This document shows positions 1 through 64,000 of a DNA stretch of 64,000 bases, one piece after another. The notes under the pieces were generated by a model that ran no database searches, was not told the origin of the DNA, and worked only from the letters and a program-made list of their open reading frames with translations. The position numbers and the translations under genes are program-made. Within the stretch, counting starts at the first letter, position 1. Each line of letters opens with the position of its first letter. This stretch comes from Candidatus Saccharimonadota bacterium (GTDB lineage: Bacteria; Patescibacteriota; Saccharimonadia; Saccharimonadales; Saccharimonadaceae), in assembly GCA_017536895.1 (NCBI GenBank), contig JAFWCN010000007.1, positions 1 through 64,000 of the forward strand. The letters are read 5' to 3'.

Positions 1-298
1 AACGTCGTGAGACAGTTCGGTTTATATCCGGCATGACCAATAGGAATCTTGAGGAGATCTGTCTCTAGTACGAGAGGACCGAGATGGACGAATCTCTAGT
101 GTACCGGTTGTGGTCACCTACTGCATCGCCGGGTAGCTATATTCGGAAGAGATAAGCGCTGAAAGCATATTAAGCGCGAAGCCCACTCCAAGATAAGGAT
201 TCCCAAGGAGACTCCTAGAAGAAGACTAGGTTGATAGGCTTTAAGTGGAAGCATGGCAACATGTGGAGCTGAGAAGTACTAATAGGTCCATTGCCTTT
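1..298 (+). rRNA. rrl: 23S ribosomal RNA, 3' end (partial)
   Basis: The sequence opens inside domain VI of 23S rRNA. The sarcin-ricin loop core AGTACGAGAGGACC is at about positions 68-81, and the conserved end motif AAGTACTAATAGG is at about 275-287. The 5' part lies outside the window. The 3' boundary is approximate and was placed just after the final conserved segment. Confidence 0.95.
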
Positions 299-415
299 TT
301 ACGTATTGGACTTAGCTAGCAACCGGTGTTTGATTTACACCGCGTGACGCTTTAAAATCTTAATTTTACACCTTATGGACATCAATAGTAATAATGAGGC
401 GTCTTGTTATTACGA

Positions 416-522
416 TTTGGTGCCCATAGCGCTGGGGAAATACCTGTTACCATTCCGAACACAGAAGTCAAGCCCAGTAGCGCCGATTATACTGCAACAG
501 CGGGAAACTAGGAAGGTGCCAA
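416..522 (+). rRNA. rrf: 5S ribosomal RNA
   Basis: A 5S rRNA of about 107 nt follows 23S by some 115 nt. The terminal helix is formed by TTTGGTG and CACCAAA-type ends (TTTGGTGCC at the start, GGTGCCAAA at the end), and the loop motif CCATTCCGAACACAGAAGTCAAGC is present in the usual place. A terminator follows immediately, so this is the end of the rRNA operon. Confidence 0.93.
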
Positions 523-528
523 ATTATG

Positions 529-556
529 AAAAAACCACCCGAAAGGGTGGCTTTTT
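529..556 (+). terminator. Terminator of the rRNA operon
   Basis: The stem CCACCC-GAAA-GGGTGG has a GNRA tetraloop and is flanked by an A run and a T run. It lies directly after 5S rRNA. Confidence 0.9.
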
Positions 557-636
557 CTTGAAGTTTATGCTATAATTGATATAGAATCAGTTTGGTACAG
601 TCGGCTGATTATTTTGTTTTAGGAGGGGGCATTAAG

Positions 637-1128
637 ATGGAAATGACTGTAAGAACTTTGCCAGTTTGGGTAATCATGTCTGTGGTATTTATTATCATTC
701 TAGTAGTAATCGCAAGTATTAACTATTACTTGCCAAGATTTGGTAAGCTTAGAGTTGAATGCGCTATGAATAAATCTTTACGACGGAGAAACAATACAAT
801 TATAAGAATGAGACGTCGAATAGATGAAGATAGCTATCCTTGGATAGCGTTTTTGATGTATACGATGGTCTCAATCTGTTTTGTAGTCGAGAATCGGAGG
901 GGCTTATTTGATGGAGAATATATTATTCTCAAGGCGCTTGGCGGATTCTTTGCTTGGCTGTTTTCTGCGTTGATTATAGTTTGTTTTATAGTGGCATTTA
1001 TGAAGATAATACAAGAAAATGCGGTGAAGGATTTGAAGCAGTATTATAATAGACGTTATGGCGTAACGTTAATATATCTTCAAGAATCTGTAGAGAAAGA
1101 ATATCAAGAATTTGAATTATCCAACTAA
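637..1128 (+). CDS. Small membrane protein of unknown function
   Basis: This is a 163-aa protein I do not recognise. Hydrophobic stretches lie at about residues 8-32, 65-82 and 98-125, giving two to three membrane helices. They are separated by a strongly basic cytoplasmic-looking segment (about residues 40-60, rich in R/K) and followed by a charged C-terminal tail. The ATG at 637 was chosen because AGGAGGGGG lies 7 nt upstream. An earlier in-frame TTG at 592 has no ribosome binding site. An extended -10 box (TGC TATAAT, 571-576) provides a promoter just after the rRNA terminator. The gene stands alone and converges on nusA, with a shared terminator between them. Confidence 0.7.
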   Translation: MEMTVRTLPVWVIMSVVFIIILVVIASINYYLPRFGKLRVECAMNKSLRRRNNTIIRMRRRIDEDSYPWIAFLMYTMVSICFVVENRRGLFDGEYIILKALGGFFAWLFSALIIVCFIVAFMKIIQENAVKDLKQYYNRRYGVTLIYLQESVEKEYQEFELSN

Positions 1129-1129
1129 A

Positions 1130-1153
1130 AATCCCCGCCGAGTGGCGGGGATT
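1130..1153. terminator. Bidirectional terminator between convergent genes
   Basis: AATCCCCGCC-GAGT-GGCGGGGATT forms a 10-bp stem with A/T runs on both sides. It serves the upstream + strand gene and nusA on the - strand. Confidence 0.88.
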
Positions 1154-1167
1154 TAACTTTTTTGTTA

Positions 1168-2283
1168 TTATTCTTCGGCGGTCTCTTCGATAGCTGAGAG
1201 GAGGGCGTCTTCGACGTTTTGTTTTTTCTTCTTAGGAGTAGATTTTTGAAGAACGATGTCAATTTCAAAGCCAGTAAGCTTGGAAGCAAGGCGGACGTTT
1301 TGGCCTTGTTTACCGATGGCGATGGATTGTTGGTCTTCGGAAACGTGAACTTTGGCTTTCTTGCCGTCCATATCGATGCTCATGACTTCGGCAGGACTTA
1401 AAGCTTCACGGATATATTCGGAAGGATTATCGCTCCAGGTAATGATGTCGATTTTTTCCTTGTCACCGATTTCGTTCATGACAGCTTGGACGCGAATACC
1501 GCGACCACCAACAAATGTACCAACTGGATCAACTCCTGGAACGGTAGCTATAACGGCGATTTTGGTGCGACGGCCTGCTTCGCGAGCGATGCCCTTAATT
1601 TCAACGGTGCCGTTTTCGAGCTCTGGGACTTCTTGGCGGAATAGTTCTTCTATAAATTCAGCGGAACCACGAGTAAGAATTAATTGAGCACCGCGATCGC
1701 CACGTTCGATTTTCTTGATAAGAACTTTGACGCGGCTACCAACGGAGTAGTATTCACCGTCGATTTGTTCGCTACGAGGCATGATGCCGCTGGCGCGACC
1801 GAGGTCGATGCGGACAAGTTTAGGTTCAACACGAGCAATTGTGCCAGTAACGATGGTGCCAATTTTGTCTTCAAACTCGGTGAGAACTGCTTCATTTTCG
1901 GCTTCGCGGAGACGCTGAATTACGACTTGTTTGGCGGTTTGTGCGGCAACACGGCCGAAGGAGGTAACCTTTTCTTTTTCTTCGATGGTGTCACCGATTT
2001 TGATGTTTTTATCTTGTTTTTTTGCTTCTTTCAATGGAATCTCGGTGTTAGGGTTGTAGGCGAGGTCATCCTCGATGACTTCGCGGGCGATAAAGACGTC
2101 TGCCTCGCCAGTTTTGGTGTTAAGCATGGCGCGAACATTCATTTCGCGTGTACCGTTGTCTTTGCGCCAAGCGGCAGCAATGGCTTGCTCAATAACATTT
2201 AAGACGATATCTCTTGGCAAACCTTTTTCCTCAGCGATAATATCGACGAGAGTGGACATTTGTTTTAAATCTAATCCTTCCAT
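1168..2283 (-). CDS. nusA: Transcription termination/antitermination factor NusA
   Basis: NusA binds RNA polymerase and nascent RNA and modulates pausing, termination and antitermination. The 371-aa protein has the N-terminal polymerase-binding domain (about residues 1-135, with the typical [11 protein letters not shown] helix), an S1 RNA-binding domain (about 138-205) and two KH domains (about 210-345, with GGRGIRVQ in KH1 and [16 protein letters not shown] in KH2). It lacks the acidic repeats of the E. coli protein and matches the short form found in most bacteria. The ATG is preceded by AGGAG. It has its own promoter, interlocked with that of rnj, and a hairpin followed by a T run lies in its leader, suggesting attenuation. 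Confidence 0.96.
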
Positions 2284-2303
2284 TTTACTCCTATTTACTT
2301 ATT

Positions 2304-2331
2304 TAAAAAACCGTCTCTTTTCGAGCCGGTC
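2304..2331 (-). terminator. Terminator-like hairpin in the nusA leader (possible attenuator)
   Basis: On the - strand ACCGGCTC-GAAAA-GAGACGGT forms an 8-bp stem with one mismatch, followed directly by TTTTTT. It lies between the nusA promoter (start near 2342) and the nusA ribosome binding site, so transcripts would meet a terminator before the gene. Regulation by NusA itself is an inference. Confidence 0.6.
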
Positions 2332-2348
2332 ATAATCTGTATATAATT

Positions 2349-2377
2349 ATTTTAGCAAAAGGCTTGAAAAATGTCAA
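2349..2377 (-). promoter_or_regulatory. nusA promoter
   Basis: On the - strand TTGACA (2377-2372) and TAAAAT (2354-2349) are separated by exactly 17 bp, with an extended -10 TGC. The -35 box lies inside the 17-bp spacer of the divergent rnj promoter. Confidence 0.75.
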
Positions 2378-2392
2378 TGATTTTGTTATAAT
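2364..2392 (+). promoter_or_regulatory. rnj promoter
   Basis: TTGAAA (2364-2369) and TATAAT (2387-2392) are separated by 17 bp, with an extended -10 TG. It drives rnj and overlaps the divergent nusA promoter. Confidence 0.75.
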
Positions 2393-2434
2393 AGAGGTAC
2401 TGTTTAAATACTTGTAATAAAAAAGGGAAATTTA

Positions 2435-4567
2435 ATGAATTCAAAAGAAGAGGAGCGTCGCGCGCGGCTTTTAAAGTCAAGAGCAGAACGTTTACCAGAT
2501 ATAAAAAGACAATTTGAAGAAGCACAAGGGCGAAATTTTAATTCAAATTTCAAGCCAGGAGGCCGTGATGCGGAACTTGTGTCAAAAAATAGTGTTAAGG
2601 GAGCAAAAAAAGGCAAAAAATCAACCAAAAAATCTGCGAACCAATCGGCACAATCTAAGGTCAAAACAGAGGCCGAAAAGCGCAAGGTGAATCTGTCCGT
2701 ATCTGTAAAGAAAGGCGATATGGTGCACCATCAGAGGATGTTGTCGCAGGATGTTAATGCGCAGGCGACACAACATATTATTGGCGTACCAGTAAACAAA
2801 TCGCGCTACAATGGTTATGGTGGGGAACAAGTTACGAATGCGAAACTGAAGCAAATGCGACCGGATCCAGAATCAGTACGAATCATTCCAATTGGTGGTG
2901 TGGGAGAATTTGGTATTGGTAAAAACATGACGATTGTGGAATATAAGTCCGAGATGCTCGTGATAGATATGGGGGTGTTATTTGCTGGTGATGATTATCC
3001 AGGAGTGAATTATCTGATACCGGATATTAAGTATTTAGAGGATAATTTTTCTAAAGTGAAAGCGATTTGTTTTACGCATGCACATCTTGACCACATTGGG
3101 GCGTGTAAGCATTTATTACCGAAATTTTCACATTTGACGCCGATTTATGGGACGGACTTTACACTTGGAATGATTAAAAAACAGATGTCGGAGCTCGAGG
3201 ACGTGCCGGAAATGAACTATTGCCCGATTGATCCGTTTAAACATGAAAAAATAAAAGTGTCGGAACACTTGTCAGTAGAATTTATCCATACTTTGCACTC
3301 GATTCCAGGAAATACTGCGATAGTAGTGAGGACGCCGAATGGTTTGATTTACTTTTCGGGTGACTGGCGGCATGAAGAGAATCCGATGGGTATACAAACG
3401 GATTATGAGAGAATTGATGAAATCGTAAAAACTGAGGGTGTGGACCTGATGGTAAATGAATCAACGAATATTGATTCGCCGGGCCGACATCCTCATTCGG
3501 AGTATGATGTAGGTGAAAACTTGGGTCGAGTAATGGACCATTATGTAAATGGGCGCGTGATTATTTCATGTTTCTCGTCGCAGATTGCAAGAATTGAATT
3601 GGTATTAAAAGAAGCCGCAAAACGCGGGCGAAAAGTAGCATTTTCGGGTTTTTCGATGATTAATAACGTAGAGGTGGCGCTTCGAGCGAAGGCGATTAAA
3701 GTGCCAAAAGATACGATCGTGAAGATGGAAGACGTTGTTAAACTTCCGGATGAGAAAGTTTGTATTGTTTGTACCGGTTCGCAGGGTGAACTTAATGCGG
3801 TGTTGAATCGAATGGTGACTGGAGCGCATAAGTATATCAAGATTAAATCAACAGATACAATTGTGTTTTCATCGAATCCGATTCCAGGGAACGAGCCACA
3901 TGTGGTATCGACAGTGGACGGACTTTTGCGCGAAGGAGCACAGGTGATTCAAAATGGACGAACGCACTTAACTAATATTGGGCCTTTACATTTGTCGGGG
4001 CATGCTTACTATGAGGACCATGTGGATTTCGTGACAAGGCTTCAACCGACAAACTACATGCCTTACCACGGGGAATTCTTCATGCTTGAACACAATGCGG
4101 AAATGGCGGAAAATGTGATTGGGATTTCAAAAGATAGGATTTTGTTATCAGATGACGGGGATATTATCGAACTAACACCTGACAAGAAGATTAGAAAAGC
4201 TGGACGAATTCATGTGGGGAATCGACTATTTGATGATGCTGACCAGCCGGTACACGAAGCGGTAGTAAAAGACCGAATCCATATCTCGCGGGAAGGGATT
4301 TTCGTGATTGTGTTAACTCTAAATAAGAAGACTGGACATTTAATGAAGACACCGGATATTGTGTCGCGAGCATTTATTTATCTAGATAATTCGGAAGAGT
4401 TGATTGGGAAAATACGGCATTATCTCAGGCAGAAAACGGATAAATCAATCTCAACTGATCCAGAGATGAAGGTACTAAAGGAAGAAATCAAAACTGATAT
4501 TACGCATATTCTGTTTGATGCGACGGGGCATACTCCAATCGTGATACCAGTGATTAATAAAGTATAG
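2435..4567 (+). CDS. rnj: Ribonuclease J
   Basis: RNase J is a zinc-dependent ribonuclease of the metallo-beta-lactamase/beta-CASP family, with endonuclease and 5'-3' exonuclease activity in mRNA decay and rRNA processing. The 710-aa protein begins with about 140 residues of lysine/arginine-rich, probably disordered sequence. The metallo-beta-lactamase core follows, with HAHLDH at residues 215-220 and the second ligand region around 'IHTLHSIPGNTA'. Then come the beta-CASP segment and a C-terminal domain. Usual length is about 550-560 aa, so the N-terminal extension is the odd feature. The ATG follows a weak GGGAAA element. It is divergent from nusA and convergent with an unknown gene. Confidence 0.95.
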   Translation: MNSKEEERRARLLKSRAERLPDIKRQFEEAQGRNFNSNFKPGGRDAELVSKNSVKGAKKGKKSTKKSANQSAQSKVKTEAEKRKVNLSVSVKKGDMVHHQRMLSQDVNAQATQHIIGVPVNKSRYNGYGGEQVTNAKLKQMRPDPESVRIIPIGGVGEFGIGKNMTIVEYKSEMLVIDMGVLFAGDDYPGVNYLIPDIKYLEDNFSKVKAICFTHAHLDHIGACKHLLPKFSHLTPIYGTDFTLGMIKKQMSELEDVPEMNYCPIDPFKHEKIKVSEHLSVEFIHTLHSIPGNTAIVVRTPNGLIYFSGDWRHEENPMGIQTDYERIDEIVKTEGVDLMVNESTNIDSPGRHPHSEYDVGENLGRVMDHYVNGRVIISCFSSQIARIELVLKEAAKRGRKVAFSGFSMINNVEVALRAKAIKVPKDTIVKMEDVVKLPDEKVCIVCTGSQGELNAVLNRMVTGAHKYIKIKSTDTIVFSSNPIPGNEPHVVSTVDGLLREGAQVIQNGRTHLTNIGPLHLSGHAYYEDHVDFVTRLQPTNYMPYHGEFFMLEHNAEMAENVIGISKDRILLSDDGDIIELTPDKKIRKAGRIHVGNRLFDDADQPVHEAVVKDRIHISREGIFVIVLTLNKKTGHLMKTPDIVSRAFIYLDNSEELIGKIRHYLRQKTDKSISTDPEMKVLKEEIKTDITHILFDATGHTPIVIPVINKV

Positions 4568-4578
4568 CTGTTGGCGTG

Positions 4579-4602
4579 AAAAAGCGGAGCATATAGCTCC
4601 GC
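4579..4602 (-). terminator. Terminator of the unknown gene 4611-4955
   Basis: GCGGAGC-ATATA-GCTCCGC is a perfect 7-bp stem. On the - strand it is followed by TTTTT, matching termination of the - strand gene. It may also block read-through from rnj. Confidence 0.75.
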
Positions 4603-4610
4603 GAAGCGCT

Positions 4611-4955
4611 TCAATGAAATATATGATTTAGATTTTCGTAAAGACAGATTTCGGTTTTTATATCTTCACCCCATACTAGGGTAGTTATTTCGGTATCGCT
4701 CCGTCCTCTTGAATAGCTTTTGATGATTGCTATGTCTTGTAAAGAGCGGCCGTTTCTTTTTAGGCGATTGGCTACTCTTTTGCTGAAGATGTAATAAATA
4801 TTTTTTTCGAGGTTTTCTTTTAGTGGTTCTGCTGGTAAAACGTGAGATTGCGGTTGAACAATTACGATTTCTCCAGAACATTTGTCATAAACCTGAATGG
4901 ACTTTTCTGTTAAATTAATTAATTTAGCAGCCCTTTTCATGCCATATTGATACAT
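4611..4955 (-). CDS. Conserved-looking hypothetical protein
   Basis: This 114-aa soluble basic protein has no recognised domain. The ATG at 4955 is preferred over one 8 codons upstream because GGAGGG lies 6 nt before it. The middle of the protein (about residues 60-90) is rich in K/R and ends 'SRGRSDTEITTLVWGEDIKTEI', which could be a small beta-rich fold. It stands alone between rnj (convergent) and the thioredoxin operon (divergent). Function unknown. Confidence 0.6.
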   Translation of the reverse strand: MYQYGMKRAAKLINLTEKSIQVYDKCSGEIVIVQPQSHVLPAEPLKENLEKNIYYIFSKRVANRLKRNGRSLQDIAIIKSYSRGRSDTEITTLVWGEDIKTEICLYENLNHIFH

Positions 4956-5095
4956 ATTCACCCTCCGTTTAAAGTACAATTTTGAAGCGCATTGGAATAT
5001 TTTATCATGTTTTATGAAAAAATGTAAGTGGTAAATGGGTTTTAGTTGTAAAATAAAGGTTTTTATGAGATTATAGGAACATAAGAGGAGACATT

Positions 5096-5209
5096 ATGGC
5101 TAAAATATATGGTTTTAAAGTAAAAAAGCGAGATGGGAAGGTAGTGTATCGGTTTGGTCCGACGGATGAGCCGAAGGATTTTGAAGATAAAATAAAGGAG
5201 TTGATTTAG
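5096..5209 (+). CDS. 37-aa basic protein upstream of thioredoxin
   Basis: A short ORF, MAKIYGFKVKK... to ...KIKELI, has a good ribosome binding site (AGAGGAG, 6 nt before ATG). It ends with TAG directly abutting the thioredoxin ATG. The ribosome binding site of thioredoxin (AAAGGAG) lies within its last codons, so the two are probably translationally coupled. The composition is charged with no membrane segment. I do not recognise the family. A start-codon context this good, together with the close junction, argues that it is real. Confidence 0.6.
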   Translation: MAKIYGFKVKKRDGKVVYRFGPTDEPKDFEDKIKELI

Positions 5210-5515
5210 ATGAAAGATATTAATGCAGAACAGTTTGATGAAGAGGTATTGAAGGCAAAGGGATTGGTGTTAGTGGATTTTAATGCAGATTGGTGTGGAC
5301 CGTGCCGGATGATGAAGCCAATACTCGAGGCTTTTTCTAAGCAACATGAAGAAGTAAAAGTGGTAGGGGTGGATATTGATGAAAATGATGAATTGGCGGA
5401 GCAGTATAAGGTAGCGACGATACCGTGCCTAGTAGTGTTTCGTGACGGAGAAGAGATAGCGCGTGAAGTAGGGGTGCAATCAGAGAAGAAATTGATGAAG
5501 ATGATGGGGCTGTAA
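5210..5515 (+). CDS. trxA: Thioredoxin
   Basis: This cytosolic dithiol/disulfide oxidoreductase is 101 aa, the usual thioredoxin length. The active site WCGPC lies at about residues 28-32 within 'VDFNADWCGPCRMMKP', and the cis-proline loop 'ATIPCLVVF' is at about 71-79. That loop has a Cys directly after the cis-Pro, which is unusual. It is the second gene of a two-gene unit with the 37-aa ORF and is followed by tRNA-Pro. Confidence 0.95.
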   Translation: MKDINAEQFDEEVLKAKGLVLVDFNADWCGPCRMMKPILEAFSKQHEEVKVVGVDIDENDELAEQYKVATIPCLVVFRDGEEIAREVGVQSEKKLMKMMGL

Positions 5516-5561
5516 AATTGTAGTGGATTTGTGGGTTGGTTTGTGATATAATAATTGATAT

Positions 5562-5637
5562 CTGGGTGTGGCGCAGTTGGTAGCGCGCGACTTTTGGGAA
5601 GTCGAGGCCGCTGGTTCAAGTCCAGTCACCCAGACCA
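5562..5637 (+). tRNA. tRNA-Pro (anticodon TGG)
   Basis: A full cloverleaf is visible: acceptor CTGGGTG/CACCCAG, D arm GCGC...GCGC, anticodon arm CGACT-TTTGGGA-AGTCG with anticodon TGG, T arm CTGG-TTCAAGT-CCAG, and an encoded CCA. A -10 box TATAAT is at 5547-5552. Confidence 0.95.
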
Positions 5638-5653
5638 ATTACGAAAACAAACC

Positions 5654-5682
5654 AAAAAATAAGCCCTAGGGCTTATTTTTTA
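5654..5682 (+). terminator. Terminator after tRNA-Pro
   Basis: AAAAAATAAGCCC-TA-GGGCTTATTTTTT is a perfect inverted repeat with a T run, lying between tRNA-Pro and ftsH. Confidence 0.85.
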
Positions 5683-5729
5683 TTTTTAGGTTTTATGATA
5701 AAATGGAGGGAGTAAAGGAGAAATTTTTA

Positions 5730-7655
5730 GTGGCGGAAAAAATGACAAATAAAACGACTGGAAAGTCAAATAGTAATGATAAATCAAATACCTTGCGGAG
5801 TGTCTTGTTTGCGTTTGTACTAATCTGTTTTGGGGCGTTTTTGTTAACGAATATGAATTATGGTGGACCACAAAAGACTGAGGTGGCGCTTTCGGAAGTG
5901 ATTAGAAGAGCGAATGACCCGAATGGCGATATTGCGAAGTTGACACTAACTGGTAATACGGTGGATATTACTTTGAAGGGCAAAGATCAGCCAACAGAGA
6001 CTTCACGCAAAGACAATAGTGGGACTTTGTATGATCAGGGACTTGTGAATCATTGTGAGGGGTTGGAAGGTGATGAACTCAAAAGTTGTGAAGAACAGTA
6101 TCCGGTGATTGAATATAAGGAAGATAATAATGTGTGGGGAATTGTGCTTGATGTGGCATTGACAGTGCTTCCGATTATTGCTATAGTAATATTCTTTTCT
6201 TGGATGATGCGACAGGCGACGGCGGCTAATAGTCAATCGATGTCGTTTGGTAAGGCGAAAGCGAAGCTATATGGTCCGGACAAGAAAAAGGTGACATTTA
6301 AGGATGTAGCGGGAAATGAATCGGCGAAGCAAGATTTGACAGAAATTGTGGATTTTCTAAAATCGCCGAAAAAATACGAGAAATTAGGAGCGAAGATTCC
6401 GCGCGGAGTACTGTTAGCTGGGGACCCTGGTACTGGTAAAACTTTGATGGCACGAGCAGTAGCTGGCGAAGCGGATGTGCCATTTTTCTCGATTTCGGGT
6501 TCGGAATTCGCGGAAATGTTTGTGGGGGTAGGTGCTTCGAGAGTCCGTGACTTGTTCTCGAAGGCCAAGAAAAATGCACCGTCGATTATCTTTATTGATG
6601 AGATTGATGCAGTAGCGCATAAACGCGATGCAAGGGGTGGCGCTGGGCGCGAAGATGAGCAGACGTTGAATCAGATATTGGTCGAGATGGATGGGTTTGA
6701 TAATGATTCGGGGGTGATTGTGATGGCGGCGACGAACCGTGTGGATATGCTGGATAAGGCGTTACTTCGTCCGGGGCGATTCGATAGGCACGTGAATGTG
6801 ACCTTACCGGAGAGAAAAGATCGATTAGAAATTTTGAAGGTGCACTTTAAGGGTAAACCGGTGGAAGAAGATGTGGATCTAGAGGCACTAGCTAAGAAGA
6901 CAGCTGGTTCGTCTGGTGCGGATCTTGCGAATATTGCGAATGAAGCGGCAATTACAGCGGCGCGCGAGGGGCATAAATCAATTTCGAATAAAGATTTGAC
7001 TGAGGCATTTGAAAGAGTAGCGATTGGTCCTGAACGAAAGAGTAAGGTGATGAATGATAAAGAGAAGAAGATTACAGCTTACCATGAGGCGGGTCATGCG
7101 GTAGTAGGGCACGTGTTACCGGATTCAGATCCAGTACATAAAGTGACAATTATTCCGCGCGGAAGTACTGGTGGGGTTACTTGGTTCTTGCCACCAGAGG
7201 ATAGAAGCTATAAGAGTGTGTATGAGTTGAAGGATATTTTGGCGAGAGCGATGGGTGGTCGCGTAGCGGAGAAGTTGATTTTTGGCGCTGATGCCGTAAC
7301 GACGGGTGCGTCATCAGACCTTAAGAACGTGGCGGAGCTTGCGAAGTCAATGATTGTAGAGGAAGGCATGGGTGATGGTACGAGAAATATGGTATTCCCT
7401 TCGGAAGCGACTGGGTATTATACGATTACGACTGGTAAGCCGTATTCGGAAAAAACCGCAGAGCTGATTGATGTTGAGATTAAGAAGTTATCTGAAGAAG
7501 CAGCGGTGAGGGCGGAGAATGTCTTGAAGGCAAACAAGGCGATACTTGATAAATTGGCAGAAGAATTGTTGAAACATGAAACCCTAGAAGAAGCGGAGCT
7601 TGAGCCGATTTTGAAGGGTGCGAAACTACCCGAAACTGCAAAGTTGCACAAATAA
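5730..7655 (+). CDS. ftsH: ATP-dependent zinc metalloprotease FtsH
   Basis: FtsH is a membrane-anchored hexameric AAA+ protease that degrades damaged membrane proteins and some regulators. In the 641-aa product, transmembrane helices lie at about residues 22-40 and 138-160 around an extracytoplasmic domain. The AAA module follows, with Walker A GDPGTGKT at about 231-238, Walker B IIFIDEID and the second region of homology ATNR...RPGRFDR. The protease domain has zinc ligands HEAGH at 452-456. GTG at 5730 was chosen because AAAGGAG lies 9 nt upstream. An ATG at 5703 falls inside a -10-like sequence. It is followed at close distance by the M1 aminopeptidase, probably in one operon devoted to protein turnover. 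Confidence 0.96.
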
Positions 7656-7672
7656 AAAGAAAGGAGTTAGGT

Positions 7673-10171
7673 GTGGAGAGATTTTTAGAATATTTTGTGC
7701 CGGAGAAATATCGGTTGGATTTGGCGATAGATAAGGTTGGTAAAACAATTGGAGGAGTGGTAGAAGTTCAAGGTAAAGCATTGACCGAGACGGTGAAGTT
7801 TCACGCGGTGAATATGTCGGTTGAGCGAGTATTAGTGAATGATGAGAAATGTGATTTCAAAGTGAAGGACGGGGTTTTGACACTTGATAAGATCTCGCTT
7901 GGTGAGGCTAAAGTACTGATTGAATATGAAGGGCAGTTAAATGAGAATATGCAGGGGGCGTATTTGTCGACGTATGAGTATGAAGGAAAAACGGAGACGA
8001 TAGTGGCGACACAGTTTGAAAGTCACTATGCTAGAGAGGCGTTTCCGTGTATTGATGAGCCGGCGGCAAAAGCAGTGTTTGAACTGACAATCACAGCTTC
8101 GGAAGAAGATATAGTGTTGTCTAATATGCCAGAAATGAAATTTAGTTCGGCGCCGCGTCGCTCGCGCCCGTCGCCACGGGGCGAGCGCGCTAATTCTCGC
8201 GCTGCCGCGCTCCGAAATGCGCCGAACCAAATTTCAGTTTCTGGCCGTAAAACCATTATATTTGAGCCGACGCCGAGGATGTCGACATATTTACTTGCGT
8301 GGGTGGTGGGGAAGTTGCATGGTAAGACGGTGACTAATCAACATGGGGTGGAGATTACGACTTATACGGCTTTGAATCAGGATGTTGATTCAGTGGATTT
8401 TGCGAACGAGGTGGCAGCACGGAGTTTGGAGTTTTATGATGATAATTTTGGGATAGATTATCCGTTGAAGAAATTAGATCAGGTGGCTTTGCCAGATTTT
8501 GATGCGGGAGCGATGGAAAACTGGGGGCTTGTGACTTATCGAGAATCGATGTTACTAGTATCAAAAGATGCGACTCTTGGGGCGCGAAAATCGGTAGCGT
8601 TAACGGTAGCGCATGAGCTATCACATCAGTGGTTTGGGGACCTTGTGACAATGAAGTGGTGGGATGATTTGTGGTTGAATGAGTCGTTTGCTTCGGTGAT
8701 GGAGTATTATGCGGTGGATGCGATTTATCCGGAGTTTAAAATATGGGAGAGTTTCTTTACGGGAGATTGTGCGGCTGCTTTGAACCGAGATGCGTATTCT
8801 GGGGTGCAATCGGTGCATCAGGAGGTTCATGATCCGGAAGAAATTACAACTTTGTTTGACGGGGCGATTGTGTATGCTAAAGGAGCGAGATTGATGTTGA
8901 TGTTGATTCGGTTGATGGGTTGGATGGAGTTTTGTAAAGGAATACATGAATACTTTGAAAAATACAAATATGAGAACACAGTGGGGGATGATTTGTGGAC
9001 TTGTCTTAAGCCCTATGCGACATTTGATCCAGGCGAGTTGATGCATGCGTTTATTGACCGGCCGGGCTATCCGATAGTGACAAATACGGGAGTGGATTTT
9101 GACAAATTTACTCAGAAAAGGTTTTTGCTTGATGGTGAGATGCCGGAATCGGATTGGCCTTTGCCGGAAATACGGGAGGACATGAGCGGGCACTATATAC
9201 TGAATTTGAGTGATGCGGAGTTTGAGGAGAGGTTGAAACGGTTTGATAAGTTAGGGCTAGAAGAAAAACTGAGGTTATTGATGGATAGAGATTTGATTAC
9301 GCGAGCAGGGGTAGCGAGCCCAGCGTCGTTAGTGCCACTAGTGATGAAATTTAAAGATGAATCTGCGGCGGCGGTGTGGAATAAACTAGCGTCGCTGGTT
9401 GGTAATTTGAAGGTGTATTTTGATGATGAGTCGGAGGAAGAGAAGAAATTAAAGAGATATGTTTACGAGTTGGTGGATGGAAAATTGAAGGAAGTGGGGA
9501 TGGAGACGAGGAAGGGTGATGATGAGAATATGATTCGTTTAAGGGCGAACCTGATGGCGCTAGATTATTTTGCGGAGGATGAGGAGAGATTTAAGGAGCT
9601 GGCGGCAAGATATACGGAAGATTACAGTAAGATGGATGCTGAGGTGAGAGATGCGATTATTGGTGCTAAGGTGTATCTAGAGCCGGAGTTTGTGGATGAA
9701 TGTTTGAAAAAGTATCAGGAAGTCAGTGATCCGGATGTGAAATTCGATTATCTCGCGGCGGCATGTCTGGTGCGAAACGAGAAAGAATTAGATAAGCTAA
9801 TGGCGCTTCTTGGAGAAAATGAGATAGTGAAGCCGCAGGACCAGTTGTATTTATTTGTGTATTTGTATCGTAATCCGAAGTGTAGGGCGAAGGCATTTGA
9901 ATGGCTAGTGAATAATTGGGAGACGGTGAAGAGGATAAACGGTGATAAGGCGCTAGATAGTTATCCAACGGTAATAGCGAAGCTTGCGAGAACGAAAGAA
10001 GAATATGATGCGTATGTTGATTTCTTTAAGCCGATGGAAAATGACTCATTAATGGCGCGAGCGGTGAAAATCGGGGTAAATGAGATTAAGGCGAGGTTGG
10101 AGTTAATTGAGAAGCACCAGCAGGAGGTGAAGGAAGTGTTAGAACAGAGGGTGAAGGTGGGAAAGAATTAG
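7673..10171 (+). CDS. M1 family aminopeptidase (PepN-like) with an in-frame palindromic insertion
   Basis: This zinc aminopeptidase removes N-terminal residues from peptides, so it is likely used for peptide scavenging. The 832-aa protein shows the exopeptidase motif GAMEN at residues 279-283, the zinc site HELSH at 314-318 and the third ligand E337 (HEXXH-X18-E). An N-terminal beta domain and a C-terminal helical domain complete the M1 architecture. Residues of about 153-191 hold an Arg/Ala/Pro-rich stretch encoded by a GC-rich palindromic repeat (separate entry), inserted between 'SNMPE' and 'RKTIIFEPTPRMSTYLL', which are contiguous or nearly so in relatives. The frame stays open. GTG at 7673 follows AAGGAG by 6 nt. 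The 3' end overlaps the convergent fic gene by 33 bp. Confidence 0.93.
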   Translation: MERFLEYFVPEKYRLDLAIDKVGKTIGGVVEVQGKALTETVKFHAVNMSVERVLVNDEKCDFKVKDGVLTLDKISLGEAKVLIEYEGQLNENMQGAYLSTYEYEGKTETIVATQFESHYAREAFPCIDEPAAKAVFELTITASEEDIVLSNMPEMKFSSAPRRSRPSPRGERANSRAAALRNAPNQISVSGRKTIIFEPTPRMSTYLLAWVVGKLHGKTVTNQHGVEITTYTALNQDVDSVDFANEVAARSLEFYDDNFGIDYPLKKLDQVALPDFDAGAMENWGLVTYRESMLLVSKDATLGARKSVALTVAHELSHQWFGDLVTMKWWDDLWLNESFASVMEYYAVDAIYPEFKIWESFFTGDCAAALNRDAYSGVQSVHQEVHDPEEITTLFDGAIVYAKGARLMLMLIRLMGWMEFCKGIHEYFEKYKYENTVGDDLWTCLKPYATFDPGELMHAFIDRPGYPIVTNTGVDFDKFTQKRFLLDGEMPESDWPLPEIREDMSGHYILNLSDAEFEERLKRFDKLGLEEKLRLLMDRDLITRAGVASPASLVPLVMKFKDESAAAVWNKLASLVGNLKVYFDDESEEEKKLKRYVYELVDGKLKEVGMETRKGDDENMIRLRANLMALDYFAEDEERFKELAARYTEDYSKMDAEVRDAIIGAKVYLEPEFVDECLKKYQEVSDPDVKFDYLAAACLVRNEKELDKLMALLGENEIVKPQDQLYLFVYLYRNPKCRAKAFEWLVNNWETVKRINGDKALDSYPTVIAKLARTKEEYDAYVDFFKPMENDSLMARAVKIGVNEIKARLELIEKHQQEVKEVLEQRVKVGKN
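8129..8244. repeat. Palindromic element A (type I), in frame inside the M1 aminopeptidase gene
   Basis: The arms at 8129-8153 and 8219-8244 are inverted copies matching at about 24 of 26 positions. The core (8154-8218) is GC-rich and forms a long hairpin with GCCCGT/ACGGGG-type pairing around a CGCC loop. After it comes a tail TAATTCTCG...CTCCGAAAT. The core is homologous to elements at 35281 and 53062, and the hairpin differs by paired substitutions. It encodes about 30 extra residues ending LRNAP, in the same frame as the copy in the RNA methylase, which ends LRNVP. Confidence 0.85.
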
Positions 10172-10714
10172 CTCTTGGAGGGGTTTGTAGTTGAGGTTGA
10201 AGGAGGCTTTTGAAGCAGAAATCATCTCGTCCTGAGCGATGCCGGTGTAGGAGAGGAAGAGGTTGTTTTGATAGGCGAGCTGACGAACGAATTCGCGTTG
10301 AGTGCGGCCGTTGCCTTCGCGAAATGGGTGGAGGGCGTTAATCTCGGCTAGGTAATAGGCGAGACGTTCGGCTAATTGATTGATAGACATGTCTTTTAGA
10401 AACTTCTCAGATTTTAATTCGGTGAAGATGCGGCTGGCTTCAGATTCGATGGCGAAACACCGACAGAATAGATTGCCTTTGGCGATATCGACAGTGCGAA
10501 CTTCGCCGGCCCAGTCGTAGATATCTTGGAACAGATGCTTATGAATCATTTGAAGATGTTCAAAATCAAAACAGCCGATGATGGGGTCATGCATTAGTTC
10601 GGCGGCGCGATATTTACTGAGGCGACGTTCGGCTTCTTGGAGTTCGTCTGCATTCTTGATATCGAGTTTATTCTTGAGAACGCGAGTATTGGGGTAGCAA
10701 TAAGGATCCGTCAT
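10139..10714 (-). CDS. Fic-domain protein (AMPylase toxin)
   Basis: Fic enzymes transfer AMP or related groups from nucleotides to target hydroxyls, and bacterial toxin versions modify DNA gyrase/topoisomerase IV or other targets. The 191-aa protein carries the complete active-site loop HPFREGNGR at residues 129-137 and the typical N-terminal helices. No inhibitory (S/T)xxxE(G/N) motif is visible inside the protein, which fits a class I enzyme inhibited by a separate antitoxin. The ATG overlaps the antitoxin stop by 4 nt (ATGA), so the two are translationally coupled. Its last 33 bp overlap the convergent aminopeptidase gene. Confidence 0.93.
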   Translation of the reverse strand: MTDPYCYPNTRVLKNKLDIKNADELQEAERRLSKYRAAELMHDPIIGCFDFEHLQMIHKHLFQDIYDWAGEVRTVDIAKGNLFCRCFAIESEASRIFTELKSEKFLKDMSINQLAERLAYYLAEINALHPFREGNGRTQREFVRQLAYQNNLFLSYTGIAQDEMISASKASFNLNYKPLQELILSHLHPLF

Positions 10715-11076
10715 CTTTTATGCTTCCTTTTTATCTCGGCGAGAGTTTTTTGACGGAGTTCTTCGGTGGTGACTTTGGCAAGTTCGAAATCGCGTAGTTC
10801 CTGGATGTCCTCTTCACTTAACTTCATTCCCTCAAGCTCAAAAGTAGCAACGACTTCGCGGATGCGTTCGTTGGAGGAGATTGGGTAGGCGCCAGTGCGG
10901 ATGGGGAAAGGAATACTCTGGGTTTCGTCAGCACGAAGCAGCATCATGCGGATGACATCGGAAGTGTTAGTGCCGAGGCTTTCAAAAAGCTTGGCCGTAC
11001 GCTCCTTTAGGTCGGCTGGAATGCGGACCTGGATTAAGTTTGATGTGGTTTTTGATTCAGTTGTAGCATTACTCAT
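10711..11076 (-). CDS. Antitoxin: RelB/DinJ-like ribbon-helix-helix fused to a VbhA-like Fic inhibitor
   Basis: The 121-aa protein sits directly upstream of fic. Residues of about 12-50 (LIQVRIPADLKERTAKLFES, then a TNTSDVIRMML segment) resemble the RelB/DinJ ribbon-helix-helix DNA-binding fold. Residues of about 70-115 resemble the VbhA antitoxin fold, with the Fic inhibitory motif (S/T)xxxE(G/N) present as T78-FEL-E82-G83. The known mechanism of that motif is that its glutamate pairs with the second Arg of the Fic loop and blocks ATP binding. The combination would give direct inhibition of the toxin and DNA-binding autoregulation in one protein. A matching palindromic operator lies in its promoter. 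The ATG at 11076 would be the first codon of a leaderless mRNA. Confidence 0.85.
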   Translation of the reverse strand: MSNATTESKTTSNLIQVRIPADLKERTAKLFESLGTNTSDVIRMMLLRADETQSIPFPIRTGAYPISSNERIREVVATFELEGMKLSEEDIQELRDFELAKVTTEELRQKTLAEIKRKHKR

Positions 11077-11082
11077 ACTACT

Positions 11083-11111
11083 ATTGTATTACAATGTAAT
11101 ACAAAAATCAA
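11083..11111 (-). promoter_or_regulatory. Promoter and palindromic operator of the Fic toxin-antitoxin operon
   Basis: On the - strand TTGATT (11111-11106) and TACAAT (11088-11083) are 17 bp apart. The perfect palindrome GTATTAC-AAT-GTAATAC (11086-11102) fills the spacer and reaches into the -10 box, a typical autorepression site for a ribbon-helix-helix antitoxin. The -10 ends 6 nt before the ATG, so transcription should begin at or next to the start codon. Confidence 0.75.
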
Positions 11112-11139
11112 GCATATATATTATATATATGCTTGATTT
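11105..11139 (-). terminator. AT-rich perfect palindrome downstream of proS, probable terminator
   Basis: The arms AAATCAAGCATATATA and TATATATGCTTGATTT are perfectly complementary over 16 bp with a 3-nt centre, and on the - strand are followed by TTTTTG. It probably ends proS transcripts. It overlaps the -35 box of the toxin-antitoxin promoter, so cruciform formation could also affect that promoter. Confidence 0.6.
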
Positions 11140-11165
11140 GGTAGATTACAAGAGCTAGCTTACGA

Positions 11166-12401
11166 TTATTTTTTAAGCATCTTCTTAAACTCGGTGAGAG
11201 AGACGAGCTTGGATTTGCCGGTCTTACGATCGGTGATTTCGACAGAATCTTTTTCTAGAGTTTTATCCGAGATGACGACGCGGTAAGGGATACCGATAAG
11301 GTCGGCGTCGGCGAATTTTTCGCCTGGACGAAGATCGCGGTCATCCAGGATGATGTCGTCTTCGTGGTTCTTGTAGAGTTTTTCGGCTTGTTTTGTGCCT
11401 TTATCGTCGATGCCGATTACATAGTATTTATATGGGGCGACGGATTCTGGCCAGTAGAGACCTTTGTCGTCGGAGAAATACTCGGCAAGCACGCCCATGA
11501 GACGAGAAATACCAATACCGTAGCAGCCCATGTAGATTTCACGGCGCTCGTTGTTGTCGTCGGTATATTCAAGACCAAGTGGTTGACTGAATTTGGTGCC
11601 GAGCTTGAAGATGTTGCCGACTTCGGCGGCGGTGTCTTCGGTGAGGTCGGATTTTTTGATGTTAAATTCCTTTAAAACTTTAGGAATGACGACTTCTTTG
11701 TTTAAGACGACAGATTTGTCCTTAGTATAGTAAACGGTGTCTTCGCCGACAGGGAGAAGTGTTTGGAACTCATGAGAGAACTTGGAGAAAATACCACCGG
11801 AAGCAAAACATGGGAAGGTTACGTCGCCAAGACCAACACGTTCGTAAACATTCATGTAAGCCTGGAATACTTTGTCGTAGAATTTGTCTAGGTCTTCCTG
11901 AGAAGTGTGGAAACTGTACAAATCCTTCATTAAAAACTCGCGACCACGCATGATGCCGGATTTAGCACGTTTTTCGTTACGGAACTTGGTTTGGAATTGG
12001 TAGACAGCAAGTGGAAGGTCCTTGTAGCTTGAGATGTATTCTTTCATCATATTGGTGATTGGCTCTTCGTGAGTTGGAGCGAGGCCAACCATGCCACCGC
12101 TACTGACTTCAGTTTTAAACCAGATGTCTACTTCTTGGTCGGACCAACGGCCAGTTTTTTCCCAGAGTTCAGGATTCTGAAGGGCGGTGAATTGCATTTC
12201 TTCACAGCCGATTGCATTTAATTCGTCGCGGACGATGTTCTCAATATTATCGATAACACGCATGCCGAAGGGTAGGTAATCATAAACACCGGCCATTTCT
12301 TTATGGATGAAGCCAGCTCTGGTTAGTAAGGCGCCATTTGTCGCAGTTTCTTCCTTGGGTGCCTCGCGCAAGGTTTTGATAAAAGTTTGTGTCATTCTCA
12401 T
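11166..12401 (-). CDS. proS: Prolyl-tRNA synthetase (short form without the insertion domain)
   Basis: This enzyme charges tRNA-Pro with proline. The 411-aa protein has class II synthetase motifs: motif 2-like 'FRNEKRAKSGIMRGREFLMKD' and motif 3 'GCYGIGISRLMG'. A C-terminal anticodon-binding domain follows (about residues 330-411). Typical bacterial ProS is about 570 aa with an editing (INS) domain between motifs 2 and 3. Here that region is only about 100 aa, so trans- or no editing is likely. Three ATG codons lie close together (12407, 12401, 12395). A TATAAT box ends only 3 nt before the first, so 12401 or 12395 is the more likely start. Divergent from pgi. Confidence 0.92.
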   Translation of the reverse strand: MRMTQTFIKTLREAPKEETATNGALLTRAGFIHKEMAGVYDYLPFGMRVIDNIENIVRDELNAIGCEEMQFTALQNPELWEKTGRWSDQEVDIWFKTEVSSGGMVGLAPTHEEPITNMMKEYISSYKDLPLAVYQFQTKFRNEKRAKSGIMRGREFLMKDLYSFHTSQEDLDKFYDKVFQAYMNVYERVGLGDVTFPCFASGGIFSKFSHEFQTLLPVGEDTVYYTKDKSVVLNKEVVIPKVLKEFNIKKSDLTEDTAAEVGNIFKLGTKFSQPLGLEYTDDNNERREIYMGCYGIGISRLMGVLAEYFSDDKGLYWPESVAPYKYYVIGIDDKGTKQAEKLYKNHEDDIILDDRDLRPGEKFADADLIGIPYRVVISDKTLEKDSVEITDRKTGKSKLVSLTEFKKMLKK

Positions 12402-12410
12402 AATCATTTA

Positions 12411-12439
12411 ATTATACCCCATATTGCGGGGACGGTCAA
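12411..12439 (-). promoter_or_regulatory. proS promoter
   Basis: On the - strand TTGACC (12439-12434), 17 bp, TATAAT (12416-12411). The -35 box lies within the spacer of the divergent pgi promoter, as at nusA/rnj. Confidence 0.75.
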
Positions 12440-12452
12440 ATCTTGTTATAAT
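12424..12452 (+). promoter_or_regulatory. pgi promoter
   Basis: TTGCGG (12424-12429), 17 bp, TATAAT (12447-12452), with an extended -10 TG. Interlocked with the proS promoter on the other strand. Confidence 0.7.
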
Positions 12453-12474
12453 GGTGGTAAATGATGGAGGTATT

Positions 12475-13599
12475 ATGATCAAAGTAAATTGTGAACCGAA
12501 AGTAGACACCGCAAAGGCGGCAGAAATTTTGAAGGATATTGCGAAGGATAAGATGGGGGGATGGTTTAATTTGCCGAGGAAGTTTGACATGGGGGAACTC
12601 ATGCGTGTGAAAGAGGCAGCAAAAAAGATTGCAGAAGAGTCGGAAGTATTGGTGTGTATTGGGATTGGTGGGTCATATTTAGGTCACCGCGCGATAATTG
12701 AGGCGCTTCGTCCAAAGTCGGAGGTGAAGATTGTATATGCGGGGAATTCTCTTTCTCGTCGGGAGCTCGACCATGCACTGAAGCTAGTGGGGAGTCATGA
12801 TTTTTCGGTGAATGTGATTTCAAAATCGGGGACGACACTGGAGCCGGCGATTGCTTTTAATGAGTTTAAGAAGAAGTTGATTGAAAAATATGGTGAAGAG
12901 GAGGCATATTCACGGATTTATGCGACGACGGATAAGAAGGAGGGTGCGCTTCATGATGAGGCGGTGGCTTGTGGTTACACGAAATTCGTGGTGCCGGATA
13001 ATATTGGGGGGCGATATTCGGTGTTGACTTCGGTAGGCTTACTACCACTTGCGGTAGCTGGAGTGGATATTGATAAGTTGCTTGAAGGAGCAGCGGATGC
13101 GGCAGAAAATTCAGTAGAACCGGCAGTGAAATATGCTTGGGAAAGGTATGAGCTGGGTTCGAAAGGACTTGATACGGAGGTATTTGCGAGCTTTGAACCG
13201 TCGACGATGTATTTTAATGAATGGTTGAAGCAGCTATTTGGTGAATCGGAAGGTAAAGGCGGACAAGGGGTGTTTCCGGCTTCGGTGATCTATTCGACAG
13301 ATTTGCATTCACTTGGCCAATTTATGCAGGACGGACGAAGGAACTTGTGGGAAACAATTATTGATTATCCGACGGATGAGATGAACGCGAAAGTGGTGTC
13401 AGCGGTGAGAGTAGCGCATCGAGATGGCGGGATTCCGGTGTTAGATATTACTGTGCCGTCGTTTGATGAACAAGGATTTGGGGAGCTAGTTTATTTCTTT
13501 GAGCTTTCGTGTGCAATTTCGGCAAAACTATTTGGCGTGAATCCGTTTGACCAGCCGGGGGTGGAAGCATATAAAAGTGAGTTGAAAAAGTTGATATAA
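12475..13599 (+). CDS. pgi: Glucose-6-phosphate isomerase
   Basis: It interconverts glucose-6-phosphate and fructose-6-phosphate in the cytosol. The 374-aa product carries the sugar-phosphate isomerase signatures IGIGGSYLGHRA (about residues 60-71), VISKSGTTLEPA (about 118-129) and GGRYSVLTSVGLLP. It is shorter than the 400-550 aa typical of the family, and the N-terminal part is the most reduced. The ATG at 12475 has GGAGG 4 nt upstream; an upstream in-frame TTG overlaps the -35 box and is excluded. It ends just before a palindrome-rich intergenic region. Confidence 0.93.
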   Translation: MIKVNCEPKVDTAKAAEILKDIAKDKMGGWFNLPRKFDMGELMRVKEAAKKIAEESEVLVCIGIGGSYLGHRAIIEALRPKSEVKIVYAGNSLSRRELDHALKLVGSHDFSVNVISKSGTTLEPAIAFNEFKKKLIEKYGEEEAYSRIYATTDKKEGALHDEAVACGYTKFVVPDNIGGRYSVLTSVGLLPLAVAGVDIDKLLEGAADAAENSVEPAVKYAWERYELGSKGLDTEVFASFEPSTMYFNEWLKQLFGESEGKGGQGVFPASVIYSTDLHSLGQFMQDGRRNLWETIIDYPTDEMNAKVVSAVRVAHRDGGIPVLDITVPSFDEQGFGELVYFFELSCAISAKLFGVNPFDQPGVEAYKSELKKLI

Positions 13600-13600
13600 A

Positions 13601-13627
13601 ATAATCTTGACATAGTGTCAAGATTAT
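13601..13627. terminator. Hairpin directly downstream of pgi
   Basis: ATAATCTTGAC-ATAGT-GTCAAGATTAT is a perfect 11-bp inverted repeat starting at the pgi stop. It has no long T run (GTTT follows at about 13637), so termination is plausible but not certain. Confidence 0.5.
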
Positions 13628-13707
13628 GCTGATATAGTTTGTGGTGCGACTTTACGACGTCGCTAGAACCTATTTTACCACGAAGCCTCAAAAATAAAAA
13701 TATGGGT

Positions 13708-13843
13708 GCGCCATCTGCCCGCTGAAAGTGGGCGAAGTCCAGAATACTCGGTATCGCGTAGCGATATGACGATTATTATAAAGCGAGTATTCTGGGCTTA
13801 CTGCTGGGGCTGCCCGCGCCCCAGCCCCAGCAGATAATGGCGC
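13708..13843. repeat. Palindromic element D, multi-arm cruciform
   Basis: Nested inverted repeats: an outer pair GCGCCATCTGC (13708-13718) with GCAGATAATGGCGC (13830-13843), and an inner pair AGTCCAGAATACTCG (13736-13750) with CGAGTATTCTGGGCT (13784-13798). A core hairpin TATCGC-GTA-GCGATA sits inside. Two side hairpins branch off, GCCC...GGGC (13717-13733) and an 11-bp stem around CTGCTGGGGCT/AGCCCCAGCAG (13801-13833). Nothing coding is seen. With the neighbouring hairpins this accounts for most of the 334-bp gap before 13934. Confidence 0.7.
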
Positions 13844-13856
13844 GTCTGATTATTAA

Positions 13857-13904
13857 CGCGCTGCCGGCGGAGCCGGCTAAAATATAGTCTTTTTACTATA
13901 TTTT
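13857..13904. repeat. Island-border repeat, left copy, with terminator-like hairpin
   Basis: CGCGCTGCCGGCGGAGCCGGC (13857-13877) contains the palindrome GCCGGC-GGA-GCCGGC. It is followed by AAAATATAGT-CTTTTT-ACTATATTTT (13879-13904), a 10-bp stem. An inverted copy of the GC-rich part, with the same TATATTTTTAG flank, is at 18267-18296. The two copies bracket the accessory genes 13934-18254. Confidence 0.65.
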
Positions 13905-13933
13905 TTGTGATATAATTTTATTAAGGAAATAAA

Positions 13934-14722
13934 ATGTCGGATAAATTATATTTTTCAGTAAAAGATTTGGTTTCCGGAGAACAGGCATCCCCGGATAATA
14001 TTTCTTTGCCGTTATTACAAGAACTAACCGAATCAATGTCTAGGTTTATCCGTGGCAATTCTACGAAAACTAATCTTAATGATATCTCTATTGCTGTAAA
14101 AAGTGGCTCATTTGCTTTGGTAGCAAATACATCACCGCTTGTTTCTGATGCTATACGCGATTATCGCGTAGTAAAAGATACTGGATCCTTGGATGATATT
14201 GATCCAATAAGAGCTAAGGTTTTACGTGATTTACAAGAGAAGGCGAAGAAAAATAGTAATCGCATATATACAATTTCTGACAGTGGTACCCCTGATAAAG
14301 AACATGAAATTAGTTTTTCGAATAAAACTGATTATAAAACTTCTAGAACGGATCAATGGGCAAAAACTGAAATCTTTATGTATGGTAAAGTTGTAGATAT
14401 GGGCGGCAAAACCAAAGCGAATGTCCATATAGTTTTAGATAATAATGACACTATTGTGCTTGACGCTGATTCCCAAAAGATTGCAGAAGATGATGAAAAC
14501 CGTCTTTATAAAGACCAATTGGTAAAAGTGTCTGCTGAACAAAATCTCGAAACAAAAAAATTGCGGAATGAATCATTAATGGAATTTGTAAAATACAATC
14601 CCCATTTCGATGAAGACGAGTTTAATAGAATATCAAAAGAAGTCGAACATTCGTGGGCAGATGTTCCTGACATAGTGACTTGGGTGGAGGAAACGAGAGG
14701 TAATTGTGCCCAAATCTCATAG
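13934..14722 (+). CDS. Unknown protein paired with a PIN nuclease (putative antitoxin or partner)
   Basis: This soluble 262-aa protein has no recognised domain, membrane segment or signal peptide. The N-terminal third (about residues 1-95) looks alpha/beta. The middle (about 140-200, 'AKTEIFMYGKVVDMG...ANVHIVLDNNDTIVLDAD') looks like a small beta-barrel, and the C-terminus is acidic. It ends 17 nt inside the next gene, a PIN-domain nuclease, and the two must be translated together. The arrangement resembles a toxin-antitoxin operon, but the protein is much larger than VapB antitoxins and lacks an obvious DNA-binding motif. A TATAAT box (13911-13916) and AAGGAAA precede the ATG. Confidence 0.75.
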   Translation: MSDKLYFSVKDLVSGEQASPDNISLPLLQELTESMSRFIRGNSTKTNLNDISIAVKSGSFALVANTSPLVSDAIRDYRVVKDTGSLDDIDPIRAKVLRDLQEKAKKNSNRIYTISDSGTPDKEHEISFSNKTDYKTSRTDQWAKTEIFMYGKVVDMGGKTKANVHIVLDNNDTIVLDADSQKIAEDDENRLYKDQLVKVSAEQNLETKKLRNESLMEFVKYNPHFDEDEFNRISKEVEHSWADVPDIVTWVEETRGNCAQIS

Positions 14723-15212
14723 ACAATCAGTTCTGTTGGATACTAGTTTTCTGATTACGCTTTACGATACTACACGCGACAATCATGAAAATGCAAAAAA
14801 ATATTTTAAGTACTTTATTGCCAGTTCTATCGATATGTACATCTCTTCCATTGTCGCCTCCGAGTATCAGCAGAAGGGCGATATTAATGTTATATTTAAT
14901 ACGAATAGTTTTATAGATTGCCCTTTTAACAGAGGCGATGGGGTTATAGCTGGGGATTTTCAAAAAATACTAAGTGGGCGCAATCCAAATGATTCCAGAA
15001 ATGCGGTAAAAGATGACGTAAAATTATTGGCACAATGTGCAAATTATGAGTTTGATTTTATTATAACCGATGACGCATCAACTTTGGCAAAGTATTGTAA
15101 GCGTTTGTATGAGCTGGGAAAGATACCAACAAAATCAATAACCATGAATGAATTTGATTTAAGCATATTTCGGGATGGGCAAACGTCACTACTTGATTCT
15201 ATAGAAGATTAG
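14706..15212 (+). CDS. PIN-domain ribonuclease (VapC-like)
   Basis: The 168-aa protein has a PIN-like acidic set: D12 in 'LLDTSFL', E53 in 'VASEYQ', D103/D104 in 'VKDDVKLLA' and D122/D123 in 'FIITDDAST'. PIN nucleases coordinate Mg2+/Mn2+ through such residues and cleave RNA. The start is GTG at 14706, inside the 3' end of the upstream gene (17-nt overlap), so expression depends on the upstream gene. A toxin role is inferred from this coupling. It could instead be a defence or RNA-processing nuclease. Confidence 0.75.
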   Translation: MPKSHRQSVLLDTSFLITLYDTTRDNHENAKKYFKYFIASSIDMYISSIVASEYQQKGDINVIFNTNSFIDCPFNRGDGVIAGDFQKILSGRNPNDSRNAVKDDVKLLAQCANYEFDFIITDDASTLAKYCKRLYELGKIPTKSITMNEFDLSIFRDGQTSLLDSIED

Positions 15213-15281
15213 TACAATTACCATTAAGATTTGAATCGCGCATCGTTTTACTATTCGTTAGAATTTTGATATAATTAAATT

Positions 15282-15420
15282 GTTCTGAATTTCAATTCTG
15301 TTACGAGTTTGCCATTAACAAGGTAAAGCAAAGAATTAGACTCTTAGTGGAGCACTCGCTCCAGTTAGCCTAATCGCTCGCTGCAGAAAATGAAGTTCAG
15401 AACACTCCATAGCGAGTGTT
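15282..15420. repeat. Palindromic element G upstream of the transglutaminase-like gene
   Basis: The arms GTTCTGAATTTCAATTCTG (15282-15300) and CAGAAAATGAAGTTCAGAAC (15384-15403) are imperfect inverted repeats. Inside are smaller hairpins (TTGCC...GGTAA, and ATTAG...CTAAT enclosing TGGAG/CTCCA). Just after comes GAACACTC-CATAGC-GAGTGTTC. A TATAAT box lies upstream of the element (about 15270-15275), so the whole structure could be transcribed as the leader of the next gene. Confidence 0.6.
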
Positions 15421-15471
15421 CCACTTAGTTTATGGGGATAGTGTTTCATAATAGTTATAAGTGAGGTAAAT

Positions 15472-17427
15472 ATGATAAATACAGAGGCTTCTACGACGGG
15501 CAATAGTGAAGTAGGTTCTACTGCTGGAAATGAAAACCCATGGACTAAAATGGCTGAGGAAGCCCCTCCGTTTAATGGCGGTGAAAATCCTAATGATGTT
15601 TCGGAAAATAACGAGACGAAAACGAACTCTGATCCTTTCTCGTATTATGAGAGCGATATACCTACTAACCCAAATGGCGATTTAATCTTGGATCCAAATG
15701 CTAGTCAATTTCCTAGAGATGATAAAGGACTTAGAATGCTAGAATCATATGTATTTACTACTAGCAAGGATGCTGAATTTTTAAGAACGGCTGAAATGGT
15801 AGAATTGTCTAATGGTAATAAAGTAAATTCGGAACTCCTAAAAAGATGTTTGACAATTGATGCATATCACTCTTGTGCTAAACGCCATATGCTTGAAGAT
15901 AACCCTTATAGTGGCGTTGTCAATGCGTCGCAACTATTCTACAGAGATGTAGACGATATTAGACGGGGAATGGCTGATACAGGTGGTGGCGATTCGATTC
16001 GTAGTAAAAGTGATTTGGTTAAAGGGCTAATGGTACTTGAGGAAAATGGGCAACTTGGCGAATTGTCTGAAATCGAGAAGAAAAGATTGGAAGAATTTAA
16101 AGAAATTACTTCGCCAAGAGCTTTTGTTGAAAAAGTACGCGGAACGCAATACGAAACAACTGTTGACGGCAAGCAATGTGTGTTACCAGTTGACAATATA
16201 TTGACATTTTTGTCTTTATCTCCAGACAAGCTTAAAGAAATATGCACAACCAACCCTGACGATAAAATAGGTCAGCTTTCGAAAATGGAGTTCGCATATG
16301 CGGCAACGAAATATCTAAAAGAAAACAAAGTTATAGAAAATTATGCACTGCCTGACGGCTTAGAAAGTCGCATGAAACGCCTTATGGGCGGACAATTTAT
16401 AGATTTTAGTGCCGCAAACCGATTAACAGAAACGCAAGATACACTATACGAAAAAGTTAATTTGAACCCAGAACTTAGAGATGCAATTCTCGAACAAATG
16501 CCTGATGATGTTTCTAAGCTTGAAAAAGCTGCCTACATATATGCAAAGATGTGCACCATGCTAACTTATGACAATAAGTTCATGGCTGCGAACCAGAAAG
16601 GTGAGGCCGCTGAAAAACATAAAAGCCTAGACTATGTAGAACAGATTTCGCCGGAAAACAATGAAGTTGTCTGCTTTGAATTCAATATGATATATGCAAA
16701 AATGCTTAATGAGTTGGGGCTGAATTTCAAGAGCGAATATAAGAACATGGTCGGAGAAGATTATGGCGACGGTCATGCGAACCTAGAGTTTAGAGATGGA
16801 AAATTCATCGTTAGGGCAGATTCGGTTAGTAGTATCTTGGTTGGTGATATCGCAAGAGCAAAATTAGGGTTACCGCTAATTGGATTTGAATGTGAAAGCA
16901 AAAACAAGAGAACTCAACAGGAGTTTCAAGAATCTGTTGCTAAAATGTATGAACTAGTGCAGCGACAAGAGCGAGAGAAATCCCCATGGAATGAATATGA
17001 TTTATTGACCGAAAATTTGAAGCCTGTAGAATTTGATGAAAAGAAGTCAATCCTATTAGAAAAACTTAAAACTACTAGTTTGCGCGGTATAGATGCCATG
17101 ACATATGCATTACAATTGAGGAAGGCTTTATTTAGTGAGCAGGAACGAAAAGATAATGTTTCCGTAGTAGTATTAAGGAACAATGAAGTTGCTGGTCAGG
17201 GTCCCAAGTTAGAGGCTGGTGCTGTCATAGCAATGAACGGAGCTAACCTTGATGAGCAACCAAATGAGACAAGTTATTATTATCTATCAAGCGACCGAGA
17301 ATTGACCTCTCTTACACTAGAGGACATAAAAACAAAATTAGATAATGGAACGTTCGAATACATCGAACACAAAGACCCTAAAATACCAGGGACAATAAGC
17401 AGTATTGAAAAACAGGAGGAACAATAA
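15472..17427 (+). CDS. Large protein with a transglutaminase-like (Cys-His-Asp) domain; putative effector
   Basis: This 651-aa protein has no signal peptide or membrane helix. Residues 1-80 are polar and low-complexity (N, E, G, T, P rich). The region of about 350-455 resembles the transglutaminase/cysteine-protease fold: C401 in 'VVCFEFNMIYAKMLNELGLN', H435 in 'GDGHANLEFRDG' and D450 in 'FIVRADS', in the correct order and spacing for the catalytic triad. The family includes peptide-crosslinking enzymes, deamidases and proteases. The C-terminal 200 residues are unassigned. It lies in an accessory island beside a PIN nuclease. Secretion into a host bacterium is a guess. GAGG precedes the ATG. 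Confidence 0.65.
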   Translation: MINTEASTTGNSEVGSTAGNENPWTKMAEEAPPFNGGENPNDVSENNETKTNSDPFSYYESDIPTNPNGDLILDPNASQFPRDDKGLRMLESYVFTTSKDAEFLRTAEMVELSNGNKVNSELLKRCLTIDAYHSCAKRHMLEDNPYSGVVNASQLFYRDVDDIRRGMADTGGGDSIRSKSDLVKGLMVLEENGQLGELSEIEKKRLEEFKEITSPRAFVEKVRGTQYETTVDGKQCVLPVDNILTFLSLSPDKLKEICTTNPDDKIGQLSKMEFAYAATKYLKENKVIENYALPDGLESRMKRLMGGQFIDFSAANRLTETQDTLYEKVNLNPELRDAILEQMPDDVSKLEKAAYIYAKMCTMLTYDNKFMAANQKGEAAEKHKSLDYVEQISPENNEVVCFEFNMIYAKMLNELGLNFKSEYKNMVGEDYGDGHANLEFRDGKFIVRADSVSSILVGDIARAKLGLPLIGFECESKNKRTQQEFQESVAKMYELVQRQEREKSPWNEYDLLTENLKPVEFDEKKSILLEKLKTTSLRGIDAMTYALQLRKALFSEQERKDNVSVVVLRNNEVAGQGPKLEAGAVIAMNGANLDEQPNETSYYYLSSDRELTSLTLEDIKTKLDNGTFEYIEHKDPKIPGTISSIEKQEEQ

Positions 17428-17428
17428 A

Positions 17429-17647
17429 ATGAACCAACTTGATTTACTACGCAAAAAAGCCGATGAGCTATTTCAGAATAGCAACAATGAAAGAGATAAC
17501 AAGAAGTACAAAATTATAATGGACTTTTTAAAAGACGACAATTGCTTTCTTAACGTGGATATAGAACACGCATACGCAATTCTCCGCGACCTCGGCATTA
17601 ATGAAGAATCAGTTAACTCGTATTATTCTACTTTAATTACACGTTAA
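17429..17647 (+). CDS. Small helical protein of unknown function
   Basis: The 72-aa charged protein looks mostly helical, with asparagine-rich segments (about residues 17-26). The ATG at 17429 has AGGAGGA 8 nt upstream; the first in-frame alternative at 17405 is a TTG inside the preceding gene. It follows the transglutaminase-like gene after 1 nt, so it is probably in the same transcript and could be a chaperone or immunity partner for it, but nothing in the sequence proves this. Confidence 0.6.
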   Translation: MNQLDLLRKKADELFQNSNNERDNKKYKIIMDFLKDDNCFLNVDIEHAYAILRDLGINEESVNSYYSTLITR

Positions 17648-17660
17648 TAGGATAAACCCT

Positions 17661-18254
17661 ATGCAAATATCAAATATTATCTTCCCAGATAGCGCAAAAG
17701 ATGAAGAAAAAGCTATAAGCTGGCAACAGATAACCGAAATATCTGATAGGGATTTTGGCTTTAATATGCCCAAAGAAAAAACTGATAAGATTAGGTTTTG
17801 CGTGAGGGTTTTGTTGTTCAATGATAAAGATGAGATTTGTGTGGTTAAATCAGAAAAATATGGTTATATGCAGTTGCCTGGTGGTGGTATCGAAGACGGT
17901 GAAAGTATCATAAAAGCATTATGTCGAGAAACTGAAGAAGAAACTGGATTTCTTATCAAAGATATCGAGCCTGTGGGTTTTACATTGGAAAGGCGCGAAG
18001 ATGATCGTAATACTCATTCGTGGGGACGAGATATCTCTTACGTCTTTAAGGTTTTACCGTCAAAAGAAGTTGGAACAAATTATACGGAAGACGAAATAGA
18101 CGAGGGGTTTAAGCCAATTTGGGTTAGATTAGAAGATTTTATTGCAGAGCAAGAGAGTAATGAGGGTAAAATAGAGAGTTATAGCAGATGTTTTTCCAAT
18201 AGACGCGATTTGCTAATTGCAAAATATTTCCAGAATAGAATATTGAGAAATTAA
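17661..18254 (+). CDS. Nudix hydrolase
   Basis: The 197-aa protein contains a complete Nudix box, G-x5-E-x7-REUXEEXGU, in 'GGIEDGESIIKALCRETEEETG' (about residues 75-96). The box coordinates Mg2+ for hydrolysis of nucleoside diphosphates linked to a moiety X. The N-terminal extension of about 45 residues is unassigned. Substrate cannot be predicted; NTP or NDP-sugar clean-up is possible. It is the last gene of the accessory island and follows the small protein by 13 nt. The island border repeat lies 12 nt downstream. Confidence 0.88.
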   Translation: MQISNIIFPDSAKDEEKAISWQQITEISDRDFGFNMPKEKTDKIRFCVRVLLFNDKDEICVVKSEKYGYMQLPGGGIEDGESIIKALCRETEEETGFLIKDIEPVGFTLERREDDRNTHSWGRDISYVFKVLPSKEVGTNYTEDEIDEGFKPIWVRLEDFIAEQESNEGKIESYSRCFSNRRDLLIAKYFQNRILRN

Positions 18255-18266
18255 AACAAGACTCCT

Positions 18267-18300
18267 TATATTTTTAGTCGGCTCCGCCGGCAGCGCATTC
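18267..18300. repeat. Island-border repeat, right (inverted) copy
   Basis: TATATTTTTAG-T-CGGCTCCGCCGGCAGCGC is the reverse complement of the copy at 13857-13886, with one or two differences. It lies between the Nudix gene and tRNA-Leu. It also carries the palindrome CGGC-TCC-GCCG. Confidence 0.65.
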
Positions 18301-18329
18301 GCGCGAAATTTCAGAAAAAAGTCTGGAAG

Positions 18330-18416
18330 TGGTGCCCGAGGCAGGACTTGAACCTGTACGGTACTAATACCACTAGCACCTGAAGCTAGCGCGTCTACCA
18401 GTTCCGCCACTCGGGC
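18330..18416 (-). tRNA. tRNA-Leu (anticodon CAG)
   Basis: An 87-nt class II tRNA with acceptor GCCCGAG/CTCGGGC, anticodon arm CTAGC-TTCAGGT-GCTAG (anticodon CAG), a long variable arm, T loop TTCAAGT and an encoded CCA. Upstream on the - strand is a GC-rich segment (18417-18460) with short inverted repeats, then a TATAAT box near 18470. The tRNA adjoins the border of the accessory island, as integration sites often do. Confidence 0.95.
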
Positions 18417-18477
18417 TCACTTCGTTCGCCCGACGCGTCCCAAGGGGCGAGCGGGCATTCTGTTATTATAACATATT

Positions 18478-19419
18478 TTATTTGGTGATGATAGTGCCGG
18501 CTTGACCATTGAGGGCGCTTGCGAGATGATTGATATCGGTAATGATACCGATGCGACCGGGTTTTTCGGCAAATCTCGCAGCGGCTTCGATCTTGGGAAG
18601 CATAGAGCCAGCTTTGAAATAACCATATTTTTTGAGATGGTTGATTTCCTTGACAGTAATCTTATTAATGGCTTTTTGATCTGGAGTGCCGAAATTAAGA
18701 TAGGCATTGGGGACAGCGGTGACCGATACGAATACGTCTGCCTTGGTCAACTCGGCGAGTTTTTCGGCGGCGTAATCTTTGTCGATGACGGCGTCAACAC
18801 CCTTTAAACGCTTAGTGAGTTTGTTGCGAGTGACTGGGATACCACCACCACCGGTAGCGATAACGATAACGCCCTCTTCAACGAGCTCTTGGATAGACTT
18901 TTTCTCGACGATGTCGATTGGTTTAGGGCTAGGTACGACACGGCGCCAACCGCGACCAGAATCTTCCTTGACAGTCCAGCCGTTTTTTTGAGCGAGTTTC
19001 TTAGCGTCGGTTTCTTTGTAAAATTGACCGATTGGCTTCGTCGGGTTCTTGAAAGCGGGATCTTTTCTATCGACGACGACTTGTGAGACGATAGTTGCAA
19101 CTTTTTTGTTTTTGCCTTCTTTGGCGAAGGCGTTATTGATAGCTTGAGTTAACCAGTAACCGATTTGACCTTGACTCATAGCAACAGCGGTTTCAAGTGG
19201 CATGGCAGGGGCGCTATCGGTAGCGGCTTGTTCTTCGTGAATTAAAATGTTGCCGACTTGTGGTCCATTGCCGTGGGCGACGATAACTTCGTATTTATTA
19301 GCCAGTTCGGCGATTTTTTCACCGACTTTGACGGCGATTTTCTTTTGGGCTTCGGCAGTAGCTTCGCCGTTTTTTTGTAAGGCGTTTCCACCGAGCGCTA
19401 AAACAATTCTCTTTTTCAT
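18478..19419 (-). CDS. arcC: Carbamate kinase
   Basis: This enzyme catalyses the last step of the arginine deiminase pathway: carbamoyl phosphate + ADP gives ATP + NH3 + CO2. The 313-aa length is typical. Amino-acid-kinase signatures are visible: 'LALGGNALQKNGE' at the N-terminus, 'VAHGNGPQVGN' (about residues 46-56), 'ATGGGGIPV' (about 195-203) and 'VIDKDYAAEKLAE'. It is divergently transcribed from arcB-arcA-arcD, an uncommon split of the operon. TATAAT ends 6 nt before the ATG, so the mRNA should be leaderless. Confidence 0.95.
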   Translation of the reverse strand: MKKRIVLALGGNALQKNGEATAEAQKKIAVKVGEKIAELANKYEVIVAHGNGPQVGNILIHEEQAATDSAPAMPLETAVAMSQGQIGYWLTQAINNAFAKEGKNKKVATIVSQVVVDRKDPAFKNPTKPIGQFYKETDAKKLAQKNGWTVKEDSGRGWRRVVPSPKPIDIVEKKSIQELVEEGVIVIATGGGGIPVTRNKLTKRLKGVDAVIDKDYAAEKLAELTKADVFVSVTAVPNAYLNFGTPDQKAINKITVKEINHLKKYGYFKAGSMLPKIEAAARFAEKPGRIGIITDINHLASALNGQAGTIITK

Positions 19420-19425
19420 ATTACT

Positions 19426-19466
19426 ATTATAACATGCTTGTGTTTAGAACTAGTTTGATATATAAT
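19426..19466. promoter_or_regulatory. Divergent arcC / arcB promoters
   Basis: Plus strand: TTGTGT (19438-19443), 17 bp, TATAAT (19461-19466) for arcBAD. Minus strand: extended -10 TGT TATAAT (19431-19426) for arcC, with no good -35 box; its expected position falls inside the arcB spacer. One regulator bound here could control both halves of the pathway. No ArgR box was recognised with confidence. Confidence 0.65.
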
Positions 19467-19491
19467 ATAAGCATAAACAAGGGCATCATAA

Positions 19492-20493
19492 ATGGATTTT
19501 TACGGAAAAGATTTTCTTAGAATATTGGACTTTAGCGAAGAAGAACTGCGATATATGTTGGCGGTTTCTGCAAAGTTCAAGGAAATGAAAAAACAAGGGA
19601 TTAATCACAAATACTTCCCGCAGAAAAATATCGCGATTCTGTTCGAAAAGACATCGACTAGAACACGTTGTTCGTTTGAAGTGGCAGGGTATGACCTCGG
19701 AATGGGGGTGACTTACCTTGACCCAACTGGCTCGCAAATGGGGCATAAGGAAACAATTGCGGATACAGCGAGAGTGCTGGCTAGAATCTATGATGGGATT
19801 GAATATCGAGGGTTTGACCAGAAAGTGGTGGACGATTTAGCGAAATATTCGAGTGTGCCGGTATGGAATGGTTTGACGGATGAATGTCATCCGACGCAGG
19901 CTCTAGGTGATTTCTTGACAATTCAGGAGCATTTTGGAAAACTACAAGGGCTTACTGTGGCATTTGTGGGTGACACTAGGAATAATACAGCGAATTCATT
20001 GATGGCGATGAGTGCGAAGATGGGCGTGAATTTCATTGCATGCGGTCCGAATGAATTGAGGCCGACGGAAGAGATTGTGAAAAAATGCAACGAGGTAGCA
20101 GAAAAGAATAATTGTACCGTTACGGTGACGAATGATATAAATACTCTTTCTGGTGTTGCAGACGTAATATATACTGACGTGTGGCTATCGATGGGTGAGG
20201 CTAAGGAAAAATGGGGTGAGAGGATTGAACTTCTAAAGCCATATCAGGTTAATAAAGAGTTGATGAGTAAAATGAAAGACACAACGATTTTCTTGCATTG
20301 TTTGCCTTCGTTTCACAATACTGATACGACAATTGCAAAGGAAATTGAATCCACCTTTGGCTTGAAGGAAATGGAAGTGACAGATGAGGTATTTGAATCG
20401 GAAAAGTCGCTAGTATTTGATCAGGCGGAGAACCGTATGCATACGATTAAGGCTGTAATGTATCTAACGCTATATAAAAAGGAGGAGCAATAA
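19492..20493 (+). CDS. arcB: Ornithine carbamoyltransferase (catabolic)
   Basis: In this context it runs in the catabolic direction, splitting citrulline with phosphate into ornithine and carbamoyl phosphate. The 333-aa protein shows the carbamoyl-phosphate site STRTR (in 'FEKTSTRTRCSFEVA', about residues 55-59), HPTQALGD and the ornithine-site motif HCLPSFH (about 267-273). The catabolic assignment comes from its place directly before arginine deiminase (2-nt gap) and opposite carbamate kinase. Several enzyme sequences of the family are equally close to anabolic ArgF, but no biosynthetic genes are seen. Confidence 0.95.
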   Translation: MDFYGKDFLRILDFSEEELRYMLAVSAKFKEMKKQGINHKYFPQKNIAILFEKTSTRTRCSFEVAGYDLGMGVTYLDPTGSQMGHKETIADTARVLARIYDGIEYRGFDQKVVDDLAKYSSVPVWNGLTDECHPTQALGDFLTIQEHFGKLQGLTVAFVGDTRNNTANSLMAMSAKMGVNFIACGPNELRPTEEIVKKCNEVAEKNNCTVTVTNDINTLSGVADVIYTDVWLSMGEAKEKWGERIELLKPYQVNKELMSKMKDTTIFLHCLPSFHNTDTTIAKEIESTFGLKEMEVTDEVFESEKSLVFDQAENRMHTIKAVMYLTLYKKEEQ

Positions 20494-20495
20494 CA

Positions 20496-21728
20496 ATGAA
20501 TAGCTTAATTAGCAATTTTAGTGAGATAGCACCGCTTAAGAAAGTTTTGATGCATCGGCCAGGTGATGAGTTTTTGAATTTGACACCGAATACCTTAGGG
20601 AGGCTCCTTTTTGATGATATTCCGTATCTGAAGATTGCTCAAGAAGAGCATGATGCATACGCGAATGCCCTCAGGTTAGAAGGGGTGGAAGTGGTTTACT
20701 TAGTGAATCTTGCTGCGGAGGCATTAGAAAATGGTGGACGAACAGTGCGAAGAAAATTTTTAGAGCAATATATCGCGGAAGCAGGAGTTAATTCTTTGAA
20801 AATGAGAAGACACTGTTACAACTACTTAAACTCTATCAAGGAAACAAGGGACATGATTCGAAAATGTATTGCAGGTGTTGATATTTCAGAGTTGAAGATG
20901 TTTGTAGGCAAGGAGACTAATTTTTACACAACGCGTGAGGTTGGTAAAATGGTGATTGATCCAATTCCGAATCTTTATTTTCAACGCGATCCGATGGCGA
21001 CTGTTGGAAAAGGTGCAACTCTAAACAGGATGTGGACAACAGGAAGATCTAGAGAAACAATCTTTATGGAATATATATACAAACATCATCCGTTTTATAG
21101 TGGCACAAAACTGTATTATGACCGCTTTGAGCCTTATAGTATTGAAGGTGGTGATATTCAAGTGTTGTCTGATGAAGTGGTAGTTATTGGGTTATCCCAG
21201 AGGACTGAGCCAGATGCTATTGCTGAATTTGCAAAACGATTATTCAAGGACAGGACAAATCATTTTAAATATGTGTTGGCGATTGATATTCCGAATGAGA
21301 GAAGCTTTATGCATCTTGATACCGTAATGACACAGGTTGACGTAGACAAATTTGCAGTGCAGGATGCGGTAATGGATATTTCGACGATATATGAGATTAC
21401 GCCTGAGAAGGGTGGCGAGGTTGAGATTGTTGAAATTCGTCAGGGTCTACATAAAGTATTAGAAAAATACTTACATTTGAATAAAGTTGAACTTATAAGA
21501 TGTGGAAATGGTAAGAGGATCGATGCAGAACGCGAGCAATGGAGCGATGGTGTGAACTTGATGTGTATTCGTCCAGGTGTTGTGGTGGCTTATGATCGAA
21601 ACTTTGTAACGAACCAAACCTTAAGAAAGCACGGAATAAAGGTGATTGAAATTCCATCCTCGGAGCTTTCGCGCGGACGGGGCGGTTCGCACTGTATGGC
21701 CATGGCGCTGGTCAGAGAGGAGGCGTAG
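20496..21728 (+). CDS. arcA: Arginine deiminase
   Basis: It hydrolyses arginine to citrulline and ammonia, the first step of the pathway. The 410-aa product is the normal size. It has the guanidino-modifying enzyme fold with 'IEGGDIQVL' (about residues 221-229), 'FMHLDTVMTQVD' with the catalytic His, and the nucleophile C400 in 'GRGGSHCMAMAL'. The ribosome binding site GGAGGAG, inside the end of arcB, couples the two genes. With arcB, arcC and the carrier it forms a full ATP-yielding, ammonia-producing route, known in host-associated Saccharibacteria as an energy source and acid-stress aid. Confidence 0.96.
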   Translation: MNSLISNFSEIAPLKKVLMHRPGDEFLNLTPNTLGRLLFDDIPYLKIAQEEHDAYANALRLEGVEVVYLVNLAAEALENGGRTVRRKFLEQYIAEAGVNSLKMRRHCYNYLNSIKETRDMIRKCIAGVDISELKMFVGKETNFYTTREVGKMVIDPIPNLYFQRDPMATVGKGATLNRMWTTGRSRETIFMEYIYKHHPFYSGTKLYYDRFEPYSIEGGDIQVLSDEVVVIGLSQRTEPDAIAEFAKRLFKDRTNHFKYVLAIDIPNERSFMHLDTVMTQVDVDKFAVQDAVMDISTIYEITPEKGGEVEIVEIRQGLHKVLEKYLHLNKVELIRCGNGKRIDAEREQWSDGVNLMCIRPGVVVAYDRNFVTNQTLRKHGIKVIEIPSSELSRGRGGSHCMAMALVREEA

Positions 21729-21779
21729 TAAAAGGAGATTGGCTGAAGGGGATAAATATTAAAGTAAAAAGGATTTAAA

Positions 21780-23585
21780 ATGTTTAGGAAGAAAAATCGA
21801 AGTAAGAAACGAACGCGCGCGATGCTATCGGCGTATTCGATTATTATGATTCTGATTATTTTGCTTGGCATTTTGTCACATGTTTTGCCGAAGGCGCAGT
21901 ATGTTGCAGCGCCGGTAGATGAAGCTGAGGCTTCAGAAGCAGTTGGTCCGGGAGAATGGGAAGGTGAAATGCCGGAAGGTGGACCAGCGGAGCTGAAGGG
22001 TGAAGTGCCACCAAAACCAGCTGAAGGTGAAGAAATTGTTTTGCCGGAAGGTGAATCGTTTGAGCCAGCTGTTGGTGATGAAGTGAACGGTGAGAATTTG
22101 CCGGAAAATCGTGAGGCTGATACTGCTGTTCTTACAGCTGGTGAAGAAGTTTCAACGGAGAATTTGACGGAAACTCCAAACAAGGAGGAGGTAGTTGAAG
22201 AGGAAGAGGTGTTTGAATCTTTGGAGGCTTGTGAAGAGGTTTACGGTGAAGAAGGTTGTGTGATTAAAGACGGTTCTGGTGTTGAAGGGGCTCAGCTTTA
22301 TCAAGTGTTGATGGCACCGATACTTGGATTTGAGGATGCAATTGATGTATGTATCTTCGTGATGGTACTCGGTGGATTCCTCGCTGTAATGGCGAAGACT
22401 AAAGCACTAGAAACTGGAATTAAGATACTCGTTAAGAAAATGCATGGCAAGGAATATTTGTTGATTGCAGTTTTGATGTTGATCTTTTCGGTCATGGGTA
22501 CCACTTATGGGTTCTTGGAAGAAAGCGTTGGATTCTATGTCTTAATTGCGGCAACGATGTTTGCGGCAGGACTCGACCCGTTGGTCGGTGTAGCAACTAT
22601 TCTTCTAGGCGCTGGAGCTGGTGTGCTTGGTTCGACGATTAATCCATTTGCGACGGGTGTAGCTGTTTCAGCGATGAAAGATGCTGGGATTGAGTTTAAT
22701 CAAGGTACTATAATCTTAATTGCGACTGTGCTGTGGCTCACAACACTTGCAATCTCGATGTTTTTCGTGATTCGTTACGCGAAGAAAGTGCAGCGTGATA
22801 AGGGTTCAACATTCTTGTCGTTGCGGGAGCAAGCGGCAGCAGAGAAGCGTTATTCGAAATTCCTTCAAGCTAAGGATGATACTTTGAAACTAACTGGTCG
22901 TCAGATTGCTTCTCTAGTTGTATTTGCATTGACATTTGCCGTGATGATTATCGGGTTTATTCCATGGGGTGACTTTGGAATTACTTTCTTTGATGTCTGG
23001 ACAGGATGGCTAACTGGTGCATCGCTTGGGAACTGGTGGTTCTATGAAGCGGCGCTTTGGTTCCTCCTTGCCTCAATCCTTATTGCGATTATTAACCGTG
23101 AAGGTGAGCATGGATTCATCGACACTTTTATTGATGGTGCGGATGATATGATTGGCGTGGTACTTGTGATTGCGGTAGCACGAGGTGCTTCAGTATTGAT
23201 GGCACAAACTGCGATGGATAATTTCATTGTAGTAAATGCAGCGGCTGGACTTGCGTCCTTGCCGGAGATGGCATTTGTGCCTCTAAACTATTTGTTACAC
23301 GTAGCCTTGTCAGTGCTAGTGCCATCATCTTCGGGTCTTGCAACTTTGTCGACACCGATTATTGCGCCGGTGGCAGCCAATCTTGGCTACAGTACCAATG
23401 TAGCGGCGATGACAATCGTAGCAGCAAATGGTTTGGTGAACCTCATTACGCCAACTTGTGGTGCAATCATGGCAGGTCTTGCGCTTGCAAAAGTCGATTA
23501 TGCAACTTGGTTTAAGTGGGGGATTAGAGTGGTAGCATGTATTGCGATAGTTAATATTATCGTATTATGCTTGTTCTCGCTTTAA
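21780..23585 (+). CDS. YfcC-family membrane carrier, probable arginine/ornithine exchanger, with an acidic insertion
   Basis: The 601-aa polytopic protein belongs to the YfcC/C4-dicarboxylate anaerobic carrier type. A conserved segment is 'GLDPLVGVATILLGAGAGVLG' followed by a STINPFATG motif (about residues 262-292), with some 11-12 hydrophobic helices. In ADI operons such carriers exchange arginine for ornithine, so the role is inferred from context. A stretch of about 130 residues between the first and second helix (about 40-168) is extremely rich in Glu, Pro, Gly and Ala, with repeated 'EGE/PEG/EVP' motifs. It is predicted to face outside, and relatives usually have a shorter loop. A weak AAAGGA site precedes the ATG. 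Confidence 0.85.
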   Translation: MFRKKNRSKKRTRAMLSAYSIIMILIILLGILSHVLPKAQYVAAPVDEAEASEAVGPGEWEGEMPEGGPAELKGEVPPKPAEGEEIVLPEGESFEPAVGDEVNGENLPENREADTAVLTAGEEVSTENLTETPNKEEVVEEEEVFESLEACEEVYGEEGCVIKDGSGVEGAQLYQVLMAPILGFEDAIDVCIFVMVLGGFLAVMAKTKALETGIKILVKKMHGKEYLLIAVLMLIFSVMGTTYGFLEESVGFYVLIAATMFAAGLDPLVGVATILLGAGAGVLGSTINPFATGVAVSAMKDAGIEFNQGTIILIATVLWLTTLAISMFFVIRYAKKVQRDKGSTFLSLREQAAAEKRYSKFLQAKDDTLKLTGRQIASLVVFALTFAVMIIGFIPWGDFGITFFDVWTGWLTGASLGNWWFYEAALWFLLASILIAIINREGEHGFIDTFIDGADDMIGVVLVIAVARGASVLMAQTAMDNFIVVNAAAGLASLPEMAFVPLNYLLHVALSVLVPSSSGLATLSTPIIAPVAANLGYSTNVAAMTIVAANGLVNLITPTCGAIMAGLALAKVDYATWFKWGIRVVACIAIVNIIVLCLFSL

Positions 23586-23592
23586 AACTAAA

Positions 23593-23741
23593 AGTAGTAT
23601 AATTCTCAACATTGAAACACGCGCCGTATAAAAATTACAACAGCTCAGTCGGGCTCGTCCTGGTATTTCAGTACCAGCTACTCGCCCGTGACTGTTGTAA
23701 TTTTTATCGGGCGGTTTCAAATCGTCTCGAATTATACTGCT
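23593..23741. repeat. Palindromic element E (type II) between the carrier gene and gpmI
   Basis: Long imperfect palindrome. Outer arms: AGTAGTATAATTC (23593-23605) with GAATTATACTGCT (23729-23741), and a second pair around GAAAC/GTTTC. Inner 16-bp perfect arms: ATAAAAATTACAACAG (23628-23643) with CTGTTGTAATTTTTAT (23692-23707). The core hairpin CGGGC-TCGTC-CTGGTA-TTTCAG-TACCAG-CTACTC-GCCCG is structurally the same as in element F at 62480, with paired base changes. The right flank (23700-23731) is nearly identical to the core of element H at 25360. Confidence 0.8.
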
Positions 23742-23767
23742 TCTAGTTTTTATGATATAATAAGCAT

Positions 23768-25357
23768 ATGGATAAATTATCGTTTGATGGGCCGGTAGTT
23801 TTGGCAGTCTTGGATGGGGTGGGGCTTGCACCTGATGCGGATGGAAATGCGGTATCTAAAGCACGCACGCCGTTTCTTGGTAATGCGGCAAAAAAATATC
23901 TACATGTAGCGCTTGATGCATCGGGTGAGGCAGTTGGTCTTGTTAATGGTCAGATGGGAAATTCTGAAGTTGGTCATAATACGATGGGGTGTGGTCAGGT
24001 GATTAAGCAGGGCATTGCACGGATAAATGAAGCTTTTGATACTGGTGAAGTGTTCGAATCGGTATCTTGGAAAGGGGCAGTATCTCGAATTGGTAGTGTG
24101 GGGACTTTACATTTTGCAGGGATTTTTTCGGATGGAGGAGTGCATAGTGATATTTCGCATTTGTTTAAGATGATTGGTCGGGCGTACGAGGAGGGGGTGA
24201 GAAAGATGCGAGTGCATGCGGTGTTTGATGGGCGAGACGTGCCACCGACTTCGGCGCTTGAATATATTAAACAATTCGAGGATTTTGCTTCGAAATTTGC
24301 TGATGCGGATATTAAAATAGCATCGGGTGGTGGAAGAATGGTATGCGTGGCTGACCGCTATGAGAACGATTGGAACGTAGTAAAAAGTGGATTTGATATG
24401 ATGAGGTGGGGAAAGGCGGATTATTATTTCCATTCGGCTGAGGAAGGTGTGTCGGCTTTACGACGAGAACATGCTGGTGTGCAAGATCAGAATTTGCCGG
24501 CATTTGTGATTGTAGACGATAATGAGAAGCCGGTGGGGACGATTGAGATTGGCGACGCATTGATTTATTTTGATTTTAGAGCGGATCGGGCGATAGAAAT
24601 AGCGCAGGCTTTTACCTACTTTGATTTTCCGTATTTCGAAAGAGGGAATTATTCACCGGACGATGTGTATTTTGTGGGGATGACGGAATATAATTCGGAT
24701 ACGCATGTGCCGGAACATAGGCTAGTGGAGCAAGTCGTGATTTCGGATACTTTGAATCAGTTCCTAAGCTCACACGAGGTGTCGCAATTCGCAGTGTCAG
24801 AAACGGTGAAATTCGGACATATCACTTATTATTTCAATGGTAATAGCTATGAGAAGGCGTCGGGTGAAGAGTTTTATCAAGTTGATTCTTATACGGAGCC
24901 GTTTGAAACGAGACCGTGGATGCGATGTGCGGAGATTACGGATGTTGCGATTTCGAATCTGGATAAGTATAAATTTGTGCGGTTGAATTATCCAGGTGGA
25001 GATATGGTGGGACATACGGCAGACATGAACGCAACGATTGTGGCGATGGAGGCGATCGATTTGTCGCTAGTGAGACTATATCAAAAGGTTCGAGAGCTAG
25101 GTGGGTGCTTGATTATCGTGGCGGACCATGGAAATGCGGAGGAGTTGTTGGATAATGAGGGGCGAGCTAAGACTGCGCATACGATAAATAAGGTACCCTG
25201 TATTATTTGTGATGATACGGTAAACCGTACGCGATATGAGTTGGCGCCGGTGGTTAATCCAGGGCTATCTAATATCGCTTCGACGATTTCAGTGTTGCTT
25301 GGTTTTGAGGATTATCCGAAGAGTTGGAATCAGCCATTGATTGAATCTAAAAACTAA
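23768..25357 (+). CDS. gpmI: 2,3-bisphosphoglycerate-independent phosphoglycerate mutase
   Basis: This glycolytic enzyme, dependent on two Mn2+ ions, converts 3-phosphoglycerate to 2-phosphoglycerate. The 529-aa product is the family length. It shows metal-site motifs 'VLDGVGLAP' (about residues 15-23), the catalytic serine loop 'GNSEVGHNTMG' (about 65-75) and 'VADHGNAEE' (about 454-462), in the alkaline-phosphatase-like fold. TATAAT (23756-23761) ends 6 nt before the ATG and no Shine-Dalgarno sequence is present, so the mRNA should be leaderless. The last codons form the left arm of palindromic element H. Confidence 0.95.
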   Translation: MDKLSFDGPVVLAVLDGVGLAPDADGNAVSKARTPFLGNAAKKYLHVALDASGEAVGLVNGQMGNSEVGHNTMGCGQVIKQGIARINEAFDTGEVFESVSWKGAVSRIGSVGTLHFAGIFSDGGVHSDISHLFKMIGRAYEEGVRKMRVHAVFDGRDVPPTSALEYIKQFEDFASKFADADIKIASGGGRMVCVADRYENDWNVVKSGFDMMRWGKADYYFHSAEEGVSALRREHAGVQDQNLPAFVIVDDNEKPVGTIEIGDALIYFDFRADRAIEIAQAFTYFDFPYFERGNYSPDDVYFVGMTEYNSDTHVPEHRLVEQVVISDTLNQFLSSHEVSQFAVSETVKFGHITYYFNGNSYEKASGEEFYQVDSYTEPFETRPWMRCAEITDVAISNLDKYKFVRLNYPGGDMVGHTADMNATIVAMEAIDLSLVRLYQKVRELGGCLIIVADHGNAEELLDNEGRAKTAHTINKVPCIICDDTVNRTRYELAPVVNPGLSNIASTISVLLGFEDYPKSWNQPLIESKN

Positions 25358-25405
25358 TTTTTATCGGGCAGTTTCAAATCGCTTCGAAGAATTAGTTTTT
25401 AGATT
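25344..25405. repeat. Palindromic element H at the convergent ends of gpmI and the next gene
   Basis: AATCTAAAAACTAATT (25344-25359) and AATTAGTTTTTAGATT (25390-25405) are a perfect 16-bp inverted repeat. The left arm contains the gpmI stop codon and the right arm contains the stop of the - strand gene. The 30-nt core (TTTATCGGGCAGTTTCAAATC...) matches the right flank of element E almost base for base. Confidence 0.75.
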
Positions 25406-26094
25406 TTAGAATAGTTATTCTTGTCTCTTAACATTTGTTCGAATAGGTTTACACTTTCGATTTCTAGGTTTTGCATGCTTTCATCTGTTGAGTCTATTGA
25501 TTGGGGGTGTTCGTAATAATAATTATTGTTGTTTTCGTCGGTGTATACTAATGATCCATAAGGGAATTCGCCTCCGTTTTCGATTCTTCTTAAATATCCT
25601 TCAGCACTACTACTGCTATCGATTTTTGCAAATTCGGGTATGTTGTTGACGTCCCCTTTTACGCCAGCCAAGGCAATACCATCACCGTAGGAACTACCAG
25701 ATTTCTCGTATATATAGCCTGTTACGTTTAGCTCGCTTGGGATTTTGATTTTTATACCCCATTCGCCGATATAAATATAATCTGCTGGGTTGATATCTGA
25801 TTCTGTGTTTTCGTTGATGATGATTTCTTCCTTTTCGGGTTGGTTGGCGAGTTGGTTTTGGAGGTCGGAGATTTGGTTGTTTAAATTCGATGCTTTTTGG
25901 TTGCCGTCAAGGTAAGCCCAGATGCCGAAGCCGATGCCACCGGCAGCAAGAAGAACCAAGAATAGAATTCCGATTATGAGGCCAGTTTTCTTTTTTGGTT
26001 TATCTTTAAAAACGATGTCACCACCAGGATTCATCGGTGTAGTCATTGGTGTCGGAGCTGGTGAAGTATTGTTAACTGTATTATTTGGTTGCAT
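25399..26094 (-). CDS. Bitopic membrane protein of unknown function
   Basis: The 231-aa protein has a proline-rich cytoplasmic N-terminus (about residues 1-36), one membrane helix ('TGLIIGILFLVLLAAGGIGFG', about 37-58), a short coiled coil (about 66-92, NLNNQISDLQNQLAN) and an extracytoplasmic domain (about 105-231). The helix and the preceding Lys-rich stop-transfer segment resemble those of the proteins at 28774 and 38524. The ATG has GGAAAGGAT upstream, and a TATAAT box lies on the - strand near 26125. Function unknown; surface-exposed role likely. Confidence 0.7.
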   Translation of the reverse strand: MQPNNTVNNTSPAPTPMTTPMNPGGDIVFKDKPKKKTGLIIGILFLVLLAAGGIGFGIWAYLDGNQKASNLNNQISDLQNQLANQPEKEEIIINENTESDINPADYIYIGEWGIKIKIPSELNVTGYIYEKSGSSYGDGIALAGVKGDVNNIPEFAKIDSSSSAEGYLRRIENGGEFPYGSLVYTDENNNNYYYEHPQSIDSTDESMQNLEIESVNLFEQMLRDKNNYSKI

Positions 26095-26164
26095 ATGATC
26101 CTTTCCGCTTATGCTTTTATTATAGCATAATTGTGATACAATTGAGGTAGAAAAGCGAGGTAAT

Positions 26165-27871
26165 ATGTTAAAAATAAAGAATCAGAAGCGTGACCCATTC
26201 GTTCCGCACATCAGTATATCAACACTATTTAATCTATCTAGTTTCAGACATTGGGATAGTGTTGTCGTCAATCAAAAAGAACTAGATTTTACGAGGCGAG
26301 AACTGAGTCGCGATCGACGGACTTTGGCGAAGGCGTTTTTGCAGTTGGGGGTTAAAAAAGGCGATATTATCTTGGTAGCTACTGGACGTAGTATGTATGA
26401 AAATGTGTTGATTTTTCTAGCAGCTAATCGGATTGGTGCGATTGTAAGTTTTCTAGATGAAAGAACACCACGTGATACTTTGGTCCACTATCTTGAGGAA
26501 TTTAAATCCAGTATTCTGATTACATATAAATTTAACGATAAACGAATCAAAGATTTAAAGCGAGACGTAAAGACTTTGAAGTATGTAATCAATATGGATG
26601 GGCGAACAGTTGATGAAGCTGGACCGGATGACGAGCAGGAGGAAGATATTGAATTTTCGGCACTTGATGGATTTTGGTTGGGCAAACAAACTATTGGTAA
26701 AATTGCAGAAAAGCATCATGGTTATGTGCCGCGACATCCTTTTTCGGGCAATCGTGAAGCTCTAATTACTTTTACTTCAGGCTCTACTTCGGGTCCGAAG
26801 CCGATGGTCTTTACTAATAAAGCTTTGATTGCTTCGGCGATATATTCAAAGGTGGCGTCTGACGTGAAAATGTGGGATAAGGAGCTTCATACTTGGATGG
26901 ACTATGTGAAACTGGATTGTCCTTATGGACTAGTGGTGTCGACACTCGCGCCGATTTGTGGTGGTGGTGAAGTGATTATGACTTCGGATATTGATGATAG
27001 CAACATTAATTATTATCTGAACAAGAACCCTAATACGATTTTTGGCGTACCAACTTTACTAGAGGCTCTACCGAAGGTAATTAAAGAAGACACTGATATT
27101 TCGGAGCTCAAGATGTTTGCATCGGGTGGTGAGAGGCTAGAAAAATCCGCTTCGCTTGCGGCTTTGGACTTTTTTAAATCACGTGGACTAAAGAACGTTA
27201 AAATTAGTAATGGTTACGGTGTGGGTGAAGCGCTTGGGTTGATCTCAACTGCTGTTGGTAACCGTACTTATAATCCTGATTCGGTCGGACAAGTACCGGC
27301 TGGTGTTCATGTAATGGTGCTTGATTCAGAGACTGGTGAGGAACTAGATTTTGGCAAAACCGGAGAGTTGTATGTGACTGGAAAACATATACTAAGCCGT
27401 TATTATAATCGTCCGGAACTTACAGATGAGAAACTAATTACAGTGAAAGGTCGTAAGTTTGTAAAAACCGGTGATCTAGCATATGTGTCTGAGACTGGAT
27501 TTGTTACTTTAGTAGGAAGGGCAACGTTCTTTATCAACAATTTGCCAGCGAAAGTTTACTATGAAGTGGTGAGAATGGCGGTGTCAAAGTCTGAATTAGT
27601 TAAGAAGTGTTATGTTGTGAAGGGGCCGGATGCTAAATTGGGGCTTGCGGCATATGCTTTTGTGGTGACTCAAGAAGGGGTTGGACATAATAATGAGATT
27701 AGGCGCGCTATTTCGAAGAAAGCTACCGAGCCATTTAGTCTCGGTAAAAGAAGAATGACTTTGAAATCTTATGAAATACCGCGTAAAGTCGTATTCCTTG
27801 ATGATTTGCCTTTGACTAGGACCAATAAGACTGATTTTAGAAAACTTGAAAAAATGGCGCGCGAGATGTAG
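26165..27871 (+). CDS. AMP-forming acyl-CoA synthetase/ligase-like enzyme
   Basis: The 568-aa protein of the ANL superfamily activates a carboxylate with ATP to an acyl-adenylate. Visible motifs: the phosphate loop 'TFTSGSTSGPKPMVF' (about residues 200-214), the adenine site 'NGYGVGEALGL' (about 351-361), and 'GELYVTGKHILSRYYNRPE' followed by 'KTGDLA' (about 399-440). Substrate unknown; fatty acid or hydroxy acid activation is possible. galU follows after 12 nt, so a shared role in envelope lipid or sugar chemistry is conceivable. The CGAGG site before the ATG is weak. Confidence 0.85.
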   Translation: MLKIKNQKRDPFVPHISISTLFNLSSFRHWDSVVVNQKELDFTRRELSRDRRTLAKAFLQLGVKKGDIILVATGRSMYENVLIFLAANRIGAIVSFLDERTPRDTLVHYLEEFKSSILITYKFNDKRIKDLKRDVKTLKYVINMDGRTVDEAGPDDEQEEDIEFSALDGFWLGKQTIGKIAEKHHGYVPRHPFSGNREALITFTSGSTSGPKPMVFTNKALIASAIYSKVASDVKMWDKELHTWMDYVKLDCPYGLVVSTLAPICGGGEVIMTSDIDDSNINYYLNKNPNTIFGVPTLLEALPKVIKEDTDISELKMFASGGERLEKSASLAALDFFKSRGLKNVKISNGYGVGEALGLISTAVGNRTYNPDSVGQVPAGVHVMVLDSETGEELDFGKTGELYVTGKHILSRYYNRPELTDEKLITVKGRKFVKTGDLAYVSETGFVTLVGRATFFINNLPAKVYYEVVRMAVSKSELVKKCYVVKGPDAKLGLAAYAFVVTQEGVGHNNEIRRAISKKATEPFSLGKRRMTLKSYEIPRKVVFLDDLPLTRTNKTDFRKLEKMAREM

Positions 27872-27883
27872 AATAGGTGTATT

Positions 27884-28714
27884 ATGATTACAAAAGCTAT
27901 TATACCGGTAGCGGGTTGGGGCACTAGGCGTTTACCGATTACTAAAATTATTGAAAAATCAATGTTGCCAGTTGGCAACCGTCCGCTAGTTGATTATTCA
28001 GTGCAAGAATTAATTGCGGCTGGGGTGAAAGATATCTACATGGTGATATCGAATGTTGAGCCATGCCAAGTTTTGGAGTTTTATAAAGACAATTTGGCTT
28101 TGAATCAATATTTGATTGACCGTGGCAAGGAAGATAGATTAGAACTCGCTAAGACTTTGCCGGATGATGTAACAATTCACTATACGGTGCAAGATCCGGC
28201 TAGTAAATATGGAACAGCGGTGCCGATTGCAATGGTGGTGGAAGAATATAATATCGATGAACCGGTATTGGTGTTTATGGGTGATGATTTTGTATGGAAT
28301 CCAGGTGGAGAATCGGCTGCAGAATCCTTAATAAAATCTGTTGACGGGAAAACTGAATCTTCAATTTTGGGAGTTGAGATTGATAAGAGTAAGGTTGAAA
28401 AATATGGGGTATTATCTGTGGAAGATGGCAAACTTGTGAATGTAGTAGAAAAACCTACTCCAGAGGAAGCTCCTTCGAATTTGATTAATGTATCTAAGTA
28501 TATAATGTCACCGGATTTACTGCAGAAAATTGTAAAATATGTAGCAGAAAATGATTTTGGTCCAAAAGATCAAGAGTATATGGTGACTGACCCAATTGAT
28601 GAATACATAAAAGAAGGTGGCGTAATGAATGTTGCTACCACTAAGGGTGAATATTTGGATGGCGGTTCAGTTGAGGGTTGGTTGCACGCAAATAATGTAG
28701 TTTGTAGTAAATAA
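27884..28714 (+). CDS. galU: UTP-glucose-1-phosphate uridylyltransferase
   Basis: It makes UDP-glucose from UTP and glucose-1-phosphate, a precursor of surface glycans. The 276-aa length fits bacterial GalU. The nucleotidyltransferase signature 'IPVAGWGTRRLPITK' (residues 6-20) and 'EKSMLPVGNRPLVDYSVQEL' follow the family. 'FMGDDFVW' carries the metal-binding Asp, and 'VEKPTPEEAPSNLINVSKYI' is the C-terminal sugar-site segment. It probably shares a transcript with the upstream ligase. Confidence 0.93.
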   Translation: MITKAIIPVAGWGTRRLPITKIIEKSMLPVGNRPLVDYSVQELIAAGVKDIYMVISNVEPCQVLEFYKDNLALNQYLIDRGKEDRLELAKTLPDDVTIHYTVQDPASKYGTAVPIAMVVEEYNIDEPVLVFMGDDFVWNPGGESAAESLIKSVDGKTESSILGVEIDKSKVEKYGVLSVEDGKLVNVVEKPTPEEAPSNLINVSKYIMSPDLLQKIVKYVAENDFGPKDQEYMVTDPIDEYIKEGGVMNVATTKGEYLDGGSVEGWLHANNVVCSK

Positions 28715-28773
28715 TAATTTATTCCTGAAGCTTTCTTTGTAGTATAATAAAAAGTATAAACGGAAAGGATTAT

Positions 28774-29370
28774 ATGCAACAACATGAGAATAGTTCATCT
28801 ACGGTTGATATGCCAATACCTGGATCAACTAATACGTCGCCAAAAACAGAGAATGATGAATTATCGAAGGATGATTCGAAAAAGAGAAAAGGTCTTGTTA
28901 TTGGGGTAGTGTTGTTCGTTATTCTTGCAGTTTTTGGCATTGGATTTGGAGTACTGGCGATTATTCAAAATAAGCAGCAAGGTGCTGAGACTGGTCATTG
29001 GTACGGTAAGCCAGTTTCTGCCGACGAGATTAGTAGTATTGATATTGTATACAATGATGGTAAAGACCATGTGCAGGTAACAGATGAGTTCATCTATTAT
29101 TATGCCTATAATGATGAAGGGAATTTATACGAAGGTTCTTCAGAAACTATCGAGACAGATACTTCTTCTATTATGAAGTATGTTTTTGAAAATGATTTAC
29201 AATATTTGAATGATGAAAATGTGCCTAATGGTAATAAGTGGTCGATTACGGTATATGCTCCGGGGGTTAGTAGCGCGGATTTTGGATACGGCAGGCAACC
29301 AGAATGGTTTGATGAAATTTTAGAGTTGCTGAATGTAGATAAGTATGGCTATCGTTACAAAGAAGACTAA
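28774..29370 (+). CDS. Bitopic membrane protein of unknown function
   Basis: The 198-aa protein has a polar N-terminus of about 40 residues ending in a basic cluster (DDSKKRK), one membrane helix ('GLVIGVVLFVILAVFGIGFG', about 41-62) and an acidic, tyrosine-rich extracytoplasmic domain of about 130 residues. The helix is clearly like that of the 25399-26094 protein. A TATAAT box (near 28744) and GGAAAGGAT lie upstream of the ATG. It precedes the CIRCE-controlled clp genes but is not part of that unit. No known domain. Confidence 0.7.
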   Translation: MQQHENSSSTVDMPIPGSTNTSPKTENDELSKDDSKKRKGLVIGVVLFVILAVFGIGFGVLAIIQNKQQGAETGHWYGKPVSADEISSIDIVYNDGKDHVQVTDEFIYYYAYNDEGNLYEGSSETIETDTSSIMKYVFENDLQYLNDENVPNGNKWSITVYAPGVSSADFGYGRQPEWFDEILELLNVDKYGYRYKED

Positions 29371-29392
29371 TTATAAAGAGAAAAATGGCTTA

Positions 29393-29430
29393 TTAGCACT
29401 CTTGACATGAGAGTGCTAATTATGTATAAT
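29393..29430 (+). promoter_or_regulatory. CIRCE operator with embedded promoter for clpC-clpP
   Basis: TTAGCACTC (29393-29401), N9, GAGTGCTAA (29411-29419) is a perfect CIRCE element, the binding site of the heat-shock repressor HrcA. The spacer itself is TTGACATGA, giving a consensus -35 (29402-29407), followed after 17 bp by TATAAT (29425-29430). HrcA binding would cover the -35 box. Confidence 0.95.
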
Positions 29431-29439
29431 GGGGGTATT

Positions 29440-31908
29440 ATGCAGGAAGAATTTAGTGAAATAATGAAGAAGTTATCCGAGAACGCTAGATTTGCGTTAC
29501 AGAAATCGGATTATTATAGTAAGAGGTATAATAATGGTTATATGGGGACAGAGCACCTGCTGCTTGGAATAATGTCGATGGACAATTCGACTGGTGCGAA
29601 AATGTTAAGGGAGGAAGGCGTGACGGTAGAGGAGGTTGAAAAAGCTCTGAACAAAGTTGCGGTTGAAGTGCCAGGGAGTGATATGGCAATGATGTCTCTA
29701 TCGGAAGCGGTGATTTTGACTCTTAGAATGGCACAGAATTATACCAAAGAGCAAGGACTGACCGTAATTGGGACAGAACATATATTGTATGCAATTCTTT
29801 CTCAACCGAATTCTCGGGCGTCTTTGATTTTGAATGGTTTGAAGGTGGATAACGACAAGGTATTAGAAGAAATCGAAAACCTGGTGGAAGAACAGACTAA
29901 GGACGAAAAACTGAAAGCGGAAAAAGCTAAATATATGAACAAGAAACAGTTGAGGTTTTTGTCGCGTTATGGGAAAGATTTAACTGAAGAAGCAAAGCAA
30001 GGACGGCTTGACACGGTAATCGGGCGTGAGAATGAAATTGAAAGAGTAGTGACGGTGCTTTCGCGTCGGACAAAATCTAATCCGGTGTTAATTGGCGAGG
30101 CGGGTGTAGGAAAGACAGCGATTGTGGAGGGGCTTGCTACTAGAATTGTCAAGAATGAGGTGCCAGGCTCTTTGATTGGGAAACATATTTGGCAAGTAGA
30201 CTTGTCTTCGCTGGTTGCTGGAACGAAATTCCGTGGTGAATTTGAAGAAAGAATTAAGGGTGTAATTGAAGAAGCGACTGGTGACGATTCGGTTTTATTA
30301 TTTATTGACGAGCTACATTTGCTAGCGGGAGCTGGTTCATCGGAAGGTTCGATGGATGCGGCGAACATTTTGAAGCCGGCGCTTGCTCGAAATTCGATTA
30401 ATCTGATTGGTGCAACTACTTTGGATGAATATCGAAAATCAATTGAAAAAGATAAAGCGCTTTCACGCCGTTTTCAGACGGTGATGGTAGAAGAACCTTC
30501 TGCTGCGGTGACACTAAGGATTCTAAAAGGAATTAAAAAACACTATGAGGAACATCACGGAGTAATTATCCCGGACGCCTGTCTTGAAACGGCGATTACA
30601 ATGGGACAAAGATACATTAATGATAGATTTATGCCGGATAAGGTGATTGATATTATCGATGAAGCATCAGCGATTTGTAAAGTTGCGGCGGATAAAAAGG
30701 GTGGTGGAAAATATAAGAAACTAAAAATTGAGAAATCGATGTTAGAAGGAAAAATTGAATCGGCGGCTGAGGCAGAAGATTATGAAAAGGCTGCTGGCTA
30801 TAAGACTGAGCTGGCAAGACTCGAGAAGGAAATAAAGAAACTGGAAAAGGCTGGTGTGAAGGAGACTGCAAACCCGAAATTGACAGAAGAGCATTTGGCG
30901 ACGGCGGTATCGCTCAAAACTGGTATTCCAGTATCGAAAGTACATGGTTCAGAAATGAAGATGCTACTCGGGCTTGAGGATGAGCTAGAGAAATCAATTA
31001 TTGGCCAAGACGAGGCGGTGAAGGCGGTATCTAAAGCGATTCGTAGAGGACGCTCAGGTATTGCAGATTCTCGTAGGCCGATTGGTTCGTTCTTGTTTAT
31101 GGGCCCGACGGGTGTGGGCAAAACGGAACTTGCTAGAGTAATTGCGCGAGAAGTATTTGGTGGCGAGAATGCCTTAGTGAAGATTGATATGTCGGAATTT
31201 GGTGAGAAGCATAACGTATCGAGACTCGTCGGTGCGCCGGCCGGTTATATTGGTTATGATGACGGTGGTAAACTAACTGAAGCAGTGCGAAGAAAGCCAT
31301 ATTCAGTGATTTTGTTTGACGAGATCGAGAAGGCGCATCCGGATGTATTTAATTTGCTTTTGCAAATTTTGGAGGACGGCGTATTGACGGATGGTCAAGG
31401 TAGTAAAATAAAGTTTAATAATACAATTGTGATTTTGACTTCGAACCTAGGGTCGGCAGATATGTATAGAGAATCGGAGCTTGGATTTACGGCAAAAACT
31501 GCAAAGGACAAGAAAGCGTTGGCGGAGGAATATGAAGAAAACAAATCCTATGCGATGAAGGCTTTGCGTAAAGTAATGCGACCAGAACTGATTAACCGGT
31601 TGGATAACATTTCGGTGTTCCATGCTTTGACAAGAAAAGACGTAGAGAGGATATTTGACAATTTGATTGATGATTTGAGAAAACGTTTGGCAACGAAGGG
31701 GATTGGAATCAAGATTGATGATTCAGCGAAGAATTATTTGATTGAAAAAGGCTATGATCCGAAGAATGGAGCAAGACCGCTTAGGCGTTGTATTGAGGAC
31801 GGAGTGGAATCATTACTTTCGGAGGATATTATTGCAGGAAAATTAGTAAAAGGTGATATTCCGGTATTGAAACTAAGTGGTAAAAAGTTAAAGTTAGTAA
31901 AGGAGTAA
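29440..31908 (+). CDS. clpC: ATP-dependent Clp protease ATP-binding subunit ClpC
   Basis: This HSP100 unfoldase feeds proteins to ClpP. In the 822-aa product the N domain has two Clp-N repeats (about residues 5-145). AAA-1 carries Walker A 'GEAGVGKTA' (about 220-228). The middle segment contains a UVR-type motif ('YEKAAGYKTELARLEKEIKK', about 447-466), which marks ClpC rather than ClpA/B. AAA-2 carries 'GPTGVGKTE' (about 551-559). The start at 29440 is only 9 nt from the -10 box, with GGGGG in between. An upstream TTG start would lie inside the CIRCE. Heat-shock control by HrcA follows from the perfect CIRCE. Confidence 0.96.
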   Translation: MQEEFSEIMKKLSENARFALQKSDYYSKRYNNGYMGTEHLLLGIMSMDNSTGAKMLREEGVTVEEVEKALNKVAVEVPGSDMAMMSLSEAVILTLRMAQNYTKEQGLTVIGTEHILYAILSQPNSRASLILNGLKVDNDKVLEEIENLVEEQTKDEKLKAEKAKYMNKKQLRFLSRYGKDLTEEAKQGRLDTVIGRENEIERVVTVLSRRTKSNPVLIGEAGVGKTAIVEGLATRIVKNEVPGSLIGKHIWQVDLSSLVAGTKFRGEFEERIKGVIEEATGDDSVLLFIDELHLLAGAGSSEGSMDAANILKPALARNSINLIGATTLDEYRKSIEKDKALSRRFQTVMVEEPSAAVTLRILKGIKKHYEEHHGVIIPDACLETAITMGQRYINDRFMPDKVIDIIDEASAICKVAADKKGGGKYKKLKIEKSMLEGKIESAAEAEDYEKAAGYKTELARLEKEIKKLEKAGVKETANPKLTEEHLATAVSLKTGIPVSKVHGSEMKMLLGLEDELEKSIIGQDEAVKAVSKAIRRGRSGIADSRRPIGSFLFMGPTGVGKTELARVIAREVFGGENALVKIDMSEFGEKHNVSRLVGAPAGYIGYDDGGKLTEAVRRKPYSVILFDEIEKAHPDVFNLLLQILEDGVLTDGQGSKIKFNNTIVILTSNLGSADMYRESELGFTAKTAKDKKALAEEYEENKSYAMKALRKVMRPELINRLDNISVFHALTRKDVERIFDNLIDDLRKRLATKGIGIKIDDSAKNYLIEKGYDPKNGARPLRRCIEDGVESLLSEDIIAGKLVKGDIPVLKLSGKKLKLVKE

Positions 31909-31911
31909 AAT

Positions 31912-32496
31912 ATGACAAAGAATTATTTAGTGCCAACTGTGGTAGAAGAAACCAACAAGGGCGAGAGGGCTTATGATATTTATTCGAGGCTTCTTAACGA
32001 TAGAATTGTGTTTCTTGGTGAAGATGTGAATTCACATACGGCAAATCTGGTGATTGCGCAGCTACTATATCTCGCGCATGAAGATTCGAAAAAACCAATT
32101 AAACTTTATATTAATTCGCCGGGCGGGTCAGTATATGATGGACTTGCGATTATTGATACGATGAATTATATTGAGCCGGATGTGGAAACGATTGGGATTG
32201 GGCTTCAGGCTTCGATGGGCGCGATGCTGTTGTCGTCGGGCGCGAAGGGTAAGAGATACTGTTTGCCAAATTCGAGGATTATGATTCATCAGCCGTCATC
32301 TGGAACGGAAGGTAAAATTACCGATCAAGAGATTATGCTTAGAGAAGGTGTGTTTTTGAAAAAACGCTTAGCTGAGATTTTTGCGAAAAATACTGGTAAG
32401 GATTTGAAGCAGGTTGAAAAAGACATGGATCGCGATAACTGGATGAGTGCGGAAGAAGCGAAGAAATACGGTATTATTGACGAAATAATTATGTAG
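31912..32496 (+). CDS. clpP: ATP-dependent Clp protease proteolytic subunit
   Basis: This serine protease forms the tetradecameric chamber of the Clp protease. The 194-aa length is typical. The triad is visible: Ser in '[14 protein letters not shown]' (about residue 101), His in '[10 protein letters not shown]' (about 126) and Asp in '[14 protein letters not shown]' (about 175). It begins 3 nt after clpC, so ClpC and ClpP are co-produced under the same CIRCE promoter. The ribosome binding site AAAGGAG is within the clpC end. Confidence 0.96.
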
Positions 32497-32499
32497 GGG

Positions 32500-32695
32500 G
32501 TTGCTTTTAGGTTTATACTGTGCTACCTTGATGGCGGGTTGGCTGTGGAGTTTAATGGTTGATTTGACCGAAGTAACTGCAAGCGCAGTACGAATCGTCC
32601 TGAAAAGGCGTAAAGACCGCCATAGCAAAAAATCTAGTCGGTAAGACCGACTAGACAAAACCCCGAAAAGCGTTTCATGGAGCGCTTTTCTTATG
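32500..32695 (+). ncRNA. Structured region downstream of clpP, possible 3' UTR-derived RNA
   Basis: This 260-bp gap contains nested complementarity (GCTA...TGGCGG near 32520-32541 with CCGCCATAGC near 32619-32628), then the hairpin CTAGTCGGT-AAG-ACCGACTAG (about 32635-32655), then a terminator AAAAGCG...CGCTTTTC (about 32667-32692). No coding potential was found. It matches no RNA family I can name. It may simply be a structured clpP 3' UTR with a terminator. Confidence 0.4.
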
Positions 32696-32756
32696 TTTTG
32701 ATTATAGCATTAATTGGTGAATTAGTCCATAAGTATCATATGATATAATTGAGAAT

Positions 32757-33236
32757 ATGAAAGTATTATGGACTGATGGAAGCGCTAGTCCGAATCCGGG
32801 ACCGGGGGGTTATGCGGTGATTGAGCAAATTAATGATGAAGTTGGCTTACCAGTTTCACTGGGAAAAGAAGACAATACGACAAATATCCGAATGGAGGGT
32901 TTTGCCTTGATTCATGCAATTAAGTATGCAGAAGAAAGATTGAGAGGAGAATGCGAAATCCATACTGATTCAGAATTTTGGGTTAATGTGCTGACTAAAT
33001 GGGCAACAAAATGGGAAGAGAATGGTTGGAAAAAGAAAAGTGGTCCGATAAAGAATTTGGAAATGGTACAAGAACTATATGAATTATATAAAAAGAATGA
33101 TATAAAGTTGATATGGGAACGAGGACATGCGGGAACTAAGTTTAATGAGTTAGCTGATGAATGGGCAAATAAAGCTCGACTTGGTGCTGGACCAGATGAA
33201 ATAAAGGAAGCTCATAATAGTGTCAACTTTTTATAG
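32757..33236 (+). CDS. rnhA: Ribonuclease HI
   Basis: It degrades the RNA strand of RNA-DNA hybrids. The 159-aa protein shows the fold's landmarks: 'LWTDGSASPNPGPGGYA' with D6, E48 in 'NIRMEGFALIHAI', D70-type Asp in 'EIHTDSEFWV', and the C-terminal 'WERGHAGTKFNELADEWANKA' with the handle His and last Asp. TATAAT (32744-32749) ends 7 nt before the ATG and there is no Shine-Dalgarno sequence, so it is another leaderless candidate. Confidence 0.93.
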   Translation: MKVLWTDGSASPNPGPGGYAVIEQINDEVGLPVSLGKEDNTTNIRMEGFALIHAIKYAEERLRGECEIHTDSEFWVNVLTKWATKWEENGWKKKSGPIKNLEMVQELYELYKKNDIKLIWERGHAGTKFNELADEWANKARLGAGPDEIKEAHNSVNFL

Positions 33237-33286
33237 ATAAAAATATGATATAATTATGTAGATAATAAAAAGAAAGGATGGAGTTA

Positions 33287-34537
33287 ATGAAACTTTCGGA
33301 AGAGCTAGTTTATCGTGGCTTTGTGGCCGAAAATACATTTGATGATCCAGCGGAGTTGGATACGAGAGAGAATAAAAGTTTTTATTGGGGCGCTGATCCT
33401 TCGGCAGATTCTTTGACGATTGGAAACTTGGCTGCCGCGATGATGTGTGCTTGTTTTGTGAAGCATGGTTATAAACCGTATCTTTTGGTCGGTGGGGCGA
33501 CTGGGCAGATTGGTGATCCGAAAGATAATGGCGAGAGAGATTTGAAGTCTCTAGATGAGATTGAGCATAATAAGAAGTGTATCAAGGAGCAGATGGAGCG
33601 GGTGATTAGTCCTGTGGCTTCGGCCGATACTTCGATTACGATGGTTGATAACTATGATTGGTTTAAGGATATTAAATATCTTGATTTCTTGCGAGAAGTC
33701 GGTAAGGCTTTTTCGATGACGCAACTACTTGATCGCCAGTTTGTGCAGAATCGGATTGGTGAAGGCGGTTCTGGCATCTCCTATGCGGAATTTTCGTATA
33801 CTTTGATTCAGGGTTATGATTTCTTGCATCTTTATCGTGAGCATAATGTAGCTATGCAACTTTGTGGTGCAGATCAGTTTGGAAATTGTGCTTCGGGCGT
33901 ACATTTGATTAAGCGTTTGGAAAACGGTTCAGCTGATGTGTGGTCTACTCCGCTCGTGATTGATCCGGTAACTGGGCGGAAATTTGGTAAATCTGAAGGA
34001 AACGCTGTGTGGCTTGCTGCGACTGATAACGGTTCCGGGAACTACACTTCGATATTTGATTTTTATCAATTCTGGTTAAATCAGCCGGATGAGAGCGTAG
34101 AATATTTGATTAAGATTTATACATTCCTTTCAAAAGAAGAGATTGAGGAGATTTTGGCAGAGCATAAGAAAGCTCCAGAAAAACGCATTGCTCAGAAGGC
34201 TTTAGCGCGCAACGTAACTGAGGTGGTACATGGCAAAAAGGCGGCTGATGCAGTGGAGGCTTTGACTGAGCGATTATTCGATATTAAGACTAACTTCAAA
34301 GAATTCGCTGAGGATGAAATTCGAGAATTTGGTGAGTTTTTACCAACCGTGAAGAAGGGTGTGCAATTAGTTGATGCAATGATTGAAAATGGATTAGCGG
34401 AATCGAAAAAGAAAGCTCGCGAATTTATAACTCAAGGTGCAATTACGATTAACGGTGAGAAGGTGAAAGAGGATCTCAAGATTAATGAAATAGTGATTAT
34501 CAAGAAAGGTAAGAATAAGTTTATTATTGTAAGGTAA
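33287..34537 (+). CDS. tyrS: Tyrosyl-tRNA synthetase
   Basis: It charges tRNA-Tyr. The 416-aa protein has the class I catalytic domain with 'YWGADPSADSLTIGNL' (HIGH-type motif, SLTIGN) near residues 28-43 and the KMSKS-type loop 'KFGKSEGNAV' (about 235-244). A C-terminal S4 RNA-binding domain follows (about 350-416, 'LVDAMIENGLAESKKKAREF'). The ATG at 33287 was chosen over one 9 nt upstream because the GGATGGAG stretch then serves as ribosome binding site. A TATAAT box is near 33248. Confidence 0.95.
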   Translation: MKLSEELVYRGFVAENTFDDPAELDTRENKSFYWGADPSADSLTIGNLAAAMMCACFVKHGYKPYLLVGGATGQIGDPKDNGERDLKSLDEIEHNKKCIKEQMERVISPVASADTSITMVDNYDWFKDIKYLDFLREVGKAFSMTQLLDRQFVQNRIGEGGSGISYAEFSYTLIQGYDFLHLYREHNVAMQLCGADQFGNCASGVHLIKRLENGSADVWSTPLVIDPVTGRKFGKSEGNAVWLAATDNGSGNYTSIFDFYQFWLNQPDESVEYLIKIYTFLSKEEIEEILAEHKKAPEKRIAQKALARNVTEVVHGKKAADAVEALTERLFDIKTNFKEFAEDEIREFGEFLPTVKKGVQLVDAMIENGLAESKKKAREFITQGAITINGEKVKEDLKINEIVIIKKGKNKFIIVR

Positions 34538-34565
34538 AATAGGCCCCTTAAGGGGCTTATTTTTA
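34538..34565 (+). terminator. Terminator after tyrS
   Basis: The stem GCCCC-TTAA-GGGGC with flanking AATA/TATT pairing is followed by a TTTTT run, directly after the tyrS stop. Confidence 0.85.
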
Positions 34566-34584
34566 TATATGATATAATTAGGGT

Positions 34585-35766
34585 ATGTATTTAGCGGTTT
34601 TGGGGCGACAAAGTGAGATATCGATTGCGGAATTAGAGGCGTTGTTTGATGATGTGAAGAAAAAGAATGATTATTTGGCGAGTTTTGAGAGTAAAGATGT
34701 CCCGAATATTGATAGATTGGGTGGAAGTTTGAAGTTGGCGGAAAAGTTAGATATGAAACCACTAGATTATTTGGCGAAATTACCAGAAGGGAAAATTACG
34801 ATTGGGGTGTCGGATTATTCTAAGAAAGCGTCACGAAAAACTGCATCAATGGAGGCTTTGAAATTGAAAAAAATCTTGGTGCGACATGGACGTTCGGTAA
34901 GGGTGGTTGAAAATAAGGATGCAGTTTTATCTACGGCGACATCGCTCCATAATGGTTTGTCGGGAAAAAACGAGCGAAAAGTGGAACTTATCAAAGTAGA
35001 CGATGATTGGTATAAGGTAATTGGTGTACAGGATATTGATGCTTATGCTAGACGTGATCAGGCGAGGCCGGCAAGAGATGCTAAAGTGGGGATGTTGCCA
35101 CCGAAATTGGCACAAATTTTAATTAATCTATGTGGCCCACTGAAACCTGGTTCTATTATACTAGATCCGTTTTGTGGAACTGGAGTGGTTCTCCAAGAGG
35201 CGCTCCTGATGGGCTACCGCGTCTATGGGACTGACCTCAATGAAAGAATGATAGAATATAGTAGCAAGAACCTTAAATGGTTAAGCGAAAAATACATATT
35301 TTCTGGGACACGGGTCGCTCCGGCCCGTCGTCACGGGCGGAGCGCCCTAATTCTCGGTCGTAACCTCCGAAATGTCCCAGAAAATAGTATTCTTTCGCTT
35401 AATCAAGCTGATGCTACCAATTTTCAATGGGAACAGCCCATAGACGCGGTGGCGTGTGAGGGGTATCTGGGGAAGCCGATGTCGAAAATTCCGACAGAAA
35501 TGGAACTAAAGAAACAAAAACAAGAATGTGGGGCGATTGCGATTGGATTCTTAAAGAATATAGCTGGCCAAATTAAGCCTGATATTCCAGTAGTGATAGC
35601 TGTACCGGCCTGGTTACGCGAAGATGGGGTATATTCTCGTTTGAATATCCTTGACGAAATTGATAAACTGGGGTATAATGTTAATAATAAATCGCGCGAG
35701 GGGCTTATTTATTCACGAGAAAAGCAAATCGTGGCGAGAGATATATTAATTTTAAGGAAAAAGTAA
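34585..35766 (+). CDS. TRM11-like RNA methylase with an in-frame palindromic insertion
   Basis: The 393-aa protein has an N-terminal region of about 150 residues (THUMP-like, starting 'MYLAVLGRQSEISIAELEAL') and a C-terminal Rossmann methyltransferase of the UPF0020 type. The SAM motif is 'ILDPFCGTGVVLQEALLMG' (about residues 192-210) and 'VYGTDLNERM' follows. Family members methylate guanosines in tRNA or rRNA; the exact target is not known. Residues of about 233-273 are encoded by palindromic element B and split motif-bearing sequence between 'NLKWLSEKY' and 'SLNQADATNF'. The ORF stays open to the stop, which abuts rpmA. A leaderless start is likely (TATAAT 6 nt before the ATG). Confidence 0.85.
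   Translation: MYLAVLGRQSEISIAELEALFDDVKKKNDYLASFESKDVPNIDRLGGSLKLAEKLDMKPLDYLAKLPEGKITIGVSDYSKKASRKTASMEALKLKKILVRHGRSVRVVENKDAVLSTATSLHNGLSGKNERKVELIKVDDDWYKVIGVQDIDAYARRDQARPARDAKVGMLPPKLAQILINLCGPLKPGSIILDPFCGTGVVLQEALLMGYRVYGTDLNERMIEYSSKNLKWLSEKYIFSGTRVAPARRHGRSALILGRNLRNVPENSILSLNQADATNFQWEQPIDAVACEGYLGKPMSKIPTEMELKKQKQECGAIAIGFLKNIAGQIKPDIPVVIAVPAWLREDGVYSRLNILDEIDKLGYNVNNKSREGLIYSREKQIVARDILILRKK
35281..35402. repeat. Palindromic element B (type I), in frame inside the RNA methylase gene
   Basis: The 30-nt arms (35281-35310 and 35373-35402) are inverted copies differing at about three positions. The core hairpin is GGGTCGCTCCGGCCCGT-CGTC-ACGGGCGGAGCGCCC (35312-35347), a stem of about 16 bp, then TAATTCTCGGTCGTAACCTCCGAAAT (35348-35373). 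It is homologous to elements A and C. It encodes about 40 residues without a stop and shares the LRN-x-P reading with element A. Confidence 0.9.
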
Positions 35767-36039
35767 ATGTCACATGTAAAAGCTGGCGGTACCGCCAAAA
35801 ATATCCATAACAATGCTGGCCAGCGCCTAGGCGTGAAGCGTTTTGGTGGTCAGAAAGTCAAAAATGGTGAAGTATTAGTTCGTCAGACTGGTGCTACTAA
35901 GATTGCTGGTCCTGGGACTTATATGTCACGTAACTTCACGATTCATGCTGCAAAGGATGGCGTAGTTACTTTTGTGAAGACGAAGAAAACACATTTTTCG
36001 GGTAAATCTTTGCCACGAGTTCGTGTCGAAGTGCGTTAA
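35767..36039 (+). CDS. rpmA: 50S ribosomal protein L27
   Basis: L27 lies near the peptidyl transferase centre. The 90-aa product starts 'MSHVKAGGTAKNIHNNAGQR' and contains 'GVKRFGGQKVKNGEVLVRQ' and 'GPGTYMSRNFTIHAAKDGVV'. It has no cleavable N-terminal extension of the Firmicutes type. The ATG directly follows the TAA of the methylase gene, and TAAGGA before that is the ribosome binding site. It ends in a strong terminator. L21 is not adjacent, unlike in many bacteria. Confidence 0.95.
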   Translation: MSHVKAGGTAKNIHNNAGQRLGVKRFGGQKVKNGEVLVRQTGATKIAGPGTYMSRNFTIHAAKDGVVTFVKTKKTHFSGKSLPRVRVEVR

Positions 36040-36046
36040 CCTATAG

Positions 36047-36077
36047 AACCGCCAATCAGTGATTGGCGGTTTTTTTG
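36047..36077 (+). terminator. Terminator after rpmA
   Basis: AACCGCCAATCA-G-TGATTGGCGGTT is a perfect 12-bp inverted repeat followed by a seven-T run. Confidence 0.92.
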
Positions 36078-36092
36078 TGGTATAATTTTGGT

Positions 36093-37151
36093 ATGGCACA
36101 GAAAAAATCAGCCAAAAAACGGGCGATTATTTCGTTCAGGACGATTTTGATGATTTTGACTGTTATTTTGGTGGCTTGGGTGGTCTATCAGAATTGGCCA
36201 GATATTTTGGATACGCTAGACAACATTCAAGAGGCGAATATATTCGTACTATTACTTTTGATTCCAGAACAACTGTTCATGTACTATGCGTGTGGACAGA
36301 TATTTTTCTCTTATTTGAAGCATCGTAAGAACGTAAAACAATTTACCAATGAGGAAATACTAAGAATTTCCACCGAATTAAATTTTGTGAATCATGCCGT
36401 GCCAGCTGGAGGATTAGGCGGATTAGCATTTTTGACTTATCGGCTTGGGCCTTATGGGGTGACAGCGGGCCAAGCAAGCTTTCTCTATTTATTCCGCTAT
36501 GCAGTGACGACTGTTATTAATTATGTACAGGCCTTAATTGCGATTGCGGTGTTGCTTTTACTTCATCTCATTCCACATAATGCGATGTGGATTATTCCGG
36601 TAGCACTACTGATGAACATGGGTGTGTTTTTCTTCCTGTGGTTTGTGGTGTTTGTGGCAAGTGACATGAGGCGAATTGAAGTATTCTCGCGAGCCATTAC
36701 AAAAATTTTGAACGGCGTTATCACAGTTGTAACATTTGGACATAAAAAGGAAATTACAAAGCACGCAAAAATTCATCAGTACTTTTTGGATATTCATGAA
36801 AGTGTGATGATAGCCAAAAAACATAAAAAGTACCTTAAAAAACCAGCTATGTGGGGATTTATTTATAGTTTTCTTGAGATTGGAACTTATTGGATTGTGG
36901 CAATATCTTTGGGTCGTCCGGAACTTTTGCCTTTCATTATGGTAGGAGAAGCGATTGGGTCGGTGTTTGATGGAATTGTGCCATATGGATTATATGAACT
37001 CGGGATGGCCGGCGTGATGATTGCACTTGGGGTTGATTTTCCAACTGCAACGATTGTGACTGTAATGACGCGTGTGATTACGCTGCTATTTACTATCATT
37101 TCTGGCTCTTATCCATACTATAAGGCGATTCAGGGTAAAAATGGAAAATAG
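36093..37151 (+). CDS. Flippase-like integral membrane protein (UPF0104/lysyl-PG synthase TM type)
   Basis: The 352-aa polytopic protein has about 7-8 hydrophobic helices. The pattern 'NHAVPAGGLGGLAFLTYRLG' (about residues 98-117) and the later 'FDGIVPYGLYELGM' segment resemble the membrane domain found in lysylphosphatidylglycerol synthases and related lipid-flippase-like proteins (PF03706). Role: probably lipid or lipid-linked sugar handling, inferred only. ATG at 36093 was chosen because TATAAT (36081-36086) ends 6 nt before it; an earlier in-frame start lies inside the terminator. Its end overlaps xseA by 11 nt. Confidence 0.78.
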   Translation: MAQKKSAKKRAIISFRTILMILTVILVAWVVYQNWPDILDTLDNIQEANIFVLLLLIPEQLFMYYACGQIFFSYLKHRKNVKQFTNEEILRISTELNFVNHAVPAGGLGGLAFLTYRLGPYGVTAGQASFLYLFRYAVTTVINYVQALIAIAVLLLLHLIPHNAMWIIPVALLMNMGVFFFLWFVVFVASDMRRIEVFSRAITKILNGVITVVTFGHKKEITKHAKIHQYFLDIHESVMIAKKHKKYLKKPAMWGFIYSFLEIGTYWIVAISLGRPELLPFIMVGEAIGSVFDGIVPYGLYELGMAGVMIALGVDFPTATIVTVMTRVITLLFTIISGSYPYYKAIQGKNGK

Positions 37152-38298
37152 TTTTACGCCAACCGAGTTTATTAGCGTCGTGAATCAAACGCTTGAGTAT
37201 GCATATTCTTCGGTAGTAATAGTAGGCGAAGTGGCGAGTTTTAAGGTTAATCAAGGTAAGTGGGTGTTTTTTGATTTGAAGGATGATGAATCTTCGGTTG
37301 GGTGCTTCATGACTTTGTGGTCACTACGCCAACCATTGGAAGATGGGATGAGAGTAATGATACGAGCGGTACCAAAACTAACTAAATGGGGGAAGTTTTC
37401 GTTAACAGTGTCAGCGGTTCAGCCAGTGGGCGAGGGTTCTCTCAAAAAAGCGTACGAATTATTGAAAAAGAAGTTGACGGCCGAAGGTTTATTTGACTCA
37501 GCAAAGAAACGACCGTTGCCGGAGGACTTAACGCGGATTGGCGTAATATCGTCAACGCAGGCGGCGGGATATGCGGATTTTATTAAAATTATTAATGCTA
37601 GATGGGGTGGAATGAAGGTTGAAGTAGCGCATACTCAAGTACAAGGAATGGATGCGCCGGATCAGATCATTAAGGCTTTGAGGTATTTTAATGAGCGGGC
37701 AGAAGTTCAGATAATTGCGATTCTGCGGGGCGGTGGATCAGCGGACGATTTATCGTGTTTTAATGATGAAAAGCTGGTGCGCGAGATTGCTGGGTCAAGA
37801 ATACCGGTGATTACGGGCATCGGACATGAAATAGATGAATCATTAGCCGATCTTGCAGCTGACGTGCGTGCCTCGACGCCGTCGAATGCGGCAGAAATGT
37901 TGACACGCGATCGGACGGAAGAATTAGTAAAACTTTCACGGCTAATTAATCGTGTGACGCAGGCTACTCTTTCACAGATAGAGCAGGCTAAGAACAATAA
38001 TTTTGAGAAGATTCAAAAGATTTCAAGAGGATTAGTGGCAAAATATATTGAACCGGTATTGATGGCAAATAGTACGAAAATGACACAAATGTTGCAAAAA
38101 ATACAGGGAGAAATGCAAAAAATGCAGCAAAACATACAGAACAAAATAAGATTGCTTGAAGTATTGAATCCGGAAAAGGTGTTAGCGCAAGGTTATGCCA
38201 TTTTGTCGGGAAAGATATCACCAGGAAATGTTGTAAAAATTACAACATTTAAGAATGAGATAGAAGCAGAGGTTAAAAAAATTAAAGAAAGGAAATAG
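37141..38298 (+). CDS. xseA: Exodeoxyribonuclease VII large subunit
   Basis: It degrades single-stranded DNA into oligonucleotides together with XseB. The 385-aa protein has an N-terminal OB fold (about residues 5-100, 'VVIVGEVASFKVNQGKWVFFDL') and the catalytic domain with 'IGVISSTQAAGYADF', 'IIAILRGGGSADDL' and 'VITGIGHEIDESLADLAADV'. A coiled-coil C-terminal region follows (about 260-345) that binds small subunits. It is a little shorter than the usual 400-450 aa. It overlaps the upstream membrane protein by 11 nt and is followed 1 nt later by xseB. Confidence 0.95.
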   Translation: MENSFTPTEFISVVNQTLEYAYSSVVIVGEVASFKVNQGKWVFFDLKDDESSVGCFMTLWSLRQPLEDGMRVMIRAVPKLTKWGKFSLTVSAVQPVGEGSLKKAYELLKKKLTAEGLFDSAKKRPLPEDLTRIGVISSTQAAGYADFIKIINARWGGMKVEVAHTQVQGMDAPDQIIKALRYFNERAEVQIIAILRGGGSADDLSCFNDEKLVREIAGSRIPVITGIGHEIDESLADLAADVRASTPSNAAEMLTRDRTEELVKLSRLINRVTQATLSQIEQAKNNNFEKIQKISRGLVAKYIEPVLMANSTKMTQMLQKIQGEMQKMQQNIQNKIRLLEVLNPEKVLAQGYAILSGKISPGNVVKITTFKNEIEAEVKKIKERK

Positions 38299-38299
38299 A

Positions 38300-38497
38300 A
38301 TGACAGAGAAAATGAGTTTGAACCAAAAAATTGAGAAGCTAGATAATGAGGTTGAATGGTTTTATTCGGATGATTTTAAACTAGAACAGGCCGTTGAAAA
38401 ATATAAAGAGGCAACGAAGCTTGCAAAAGAGATTGAAAAGGACCTGAATGGACTTAAAAATGAGATTGAGGTTTTGTCCGAAGATTTTAGTAAATAA
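38300..38497 (+). CDS. xseB: Exodeoxyribonuclease VII small subunit
   Basis: The 65-aa helical protein has the family pattern 'LNQKIEKLDNEVEWFYSDDF' and 'LEQAVEKYKEATKLAKEIEKDL'. It forms a complex with XseA. It begins right after xseA with GAAAGGAAA as ribosome binding site. Confidence 0.92.
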   Translation: MTEKMSLNQKIEKLDNEVEWFYSDDFKLEQAVEKYKEATKLAKEIEKDLNGLKNEIEVLSEDFSK

Positions 38498-38523
38498 TAA
38501 TTAACTTGTGGTATAATGGGCTT

Positions 38524-39318
38524 ATGGATAATAATTATCAGATGCCACCGGTGAATGGGGCAAATGGGACACAGCCGATACAGCCTGCGGGTCCAGTAGG
38601 GCCTGGTCAGACGGCACCGGGTATGCCGATGGTGCAACAGGTGCAAGTGGCACCAGAAGTAAAAAAGGATATTGCAGGGCTAGTTAAAACCATAGTGATT
38701 ATTATAGTTTCTTTGATCGCTGTGACTTTTATTGGGTTGTTTATTTGGATGTTTGTGAGATATAATGACGTGCAAACTGATGTGGATGGGCAGATAAGCG
38801 TGGCGGTTGCGGCGGCGAAGGATGAGCAAGTTACTAAAATGGAAGCAGAATTTCTTGAACGAGAAAAATACCCATATAAAGTGTTCGCAGGCCCAGTGGA
38901 TTATGGCCAGCTATCTTTTGAATACCCGAAAACATGGAGTGTATATGTTGCGGCAGCGGCGACGGCAGGTGGAGATTTTAATGCCTATTTTAACCCTATT
39001 CAAGTGGATGCGGTAGGTAAAGAAACGATTAACGCTCTTAGAGTAACGATTCGAGACGTTAGTTTTGATAAGGTGACGGAAGAATATCAAAAGGCAATGG
39101 ATAGAAAGGATTCAGGCCTTACGATGGAATCCGTGACGATTGGTAGAGATGCCAATATCACGGCGAACCGTTATACAGGTAAGATTCCGGATACGGAGCT
39201 CTCTGGGTTTATTGTCACCTTTAAGATTCGTGATAAAACAGCAATCTTGCAAACTGATTCAGTATTGTTCCAGGCTGACTTTGATAAATTGTTAGGTACG
39301 GTCGTATTTAACCAATAA
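38524..39318 (+). CDS. Bitopic membrane protein of unknown function
   Basis: The 264-aa protein has a Pro/Gly/Gln-rich cytoplasmic N-terminus of about 55 residues, a membrane helix ('IVIIIVSLIAVTFIGLFIWM', about 63-85) and an extracytoplasmic domain of about 170 residues. That domain resembles the PsbP/MOG1-like folds seen in small lipoproteins ('LSFEYPKTWSVYVAAAA', about 122-138); this comparison is tentative. TATAAT (38512-38517) ends 6 nt before the ATG at 38524, with no Shine-Dalgarno sequence. It is one of four or five proteins with this layout in the window. Confidence 0.72.
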   Translation: MDNNYQMPPVNGANGTQPIQPAGPVGPGQTAPGMPMVQQVQVAPEVKKDIAGLVKTIVIIIVSLIAVTFIGLFIWMFVRYNDVQTDVDGQISVAVAAAKDEQVTKMEAEFLEREKYPYKVFAGPVDYGQLSFEYPKTWSVYVAAAATAGGDFNAYFNPIQVDAVGKETINALRVTIRDVSFDKVTEEYQKAMDRKDSGLTMESVTIGRDANITANRYTGKIPDTELSGFIVTFKIRDKTAILQTDSVLFQADFDKLLGTVVFNQ

Positions 39319-39339
39319 TTTCATGTTATAATAGAAAGT

Positions 39340-40680
39340 ATGAAAAAGATAAATACATCTCCTATTTCTGGTGCTCAAGAGTTACTTCCTGAGACTCAAG
39401 CCAGTTTTAATAACTTAAAAACAAAGATCGCCGATACCTATAAAAGACATGGGTTTTATGAAATAGAAACTCCAACAATTGAGAGAACTGAGATACTGCT
39501 AGCAAAGGCTGGTGGTGACACAGAAAAGCAAATATATAAAGTAATAAAAACTGCAGAATCGGAAGATAGTGCCGACCAAGCTTTAAGATTTGACCATACT
39601 GTGCCACTGGCTCGTTATGTAATTGAGCATGAGAATGAGTTGACTTTTCCATTTAAGGTTTCGCAAATTGGATTTAATTATCGAGGAGAACGAGCGCAAA
39701 AGGGGCGTTTTCGTGAGTTTTATCAGTGCGACGTGGATATAATTGGCCGTGGTAAATTAGAGATTGCATACGACGCTGATATCATTTCCACTTTGATTGA
39801 TACTTATAATGCTTTTGAGTTAAATACGCCGGTGATTGCGCGGATTAATAATCGTAAGATTATTAGCGGATTAATGAATGCGTTGGAGCTGGCTGATAAA
39901 TCTGCTGAAATAATGAGCATTATTGATCATTCCGAAAAAGTTACGCCAGAACAAACTAAGTTAAGCCTTGAAGAACTAAAGTTAGATGAAAAAACTATTA
40001 AGAAAATACTGGCATTTATCAACCTAAATGGTGAACGTTCTTTTGTGGTGAAAGAATTAAATAATCTTGAGATTACTGACGAAACTTATCTTCAAGGTGT
40101 GACAGAGTTTGACCAAGTGATGTATCTATTGGAATCGATGGAGCTGAAAGAGCAGGTTATTGCGGACATGAAAATTGTACGAGGCCTAGATTATTATACT
40201 GGTACAGTGTTTGAGTTTTTCTTGCCTGAACACAAAAACATTGGCTCGGTTGGTGGTGGGGGTCGTTACGAGAATTTAACTGGATATTTTTCTGATAAGG
40301 CTTTTCCGGGCGTGGGTGGTTCAATTGGTTTGACGCGCTTGTTTTATATTATCAACGAGAAAAAACTATTGGAGTCCGAGAAAAGTGTGTTGCTTGATTT
40401 TGCAATCATTCCGGTTTCGGAACGAGAATATGATGAAGCTTTGAACGTAGCAAAGAAACTACGCGAAAAGAATTATAATGCAACAGTGGTATTTATGGAC
40501 AAAAAACTTGGCAGTAAACTGGAGTATGCTGCAAAACTCGCAAGAAATGGTATCGTAATCGGCGAGGAGGAAGTTAACTCTAAGTTATTAAAAGCCAAGA
40601 ACTTTGAAACCGGTGAAGAAAATGAAATTAATATAGAAGTCGTCAGTAATCCTGAAGATTTCTGGGGAGATCAATTATGA
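39340..40680 (+). CDS. hisS: Histidyl-tRNA synthetase
   Basis: It charges tRNA-His. The 446-aa protein has class II motifs: motif 2 'FRYRGE'-like 'FNYRGERAQKGRFREFYQCD' (about residues 109-128), the His-specific 'RGLDYYTG' (about 279-286) and motif 3 'GGSIGLTRLF' (about 324-333). The anticodon-binding domain is at the C-terminus. TATAAT ends 7 nt before the ATG, so it is probably leaderless. The stop overlaps the glyS start by 4 nt (ATGA). Confidence 0.95.
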   Translation: MKKINTSPISGAQELLPETQASFNNLKTKIADTYKRHGFYEIETPTIERTEILLAKAGGDTEKQIYKVIKTAESEDSADQALRFDHTVPLARYVIEHENELTFPFKVSQIGFNYRGERAQKGRFREFYQCDVDIIGRGKLEIAYDADIISTLIDTYNAFELNTPVIARINNRKIISGLMNALELADKSAEIMSIIDHSEKVTPEQTKLSLEELKLDEKTIKKILAFINLNGERSFVVKELNNLEITDETYLQGVTEFDQVMYLLESMELKEQVIADMKIVRGLDYYTGTVFEFFLPEHKNIGSVGGGGRYENLTGYFSDKAFPGVGGSIGLTRLFYIINEKKLLESEKSVLLDFAIIPVSEREYDEALNVAKKLREKNYNATVVFMDKKLGSKLEYAAKLARNGIVIGEEEVNSKLLKAKNFETGEENEINIEVVSNPEDFWGDQL

Positions 40681-42020
40681 GTAAACTAGAAGATATTGTT
40701 AGCCTATGTAAGCGACGAGGATTCATTTTTCAGGGAAGTGATATTTATGGGGGGATGGCTGGTACTTGGGATTTTGGTCCACTTGGCGTGCTTTTGAAGA
40801 AAAATATTACTGATGCATGGTGGAGGTATTTTGTTGAAAAGAGGGATGACATGTATGGAGTTGACGCGGCGATTATTATGAACCCGAGGACATGGGTAGC
40901 TTCTGGACATACGGCTACTTTCGCTGACCCGCTGGTGGAATGTAAGGAGTGTAAATCGCGATTTCGGGCAGATAAAATAGCTGAGGGAATTAATGAAGCT
41001 GTGACGACGGAGGAATTTTTGGCGACCCATACTAAATGCCCAGTTTGCGGTAAAGAGAATTGGGGACCGATTCGGAAGTTTAACATGATGTTTGAAACCC
41101 ATGTTGGGGCAGTTTTGCCTGATGACGATAAAAAAGAAGCTGAGAAGAACGTTGCTTATTTAAGACCTGAAACAGCTCAAGGGATTTTTACTAATTTTAA
41201 AAACATTGTTGATACTTTTTATCCGAGCTTGCCTTTTGGCATTGCTCAGGAGGGAAAGGCTTTCCGAAATGAAATTAGTCCGCGAGATTTTATTTTGAGA
41301 GATCGTGAATGCTTGCAGATGGAGATTGAATATTTTGTTAAGCCTGACACTTGGGAAGAAAACTTCGAGAAGATGAGGGAATTAAACCATGATTTTTTGG
41401 AAAATGTAATGCATTTGCCAAAAGAAAAACTGAAGGAACTGGAGGTTCCAGCGGAGGATAGGGCTCACTATAGCAAACGAACGATTGATTTTATGTTTGA
41501 TTATCCAAATGGCGAAGAGGAGCTGATGGGATTGGCTTATCGGACGGATTTTGACCTCCAGAACATTGCGCGAGAGTCTGGCAAGTCGATGGAGTATCGC
41601 GATAAAACTACAAATGAAACATTCGTGCCACATGTGATTGAGCCTTCAATTGGTGTTGAGAGACTATTTTTGGCGGTGATGTCGTCTGCTTATACCGAGG
41701 ATGAGGTTAACGGTGAAGTGCGCACTGTGTTAAAGTTGCCGGAAAACCTTGCACCGTATAAGTTTTGCGTTTCTCCACTACTTAAGAATAAACCGGAGTT
41801 GGTTGAAAAGGCCAAAGAAGTCTATACTAAATTAAAAGAGAAGTATGGCTATGTTACTTGGGATGATTCTGGTAATATTGGTAAACGCTATCGTAAACAA
41901 GACGAAATTGGTACACCAAAATGTGTAGTGATTGACTTTGATACCATGGAAGACGATACTGTGACGGTACGTGACCGCGATACTACCGAGCAAGTACGTA
42001 TAAAAATTTCTGAATTATAA
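40677..42020 (+). CDS. glyS: Glycyl-tRNA synthetase (dimeric alpha2 type)
   Basis: It charges tRNA-Gly. The 447-aa protein is the single-chain form shared with archaea, eukaryotes and many bacteria, not the alpha2beta2 form. Two CxxC pairs, CKEC (about residue 89) and CPVC (about 120), form a zinc-binding insert. Class II motifs are seen in 'RPETAQGIFTNFKN', 'FRNEISPRDFILRDREC' and 'EPSIGVERLFLAVM'. It is coupled to hisS by a 4-nt overlap. Confidence 0.95.
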   Translation: MSKLEDIVSLCKRRGFIFQGSDIYGGMAGTWDFGPLGVLLKKNITDAWWRYFVEKRDDMYGVDAAIIMNPRTWVASGHTATFADPLVECKECKSRFRADKIAEGINEAVTTEEFLATHTKCPVCGKENWGPIRKFNMMFETHVGAVLPDDDKKEAEKNVAYLRPETAQGIFTNFKNIVDTFYPSLPFGIAQEGKAFRNEISPRDFILRDRECLQMEIEYFVKPDTWEENFEKMRELNHDFLENVMHLPKEKLKELEVPAEDRAHYSKRTIDFMFDYPNGEEELMGLAYRTDFDLQNIARESGKSMEYRDKTTNETFVPHVIEPSIGVERLFLAVMSSAYTEDEVNGEVRTVLKLPENLAPYKFCVSPLLKNKPELVEKAKEVYTKLKEKYGYVTWDDSGNIGKRYRKQDEIGTPKCVVIDFDTMEDDTVTVRDRDTTEQVRIKISEL

Positions 42021-42078
42021 ACATAATAATTACTAATTGTGGTATAATAAGGTTAATATATATAAAAGGAGGAATTTT

Positions 42079-42645
42079 ATGGCTGAAAAAGCTAAGAAAT
42101 CTAGAAAAGATAATAAGAATTTGATTATTGGTTGCTGCGCGGCGTTTGTGCTAGTAGTTGCTATCATTATTACTGCTGTTGTCTTAAACAACAATACTTT
42201 GAATGATGGCTATTTTGTTTCCGATAATACAAAATACGTTATTACTATTGAAGCAGACGAAATGGATTCAAGTGATGAAGAGTTTGCTCCAGTAAAAACT
42301 CACCAAGTCTTTACCTATGATGGTGATAAAATTACCAGCATGAAGACTTACTATGTTTTTGCTGATGGTAACACTGCTAAAACTGCCTTTGATGCTTTGA
42401 AGAAGGAACTTGAAGGACAAGAACAAGAGCAACTAGCCAATATGGAACTGAATGGCAAATATGTTATTGTTACTGCCAGTGAAGACTCTTACAAAGACCT
42501 CACAGCTTCTGACGTTAAGCAACAAATTGAATTTTTGGAGAAGCTTAAAAATATGAACACAGACGGTGATACCAGCACAGTTGAAGAAGACGTTGATGTT
42601 GAAAACGCCGAGTCTGATACTGAGACAGAAACTGAAAACCAATAG
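42079..42645 (+). CDS. Bitopic membrane protein with an acidic tail
   Basis: The 188-aa protein has a short Lys-rich N-terminus, one helix ('LIIGCCAAFVLVVAIIITAVV', about residues 16-37) and an extracytoplasmic domain that ends in a highly acidic Glu/Asp/Thr tail (about 165-188). A Cys pair within the helix could be a lipid or metal contact, but no lipobox is present. The ATG at 42079 has AAAGGAGG upstream. A TATAAT box (about 42045) and a leader of some 25 nt are visible, so this one is not leaderless. Function unknown. Confidence 0.72.
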   Translation: MAEKAKKSRKDNKNLIIGCCAAFVLVVAIIITAVVLNNNTLNDGYFVSDNTKYVITIEADEMDSSDEEFAPVKTHQVFTYDGDKITSMKTYYVFADGNTAKTAFDALKKELEGQEQEQLANMELNGKYVIVTASEDSYKDLTASDVKQQIEFLEKLKNMNTDGDTSTVEEDVDVENAESDTETETENQ

Positions 42646-42657
42646 TTAGCGGTTCAT

Positions 42658-42689
42658 AAAAAATTACCTCCCGAGGGAGGTAATTTTTT
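42658..42689. terminator. Bidirectional terminator
   Basis: AAAAAATTACCTCCC-GA-GGGAGGTAATTTTTT is a perfect inverted repeat between convergent genes, with U runs on both strands. Confidence 0.92.
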
Positions 42690-42699
42690 ATGTTGCTTT

Positions 42700-43299
42700 C
42701 TATTCGCTCATTGATTTTTTGATTTCGTTGACTACTGATTCTACGCCTTTTTTCATGACTAGTTCTGGGTGAAGCTCTTCGTAGCGCTTGATTGAAGCTG
42801 CAATGACTTTCTTTGCTGATTTGACATCTTCGAAAGCCTTGACTTTTGTTGTGCCTGGTTTCTTCAAATCTTTGTAGTGGTTGAAGTGGAATTCAATTTG
42901 TTTCAAAGTTTGGGATGGTAAATCTTCTAGGGTCTTATAAGCGTCGCCATTGTTGCGGTCGTCTTCTGGTACACAGATGATTTTGTCGTCTACTTCGCCG
43001 CCATCTACAAACTTCATAACGCCGAGGATTCGAGCTTTCATCCAGATGCCAGTAGTGAGTGGTTGGTCGGTAATCATAAGGACGTCTAGTTCATCGCCAT
43101 CTTCATCTAGAGTCTGTGGAATGAAACCGTAGTTGCAAGGCTTAGCGAAAGCCATTGGCTCTACTCGGTCAAGCATGAAGCAAGCGTGCTCTCGATCCCA
43201 TTCGATTTTGTGATTTGAGCCGGTTGGAATTTCAATCACGACATTTAGCTCGCCTTTTTCGTAATCCCCCGGTGTCAAGATTTTGTTAAAATCTGCCAT
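42700..43299 (-). CDS. ppa: Inorganic pyrophosphatase (family I)
   Basis: It hydrolyses pyrophosphate, pulling biosynthetic reactions forward. The 199-aa protein shows the family I signature with metal ligands in 'DEDGDELDVLMIT' (about residues 66-78), along with 'VVIEIPTGSNHKIEWD' and 'NYGFIPQT'. It is slightly longer than the 175-aa E. coli enzyme owing to a C-terminal extension. AAAGGAGAT precedes the ATG and a TATAAT box is on the - strand near 43325. Confidence 0.94.
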   Translation of the reverse strand: MADFNKILTPGDYEKGELNVVIEIPTGSNHKIEWDREHACFMLDRVEPMAFAKPCNYGFIPQTLDEDGDELDVLMITDQPLTTGIWMKARILGVMKFVDGGEVDDKIICVPEDDRNNGDAYKTLEDLPSQTLKQIEFHFNHYKDLKKPGTTKVKAFEDVKSAKKVIAASIKRYEELHPELVMKKGVESVVNEIKKSMSE

Positions 43300-43336
43300 A
43301 ATATCTCCTTTATTACCCCATTATTATATCATATTT

Positions 43337-44029
43337 TTAGATATGTGAGGCTGCTCTTATTAAGTTTAGCAGTTTACTATATATACTAGTTGGGGCTTTG
43401 ATTTTGCGGGTTGTTTTTAGGCTAGTTGTGGTCATGAGCCTTAAAACTTTAATATCATCTGAATCATATTCACCTTGTTCGTGTCTAGTAAAGGATTCAC
43501 TTGCTGGGTCCCAGTTGTATCTAGTATCAATGGTTAGTTTGCTTCCAGCTGTGTCACGGTATAGATTAACTTCTTCGCCAGATGCTCTCATGAGGTTTAG
43601 CAGGAACCAGCCTTCTGTTAGCTCTAGGTTCGTGGCGTTATTTAACTCTTGTAAACATTGTTTGGTGATATTGAAGAAATCAGGGCTGTCTGAATGCTCG
43701 GCTGCGCGACTTACTCTTTTTAAGATTACGCTCATTAACTCCATGCGGTCAAAATCTGTAATGATTTGATTGTAATATTCGAGCATTTTGGCGCCAGTGA
43801 CTACGCCCATCTCGGAGCGACCTTGATGGATATTAAAATCGATTAGTGAAAACATTTCGATACTGCCAGCGAGTTTTGAGCGAGTTTTGCGTACGCTTCT
43901 CGCGATGGCGGTAATTTTGCCGTTAGGAGTTAGAATATTAAGGATACGATCAGCTTCGCCGTAATTGGTGCGGCGAAGGATAATGCCGTTAGTGCGGATA
44001 TCTTTAGTTGGTGCAGTATTTGTCGACAT
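43337..44029 (-). CDS. recO: DNA repair protein RecO
   Basis: RecO loads RecA on SSB-coated single-stranded DNA with RecR. The 230-aa protein has the N-terminal OB fold (about residues 8-85, 'GIILRRTNYGEADRILNILT...GKITAIARSVRKTRSKLAG') and the helical C-terminal domain. No Cys4 zinc motif is visible. Its start lies 26 nt inside the response-regulator gene, so it is the third gene of a kinase-regulator-recO operon, an unexpected pairing. Confidence 0.88.
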   Translation of the reverse strand: MSTNTAPTKDIRTNGIILRRTNYGEADRILNILTPNGKITAIARSVRKTRSKLAGSIEMFSLIDFNIHQGRSEMGVVTGAKMLEYYNQIITDFDRMELMSVILKRVSRAAEHSDSPDFFNITKQCLQELNNATNLELTEGWFLLNLMRASGEEVNLYRDTAGSKLTIDTRYNWDPASESFTRHEQGEYDSDDIKVLRLMTTTSLKTTRKIKAPTSIYSKLLNLIRAASHI

Positions 44030-44366
44030 AGCTTTTAATCTCTTGTGGTGTCATGGTGGCTTTATCTAATGCACCAACTACTCCGTATTCGGTGAGGTCT
44101 TTGTTTGAAAAATCTAATGATGAGACTATCACAATTGGGATTTTGGCGGTATCAGTGTAGGAAACTAGTTCGTTGAGGAAGGTAAATCCGTCGGGGCCGT
44201 CTAGGAGGACGTCTAGAAAAATGAGTTTTGGAACAAACGCGTTGTCATCGCTGAGTGCTTGCATTGCTTCGATAGCATTACTGAACTTCCGGATTCTTTC
44301 TTTATTACCGCAGGCACGCGCAATGCATTCGCACATTATTTCGTCGTCGTCAATTATATAAATCAT
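44004..44366 (-). CDS. Single-domain response regulator (CheY-like)
   Basis: The 120-aa protein is only a receiver domain. It has the acidic pocket D6-D8 ('IIDDDE'), the phosphoacceptor D52 ('IFLDVLLDG'), the switch Ser at 82-83 ('IVIVSSL') and the conserved K102 ('ALDKAT'). There is no output domain, so it must act by protein contact or serve as a phosphate relay. It overlaps the upstream kinase gene by 4 nt and the downstream recO by 26 nt. Confidence 0.88.
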   Translation of the reverse strand: MIYIIDDDEIMCECIARACGNKERIRKFSNAIEAMQALSDDNAFVPKLIFLDVLLDGPDGFTFLNELVSYTDTAKIPIVIVSSLDFSNKDLTEYGVVGALDKATMTPQEIKSYVDKYCTN

Positions 44367-45049
44367 ATTTCAAATAAACTCGCTTGTTTTGATATTGGTA
44401 ATTCGACATAGAAGCTGGTTCCGTCTCGGTGGCGAATTGCGCCTACAGAGGCATGCATGTAGCGGGAGAATTTTGAGGCAATGTAGAGCCCTAATCCGGA
44501 AGAGCCTGGTCGCATGGCGATGGAAGTTGGTTTTTTGATGAATCCGCGTTTCATTTCGCGCCAGACATCGACTGGTAAGGCTGGGCCGTAATCTCTAATG
44601 ACGATTCTGACTCGGTCGCGGTAGTCGCGCACGATTAATTCGGCTCTAGTGCCGTCACCTGAGTAATGCATGGCATTGAGCAGGAAATTATAAATAATGC
44701 TATGAAGTAGATCGCGGTTGGCTGTTACTAGGCGAGAGCGGTTGCTGTATTTGACCCAGAGATCACGCCGGTTGTAGCTGAATAGGTATTGTAATTCTCT
44801 TGTGACGTCATCACAGACGGCGCGGACTGCTACTGGCTCCATGGTAAATAGTCCATCTTCTAGGCGGCGGATTTTGGCAAGGTCGTTGACTTGCTTTAAG
44901 GCTCTTTCGCTGACGCTGACCATTTCGTTTCTCATGTGTTCGCCGTCAAAATCCATACCCGGCAAGCTAAGGGCTAGCTGCCTTAGTACCGCTAGCGGAG
45001 CTTTTAGCTCGTGAGCGGCCACTAGTATTCCATCGACCTCCACATCCAT
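44363..45049 (-). CDS. Soluble sensor histidine kinase without a sensor domain
   Basis: The 228-aa protein contains a HisKA-type dimerisation helix with the phosphoacceptor His at residue 13 ('AAHELKAPLAVLRQ'). A HATPase domain follows, with N box 'NFLLNAMHY', G1 box 'IRDYGPALP' and G2 box 'GSSGLGLYI'. There is no membrane helix and no N-terminal sensor, so the signal must come from a partner protein. The ATG at 45049 was chosen because TATAAT (45062-45057) ends 7 nt before it, a leaderless arrangement. An in-frame TTG at 45073 would overlap the promoter. It forms an operon with the regulator and recO. Confidence 0.85.
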   Translation of the reverse strand: MDVEVDGILVAAHELKAPLAVLRQLALSLPGMDFDGEHMRNEMVSVSERALKQVNDLAKIRRLEDGLFTMEPVAVRAVCDDVTRELQYLFSYNRRDLWVKYSNRSRLVTANRDLLHSIIYNFLLNAMHYSGDGTRAELIVRDYRDRVRIVIRDYGPALPVDVWREMKRGFIKKPTSIAMRPGSSGLGLYIASKFSRYMHASVGAIRHRDGTSFYVELPISKQASLFEI

Positions 45050-45129
45050 GTTATTAATTATAACACGTTGCAACTTGTTCTAAAAATTTCGGAAAGACAG
45101 GAAGGAACGAAATCCTCAGAAATCAGAAA

Positions 45130-46614
45130 CTACCACCGAGCCAAGCACCGCACACTAAGCCCAATGCCGCTATGGAGGTTGTAGTCAGGGTCGACGTACC
45201 CATCTGAGTAGGCACCGAGGTTAAACGAGTTGTGGCCACCGCCAGCCATAGGCGACCGGAAGAGGCCGGCGCTACCAACGTTCCCTAGCAAACCGTTCCA
45301 GCCGCCACTAAGAGAAGTTTTGATTGGGCTGTTCCAGATGTTAGGATCAGCCATCGTTTGTTCCTCACTATCCCAACCATATTGGGTGACTAGATACTGG
45401 AAGGAGCCACTGGTCGTAACATTGCCGCCTTTAGGCAAGGTCCAGTTAGCTGGGCAGATGGATTGATTTACGTCTTGGTACTGAGTAGTGTAGCTAGAGC
45501 TATCATTCATAGCGACAGCTGCAGTCCAGTTGTAGTAGTTGCCTAGGTGATAGTGTGAGTTACCAGTAGAGACCGGGGTATCATCGCCAGGTGTTCCGCT
45601 CCAGTATAGGGTGCCTGGATCATAGGATTCTGGAGTGGTCTCTGAACCGTTCCAGGTTGTAGTACCAGTAGGGTAGGTAGCAGTGCTTGGAGTCCAAGTG
45701 GCCGCAATATCTGTAGTAGTGGAATTATAGGTGACTGAGCCGTCTGTTTTAATATCATGGTCTAGGTTTTGCGTCATCCAGCAGTTACCGTCTTTTAGTT
45801 TAGATACTGTGTAGGTTTTATTATCGCGTGAATCAATCAAGGTAGTTTCTGATTCGTCATCTACGAAGGTTACTGCACTACAGATAGTTGAAGACATATC
45901 TTGCATAGCGTAGTAGCCAGCGACTTTTTGTTTACCAGCCTTAGCATAGGCATCATCAAAGGTCATTGGTGGAGTAGGAGCTGGGGCAGTATTGGGATGA
46001 ACCATAGTGTATTTAACTTTACCAGTATAAGTACCAGCAGCTTAGGTGGAGCTGATGTTTACTTTGTATTTGGTTTGGACACTAGCTCCAGCATCAGTAG
46101 GTGAACCAGTAGCTGTTTCTTGTTTTGCAATTTGGGTGTAAGAGCTAGGAATTACATGATAGTTATCAAAAGAGTTTAGGATAGTTGGTGGAGTAACGCC
46201 GGTAACGGCTTCTAGTTTCATTGCCCAGTAGGAATTAGTGCCAGATGTTCCGGTTTGAATGTTTCCAATACTTCCTGACCCAATTAAATCTGTATGAGTA
46301 GCAGAATCATAGGAATCACCAGAATAGCCAATAGCATAAAGAGAATAACCTAGATTATCATTACATAGAGTTACTAGTTTACTTCCACTGATTTCACTAT
46401 AGGTTCCTGGATCTATGGTAGCTGAATAAGTGTTTTCACTGGTGCTTTCGCCAGTAGGTCCACCTTTTATAGTACAGGCAGTATTGACAGTTACTTGTAT
46501 TGTATCTACTGCAGACTCTTCTGCATGAGAAGTATTAGCAGATAATAAAAGGCCAGAAACAGTAGTGAGTGCTACTAGTGCTCCTGGGATGATTAATAGT
46601 TTATTTACATGCAT
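45130..46614 (-). pseudogene. FISUMP-type secreted surface protein interrupted by an in-frame TAA
   Basis: A 495-codon frame on the - strand is split by one TAA (46044-46042) between 'YKVNISST' and 'AAGTYTGKVKYTMVHPNTAP'. CAA (Gln) in its place would give the expected STQAAGTYTG. The first part (190 aa) has a signal peptide ('LLIIPGALVALTTVSGLLLS', cleavage near HAEE) and a beta-rich domain with two Cys. The second (from ATG at 46005, 291 aa) matches the Fibrobacter succinogenes major paralogous domain type ('DGNCWMTQNLDHDIKTDG', 'SVRCLARW' at the end). Without the stop it would be an ordinary secreted protein. The second half has no ribosome binding site or signal peptide of its own. Confidence 0.78.
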
Positions 46615-46684
46615 GAAATTCTTTCTTGTTTAACTTTTACTATAACCATTATAACATGTTTTAGAAAAATCAATATAAAAAACA

Positions 46685-46708
46685 ATAAAAAAATAGCCGA
46701 GAGGCTAT
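46685..46708 (-). terminator. Terminator of the tRNA-Lys/tRNA-Val unit
   Basis: On the - strand ATAGCC-TCTC-GGCTAT is followed by TTTTTTT, 10 nt after tRNA-Val. Confidence 0.82.
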
Positions 46709-46718
46709 CTAATGTGAG

Positions 46719-46795
46719 TGGTGGGCGATAGAGGATTTGAACCTCTGACCTTTTCTACGTCAAAGAAACGCTCTAGCCAACTGAGCTAACCGCCC
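46719..46795 (-). tRNA. tRNA-Val (anticodon GAC)
   Basis: Acceptor GGGCGGT/ATCGCCC, D arm GCTC...GAGC, anticodon arm TTTCT-TTGACGT-AGAAA (anticodon GAC), T loop TTCAAAT, encoded CCA. It is the second of two tandem tRNAs on this strand. Confidence 0.94.
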
Positions 46796-46820
46796 ATAAT
46801 AGTTAACCAGGACAACGCTA

Positions 46821-46897
46821 TGGTGAGCCGGGAGAGGCTCGAACTCTCGACACCGGGCTTAAAAGGCCCGTGCTCTAACCAACTGAGCTACCGGCCC
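46821..46897 (-). tRNA. tRNA-Lys (anticodon TTT)
   Basis: Acceptor GGGCCGG/CCGGCTC, anticodon arm CGGGC-CTTTTAA-GCCCG (anticodon TTT), T loop TTCGAGC, encoded CCA. First of the tandem pair. Confidence 0.94.
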
Positions 46898-47026
46898 ATA
46901 GAGTTGTCTATTGCGGCTGTTATTATTAATAACGGCTCTTTGTTATTATATCACATTTTCGTAAATATGGCGAAAAATCATTTTTGCGAAAATGGAATGA
47001 TATAATAGTTTTATGATAGGAGGAAA

Positions 47027-48349
47027 ATGAAGATGTCTGAACGGCTAGCAGAACAAAAATCAGAATTAGGTGAGGTTATTGACAGAATTGATAAGACTAG
47101 CGTAACGGTGTATGAAAAATTGAATGCTTCAAACGACAAGGCGGCTAAGGCAGAGTTTTTGGAAAACCCTGATTTGGTGCATCCAAATAATGAATACGGC
47201 AATCTTGATGAAGGGGAAGTCCGTGGAAATCTAAAAGAAATCGAATCGATTGAACAGGAACTGAAAAACTCATGGATGAATGATAAGGAAAAGCGTTTGG
47301 TGAAAATGGTATTAGATGATAGTAAGAAGAAAAATGAGTTTTTGGCGGCTAATATTGCATATAATAATGCAAGTAGCCTAGAGGAAAAAGCCGAAATGGC
47401 TAGGTGGCACAAAGAAGCAAATGAGAATTTATATGGAAAACCGGATGAGGCTACTTTTTATGCTTTACTTGAGGAAAAGTTTGCAAAAATTAAACCAGAA
47501 AACTTATCAGATGATGAGCGTAGTATCTATGATGGATTAATTAAGCGGGTTAGCGTGCCAGAAGGAATTGAGAGCAAGAGGTTTAAGCCAAAACAGGAAA
47601 CGTTAGAGCGCTTTTCTGAATTAGTAAAAGATTTTTTCGAAAACTACTTAAAACATATTCCAGAATCACAAGATGAATTTAGCGCGGAGGAGGCGGCAAG
47701 AATTGTTAATGAAATTGTAGAGACAGAGCTCGATTTAGATGAGTCGGATTATCGTGCCATAGTTGATGAGAAAGTTGCAAACGCATCTGCTAGTAGGGGA
47801 ATAATAAGGTTTCCGTCAGATGCGATATATAGCAAGGAACGACTTTCGGCGTTAGTTGTGCATGAATTAGGGACGCATGCCATGAGGGCGATACCTTATC
47901 AGTCGCAAGAGATAAAACCATTTGCAACTAGTATGCCGGGTAGCGAGACGTTTGACGAAGGGATTGCTGGATGCGTAGAACAGGCTTTAAAGGGTGAGTA
48001 TAGAGATTTTGGCGTGGATCATTATATTAACATTGGGCTTGCGACTTTTGAAGGAATGAATTTTAGGGAAGTTTATGATTTTCAGGTAGGTTTGAAGAAT
48101 TTAACAGGCGATAGCACTGAAAAAGTTATTAATGCGGTACAAAGATGCTTTAGAGGCACCGGTGAGCTGCCAAATAATAAGGATTTGGCTTATTATAATG
48201 GAGTAGATAGAGTTTGGCGATATGTTGAGGAACACATCGATGATCCGGAATTATTCGATGCTTTATTCCTTTCTGGCAAAACTGATATTGAAAATCCAGA
48301 GCAGGAGGCGTTGGTGTATGAGATGCGAACTAAAGGCAGGCTAAGATAG
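47027..48349 (+). CDS. DUF1704/MATCAP-like metallopeptidase
   Basis: The 440-aa protein has a charged helical N-terminal half and a metallopeptidase-like core with H279-E-L-G-T-H284 ('VVHELGTHAMRA'), an HExxxH form. It is followed by 'MPGSETFDEGIAGCVEQAL', whose Glu/Asp residues fit the third ligand. This pairing of HE(I/L)GTH with a downstream '(E/D)EG(I/L)A' motif is characteristic of the DUF1704 family, whose animal members are tubulin carboxypeptidases. Its substrate in bacteria is unknown. AGGAGG precedes two possible starts (47027, spacing 3; 47033, spacing 9). TATAAT is at 47001-47006. It lies in an accessory region. Confidence 0.75.
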   Translation: MKMSERLAEQKSELGEVIDRIDKTSVTVYEKLNASNDKAAKAEFLENPDLVHPNNEYGNLDEGEVRGNLKEIESIEQELKNSWMNDKEKRLVKMVLDDSKKKNEFLAANIAYNNASSLEEKAEMARWHKEANENLYGKPDEATFYALLEEKFAKIKPENLSDDERSIYDGLIKRVSVPEGIESKRFKPKQETLERFSELVKDFFENYLKHIPESQDEFSAEEAARIVNEIVETELDLDESDYRAIVDEKVANASASRGIIRFPSDAIYSKERLSALVVHELGTHAMRAIPYQSQEIKPFATSMPGSETFDEGIAGCVEQALKGEYRDFGVDHYINIGLATFEGMNFREVYDFQVGLKNLTGDSTEKVINAVQRCFRGTGELPNNKDLAYYNGVDRVWRYVEEHIDDPELFDALFLSGKTDIENPEQEALVYEMRTKGRLR

Positions 48350-48385
48350 CCTTGATTTAGATAGAAATACTAGGGTTGAAAAAGC

Positions 48386-48470
48386 ATAAAAAATCGGCTT
48401 TAAATGCCGTTTTCTTGGGGAATTGGTGGGGGCGAATTGGGCGGGCATTAACAATTTATAAAGAAGATAA
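48386..48470. repeat. Cassette repeat R0
   Basis: A - strand terminator (CGGC-ATTTAAA-GCCG then ATTTTTT; 48388-48409) lies beside a 45-bp segment (48425-48469, starting GGTGGGGGCGAATTGGGC) that recurs at 50279-50323 with four differences. Read on the + strand the segment is open in one frame (WGRIGRALTIYKED...), and two of the differences are third-position synonymous. The rest of the 193-bp gap (48350-48542) shows nothing else. Confidence 0.65.
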
Positions 48471-48542
48471 TAGAGCCAGGTTGGCTGAATATTATAAGAA
48501 TAAGCTCCTGTGGTAGGAGTATTATGTTTAGTTCATATACTA

Positions 48543-50090
48543 CTATCTTTTTTTTATTGGGTCAACATAATCAGGGTTTTTTACAACTTCTTTATTGTCT
48601 TTATCGATGTAACCATAAATATAACGTTTTGGGATTTTGTATTTTGATACAAAATCACCCTGTTCAGCACCTTGCGATGTTCCAGATATGGCGATATTAT
48701 CACGGTTTTCTTCAACTACATACTCCCCCTTCGGTACGCCAATTATAGTAATAGCATGGAGCCCCATACTATCGTGCCCATATTTATAAGTTAATAATTC
48801 ATATGGTGTCAAATTCGGTTTTGCCGTTCTTTCAATATCATTATATTGCATGTACAGCCCCTGTGAATTGATTTGCTGTGATATTGCTTGACCAGCCGAA
48901 CCATGGAAAAAATATGTAACATCTTGATTTGATTTTAATTCTTTCAAAGCCTCTACAAAATCTGGATTTTTTTCTGTTTCAATATCCATATAGATACTTT
49001 CTCGTTTTTTTGCGATATCTTGCGAATGCGCCTTCCTGACGGAGTAGAGTTTTCCTATTTCGTATTTTGTGACGAATTCTTCTAGATCGCGCTTTGCTTT
49101 TTCCTGTTCTTCGCTAGTGATTGCTTTTGGCTCCGGATCACCAAAAATAGCCTGTATCTCTGGGGCAATTGTCGTATTATCATTGATAATCAACGCATTG
49201 ACTGTTTCAGAAAGGTTTTCCATGTTTAAATACTGGTTCATGATTGCAAATATACCAGTTGTACCGCCCTTTGAAAAAGTATCGACTTTAGTTAATGAGT
49301 CAAAATAAAACAATCGCTTATCTGGGCTTATCAAATCCGTCCGACTTAGATACTCTCCTAATTGTTTATTAAAATCTCTAAAGGTAAAGGTAAAACTGGT
49401 ATGGTTTTCTTGATTAAGTTGATTACAAAAATCACTGATTTTTTTGTCGCATATTTCGTCAAAGTTGATAGTTTCGTAATCAACATCTAATTCCTTGCAT
49501 TTCTGTTCAAGAAGACCACGTATATATTTGTACGTTTTTTGTTGGTTCTCGTTATCGATTGTCATTTCGCCTTTAGCGATAGCTATTAATAAATCGTTGC
49601 CTGCATTTAGTCGTTCTTGCTCTATACTTTCTGTGTTATTTATTTCGTAATTTTTAACTGATGCTGTTTCTTGTTCGCCGTTGTCTTGTTCAGTTACTTC
49701 GTTTCTACCGTTTATGTTTATAGCAGAATCAGATTGCTTTTTTGTTTCTAAAATTTTATCCACATCTATGATTTCTTGATCAAGCATATCGAGAAGTTCT
49801 TGACCTCGTTGTTCGGCATCTTTAATCCTCTTTCGAGCTTCCATTTCTTCTTCGGGAGTATGATTTATGCTTTGAATTGGCATCTCGCTTACTTCGTGTG
49901 GCAAATCTAATTTTTTCCAGCTATCTGGGAAATCTAATGGTCTGTTGCGATTAAGTGAATCACTATCACTGACTTCGTCGATAGGTTTAAGGATATTCCA
50001 ATCATTTGAACCAGAAGACAAACTATCCCAGGATGCTTTTTTAGATTTAGAATCTATTGAATGATTTGATAAACTATCAATATTGCGCAT
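48543..50090 (-). CDS. Large polar protein with an ADP-ribosyltransferase-like C-terminus (putative)
   Basis: The 515-aa protein has no signal peptide or membrane helix. Residues of about 1-150 are serine/asparagine/glutamate-rich and probably disordered. The C-terminal 120 residues carry 'TYFFHGSAGQAISQQINSQG' (an H-G-[ST] start followed by I..GL, as in ART folds), 'LHAITIIGVPKGEYV' and 'SKYKIPKRYIYGYID', a pattern seen in ADP-ribosyltransferase-like toxins. No catalytic Glu can be fixed, so this is tentative. ATG at 50090 was chosen because TGC TACAAT ends 6 nt before it (leaderless). The ATG at 50141 lies in repeat R1. Possible effector or toxin. Confidence 0.6.
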   Translation of the reverse strand: MRNIDSLSNHSIDSKSKKASWDSLSSGSNDWNILKPIDEVSDSDSLNRNRPLDFPDSWKKLDLPHEVSEMPIQSINHTPEEEMEARKRIKDAEQRGQELLDMLDQEIIDVDKILETKKQSDSAININGRNEVTEQDNGEQETASVKNYEINNTESIEQERLNAGNDLLIAIAKGEMTIDNENQQKTYKYIRGLLEQKCKELDVDYETINFDEICDKKISDFCNQLNQENHTSFTFTFRDFNKQLGEYLSRTDLISPDKRLFYFDSLTKVDTFSKGGTTGIFAIMNQYLNMENLSETVNALIINDNTTIAPEIQAIFGDPEPKAITSEEQEKAKRDLEEFVTKYEIGKLYSVRKAHSQDIAKKRESIYMDIETEKNPDFVEALKELKSNQDVTYFFHGSAGQAISQQINSQGLYMQYNDIERTAKPNLTPYELLTYKYGHDSMGLHAITIIGVPKGEYVVEENRDNIAISGTSQGAEQGDFVSKYKIPKRYIYGYIDKDNKEVVKNPDYVDPIKKR

Positions 50091-50110
50091 ACCATTATTG
50101 TAGCATAAGG

Positions 50111-50325
50111 TAACCAAATTGTTTAGGGTATTAACAGACATTTTAACAGGGGTAGAAACTACATTTTTAGCAGGTTTTTGCTGTAAAAATACCCCAAAAT
50201 TACATACTATTGATACAGGGCACTAAACAGAAATTTACTACTAAAAAATCGGCGAAAATGCCGACTCATATATAATCTGGTGGGGGCGAATTGGGCAGGC
50301 ATTAACAATCTATAAGGAAGATATC
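50111..50325. repeat. Cassette repeat R1
   Basis: It shares with R2 (51042-51215) TGTTTAGGGTATTAACAGACA near its left end and TTTACTACTAAAAAATCGGCGAAAATGCCGA (50231-50261) near its right end, with a diverged middle. It shares with R0 the 45-bp GGTGGGGGCG segment (50279-50323). The - strand hairpin CGGC...GCCG plus ATTTTTT is again a terminator. It lies between the ART-like gene and the methyltransferase gene, and fills the gap between them. Confidence 0.7.
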
Positions 50326-50381
50326 CGCGAAAGAAAAGTGGCGACTTGCGCCTCATGATATAATGGTAGAAAGGAGCATGA

Positions 50382-51041
50382 ATGATAAATTCTAAAGCAT
50401 GGAACTGGAATATGGTAAAAGGCGACCACGAGAAATATTGGCAAGAGCCAGCGATGGAATCTTATTATCTTATAAACCGATGGCTATCTCAGGATAAGAG
50501 AGATTATCTCGATCTCGGTTGCGGGTTAGGAAGACACACTATTCAATTTGCCAAAGCAGGGTTTAATACTTCTGGATTTGATTTAAGCGAAACATCGATT
50601 GAAAGAACAGAGAAGTACGCCGAGCAAGCAGGAGTAAAAGTCGATTTACGAGTTGGTGATATGCTGAACTTGCCGTACGGTGACGATAGTTTCGATTGTA
50701 TTTATTGTCGTAACGTAATATCTCATACCGATACAGCGGGAATGAGAAAAATTGTTTCGGAGCTAAAACGAGTCTTGAGAAAAGGCGGGGAGTGTTATTT
50801 GACTTTGGGTTCAAAGCAGACCTGGGGCTTTCAGCAAGATTGGCCGGTGGTGGACGAGAACACAAAAATTAGAGTTGAGGATGGACCAGAGAATGGCATA
50901 CCACATTTTTATGCTGACTATGATCTAATCGTAGATTTATTCAGGGACTTTGAAATCGTGAAAGTTTTTCAAGTTGAAGAGTTTATTACGAAAGAGCGAA
51001 CCACTAGCTCATATCACTATCACGTACTAATCAGAAAATAA
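50382..51041 (+). CDS. SAM-dependent methyltransferase (class I)
   Basis: The 219-aa protein has the Rossmann methyltransferase fold. Motif I is 'YLDLGCGLGRHTIQFAKAG' (about residues 42-60), followed by the acidic loop 'GFDLSETSIERTEKYA', motif II-III 'VGDMLNLPYGDDSFDCIYCR' (about 90-109), and 'LKRVLRKGGECYLTLGS'. Substrate unknown. A TATAAT box (50359-50364) and AAAGGAG precede the ATG. It is flanked by direct repeats R1 and R2, with R2 starting right after its stop codon, like a mobile cassette. Confidence 0.88.
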   Translation: MINSKAWNWNMVKGDHEKYWQEPAMESYYLINRWLSQDKRDYLDLGCGLGRHTIQFAKAGFNTSGFDLSETSIERTEKYAEQAGVKVDLRVGDMLNLPYGDDSFDCIYCRNVISHTDTAGMRKIVSELKRVLRKGGECYLTLGSKQTWGFQQDWPVVDENTKIRVEDGPENGIPHFYADYDLIVDLFRDFEIVKVFQVEEFITKERTTSSYHYHVLIRK

Positions 51042-51215
51042 TAACCTGATTGTTTAGGGTATTAACAGACAGATTTATAGGAGTAAAACGGCAGTTTTCG
51101 CCTCGTTTTTCGTGTAAAATCGGCATAAAATAACACTCTAGAACTTGTAAGGTACTTAACAGGAATTTACTACTAAAAAATCGGCGAAAATGCCGAATCA
51201 AATAAAATTTGGTGG
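51042..51215. repeat. Cassette repeat R2, ending at tRNA-Phe
   Basis: A diverged copy of R1 begins one base after the methyltransferase stop and runs into the CCA end of tRNA-Phe (on the - strand). Shared blocks: TGTTTAGGGTATTAACAGACA and TTTACTACTAAAAAATCGGCGAAAATGCCGA. The position next to a tRNA 3' end suggests an integration hotspot. Confidence 0.7.
51174..51196 (-). terminator. Terminator of tRNA-Phe
   Basis: On the - strand CGGC-ATTTTC-GCCG is followed by ATTTTTT, 14 nt after the tRNA. Confidence 0.75.
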
Positions 51216-51285
51216 CGCCGACTGGACTTGAACCAGTGACACAAGGCTCTTCAGGCCTCTGCTCTACCAACTGAGCTACAGCGCC
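51210..51285 (-). tRNA. tRNA-Phe (anticodon GAA)
   Basis: Acceptor GGCGCTG/CGGCGCC, D arm GCTC...GAGC, anticodon arm GAGGC-CTGAAGA-GCCTT (anticodon GAA), T arm ACTGG-TTCAAGT-CCAGT, encoded CCA. Confidence 0.95.
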
Positions 51286-51321
51286 ATGGGGATATTATAT
51301 CATAGATTTTGGTTTTTATAT

Positions 51322-51353
51322 AAAAAATCCCCGATAGGATCGGGGATTTTTAC
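51322..51353 (-). terminator. Terminator of the membrane protein gene 51365-51811
   Basis: AAAAAATCCCCGAT-AGG-ATCGGGGATTTTT is a strong symmetric terminator just after the - strand stop codon. Confidence 0.88.
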
Positions 51354-51364
51354 CTAGAGTTTGG

Positions 51365-51811
51365 CTATTTCTTTTTGAGGTTTTCGGTGTTTTTCCAGAT
51401 ACGGATGAACATCATGATGATTTCAAATACAAAGCGGACGATGATTGGTCCAAGCAACAGTTGTGCGAAGAACGCCATGATGCAGCTGCCAGCGTCAGCG
51501 CCACCGATGCCGATAGTAATGAGTGAATTAATCGAAGTGAGTATTACATAGATTAGGCCAGCATAGTAGAACATTTTGGCGAGAGACTCGATATGGATTA
51601 GGTCTCCTGAGAGGTAATCACGAAGAGTCTTGAGTCCGCCTTTGAAATTGGTTTTGGATTTAATGAAGAGGAAATAGATAAGGATGCTGCCTACAATGGC
51701 GAGCACGGTGGCTACAATGGTCCAAATGTAGATACCTTGAACAGCATTGCTAGTGCTATTCATAGTGTTGGTTAACCCGTTCATTAAACTGGTTGTATCA
51801 TAGTTATACAT
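51365..51811 (-). CDS. Integral membrane protein of unknown function
   Basis: The 148-aa protein has an asparagine/serine/threonine-rich N-terminus and three hydrophobic segments (about residues 25-50, 83-105 and 110-135), with a short basic C-terminus. The layout resembles small DUF4282-like membrane proteins, but I cannot assign it. AAGGAG precedes the ATG. It is a single gene with its own terminator, divergent from rarA. Confidence 0.7.
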   Translation of the reverse strand: MYNYDTTSLMNGLTNTMNSTSNAVQGIYIWTIVATVLAIVGSILIYFLFIKSKTNFKGGLKTLRDYLSGDLIHIESLAKMFYYAGLIYVILTSINSLITIGIGGADAGSCIMAFFAQLLLGPIIVRFVFEIIMMFIRIWKNTENLKKK

Positions 51812-51891
51812 TTAATAACTCCTTATATTATGTTAATCCAATTTTACCATGAATAATTTTGTTTTAGCAAGAAATTGTTTATAATAGAATT

Positions 51892-53076
51892 ATGAATAGA
51901 GTGCCATTAGCGGAGAGGATGAGGCCGACGAAGCTATCTGAGGTGGTGGGACAGGACGAGATTATCGGCGAAGGGAAGATTTTGACAGAAATTGTGAAGA
52001 AGGGGGAGCCGGTGAATCTGATTTTTTGGGGGCCACCAGGGACCGGTAAGACGACATTAGCTAGGATATTGGCACGAGAATTTGAAGCGGATTTTGTGGA
52101 GATATCGGCGGTGACGGCAGGGAAAAAGAACGTCGAGGAAGTAGTAGAAAGAGCGAAACTGAATTGGAATTTGAAAACACGGACGATTTTGTTTGTAGAC
52201 GAAATTCATCGGTTCAATAAGGCACAGCAAGATGCGTTTTTGCCACATGTGGAATCGGGATTGATTACTCTGATTGGAGCGACAACAGAGAATCCTTCGT
52301 TTGAAGTGATTTCGCCACTACTCAGCCGTTCGCGAGTTGTGGTGGTGTCAGCACTATCGAAGGACGCGATTATTGAGGTGCTGAAGAGGGCAATTAAAGC
52401 AGAAAAAGCTACGAAAAGAGTATCTAAAAAGGCGATTGATTTACTAGCAGAATTATCAGGAGGAGATGCGAGAGCGGCATTAGGGGATCTTGAACTGGCT
52501 TTGTCGTTGGCAGATAAGGTGGATGAGAAAGTAGTAGAAGAGGCGGCAGGTCGGAAGATGCCAGGGTATGACAAAAAAGGCGACAATCATTATGATACGA
52601 TTTCGGCATTTATTAAGTCGATGCGTGGTTCGGATGTGGATGCAGCGCTTTATTATCTTGCACGGATGGTAGAAGCGGGTGAGGACCCGAAGTTTATTGC
52701 ACGTAGAATGGTGATTTTTGCTTCGGAAGATATTGGATTAGCAGGAAATGGAGCACTTAGTCTTGCGACGGCATGTTTTCAGGCAGTAGAAAGAGTGGGT
52801 ATGCCAGAATCGGGGCTGATGCTAGCTCATACTTGTGTAGCTTTGACTAAGTCTAAAAAATCACGACAGACGACGGATGCGTGGTATAAGGCACTTGAAG
52901 TAGCGAGAAAGACGCGGGGTGAGCCGGTGCCGATATGGCTTCGCAATGCGCCGACGAAATTGATGAAGGATTTAGGATATGGGAAGGGTCAAAAATGGGA
53001 GGCGGGGTTTCACCTCGATAAAAGCTACTTACCAGATAGTATTAAAGACGTTGGAATTTGGAGGGCAACTAAATAA
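51892..53076 (+). CDS. rarA: Replication-associated recombination protein A (RarA/MgsA)
   Basis: This AAA+ ATPase acts at stalled replication forks. The 394-aa protein starts 'RMRPTKLSEVVGQDEIIGEG' and has Walker A 'GPPGTGKTT' (about residues 46-54), Walker B 'FVDEIHRFNK', sensor 1 'GATTENPSFEV' and 'LLSRSRVV'. The C-terminal tetramerisation domain follows ('RRMVIFASEDIGLA'). TATAAT (51880-51885) ends 6 nt before the ATG, so it is probably leaderless. The last codons form the left arm of palindromic element C. Confidence 0.95.
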   Translation: MNRVPLAERMRPTKLSEVVGQDEIIGEGKILTEIVKKGEPVNLIFWGPPGTGKTTLARILAREFEADFVEISAVTAGKKNVEEVVERAKLNWNLKTRTILFVDEIHRFNKAQQDAFLPHVESGLITLIGATTENPSFEVISPLLSRSRVVVVSALSKDAIIEVLKRAIKAEKATKRVSKKAIDLLAELSGGDARAALGDLELALSLADKVDEKVVEEAAGRKMPGYDKKGDNHYDTISAFIKSMRGSDVDAALYYLARMVEAGEDPKFIARRMVIFASEDIGLAGNGALSLATACFQAVERVGMPESGLMLAHTCVALTKSKKSRQTTDAWYKALEVARKTRGEPVPIWLRNAPTKLMKDLGYGKGQKWEAGFHLDKSYLPDSIKDVGIWRATK

Positions 53077-53180
53077 AGCCGTTCGGGACACGGGTCGGCT
53101 CGGCCCGTCGTCACGGGCGAGCCGCCCTCTTTCTCGGTCGTAACCCCCGAACGGCCCCTCAGGCTTTATTTAGTTGTCCT
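53062..53180. repeat. Palindromic element C (type I) between convergent rarA and a thiol oxidoreductase gene
   Basis: The arms AGGGCAACTAAATAAAGCC (53062-53080, containing the rarA stop) and GGCTTTATTTAGTTGTCCT (53162-53180) are followed inwards by GCCGTTCGGG / CCCGAACGGC. The core hairpin GGGTCGGCTCGGCCCGT-CGTC-ACGGGCGAGCCGCCC is the same structure as in element B with paired substitutions (CGCTCC/GGAGCG against CGGCTC/GAGCCG). The tail TTCTCGGTCGTAACCCCCGAA is nearly identical to B. Confidence 0.9.
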
Positions 53181-53871
53181 AACTATCTAAACCTGCCTGG
53201 AAGTACATTTTGACGTATTCCCAGCCCCATGAGAGGTCAAAGCCTGAGCTGGTGTAGTTGTTGAATTTAAAATAAGGCATGCCGTTAGCGAGTTTGGCGG
53301 ATTTTTCGGCATTCTTTTTGATTTCATCGAGAGGATCTTGATTTTTGACACAGTTGTCAAACTCTTCGCCGAGGCCAACTTGATGACCGATTTTGATCCA
53401 GTAATCTTGGCCGAGGCTGTTCATCTTAGAGAAAGCGGATTTGCCGAGGTCTTTGAAGAAATCATTCCAGATGCTGGTGACAGCGAGATTGTAATAATCC
53501 CAGAATTTACCTTGCGATTTGGCGCAGTAGGTTGCGACGGCAGAGTAGCGAGAGTGGATAGGATTGGATTCGCCAAATTCGTAGAGGAAGTCAGAGAGAC
53601 GTACTTCGACGAGGATATCGTTTTCTTTGATGTATTTTTGGAATTCGTCTTCGTGCTCGACGATGGCGTTTTCGAAGGCAATACAATAAGGGCAGACGAG
53701 ATCAGAATAAATAATAAAATAGTTTTTAGCGTTCATGTTGCCAACGGTCATTTGTTCGTCCCAGACCTTATCGGAGTTAGAGGACTCTTTGGGCGTCATG
53801 CTAAAAGCTATGGCGGCAATAATGATTATAATGATGGCAATTATGCCACCGATTCTAAGAAATTTTTTCAC
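53179..53871 (-). CDS. Membrane-anchored DsbA-like thiol-disulfide oxidoreductase
   Basis: The 230-aa protein has a basic N-terminus, one signal-anchor helix ('IIAIIIIIIAAIAFSM', about residues 9-25) and an extracytoplasmic thioredoxin-like domain of the Thioredoxin_4/DsbA type. The active site CPYC lies in 'IYSDLVCPYCIAFENAI' (about residues 58-74). A later 'GMPYFKFNN' corresponds to the cis-Pro loop. It probably forms disulfides in exported proteins. GTG at 53871 was chosen because AAAGGAG lies 5 nt upstream. It overlaps the upstream membrane protein by 17 nt, implying a functional pair. Its stop codon lies at the edge of element C. Confidence 0.85.
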   Translation of the reverse strand: MKKFLRIGGIIAIIIIIIAAIAFSMTPKESSNSDKVWDEQMTVGNMNAKNYFIIYSDLVCPYCIAFENAIVEHEDEFQKYIKENDILVEVRLSDFLYEFGESNPIHSRYSAVATYCAKSQGKFWDYYNLAVTSIWNDFFKDLGKSAFSKMNSLGQDYWIKIGHQVGLGEEFDNCVKNQDPLDEIKKNAEKSAKLANGMPYFKFNNYTSSGFDLSWGWEYVKMYFQAGLDS

Positions 53872-54496
53872 TTTTCTCCTTTTTCGCCTTCTTGGTTGCT
53901 TTTGCTTTCTTGGCGAGATATTTTTCATTAATTATTATAGCATAGGTTTCAAGTCCTAAACGTTTGATAGATAGAATTGCGATAATGATGGCGAGAATTG
54001 TGACGATAGTGCTGACGGTGCCGGCAATAGCAAGACTGCCGGTACTAAAAATAGCACCGATTAATGGTGTAATAAGAGTAGCGCCGCAAGTGGGGCAACC
54101 AGCACCAAGGGCGATGAGGCCAGTAATGATGCCGGCTTTTTCGAGGTTTTCGGCGTTTTGACCTTTCGTGGTGCGCTTTTTGTCCCAGAGCAGGGTGATG
54201 AGCCCAATAAGAATCCCTTGTAGAGTGGCAATAAGAAAGATTGGTAGCCAGTCGAGAAAAGGTTGATTGATGCCAAAGATGGCGATGAAGCTGCTACCAA
54301 TGATTTGAAGGCTGGCAGGAAAACCGAGAGCACCCATTAATTCAAATTTGCTGGTGCCGCCAGAAAGGAAATTCATGAGCATGCCAAAAAAGATAAAACT
54401 AGGAATTGTACCATACCAAAACTTACGTTCTTTGGTGGCAAGTAAAATACCTTTGCCGGCTAATACAAATTCGTCGAGCCATTTCCTCCAATTCAT
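53855..54496 (-). CDS. Polytopic membrane protein with a CPTC motif, partner of the DsbA-like protein
   Basis: The 213-aa protein has about five hydrophobic helices and a Lys/Ala-rich C-terminal tail. A CxxC motif lies at the start of a helix in 'LGAGCPTCGATLITPLIGAI' (about residues 132-151). This suggests electron transfer to or from the adjacent thioredoxin-like protein, in the manner of DsbB, VKOR or CcdA, although its sequence does not clearly match any of these. It is the first gene of the two-gene unit. The 420-bp gap upstream holds a candidate ncRNA. Confidence 0.7.
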   Translation of the reverse strand: MNWRKWLDEFVLAGKGILLATKERKFWYGTIPSFIFFGMLMNFLSGGTSKFELMGALGFPASLQIIGSSFIAIFGINQPFLDWLPIFLIATLQGILIGLITLLWDKKRTTKGQNAENLEKAGIITGLIALGAGCPTCGATLITPLIGAIFSTGSLAIAGTVSTIVTILAIIIAILSIKRLGLETYAIIINEKYLAKKAKATKKAKKEKSEKIS

Positions 54497-54649
54497 AACA
54501 CTAATTATAACATAACAAAATTGATATTATGATAATTATTTTGAAAAATATAATGTCAAGTTTGTCAAGAATAGTTTGTTCGGTTTTTGGGAGTTTACCC
54601 CTGTTGAGTGAGAAAAATATTAGAACATGAAAAATCTTAAAAATCAATA

Positions 54650-54677
54650 TTGACATTGATTTTGCCTATGCTAAAAT
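54650..54677 (+). promoter_or_regulatory. Promoter of the candidate ncRNA
   Basis: TTGACA (54650-54655), 16 bp, TAAAAT (54672-54677) with extended -10 TGC. Confidence 0.6.
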
Positions 54678-54683
54678 AGAGTT

Positions 54684-54862
54684 AGGTTCGAATCGATCCA
54701 ACGTTGAGAGAGATTTGAATCGGGAAGTGTATTACCGGCTGAGCATGATGTTTTGTGACTTGATTGCTGAGTTGTTAGGGTGGAGAGTATGGAGCTATTT
54801 TGGCTATTTTTATTGTCCACCTAGAAATTTGCGTAAAGACCTATCCTCGCGGTAGGTTTTTA
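54684..54862 (+). ncRNA. Candidate structured ncRNA or riboswitch, about 180 nt
   Basis: A noncoding segment bounded by a near-consensus promoter and a terminator (ACCTATC-CTCGC-GGTAGGT then TTTTTA, 54839-54861). Internal pairing is visible: TTCGAATC with GATTTGAA (about 54687-54720), and GGGTGGA with TCCACCT (about 54778-54823). The 5' TAGGT could also pair with the terminator's ACCTA arm. The next gene has its own promoter after the terminator, so this is either an independent RNA (6S-like in size) or an attenuated leader. I cannot assign a known family. Confidence 0.5.
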
Positions 54863-54916
54863 TGATTGGCGTAAAAACCATTTATTATTAACGATAAGTG
54901 TGATATAATTACTAGT

Positions 54917-55951
54917 ATGAAGCTATCAAAAAGGATTGATAAAATCCTAATTTCAGTGGTAGTTATTACTTTGGGGCTGCTTTTTGGCAGTCTTTATAAG
55001 GTTTATACGAATACGACTTATGCAGAGAGTGATGAGGCCGTAGAAATGACAGCGGCTAAGTTTGTAACTTTTTATGATAATGGCGAGAAGTTGACGGTGC
55101 GTACTGATGCGCAGACGGTGGGTGAAGCGATTAGTCGGGCGGAGATTATAGTAAATGAAGGTGATATTGTGGATCCGGGGCTAGATACAGAAATAACTGC
55201 TGATAACTATTTTATTAATATATACCGGGCGCGACCAGTAGTAATCAGGGATGGCTCGGTGGAAAAGTATTTGATGTCAGCGAGTTATGATCCTGCAACG
55301 GTGGCCAGTGAGGCTGGGTTTACAGTTTATGATGGCGATGAGGTTTCATTGGCTATTAATACGGAATTCCTAGAGGCGGGGGCGGCGACTGTTTATGAAA
55401 TTACAAGAAATGGTGGCAGGACGATAACAGTTGATGAAGAAATCGCTTTTGCTGAGGAAATGGTGCCAGATGCGGCGCTTGATGAAGGAAAAACTGAGGT
55501 GCGCCAACTGGGTGAAGTAGGATTAAAACGCACTACATTTAATGTGAATTATATTGATAACGTTGAGGCTTCTAGAGAATTAGTTGCTGAAGAGGTTGTG
55601 CGTGCACCAGTAAACAGAGTGACGGCGGTCGGAACAAAGCGTGAATTGCCGGCAATTGCGGTGACAGGGACTTGTGCGGATTGGGCGAGAGCAGCTGGAG
55701 TGGCTGAGGCGGATATTCCAGCGGCGGTGACTTTGATGAACCGAGAGAGTGGCTGTAGAGTGGATGCGAGAAATGCACGCTCGGGGGCATATGGGATTCC
55801 TCAGGCTTTGCCGGGACACAAGATGGCATCAGCAGGTGCGGATTGGGAAACTAATCCGATTACACAAATTCGATGGATGGCGGGATATGTTAGTCGTTGG
55901 GGTGGTTGGCAAGGAGCTTTACAACAACAGGTGACACATGGTTGGTACTAA
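54917..55951 (+). CDS. G5/DUF348 cell-wall protein with a C-terminal transglycosylase-like domain
   Basis: The 344-aa exported protein has an N-terminal signal/anchor helix (about residues 9-31). A DUF348-type ubiquitin-like domain follows (about 45-100, 'KFVTFYDNGEKLTVRTDAQTV'), then a second copy (about 103-155). A G5 domain covers about 160-220 ('FAEEMVPDAALDEGKTEVRQ'), and an SLT/Rpf-like region about 245-344 ('VTLMNRESGCRVDARNARSG' with the catalytic-type Glu, then 'AYGIPQALPG'). Such YabE/Rpf-type proteins cleave or remodel peptidoglycan. TATAAT ends 7 nt before the ATG (leaderless). It overlaps rsmA by 14 nt. Confidence 0.88.
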   Translation: MKLSKRIDKILISVVVITLGLLFGSLYKVYTNTTYAESDEAVEMTAAKFVTFYDNGEKLTVRTDAQTVGEAISRAEIIVNEGDIVDPGLDTEITADNYFINIYRARPVVIRDGSVEKYLMSASYDPATVASEAGFTVYDGDEVSLAINTEFLEAGAATVYEITRNGGRTITVDEEIAFAEEMVPDAALDEGKTEVRQLGEVGLKRTTFNVNYIDNVEASRELVAEEVVRAPVNRVTAVGTKRELPAIAVTGTCADWARAAGVAEADIPAAVTLMNRESGCRVDARNARSGAYGIPQALPGHKMASAGADWETNPITQIRWMAGYVSRWGGWQGALQQQVTHGWY

Positions 55952-56687
55952 AAAATCACTGGGCCAACACTGGCTAAAAAACCGAGAAATACTAAACGAA
56001 ATAGCGGATTTGGCTGGCTCGGGACCGCTTTGTATTGAGATTGGGCCGGGATTAGGGTTTCTGACTTCCTCATTGCTTCGGCGATTTGATAAAGTGATTG
56101 CGGTGGAATATGACGATAGGTTGGCGGAGAATTTACCGAAGTCTTTCCCGGGGACTGGATTAGAGGTGGTACACGGAGATTTTTTGGAATATGATTTTAG
56201 AGGAGTGACTGCTCCATTTATGGTTGCGGGGAATATACCGTATTATATTACGTCACCTATAATTGAAAAGGTGCTTTGCCTAGAGGTTTTACCGGAAAGA
56301 GTGGTGTTATTGATTCAAAAGGAGGTGGCGGAGCGGATTTTGTCAGATAAGGAGACGGTTTTGTCACTGTTTGTGAAAAATAGGGCTCGAGTTTCAGCGG
56401 GACCAGTGGTAAAAGCGGAGGAATTTACGCCACCACCGAAGGTTGATTCACAAGTGATTATAATGGAGCCTTATGAAAAAGGGCCTTTAGTATCAGATGA
56501 AGTGTTTGATTTGATACGGCGTGGATTTATGGCGCCACGAAAGAAGTTGGTGCACAATTTGAGCGGATTTAAAGCGCGTGAGGAACTGTTGAAAGTTTTT
56601 AAGTCTATTGATATTTCGCCAGATGCTCGGCCGGGTGATTTGAAGTTAGAAGATTGGGATAAACTTTATCAGAAGATATATTCGTAA
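55938..56687 (+). CDS. rsmA: 16S rRNA dimethyladenosine transferase (RsmA/KsgA)
   Basis: It dimethylates two adjacent adenosines near the 3' end of 16S rRNA during small-subunit assembly. The 249-aa protein starts 'KKSLGQHWLKNREILNEIA', with SAM motif 'IEIGPGLGFLTSSLL' (about residues 31-45) and the catalytic motif NIPYY ('AGNIPYYITSPII', about 96-108). The ATG lies 14 nt inside the upstream cell-wall gene. Pairing of an Rpf/YabE-like gene with ksgA is conserved in Firmicutes and Actinobacteria. Confidence 0.95.
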   Translation: MVGTKKSLGQHWLKNREILNEIADLAGSGPLCIEIGPGLGFLTSSLLRRFDKVIAVEYDDRLAENLPKSFPGTGLEVVHGDFLEYDFRGVTAPFMVAGNIPYYITSPIIEKVLCLEVLPERVVLLIQKEVAERILSDKETVLSLFVKNRARVSAGPVVKAEEFTPPPKVDSQVIIMEPYEKGPLVSDEVFDLIRRGFMAPRKKLVHNLSGFKAREELLKVFKSIDISPDARPGDLKLEDWDKLYQKIYS

Positions 56688-56716
56688 AATGTATTAAAGG
56701 GTGGTATAATGGGAAT

Positions 56717-57961
56717 ATGTTAGATGTGAAGTTTATCAGAGAGAATCTTGAATTGGTTGAGAAATCAACAAAAGAAAAAGGATATAAAGTAAACATACCG
56801 GAGCTACTAGAGTTAGACGATAAGCGAAAAAGAGACTTAGCTGAGGTAGAAGAGCTTCGGAAGCTCAGAAATGAGACAGCGGCGAAGATGAAGGGCGGAA
56901 AGCCATCGCCGGAATTGATTGTGGAAGGAAAACGTATTAAAGAGGAGCTATCGGCAAAAGAGCAGGCGCTTGTTAAAATTGAAACAGAGGTGAAAGATGG
57001 GCTGAAGAAGATTCCGAATATTATATTTGATGACGTGCCGCTCGGTGGCGAAGAGGATTCGGTAGAGATTAAAAAGTGGGGGGAGAATCACGAAACAGGT
57101 GTAGATCATTTAGATTATGCGGTGAGCCGAGATTGGGTGGATTTTGAACGTGGGGCTAAGGTTGCAGGTGCGAAGTTTTATTATTTGAAGGATGGTTTGG
57201 CTTTACTTGAAAATGCTTTACTTCAATATGGCTTAGCTAAGGTTCAAGAACATGGCTTTACCTATATGACGGTGCCAGACATGGTGTCATCAAGAATACT
57301 GGAAGGCTGTGGGTTCAATCCACGAAGTTCTGAGCAGTCGGATGAGTATTTTGTGGAGGGGGAAGACCTCGCGATGATTGCGACGGCGGAGATGCCACTC
57401 ACCGGCTATCATATGGATGAGATTATTGATGAAGATAAATTACCGCTTTTATATGCGGGCTATTCGCCGTGCTTTAGGAAAGAAGCAGGAGCATATGGTA
57501 AATACACAAGGGGATTATTCCGAGTCCATCAGTTTAACAAGTTAGAGATGTATGTTTTCTGTTTACCAGAGAAGTCAGAAGAGATGCACGAGAAATTGCT
57601 TGCAATTGAAGAAGAGATTTGGCAAGGTTTAGGAGTGCCATATCACATAGTGAATATTGCGGCGGGGGATCTTGGTGCGCCGGCAGCGAAGAAATATGAT
57701 ATGGAATACTGGTCACCAGTGAATAAAAAGTATCAGGAAATTACATCGTGTTCGAACTGTACGGATTTTCAAGCTAGGGCAGTGAATTGTCGGGTGCGCC
57801 GAAAGGATGGCAGTGTGGAATTTGTGCATACTTTGAATGGAACGGCGATTCCGTTGGCGAGGGCGCTAGTGGTAATGTTAGAGAATTTTGCGACTCCGGA
57901 TGGAAAATTTAAGGTGCCGGAGGTATTGAGACCGTATTTAAATAATAAGGAGGAACTATAA
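56717..57961 (+). CDS. serS: Seryl-tRNA synthetase
   Basis: It charges tRNA-Ser. The 414-aa protein has the N-terminal coiled-coil arm (about residues 25-100, charged and Lys/Glu-rich). The class II core shows 'TAEMPLTGYHMDEI', motif 2 'FRKEAGAYGKYTRGLFRVHQF' (about 255-275) and motif 3 'LNGTAIPLARALVVMLEN' (about 375-392). TATAAT (56705-56710) ends 6 nt before the ATG, so it is likely leaderless. hpf follows immediately. Confidence 0.95.
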   Translation: MLDVKFIRENLELVEKSTKEKGYKVNIPELLELDDKRKRDLAEVEELRKLRNETAAKMKGGKPSPELIVEGKRIKEELSAKEQALVKIETEVKDGLKKIPNIIFDDVPLGGEEDSVEIKKWGENHETGVDHLDYAVSRDWVDFERGAKVAGAKFYYLKDGLALLENALLQYGLAKVQEHGFTYMTVPDMVSSRILEGCGFNPRSSEQSDEYFVEGEDLAMIATAEMPLTGYHMDEIIDEDKLPLLYAGYSPCFRKEAGAYGKYTRGLFRVHQFNKLEMYVFCLPEKSEEMHEKLLAIEEEIWQGLGVPYHIVNIAAGDLGAPAAKKYDMEYWSPVNKKYQEITSCSNCTDFQARAVNCRVRRKDGSVEFVHTLNGTAIPLARALVVMLENFATPDGKFKVPEVLRPYLNNKEEL

Positions 57962-58324
57962 ATGATCGAGAAGATCGAAGTCAATGGTAAAGGCTATAAG
58001 GTTGAGGAGCCATTCAGAAAATATGTTGTTAAGCGATTAGGGAAATTGGATCGTTATTTGCCACGACGTGCAAAAAAAGGTGTGTCGGCAAAGGTGATGG
58101 TGACAGAAATTGGCAAAGGCAAAACCGAAAAATATGAGATTTCGGCGGCACTTGATGTAAAAGGCGGGAAAGTCTTAGCTGCAAAAGATGAGTGCTCTAA
58201 CGTATTTGCGGGGGTCGATCTTGTGGAAGCGAAATTGACTGGACAAATTCGACGATATAAACTTGAAATGCAACCGCATAGACAGCGGAAAAGCTTGAAA
58301 AACCTCTTTATCAAGCGCAAGTAA
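57962..58324 (+). CDS. hpf: Ribosome hibernation promoting factor (HPF/RaiA family)
   Basis: It binds the small-subunit decoding region in stationary phase. The 120-aa short-type protein has the beta-alpha-beta-beta-beta-alpha pattern and conserved basic surface: 'YVVKRLGKLDRYLPRRAKKG', 'VMVTEIGKGKTEKYEISAAL', 'KLTGQIRRYKLEMQPHRQRK'. The first codon directly follows serS TAA, with AAGGAGG inside serS as ribosome binding site. Confidence 0.85.
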   Translation: MIEKIEVNGKGYKVEEPFRKYVVKRLGKLDRYLPRRAKKGVSAKVMVTEIGKGKTEKYEISAALDVKGGKVLAAKDECSNVFAGVDLVEAKLTGQIRRYKLEMQPHRQRKSLKNLFIKRK

Positions 58325-58364
58325 TGTGATATAATGGGGTGAATATTTAGGAGTTTTAATTTGT

Positions 58365-61118
58365 ATGGCTAAAAAAGAGAAGAAGCCAAGCGACAAATTG
58401 GCGGATAAGACTGCGCTTACGAAATTTTTACAAGGTGTGTTTGGTGATGCGCAAAAAAGAGTTTTGAAAAGGCTCTGGAAGAAGGCGCAAGAGATTACTA
58501 AACTTGAGCCGAAATACGAGAAAATGTCGGACGATGAGCTAAAAGAGCAGACGGAGATTTTCAAGCATAAGATTAAAAAAGCTTTGAAGACGGCGCGAGC
58601 AGAAGAAGGTATTAATAAGAGCGGTAAAAAACGTCCACCAGTGGATGATACGAAGATTTTGAACGACATTTTGCCGGATGCGTTTGCGGTGGCGCGAGAA
58701 GCTTCAAAACGTATACTAGGACTTCGACCATATGACGTACAGCTGATTGGTGGTATGGTGCTTCACGAAGGTGCTGTAGCCGAGATGAAGACCGGTGAAG
58801 GTAAAACTCTTGTTGCGATGTTGCCGGCTTATCTTAATGGTTTGACTGGACGTGGCGTTCATGTGGTGACAGTGAACGATTATTTGGCACAACGTGATGC
58901 GGGTTGGAATGGGCCAATTTATGATTTTCTAGGTCTTTCAGTTGGTGTGATTATTAATGAAGCTTCGTTTATTTACGATGCGGAATATGAAAATGATGAG
59001 CATGACGATGAGAGATTCTCGCATTTGAAGCCTTGTACGAGAAAAGAGGCTTACGCGGCGGATATTACTTATGGGACTAATAATGAGTTTGGGTTTGATT
59101 ATTTGCGCGATAACATGACTTCGGAAGTACAATATCTCCGCCAGAGAGAGTTGAACTTTGCAATCGTGGATGAGGTAGATTCGATTTTGATTGATGAAGC
59201 GAGGACACCTCTCATTATTTCCGCGCCGGCTGGCGATAATCCGGAGCAGTACTATCAATTTGCGAAAGTAGCATCAAGACTCACGCCGGAGGATTACATC
59301 TTTGATGAGAAGCGCCGTTCGGTGACTTTGACCGATAAGGGAATTGAGAAGGTTCAGGACATTCTAGGGGTGGAAAACATTTATTCGACCAAGAATACAC
59401 CTTTAGTCTATCATCTAGAGCAGGCGATTCGGGCTGAAGTAGTATTTAAACGCGACAAAGATTATGTGGTGACGAATTCGGGTGAAGTGATTATTGTAGA
59501 TGAACATACTGGTCGTTTGATGCAGGGTCGTCGTTATAACGAAGGGCTTCACCAAGCAATTGAGGCGAAGGAAGGTGTAGCGGTTAAGCAGGAGTCAATG
59601 ACACTTGCGACAATTTCGTTCCAGAACTTTTTCCGCTTGTATAAGAAATTGTCTGGTATGACTGGTACGGCATTTACTGAGGCGGAAGAGTTCCAGCAGA
59701 TTTATGCGCTTGATGTAATCCAGATTCCACCGAATAAACCGATTATTCGTGTAGATAAGGACGATTTGATTTATAAAACAAAAGCAGCGAAGCTTAAAGC
59801 GATAGCAGAAGAGATTAAGAAATATCACGAAAAAGGCCAGCCGGTGCTGGTGGGTTCGGATTCGATTGCGAACAACGAAGAAATTGCGGCCTATCTTGAG
59901 CAATATGGTTTGCCGTATGAGATTTTGAACGCGAAGAATAACGAGCGGGAAGCAGCGATTATCGCTAAAGCCGGTGAAAAAGGCGCAATTACGCTTGCTA
60001 CTAACATGGCCGGTCGTGGTACTGATATCAAGCTAGGAGAGGGAGTGAAGGAATTAGGGGGTCTCGTAGTGATTGGCTCGGCGAGACACGACTCAAGGCG
60101 GGTTGATAACCAGCTAAGAGGTCGAGGCGGTCGTCAGGGTGATCCAGGTACAACACAGTTCTTTGTGTCTTGTGAAGATGATTTGATGCGAATTTTCCAA
60201 GGTGATAGAGTTAAAACCTTGATGACGCGACTAGGAGTAGATGAGGATATGCCAATTCAGACGAAGTCGATTTCGAAGACTCTTGAGGCGGCACAAAAAC
60301 GAATTGAAGGATTTAACTTTGATTCACGAAAAAACGTGGTGCAGTACGATAACGTAATTAATAGGCATCGTAAAGTAGTTTATTTGATGCGACGAAAGAT
60401 TTTGATGGGGGATGATATCTATCCGGAGATTAAAAGGTTGATGCGCGATGAAGTGAAGACCTTGACGGAGTTTTCATCGCGAGTTAATAAGCGGTTTGAT
60501 GAGGAGTTTAAGGCGGCGTTTCCGACTTTTGACGATGAGCTGATTCATGGAATTGGCTTAGTACGTAAGGAAAAAGATCGCGAGAAAATGGCACTTGAAG
60601 CGGTGGAGGAAGCCTATAAGGAACAAGAAGAGAAGTTTGGGGCGGAAACGATGCGAAAAGTTGAGCGCGAAGTGTATCTCAAGGTGCTTGATACTTTGTG
60701 GATGCAACACCTTGAAAATATGCAGCACCTGCGTGAAGGAATTCACTGGCGTTCAGTTGGCCAGAGAGATCCTTTGGTAGAATATCGTTCGGAGTCGCAG
60801 AAACTATTTGACGGTTTGCAGAGGAATTTGCGCGAAGAGGTATTGAAGATTTTGCTCTCAATTACTCCGGCGGAGGCTTCGGCTGACGATGTGACGGATG
60901 GTGAGGAATATGAATCTGAGCTCACTAAGATGGCTGAGTCACAAACTGAGCGGGGTGTGAACGAGATTTCTAAGGGTGAGAAGAATTTGGATAGTGAATT
61001 TAAGAAAAAATCTTCTGGTAAGGCAGTGCCAAAAAGGACTACAAGCCGGAAATCTGGGTCGAAGGCCAAGAAGTCGAAAGCTAAGAAGAAAAAGAAGGCT
61101 AATCGCAAGAAGAAATAG
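58365..61118 (+). CDS. secA: Preprotein translocase ATPase SecA
   Basis: SecA drives export of unfolded proteins through SecYEG. The 917-aa protein has the DEAD-motor signatures: Walker A 'EMKTGEGKTLVAMLPAYLNG' (about residues 140-159), 'VDEVDSILIDEARTPLIISA' (about 267-286) and 'TNMAGRGTDIKLGEG' (about 545-559). The preprotein cross-linking domain and the helical scaffold with 'WMQHLENMQHLREGIHWRSV' are also present. The C-terminus is a Lys/Arg/Ser-rich tail of about 45 residues with no Cys, so the usual SEC-C zinc motif is missing. TATAAT (about 58330) and AGGAG lie upstream. Confidence 0.96.
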   Translation: MAKKEKKPSDKLADKTALTKFLQGVFGDAQKRVLKRLWKKAQEITKLEPKYEKMSDDELKEQTEIFKHKIKKALKTARAEEGINKSGKKRPPVDDTKILNDILPDAFAVAREASKRILGLRPYDVQLIGGMVLHEGAVAEMKTGEGKTLVAMLPAYLNGLTGRGVHVVTVNDYLAQRDAGWNGPIYDFLGLSVGVIINEASFIYDAEYENDEHDDERFSHLKPCTRKEAYAADITYGTNNEFGFDYLRDNMTSEVQYLRQRELNFAIVDEVDSILIDEARTPLIISAPAGDNPEQYYQFAKVASRLTPEDYIFDEKRRSVTLTDKGIEKVQDILGVENIYSTKNTPLVYHLEQAIRAEVVFKRDKDYVVTNSGEVIIVDEHTGRLMQGRRYNEGLHQAIEAKEGVAVKQESMTLATISFQNFFRLYKKLSGMTGTAFTEAEEFQQIYALDVIQIPPNKPIIRVDKDDLIYKTKAAKLKAIAEEIKKYHEKGQPVLVGSDSIANNEEIAAYLEQYGLPYEILNAKNNEREAAIIAKAGEKGAITLATNMAGRGTDIKLGEGVKELGGLVVIGSARHDSRRVDNQLRGRGGRQGDPGTTQFFVSCEDDLMRIFQGDRVKTLMTRLGVDEDMPIQTKSISKTLEAAQKRIEGFNFDSRKNVVQYDNVINRHRKVVYLMRRKILMGDDIYPEIKRLMRDEVKTLTEFSSRVNKRFDEEFKAAFPTFDDELIHGIGLVRKEKDREKMALEAVEEAYKEQEEKFGAETMRKVEREVYLKVLDTLWMQHLENMQHLREGIHWRSVGQRDPLVEYRSESQKLFDGLQRNLREEVLKILLSITPAEASADDVTDGEEYESELTKMAESQTERGVNEISKGEKNLDSEFKKKSSGKAVPKRTTSRKSGSKAKKSKAKKKKKANRKKK

Positions 61119-61175
61119 CCCTAATACTAATATATTATACAATGATTATGTTTATTTGTCAACTCTAGGAGGTAA

Positions 61176-62447
61176 ATGAAACATTCAGTCGAGGAAATCA
61201 CACTAAAAAACGGGGCGAAGGGGTTGTTTATTGATATTCCTGGAGCTTCGGTGATGTCGACGAGGATTCAGTTTCGGGCGGGGATGCTTTATGCGAAGAA
61301 TAAAAACGTGTATGAAATCCCGCATGTAGTAGAGCATCTGGCGTTTGGCGCGAATGCGAAATACCGCGATGAGCAAGCTTTTGAGGCGGAGTTTACTAAA
61401 AATGGGGCGTATCATAATGCTTGGACTTCGGATATTTCGGTGTGTTATGAGACGGAATGCGCGGATTTTGAGTGGGAACGGATTATGGAGCTTCAACAGG
61501 TATCGATTTGCGAGCCGAGATTTAACGAGGAGGAGTTGAAATCAGAAAAGGCTAACGTGAAGTCGGAGCTTACTGGCTATATGAATGATTATTATCGGTT
61601 GCTATGGCCGCGCGTACAACAGGCGGTAGGTGAGGACGTGCTAGATTTGTCGCAGAGGCGAGATACGATTGCGAACATTGATCTCAAGGATATTCGTGAA
61701 CACTATCGAAGGACACACACAGCGAAAAACATGCGGTTTATTATTGCGGGGCGTTTGAAGGGTCGGAAGCATAAACTGGTAAAAATGCTGGAGGGGTGGA
61801 ATTTGAAAGAGGGGAAGGAATTTGAGATTCCTTTGGCCGAGCTACATTCGTCGGAGGCGGTGTCGATTAGAAGGAAAGATGCGTCGAATATTACGTTTGG
61901 ATTTTCGCTCGTGACACCACGACACTTGGAGCATTCAGAAGTGTTTGCGATGAGCTGTTTGAATCATATTCTGAACGGGACGACTAATTCGAAAATCTTC
62001 GGGGCGGCTCGGAAACGAGGACTAGTGTATGGGATGGGCTCTTCGATTGCTTCAAATGCGCATAATTCGTATTGGGATTTTGACGGGGAAGTAAATATTG
62101 AAAATGCAGAGGAATTATTTGAGTTGATTCAGACGGAGCTAATGAAGACTTTGAATGGCGAGATACTCGATATGGATTTCCTTGCGGCAAAATCGTACGC
62201 GATGGGTAGATTCCAGATGGGAGCGCAAACGGTGGGGCAAATTGCAGATTATTATGCGGATGGATTCTTCTCCAATGGTACGATTGAGAAATATGATAAT
62301 ATGCCAAATTTGATCAAGTCGATTGATAAATTCAGAATGATTGAACTCGCTAGGGAGTTTGCAGGAAGTGGTATAAAAGGATTTGCTGCGGTGTCTTCAG
62401 TTGAGAAGGCGTTTATCTCTGAACTTGAGAATAGATTAAACTTCTAA
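61176..62447 (+). CDS. M16 family zinc metallopeptidase
   Basis: The 423-aa protein of the insulinase/processing-peptidase type has the inverted zinc motif HxxEH as HVVEH in 'YEIPHVVEHLAFGANAKY' (about residues 49-53). A downstream Glu supplies the third ligand in 'EEELKSEKANVKSEL'. A C-terminal inactive half follows, giving a single two-domain protomer that probably dimerises. It may degrade peptides for amino acid supply or process exported proteins. AGGAGG precedes the ATG. Its 3' end sequence is duplicated in the downstream repeat region. Confidence 0.9.
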   Translation: MKHSVEEITLKNGAKGLFIDIPGASVMSTRIQFRAGMLYAKNKNVYEIPHVVEHLAFGANAKYRDEQAFEAEFTKNGAYHNAWTSDISVCYETECADFEWERIMELQQVSICEPRFNEEELKSEKANVKSELTGYMNDYYRLLWPRVQQAVGEDVLDLSQRRDTIANIDLKDIREHYRRTHTAKNMRFIIAGRLKGRKHKLVKMLEGWNLKEGKEFEIPLAELHSSEAVSIRRKDASNITFGFSLVTPRHLEHSEVFAMSCLNHILNGTTNSKIFGAARKRGLVYGMGSSIASNAHNSYWDFDGEVNIENAEELFELIQTELMKTLNGEILDMDFLAAKSYAMGRFQMGAQTVGQIADYYADGFFSNGTIEKYDNMPNLIKSIDKFRMIELAREFAGSGIKGFAAVSSVEKAFISELENRLNF

Positions 62448-62637
62448 TAAGCAATTTATTCGCTCATAATGGACTAAAATTCTAATAACCAATTTATTCG
62501 CTTGAGCTCACGCCATTGATAATTTTTACAACGGATTAGGCAGATTCGTACTTGTATTGCAGTACAAGATACTCATCTGTAACCGTTGTAAAAATTATAT
62601 TGGGTTCGCTCAAATGCTCATAAATTGGTTATTAGAA
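62442..62637. repeat. Direct repeat plus palindromic element F (type II)
   Basis: The end of the M16 gene (TTCTAATAAGCAATTTATTCGCTCA, 62442-62466) is repeated directly at 62480-62504 and again in inverted form at about 62608-62637. Inside are perfect 16-bp arms ATAATTTTTACAACGG (62519-62534) and CCGTTGTAAAAATTAT (62583-62598) around the hairpin CAGAT-TCGTA-CTTGTA-TTGCAG-TACAAG-ATACTC-ATCTG, the same design as element E. The remainder of the 309-bp gap is the promoter of the next gene. Confidence 0.82.
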
Positions 62638-62684
62638 ATTTAATCTGATTATTAAAAAACCAGAAAATAGTAATCTTACGATAC

Positions 62685-62742
62685 TTTACTTTTGTATAAA
62701 ACAGGTATATAATTTAGTATGAAAAGTATAACAAGTCATACT
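62685..62742 (+). promoter_or_regulatory. Promoter and dyad operator of the AbrB-ABC operon
   Basis: TTTACT (62685-62690), 17 bp, TATAAT (62708-62713). Just downstream AGTATGA (62716-62722) and TCATACT (62736-62742) form a dyad at about two helical turns spacing, a likely operator, possibly for the AbrB-like protein of the operon. Confidence 0.6.
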
Positions 62743-62756
62743 TTAAGGAGACATAT

Positions 62757-62960
62757 ATGAAAGACAAATTTATAGGTATTGCTAAAGTTGGAGAAAAAGG
62801 ACAGATAGTTATTCCAAAAGAAGCAAGAGAAATGTTTGATATTAAACCGGGTGATTCTATTATCGTTCTTTGTGATAAAGAAAAAGGGATTGCTTTATTA
62901 AAAGCAGATGCAATTGAAGATTTATCTGATAAAGTATTTCCAAAAGGAGATAATAAATAA
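62757..62960 (+). CDS. AbrB/SpoVT-type transcriptional regulator
   Basis: The 67-aa protein has the swapped-hairpin AbrB fold: 'GIAKVGEKGQIVIPKEAREM', then 'FDIKPGDSIIVLCDKEKGIA'. It probably controls its own operon through the dyad upstream. AAGGAG precedes the ATG. The stop overlaps the first base of the ABC ATPase gene. Codon choice is strongly A/T-biased compared with genes upstream of 62450. Confidence 0.9.
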   Translation: MKDKFIGIAKVGEKGQIVIPKEAREMFDIKPGDSIIVLCDKEKGIALLKADAIEDLSDKVFPKGDNK

Positions 62961-63682
62961 TGATTGCAATTAAAACAAAGAAGTTAACAAAAAAATATAA
63001 AGATAAAGTTGCTGTAAATAAAATTGATTTAACTATTAAACAGGGTGAATTATTTGCACTTTTAGGAGTAAATGGTGCTGGAAAAACAACTATAATTAAA
63101 ATGCTATCTGGTCTAATTCTTCCGACTTCTGGTGAGATCATAATAGAAAAAATGAATATGAAAAAAGAAGTTTTTAAAATAAAAGAAATCTTAAATGTAT
63201 CACCACAAGAAACTGCTATTGCACCAAATCTAACAGTAAAAGAAAATCTAGAATTTATGGCTGGAGTTTATCAAATAGAAGAAAAAGATAATAAGATTAG
63301 TGAGCTAATTAAACAGTTTAAACTTGAGGAGGTTTTAAATAAGAAAGCAAAAACCTTATCAGGTGGATGGCAAAGAAGAGTATCTATTGCGATAAGTCTT
63401 ATAAATGATCCAAAAATATTGTTTTTGGACGAACCTACATTAGGTTTAGATGTTATTGCTAGAAAAGAACTATGGAAAGTTATTAATTCATTAAAAGGTA
63501 TAATAACTATTATTTTAACAACTCATTATATGGAAGAAGCAGAAAGTTTGTCAGATAGAATTGGTATTATTTCAAACGGTAATCTTGTTGAAGTTGGAAC
63601 CTCTAAAGAACTTATTAAAAAGACTAAAACTAAAAGTTTTGAAGATGCTTTCGTATCTATTGCCACAGGAGGTGAATTATAA
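62960..63682 (+). CDS. ABC transporter ATP-binding protein
   Basis: The 240-aa ATPase has Walker A 'GVNGAGKTT' (about residues 35-43), the signature 'LSGGWQRRVSIA' (about 133-144), Walker B 'ILFLDEPTLGLD' and the H-loop 'LTTHYMEEAE'. The form is that of drug or lipid exporters of the ABC-2 type. It overlaps the following permease start by 1 nt. AT-rich codon usage matches the AbrB gene and the permease. Confidence 0.94.
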   Translation: MIAIKTKKLTKKYKDKVAVNKIDLTIKQGELFALLGVNGAGKTTIIKMLSGLILPTSGEIIIEKMNMKKEVFKIKEILNVSPQETAIAPNLTVKENLEFMAGVYQIEEKDNKISELIKQFKLEEVLNKKAKTLSGGWQRRVSIAISLINDPKILFLDEPTLGLDVIARKELWKVINSLKGIITIILTTHYMEEAESLSDRIGIISNGNLVEVGTSKELIKKTKTKSFEDAFVSIATGGEL

Positions 63683-64000
63683 TGAGAATGTTAAATTTTG
63701 CTAGAAGAAATTTTAAGGAATTAATTAGAGATCCTTTAAGTTTGGTATTTGAAATTGTATTACCAATATTTTTATTATTTATCTTTCAACAATTTAATAT
63801 TCCAGCAGAAAACTATAAATTAGAAAATTTTACACCTTCCATTATATTATTTGGATTTTCATTTATTACATTATTTACAGCTACATTAATTGCAAAGGAT
63901 AGAACTTCTTCATTTTTAATTAGACTTGGAACATCACCAATGAAATCCAGTGATTATATATTGGGATATATATTATCATTGTTACCAATAGTATTAATTC
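63682..64000 (+). CDS. ABC-2 type transporter permease (partial, runs off the window)
   Basis: The first 106 residues are visible: a short amphipathic N-terminus ('MRMLNFARRNFKELIRDPLS'), a first helix ('LVFEIVLPIFLLFIFQ', about 21-36), a second ('IILFGFSFITLFTATLI', about 53-70) and the start of a third. This is the typical ABC-2 permease opening. AGGAGGTG precedes the ATG. The partner ATPase lies just upstream. Confidence 0.9.
   Translation, partial: MRMLNFARRNFKELIRDPLSLVFEIVLPIFLLFIFQQFNIPAENYKLENFTPSIILFGFSFITLFTATLIAKDRTSSFLIRLGTSPMKSSDYILGYILSLLPIVLI

Follow-up and report, generated by a model that had tools for sequence, protein, structure and literature searches.

Family-specific cores and locus-specific inverted arms in small palindromic elements of Saccharibacteria

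The 3' end of an M16 peptidase gene raises the question of how a small element could come to be framed by copies of the gene that it adjoins. The gene lies in a window of 64,000 nucleotides, the whole stretch of DNA analysed here, which is contig C2 of an 836 kb genome in 17 contigs. A preliminary description of the window had noted that this gene end occurs three times, twice direct and once inverted around an element that we call F, and all three copies are indeed present (62433-62459, 62472-62497 and 62620-62646):

61176-62447, M16 peptidase gene, its 3' end inside a 27-nt arm at 62433-62459
62433-62471, + strand, native (first) copy of the gene end, running into a few initial bases of an F2 core; 12 relatives conserve the C-terminus that it encodes
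62472-62497, + strand, left arm of F, a second and direct copy of the gene end
62498-62619, strand unassigned, F2-family core of F (resemblance to the core of 23566-23768; fold)
62620-62646, - strand, right arm of F, an inverted copy of the M16 gene end

The inverted copy is 92-93% complementary to both direct copies, and a BLAST comparison of element F with its own reverse gives E = 2e-30. Among related species, the inverted tail is significant in the three that have element sequence at this site, namely the source genome, its sister species G064, and G038, which keeps only a remnant of the core. In each of these three species the tail matches that species' own gene end, and it is absent from all ten relatives (10/10) that have no element sequence at this site. 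Because the tail encodes a conserved C-terminus in all species, sequence comparison identifies the left arm as the native one and the right arm as derived. The DNA directly 3' of F (62757-64000) is AT-rich, carries an AbrB-like regulator and an ABC transporter, and does not stand beside the M16 gene in most relatives; it is likely an acquired module.

Related elements lie elsewhere in the window:

8128-8246, + strand, F1 element in frame within an M1 aminopeptidase gene; identical in G064
23566-23768, strand unassigned, F2 element (C) lying between gpmI and the gene for a DcuC-type carrier
25344-25405, + strand, F2 element at the gpmI 3' end with an internal deletion that spares the arms and removes most of the core
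35278-35405, + strand, F1 element (D) in frame within a methyltransferase gene; core inverted in G064
53066-53176, + strand, F1 element (G) at the rarA/mgsA 3' end; left arm holds the stop and last codons

Identities were assigned for the M16 peptidase, M1 aminopeptidase, methyltransferase, MgsA/RarA and iPGM/gpmI genes. The earlier placement of the gpmI end within the arms of one element holds at 25344-25405, whose arms contain the last gpmI codons and the stop; that of the rarA end holds at 53066-53176, where the Pfam domain is MgsA_C; and arms of local coding sequence are found at 8128-8246 and 35278-35405, although the letters of the preliminary description do not map one by one onto these elements. 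We considered whether the short element at 25344 might be a 5'-truncated retrocopy, but its junction falls at a shared TAATT and a plain deletion is simpler. The window also holds direct repeats of 80-180 bp, 76-82% alike, at 48387-48469, 50111-50323 and 51042-51221, between tRNA-Lys/Val and tRNA-Phe and flanking genes, which may mark the borders of a further mobile unit.

With the core at 35300 as query, the genome gave 27 matches that represent about 23 F1 elements; each has long arms, and these vary between copies. F1 elements span about 120 nt and F2 elements about 160-200 nt, and F3 and further families exist besides. The elements have no match among Rfam models of known structured RNA families. 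Of the F1 copies in this genome, 19/22 lie inside open frames that continue through the flanking gene, and the hosts, named from recognisable motifs rather than searches, include a tRNA synthetase, a GTPase, a UvrB-like gene and other conserved genes. Some F1 cores (L023, L017 versus their G064 counterparts, L025, L026) form a subvariant in which an extra piece of about 25 nt, of the GACCGCTCGCCGAAGGCGTAGCGTAGCGTCG type, replaces a short hairpin.

The relation between core and arms is clearest across 115 F1 copies from many species. The median score of cognate arms is 18.6 versus 6.5 for mismatched arms, and 92% of the copies exceed the 99th percentile of that mismatched control. Among copies with cores at least 98% identical, the left flanks resemble each other no more than those of unrelated copies do (6.4 versus 6.0), and the alignment displays blocks of identical cores carrying unrelated but self-complementary arms. 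As far as sequences can tell, the core is a property of the family and the arms are a property of the locus, just as the preliminary description had proposed in calling the arms locus-specific inverted duplications.

The arms nonetheless have a defined extent. Pairing in F1 mostly runs at 0.8-0.97 from positions 9 to 27 and reaches background by about 34, with the stem ending sharply about 28 nt from the core. A weak signature with a spacing of about 10 bp (T at -8/-9, A at -18/-19, a purine at -28) is mirrored on the right. Thus, F1 cores do not bring their arms with them, yet arm length is measured. A fixed reach of about 28 nt and a 10-bp base preference are not expected from free template switching, and hint at a dedicated enzyme or ruler.

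The host is a member of the Saccharibacteria of the ruminant-gut kind. A 17-base piece of the F1 core matches many Candidatus Saccharibacteria records, mostly ruminant-gut, and occurs in 46 of 393 genomes of the order, 45 of them congeners and one from another genus. This 17-mer also matches a true phage contig (L288), but we rejected that contig as an F1 carrier and attribute the match to chance, since both the F1 core and the arm are absent around it. We found no report of such palindromic repeats in Saccharibacteria in the open-licence literature. All genomes compared are species representatives, mostly metagenome assemblies, and palindromes can mislead assemblers. In-frame continuity and recurrence across many independent assemblies argue against such an artefact. 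The closest relative compared, G064, shares about 85% DNA identity with the source genome, a level that often leaves polarity, and whether gain or loss came first, uncertain.

If the second arm is made upon insertion, an empty site should hold one arm, and the preliminary description had suggested looking for exactly this in sibling strains. Our comparison used sister species. The clearest case besides F is pheT, where G064 has an F1 element and the source genome is empty, reading ...GFQINNDGNGLTVTVPEWR... and aligning gap-free to solved PheT structures/chains. The G064 protein reads ...GFQI-TS...core...QIVIEIL-VPEWR.... Its left arm, AGGATTTCAGATAA, is the native 14 nt (encoding GFQI) and is identical in the source genome, whereas the right arm is an inverted copy of the left and stands in place of 28 native nt. 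No direct target-site duplication is evident at pheT, and other sites are too diverged. At the rarA end, the source genome and G064 share the element, and relatives without it have the gene end once. Less certain empty sites with one arm are found in the source genome (C7 12289) and in G064 (c1a 16755, c3b 45132). The first of these may be a deletion scar, given that related F1 arms share GGCAATC, and some one-armed 'empty' sites are deletion remnants (c11).

Other empty sites depart from this pattern. Three sites are core-less palindromes with both arms, namely the G064 counterpart of L014, which reads AACTGTAATTACAGTT, the source-genome counterpart of sib1 27707, and L156 in ileS; c6 30336 is perhaps a further core-less palindrome. 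These could be deletion scars or older palindromes. Neither arm is recognisable at about five empty sites (c1a 2985, c3a 42620, c2 57607, source-genome C9 9538 and the source/G064 ileS pair). An automatic 16-nt arm test, applied to 54 sites, served just to choose sites for reading by eye, its null being high (mean 0.56); pheT and F were singled out once many sites had been inspected. On these alignments, the pattern of one native arm is well shown at two or three sites but is not universal in the sample. At F and pheT, the best-resolved sites, the empty allele has a single arm.

The ileS gene provides a broader view of how such sites change. Its inserts (L126-L175) are in-frame hairpins between KFK and LAWTTTPW, within one short loop of IleRS that accommodates several unrelated element families in different species and is empty in others. 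Of the 51 species read, 18 have the short form and the other 33 carry inserts, which fall into at least four kinds. With family labels drawn roughly from simple motifs, a minimum of 24 state changes is required on the ileS tree. Gain and loss at this site are frequent, and the arms covary between species. We did not use one pair (L162/L130) to prove polarity, since G144 branches from within the occupied species. The site offers about 50 species for following gain, loss and replacement.

Elements also continue to change after they arrive. Relative to the source genome, the sister species carries an inverted core between the same arms at site D (35278-35405 versus L100) and at L022/L102, and at D both arms carry identical base changes between the two species. 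A third candidate inversion (source-genome C17 59123 versus G064 c1b 40268) was rejected, as it is the same element in loci on opposite strands. Template switching between inverted repeats is known to homogenise arms and invert spacers (PMC8604942), and to extend stems and yield inverted loops (PMC8794818). The inverted cores, the arms that change in step and the palindromic scars all fit this known process. Six elements common to the source genome and G064 (8128-8246, 53066-53176, L009, L013, L018 and L023 are included among shared elements) are 98.8% identical over 682 nt, and identity 300-600 bp away is about 81-82%. Given the rapid turnover of elements, these copies were probably exchanged recently between the species. 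The identity gradient does not prove homing, since picking tracts that contain an element produces the same shape. A separate rearrangement lies at 52847-52917 of the joined C17 stretch (50001-149000; L118), where part of a tRNA-Met-like gene is repeated in inverted orientation after the gene, along with a second piece of it; the G064 counterpart is a simple gene.

We lean towards an explanation in which the outer arms are built from the target by fold-back copying that starts at the core stem, during insertion or shortly afterwards. The elements would be small non-coding mobile sequences, each with a short-stemmed core that forms a conserved hairpin or junction, and the outer stem would be built anew at each site. 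A strand that has crossed one flank and the core would fold back on the core stem, copy about 16 nt of the flank in reverse (in F1, out to about 28 nt from the core), and then rejoin the original template. The product would be flank, core and inverted flank, at times overwriting the other flank. The same copying could later homogenise arms and invert the core, and could accompany core losses that leave palindromic scars. Fold-back copying as the cause, and its timing, are the parts that we infer. This scheme would account for inversions, scars and arms that change in concert, for a native arm paired with its inverted copy, and for the overwritten flank at pheT. The preliminary description had likewise proposed that insertion proceeds by hairpin- or template-switch-like reverse copying of the flank. 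We regard that proposal as supported in part: the derived arms at F and pheT, the core inversions and the concerted arms speak for it, and the empty sites with both arms or neither speak against it. Fold-back copying explains neither how the core arrives at a new gene nor the fixed reach, which together with the 10-bp preference would instead suggest an enzyme with a ruler.

An unlikely alternative overall is a dedicated transposition machinery for the core that, as the mirror image of a direct target-site duplication, would leave an inverted target duplication of fixed length. It would suit the sharp arm length, the spaced signature and the recurrent insertion of several families at one spot in ileS. 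We know of no enzyme that makes a fixed-length inverted target duplication, and an autonomous copy was not seen. Of two families searched, the Y1 transposase domain and the RVT_1 reverse transcriptase, neither is present in the source genome, although RVT_1 is found in 69 of 118 congeners. We therefore rejected Y1/RAYT mobilisation and reverse transcription as a retroelement. A broader reading is that the mobile DNA is the core only, renewing its terminal inverted repeats at each insertion by fixed-length reverse copying of the target (an inverted target-site duplication), through either measured fold-back or an enzyme. We hold this reading tentatively and consider it somewhat less likely than not.

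It is rather improbable that elements enter the loop of a pre-existing palindrome or hairpin and that both arms are older than the element. Some insertion sequences do insert in REPs, and group IIC introns do so at terminators. The three core-less palindromes would fit such an origin, as would a site with different cores between the same arms (source-genome C17 46076 / G064 c1b). However, the empty sites at F and pheT have a single arm, long natural palindromes are not expected at the in-frame positions of most F1 copies, the native ileS loop is often too short for arms, and the palindromic sites can be explained as scars after core loss. That the arms are instead part of the element and diverge faster than the core under a pairing constraint, as in the P1 stem of an RNA family, is very doubtful: the weak arm consensus and the covariation at ileS would be expected, but nearly identical cores lack arm similarity, and the match of arms to the native gene end at F and to coding sequence at pheT refutes it there.

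Like the elements described here, bacterial MITEs (Correia/NEMIS, RUP, ERIC) are small, non-autonomous and hairpin-forming, but carry their own terminal repeats and usually have direct target duplications, whereas the repeats here are locus-specific. Template-switch mutations (PMC8604942, PMC8794818) share arm homogenisation, stem extension, spacer inversion and reverse-complement copies of neighbouring DNA, much as we observe in the native arm with inverted copy at F and pheT (mixed elsewhere) and the spacer inversions at D and L022/L102; they involve only local sequence, in contrast to the mobile family-specific core and fixed reach seen here. Nematomorpha mitochondria have perfect inverted repeats within genes, which come and go between species and whose arms evolve in concert (PMC6649704), but no family-specific mobile core is reported there. 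The closest known relatives in anatomy and habitat appear to be the Rickettsia palindromic elements, palindromes of about 100-150 bp, many of which lie in frame within conserved protein genes and are translated (PMC2229807). Compared by description rather than sequence, F1 elements fall within that size range, also when it is drawn more closely at about 105-146 bp, and share the in-frame habit. The Rickettsia terminal repeats are reported to be element-borne and family-specific, with an identity that fades with time (PMC2229807, PMC6649704), whereas those described here are unrelated between identical cores and yet still paired. Known small palindromic elements carry their own terminal repeats, and here the ends seem to derive from the target. 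If true, inverted target duplication would join the known outcomes of transposition, and mobile elements would be linked to template switching, in host-dependent bacteria with reduced genomes whose conserved proteins (tRNA synthetases, GTPases, UvrB) these elements rewrite.
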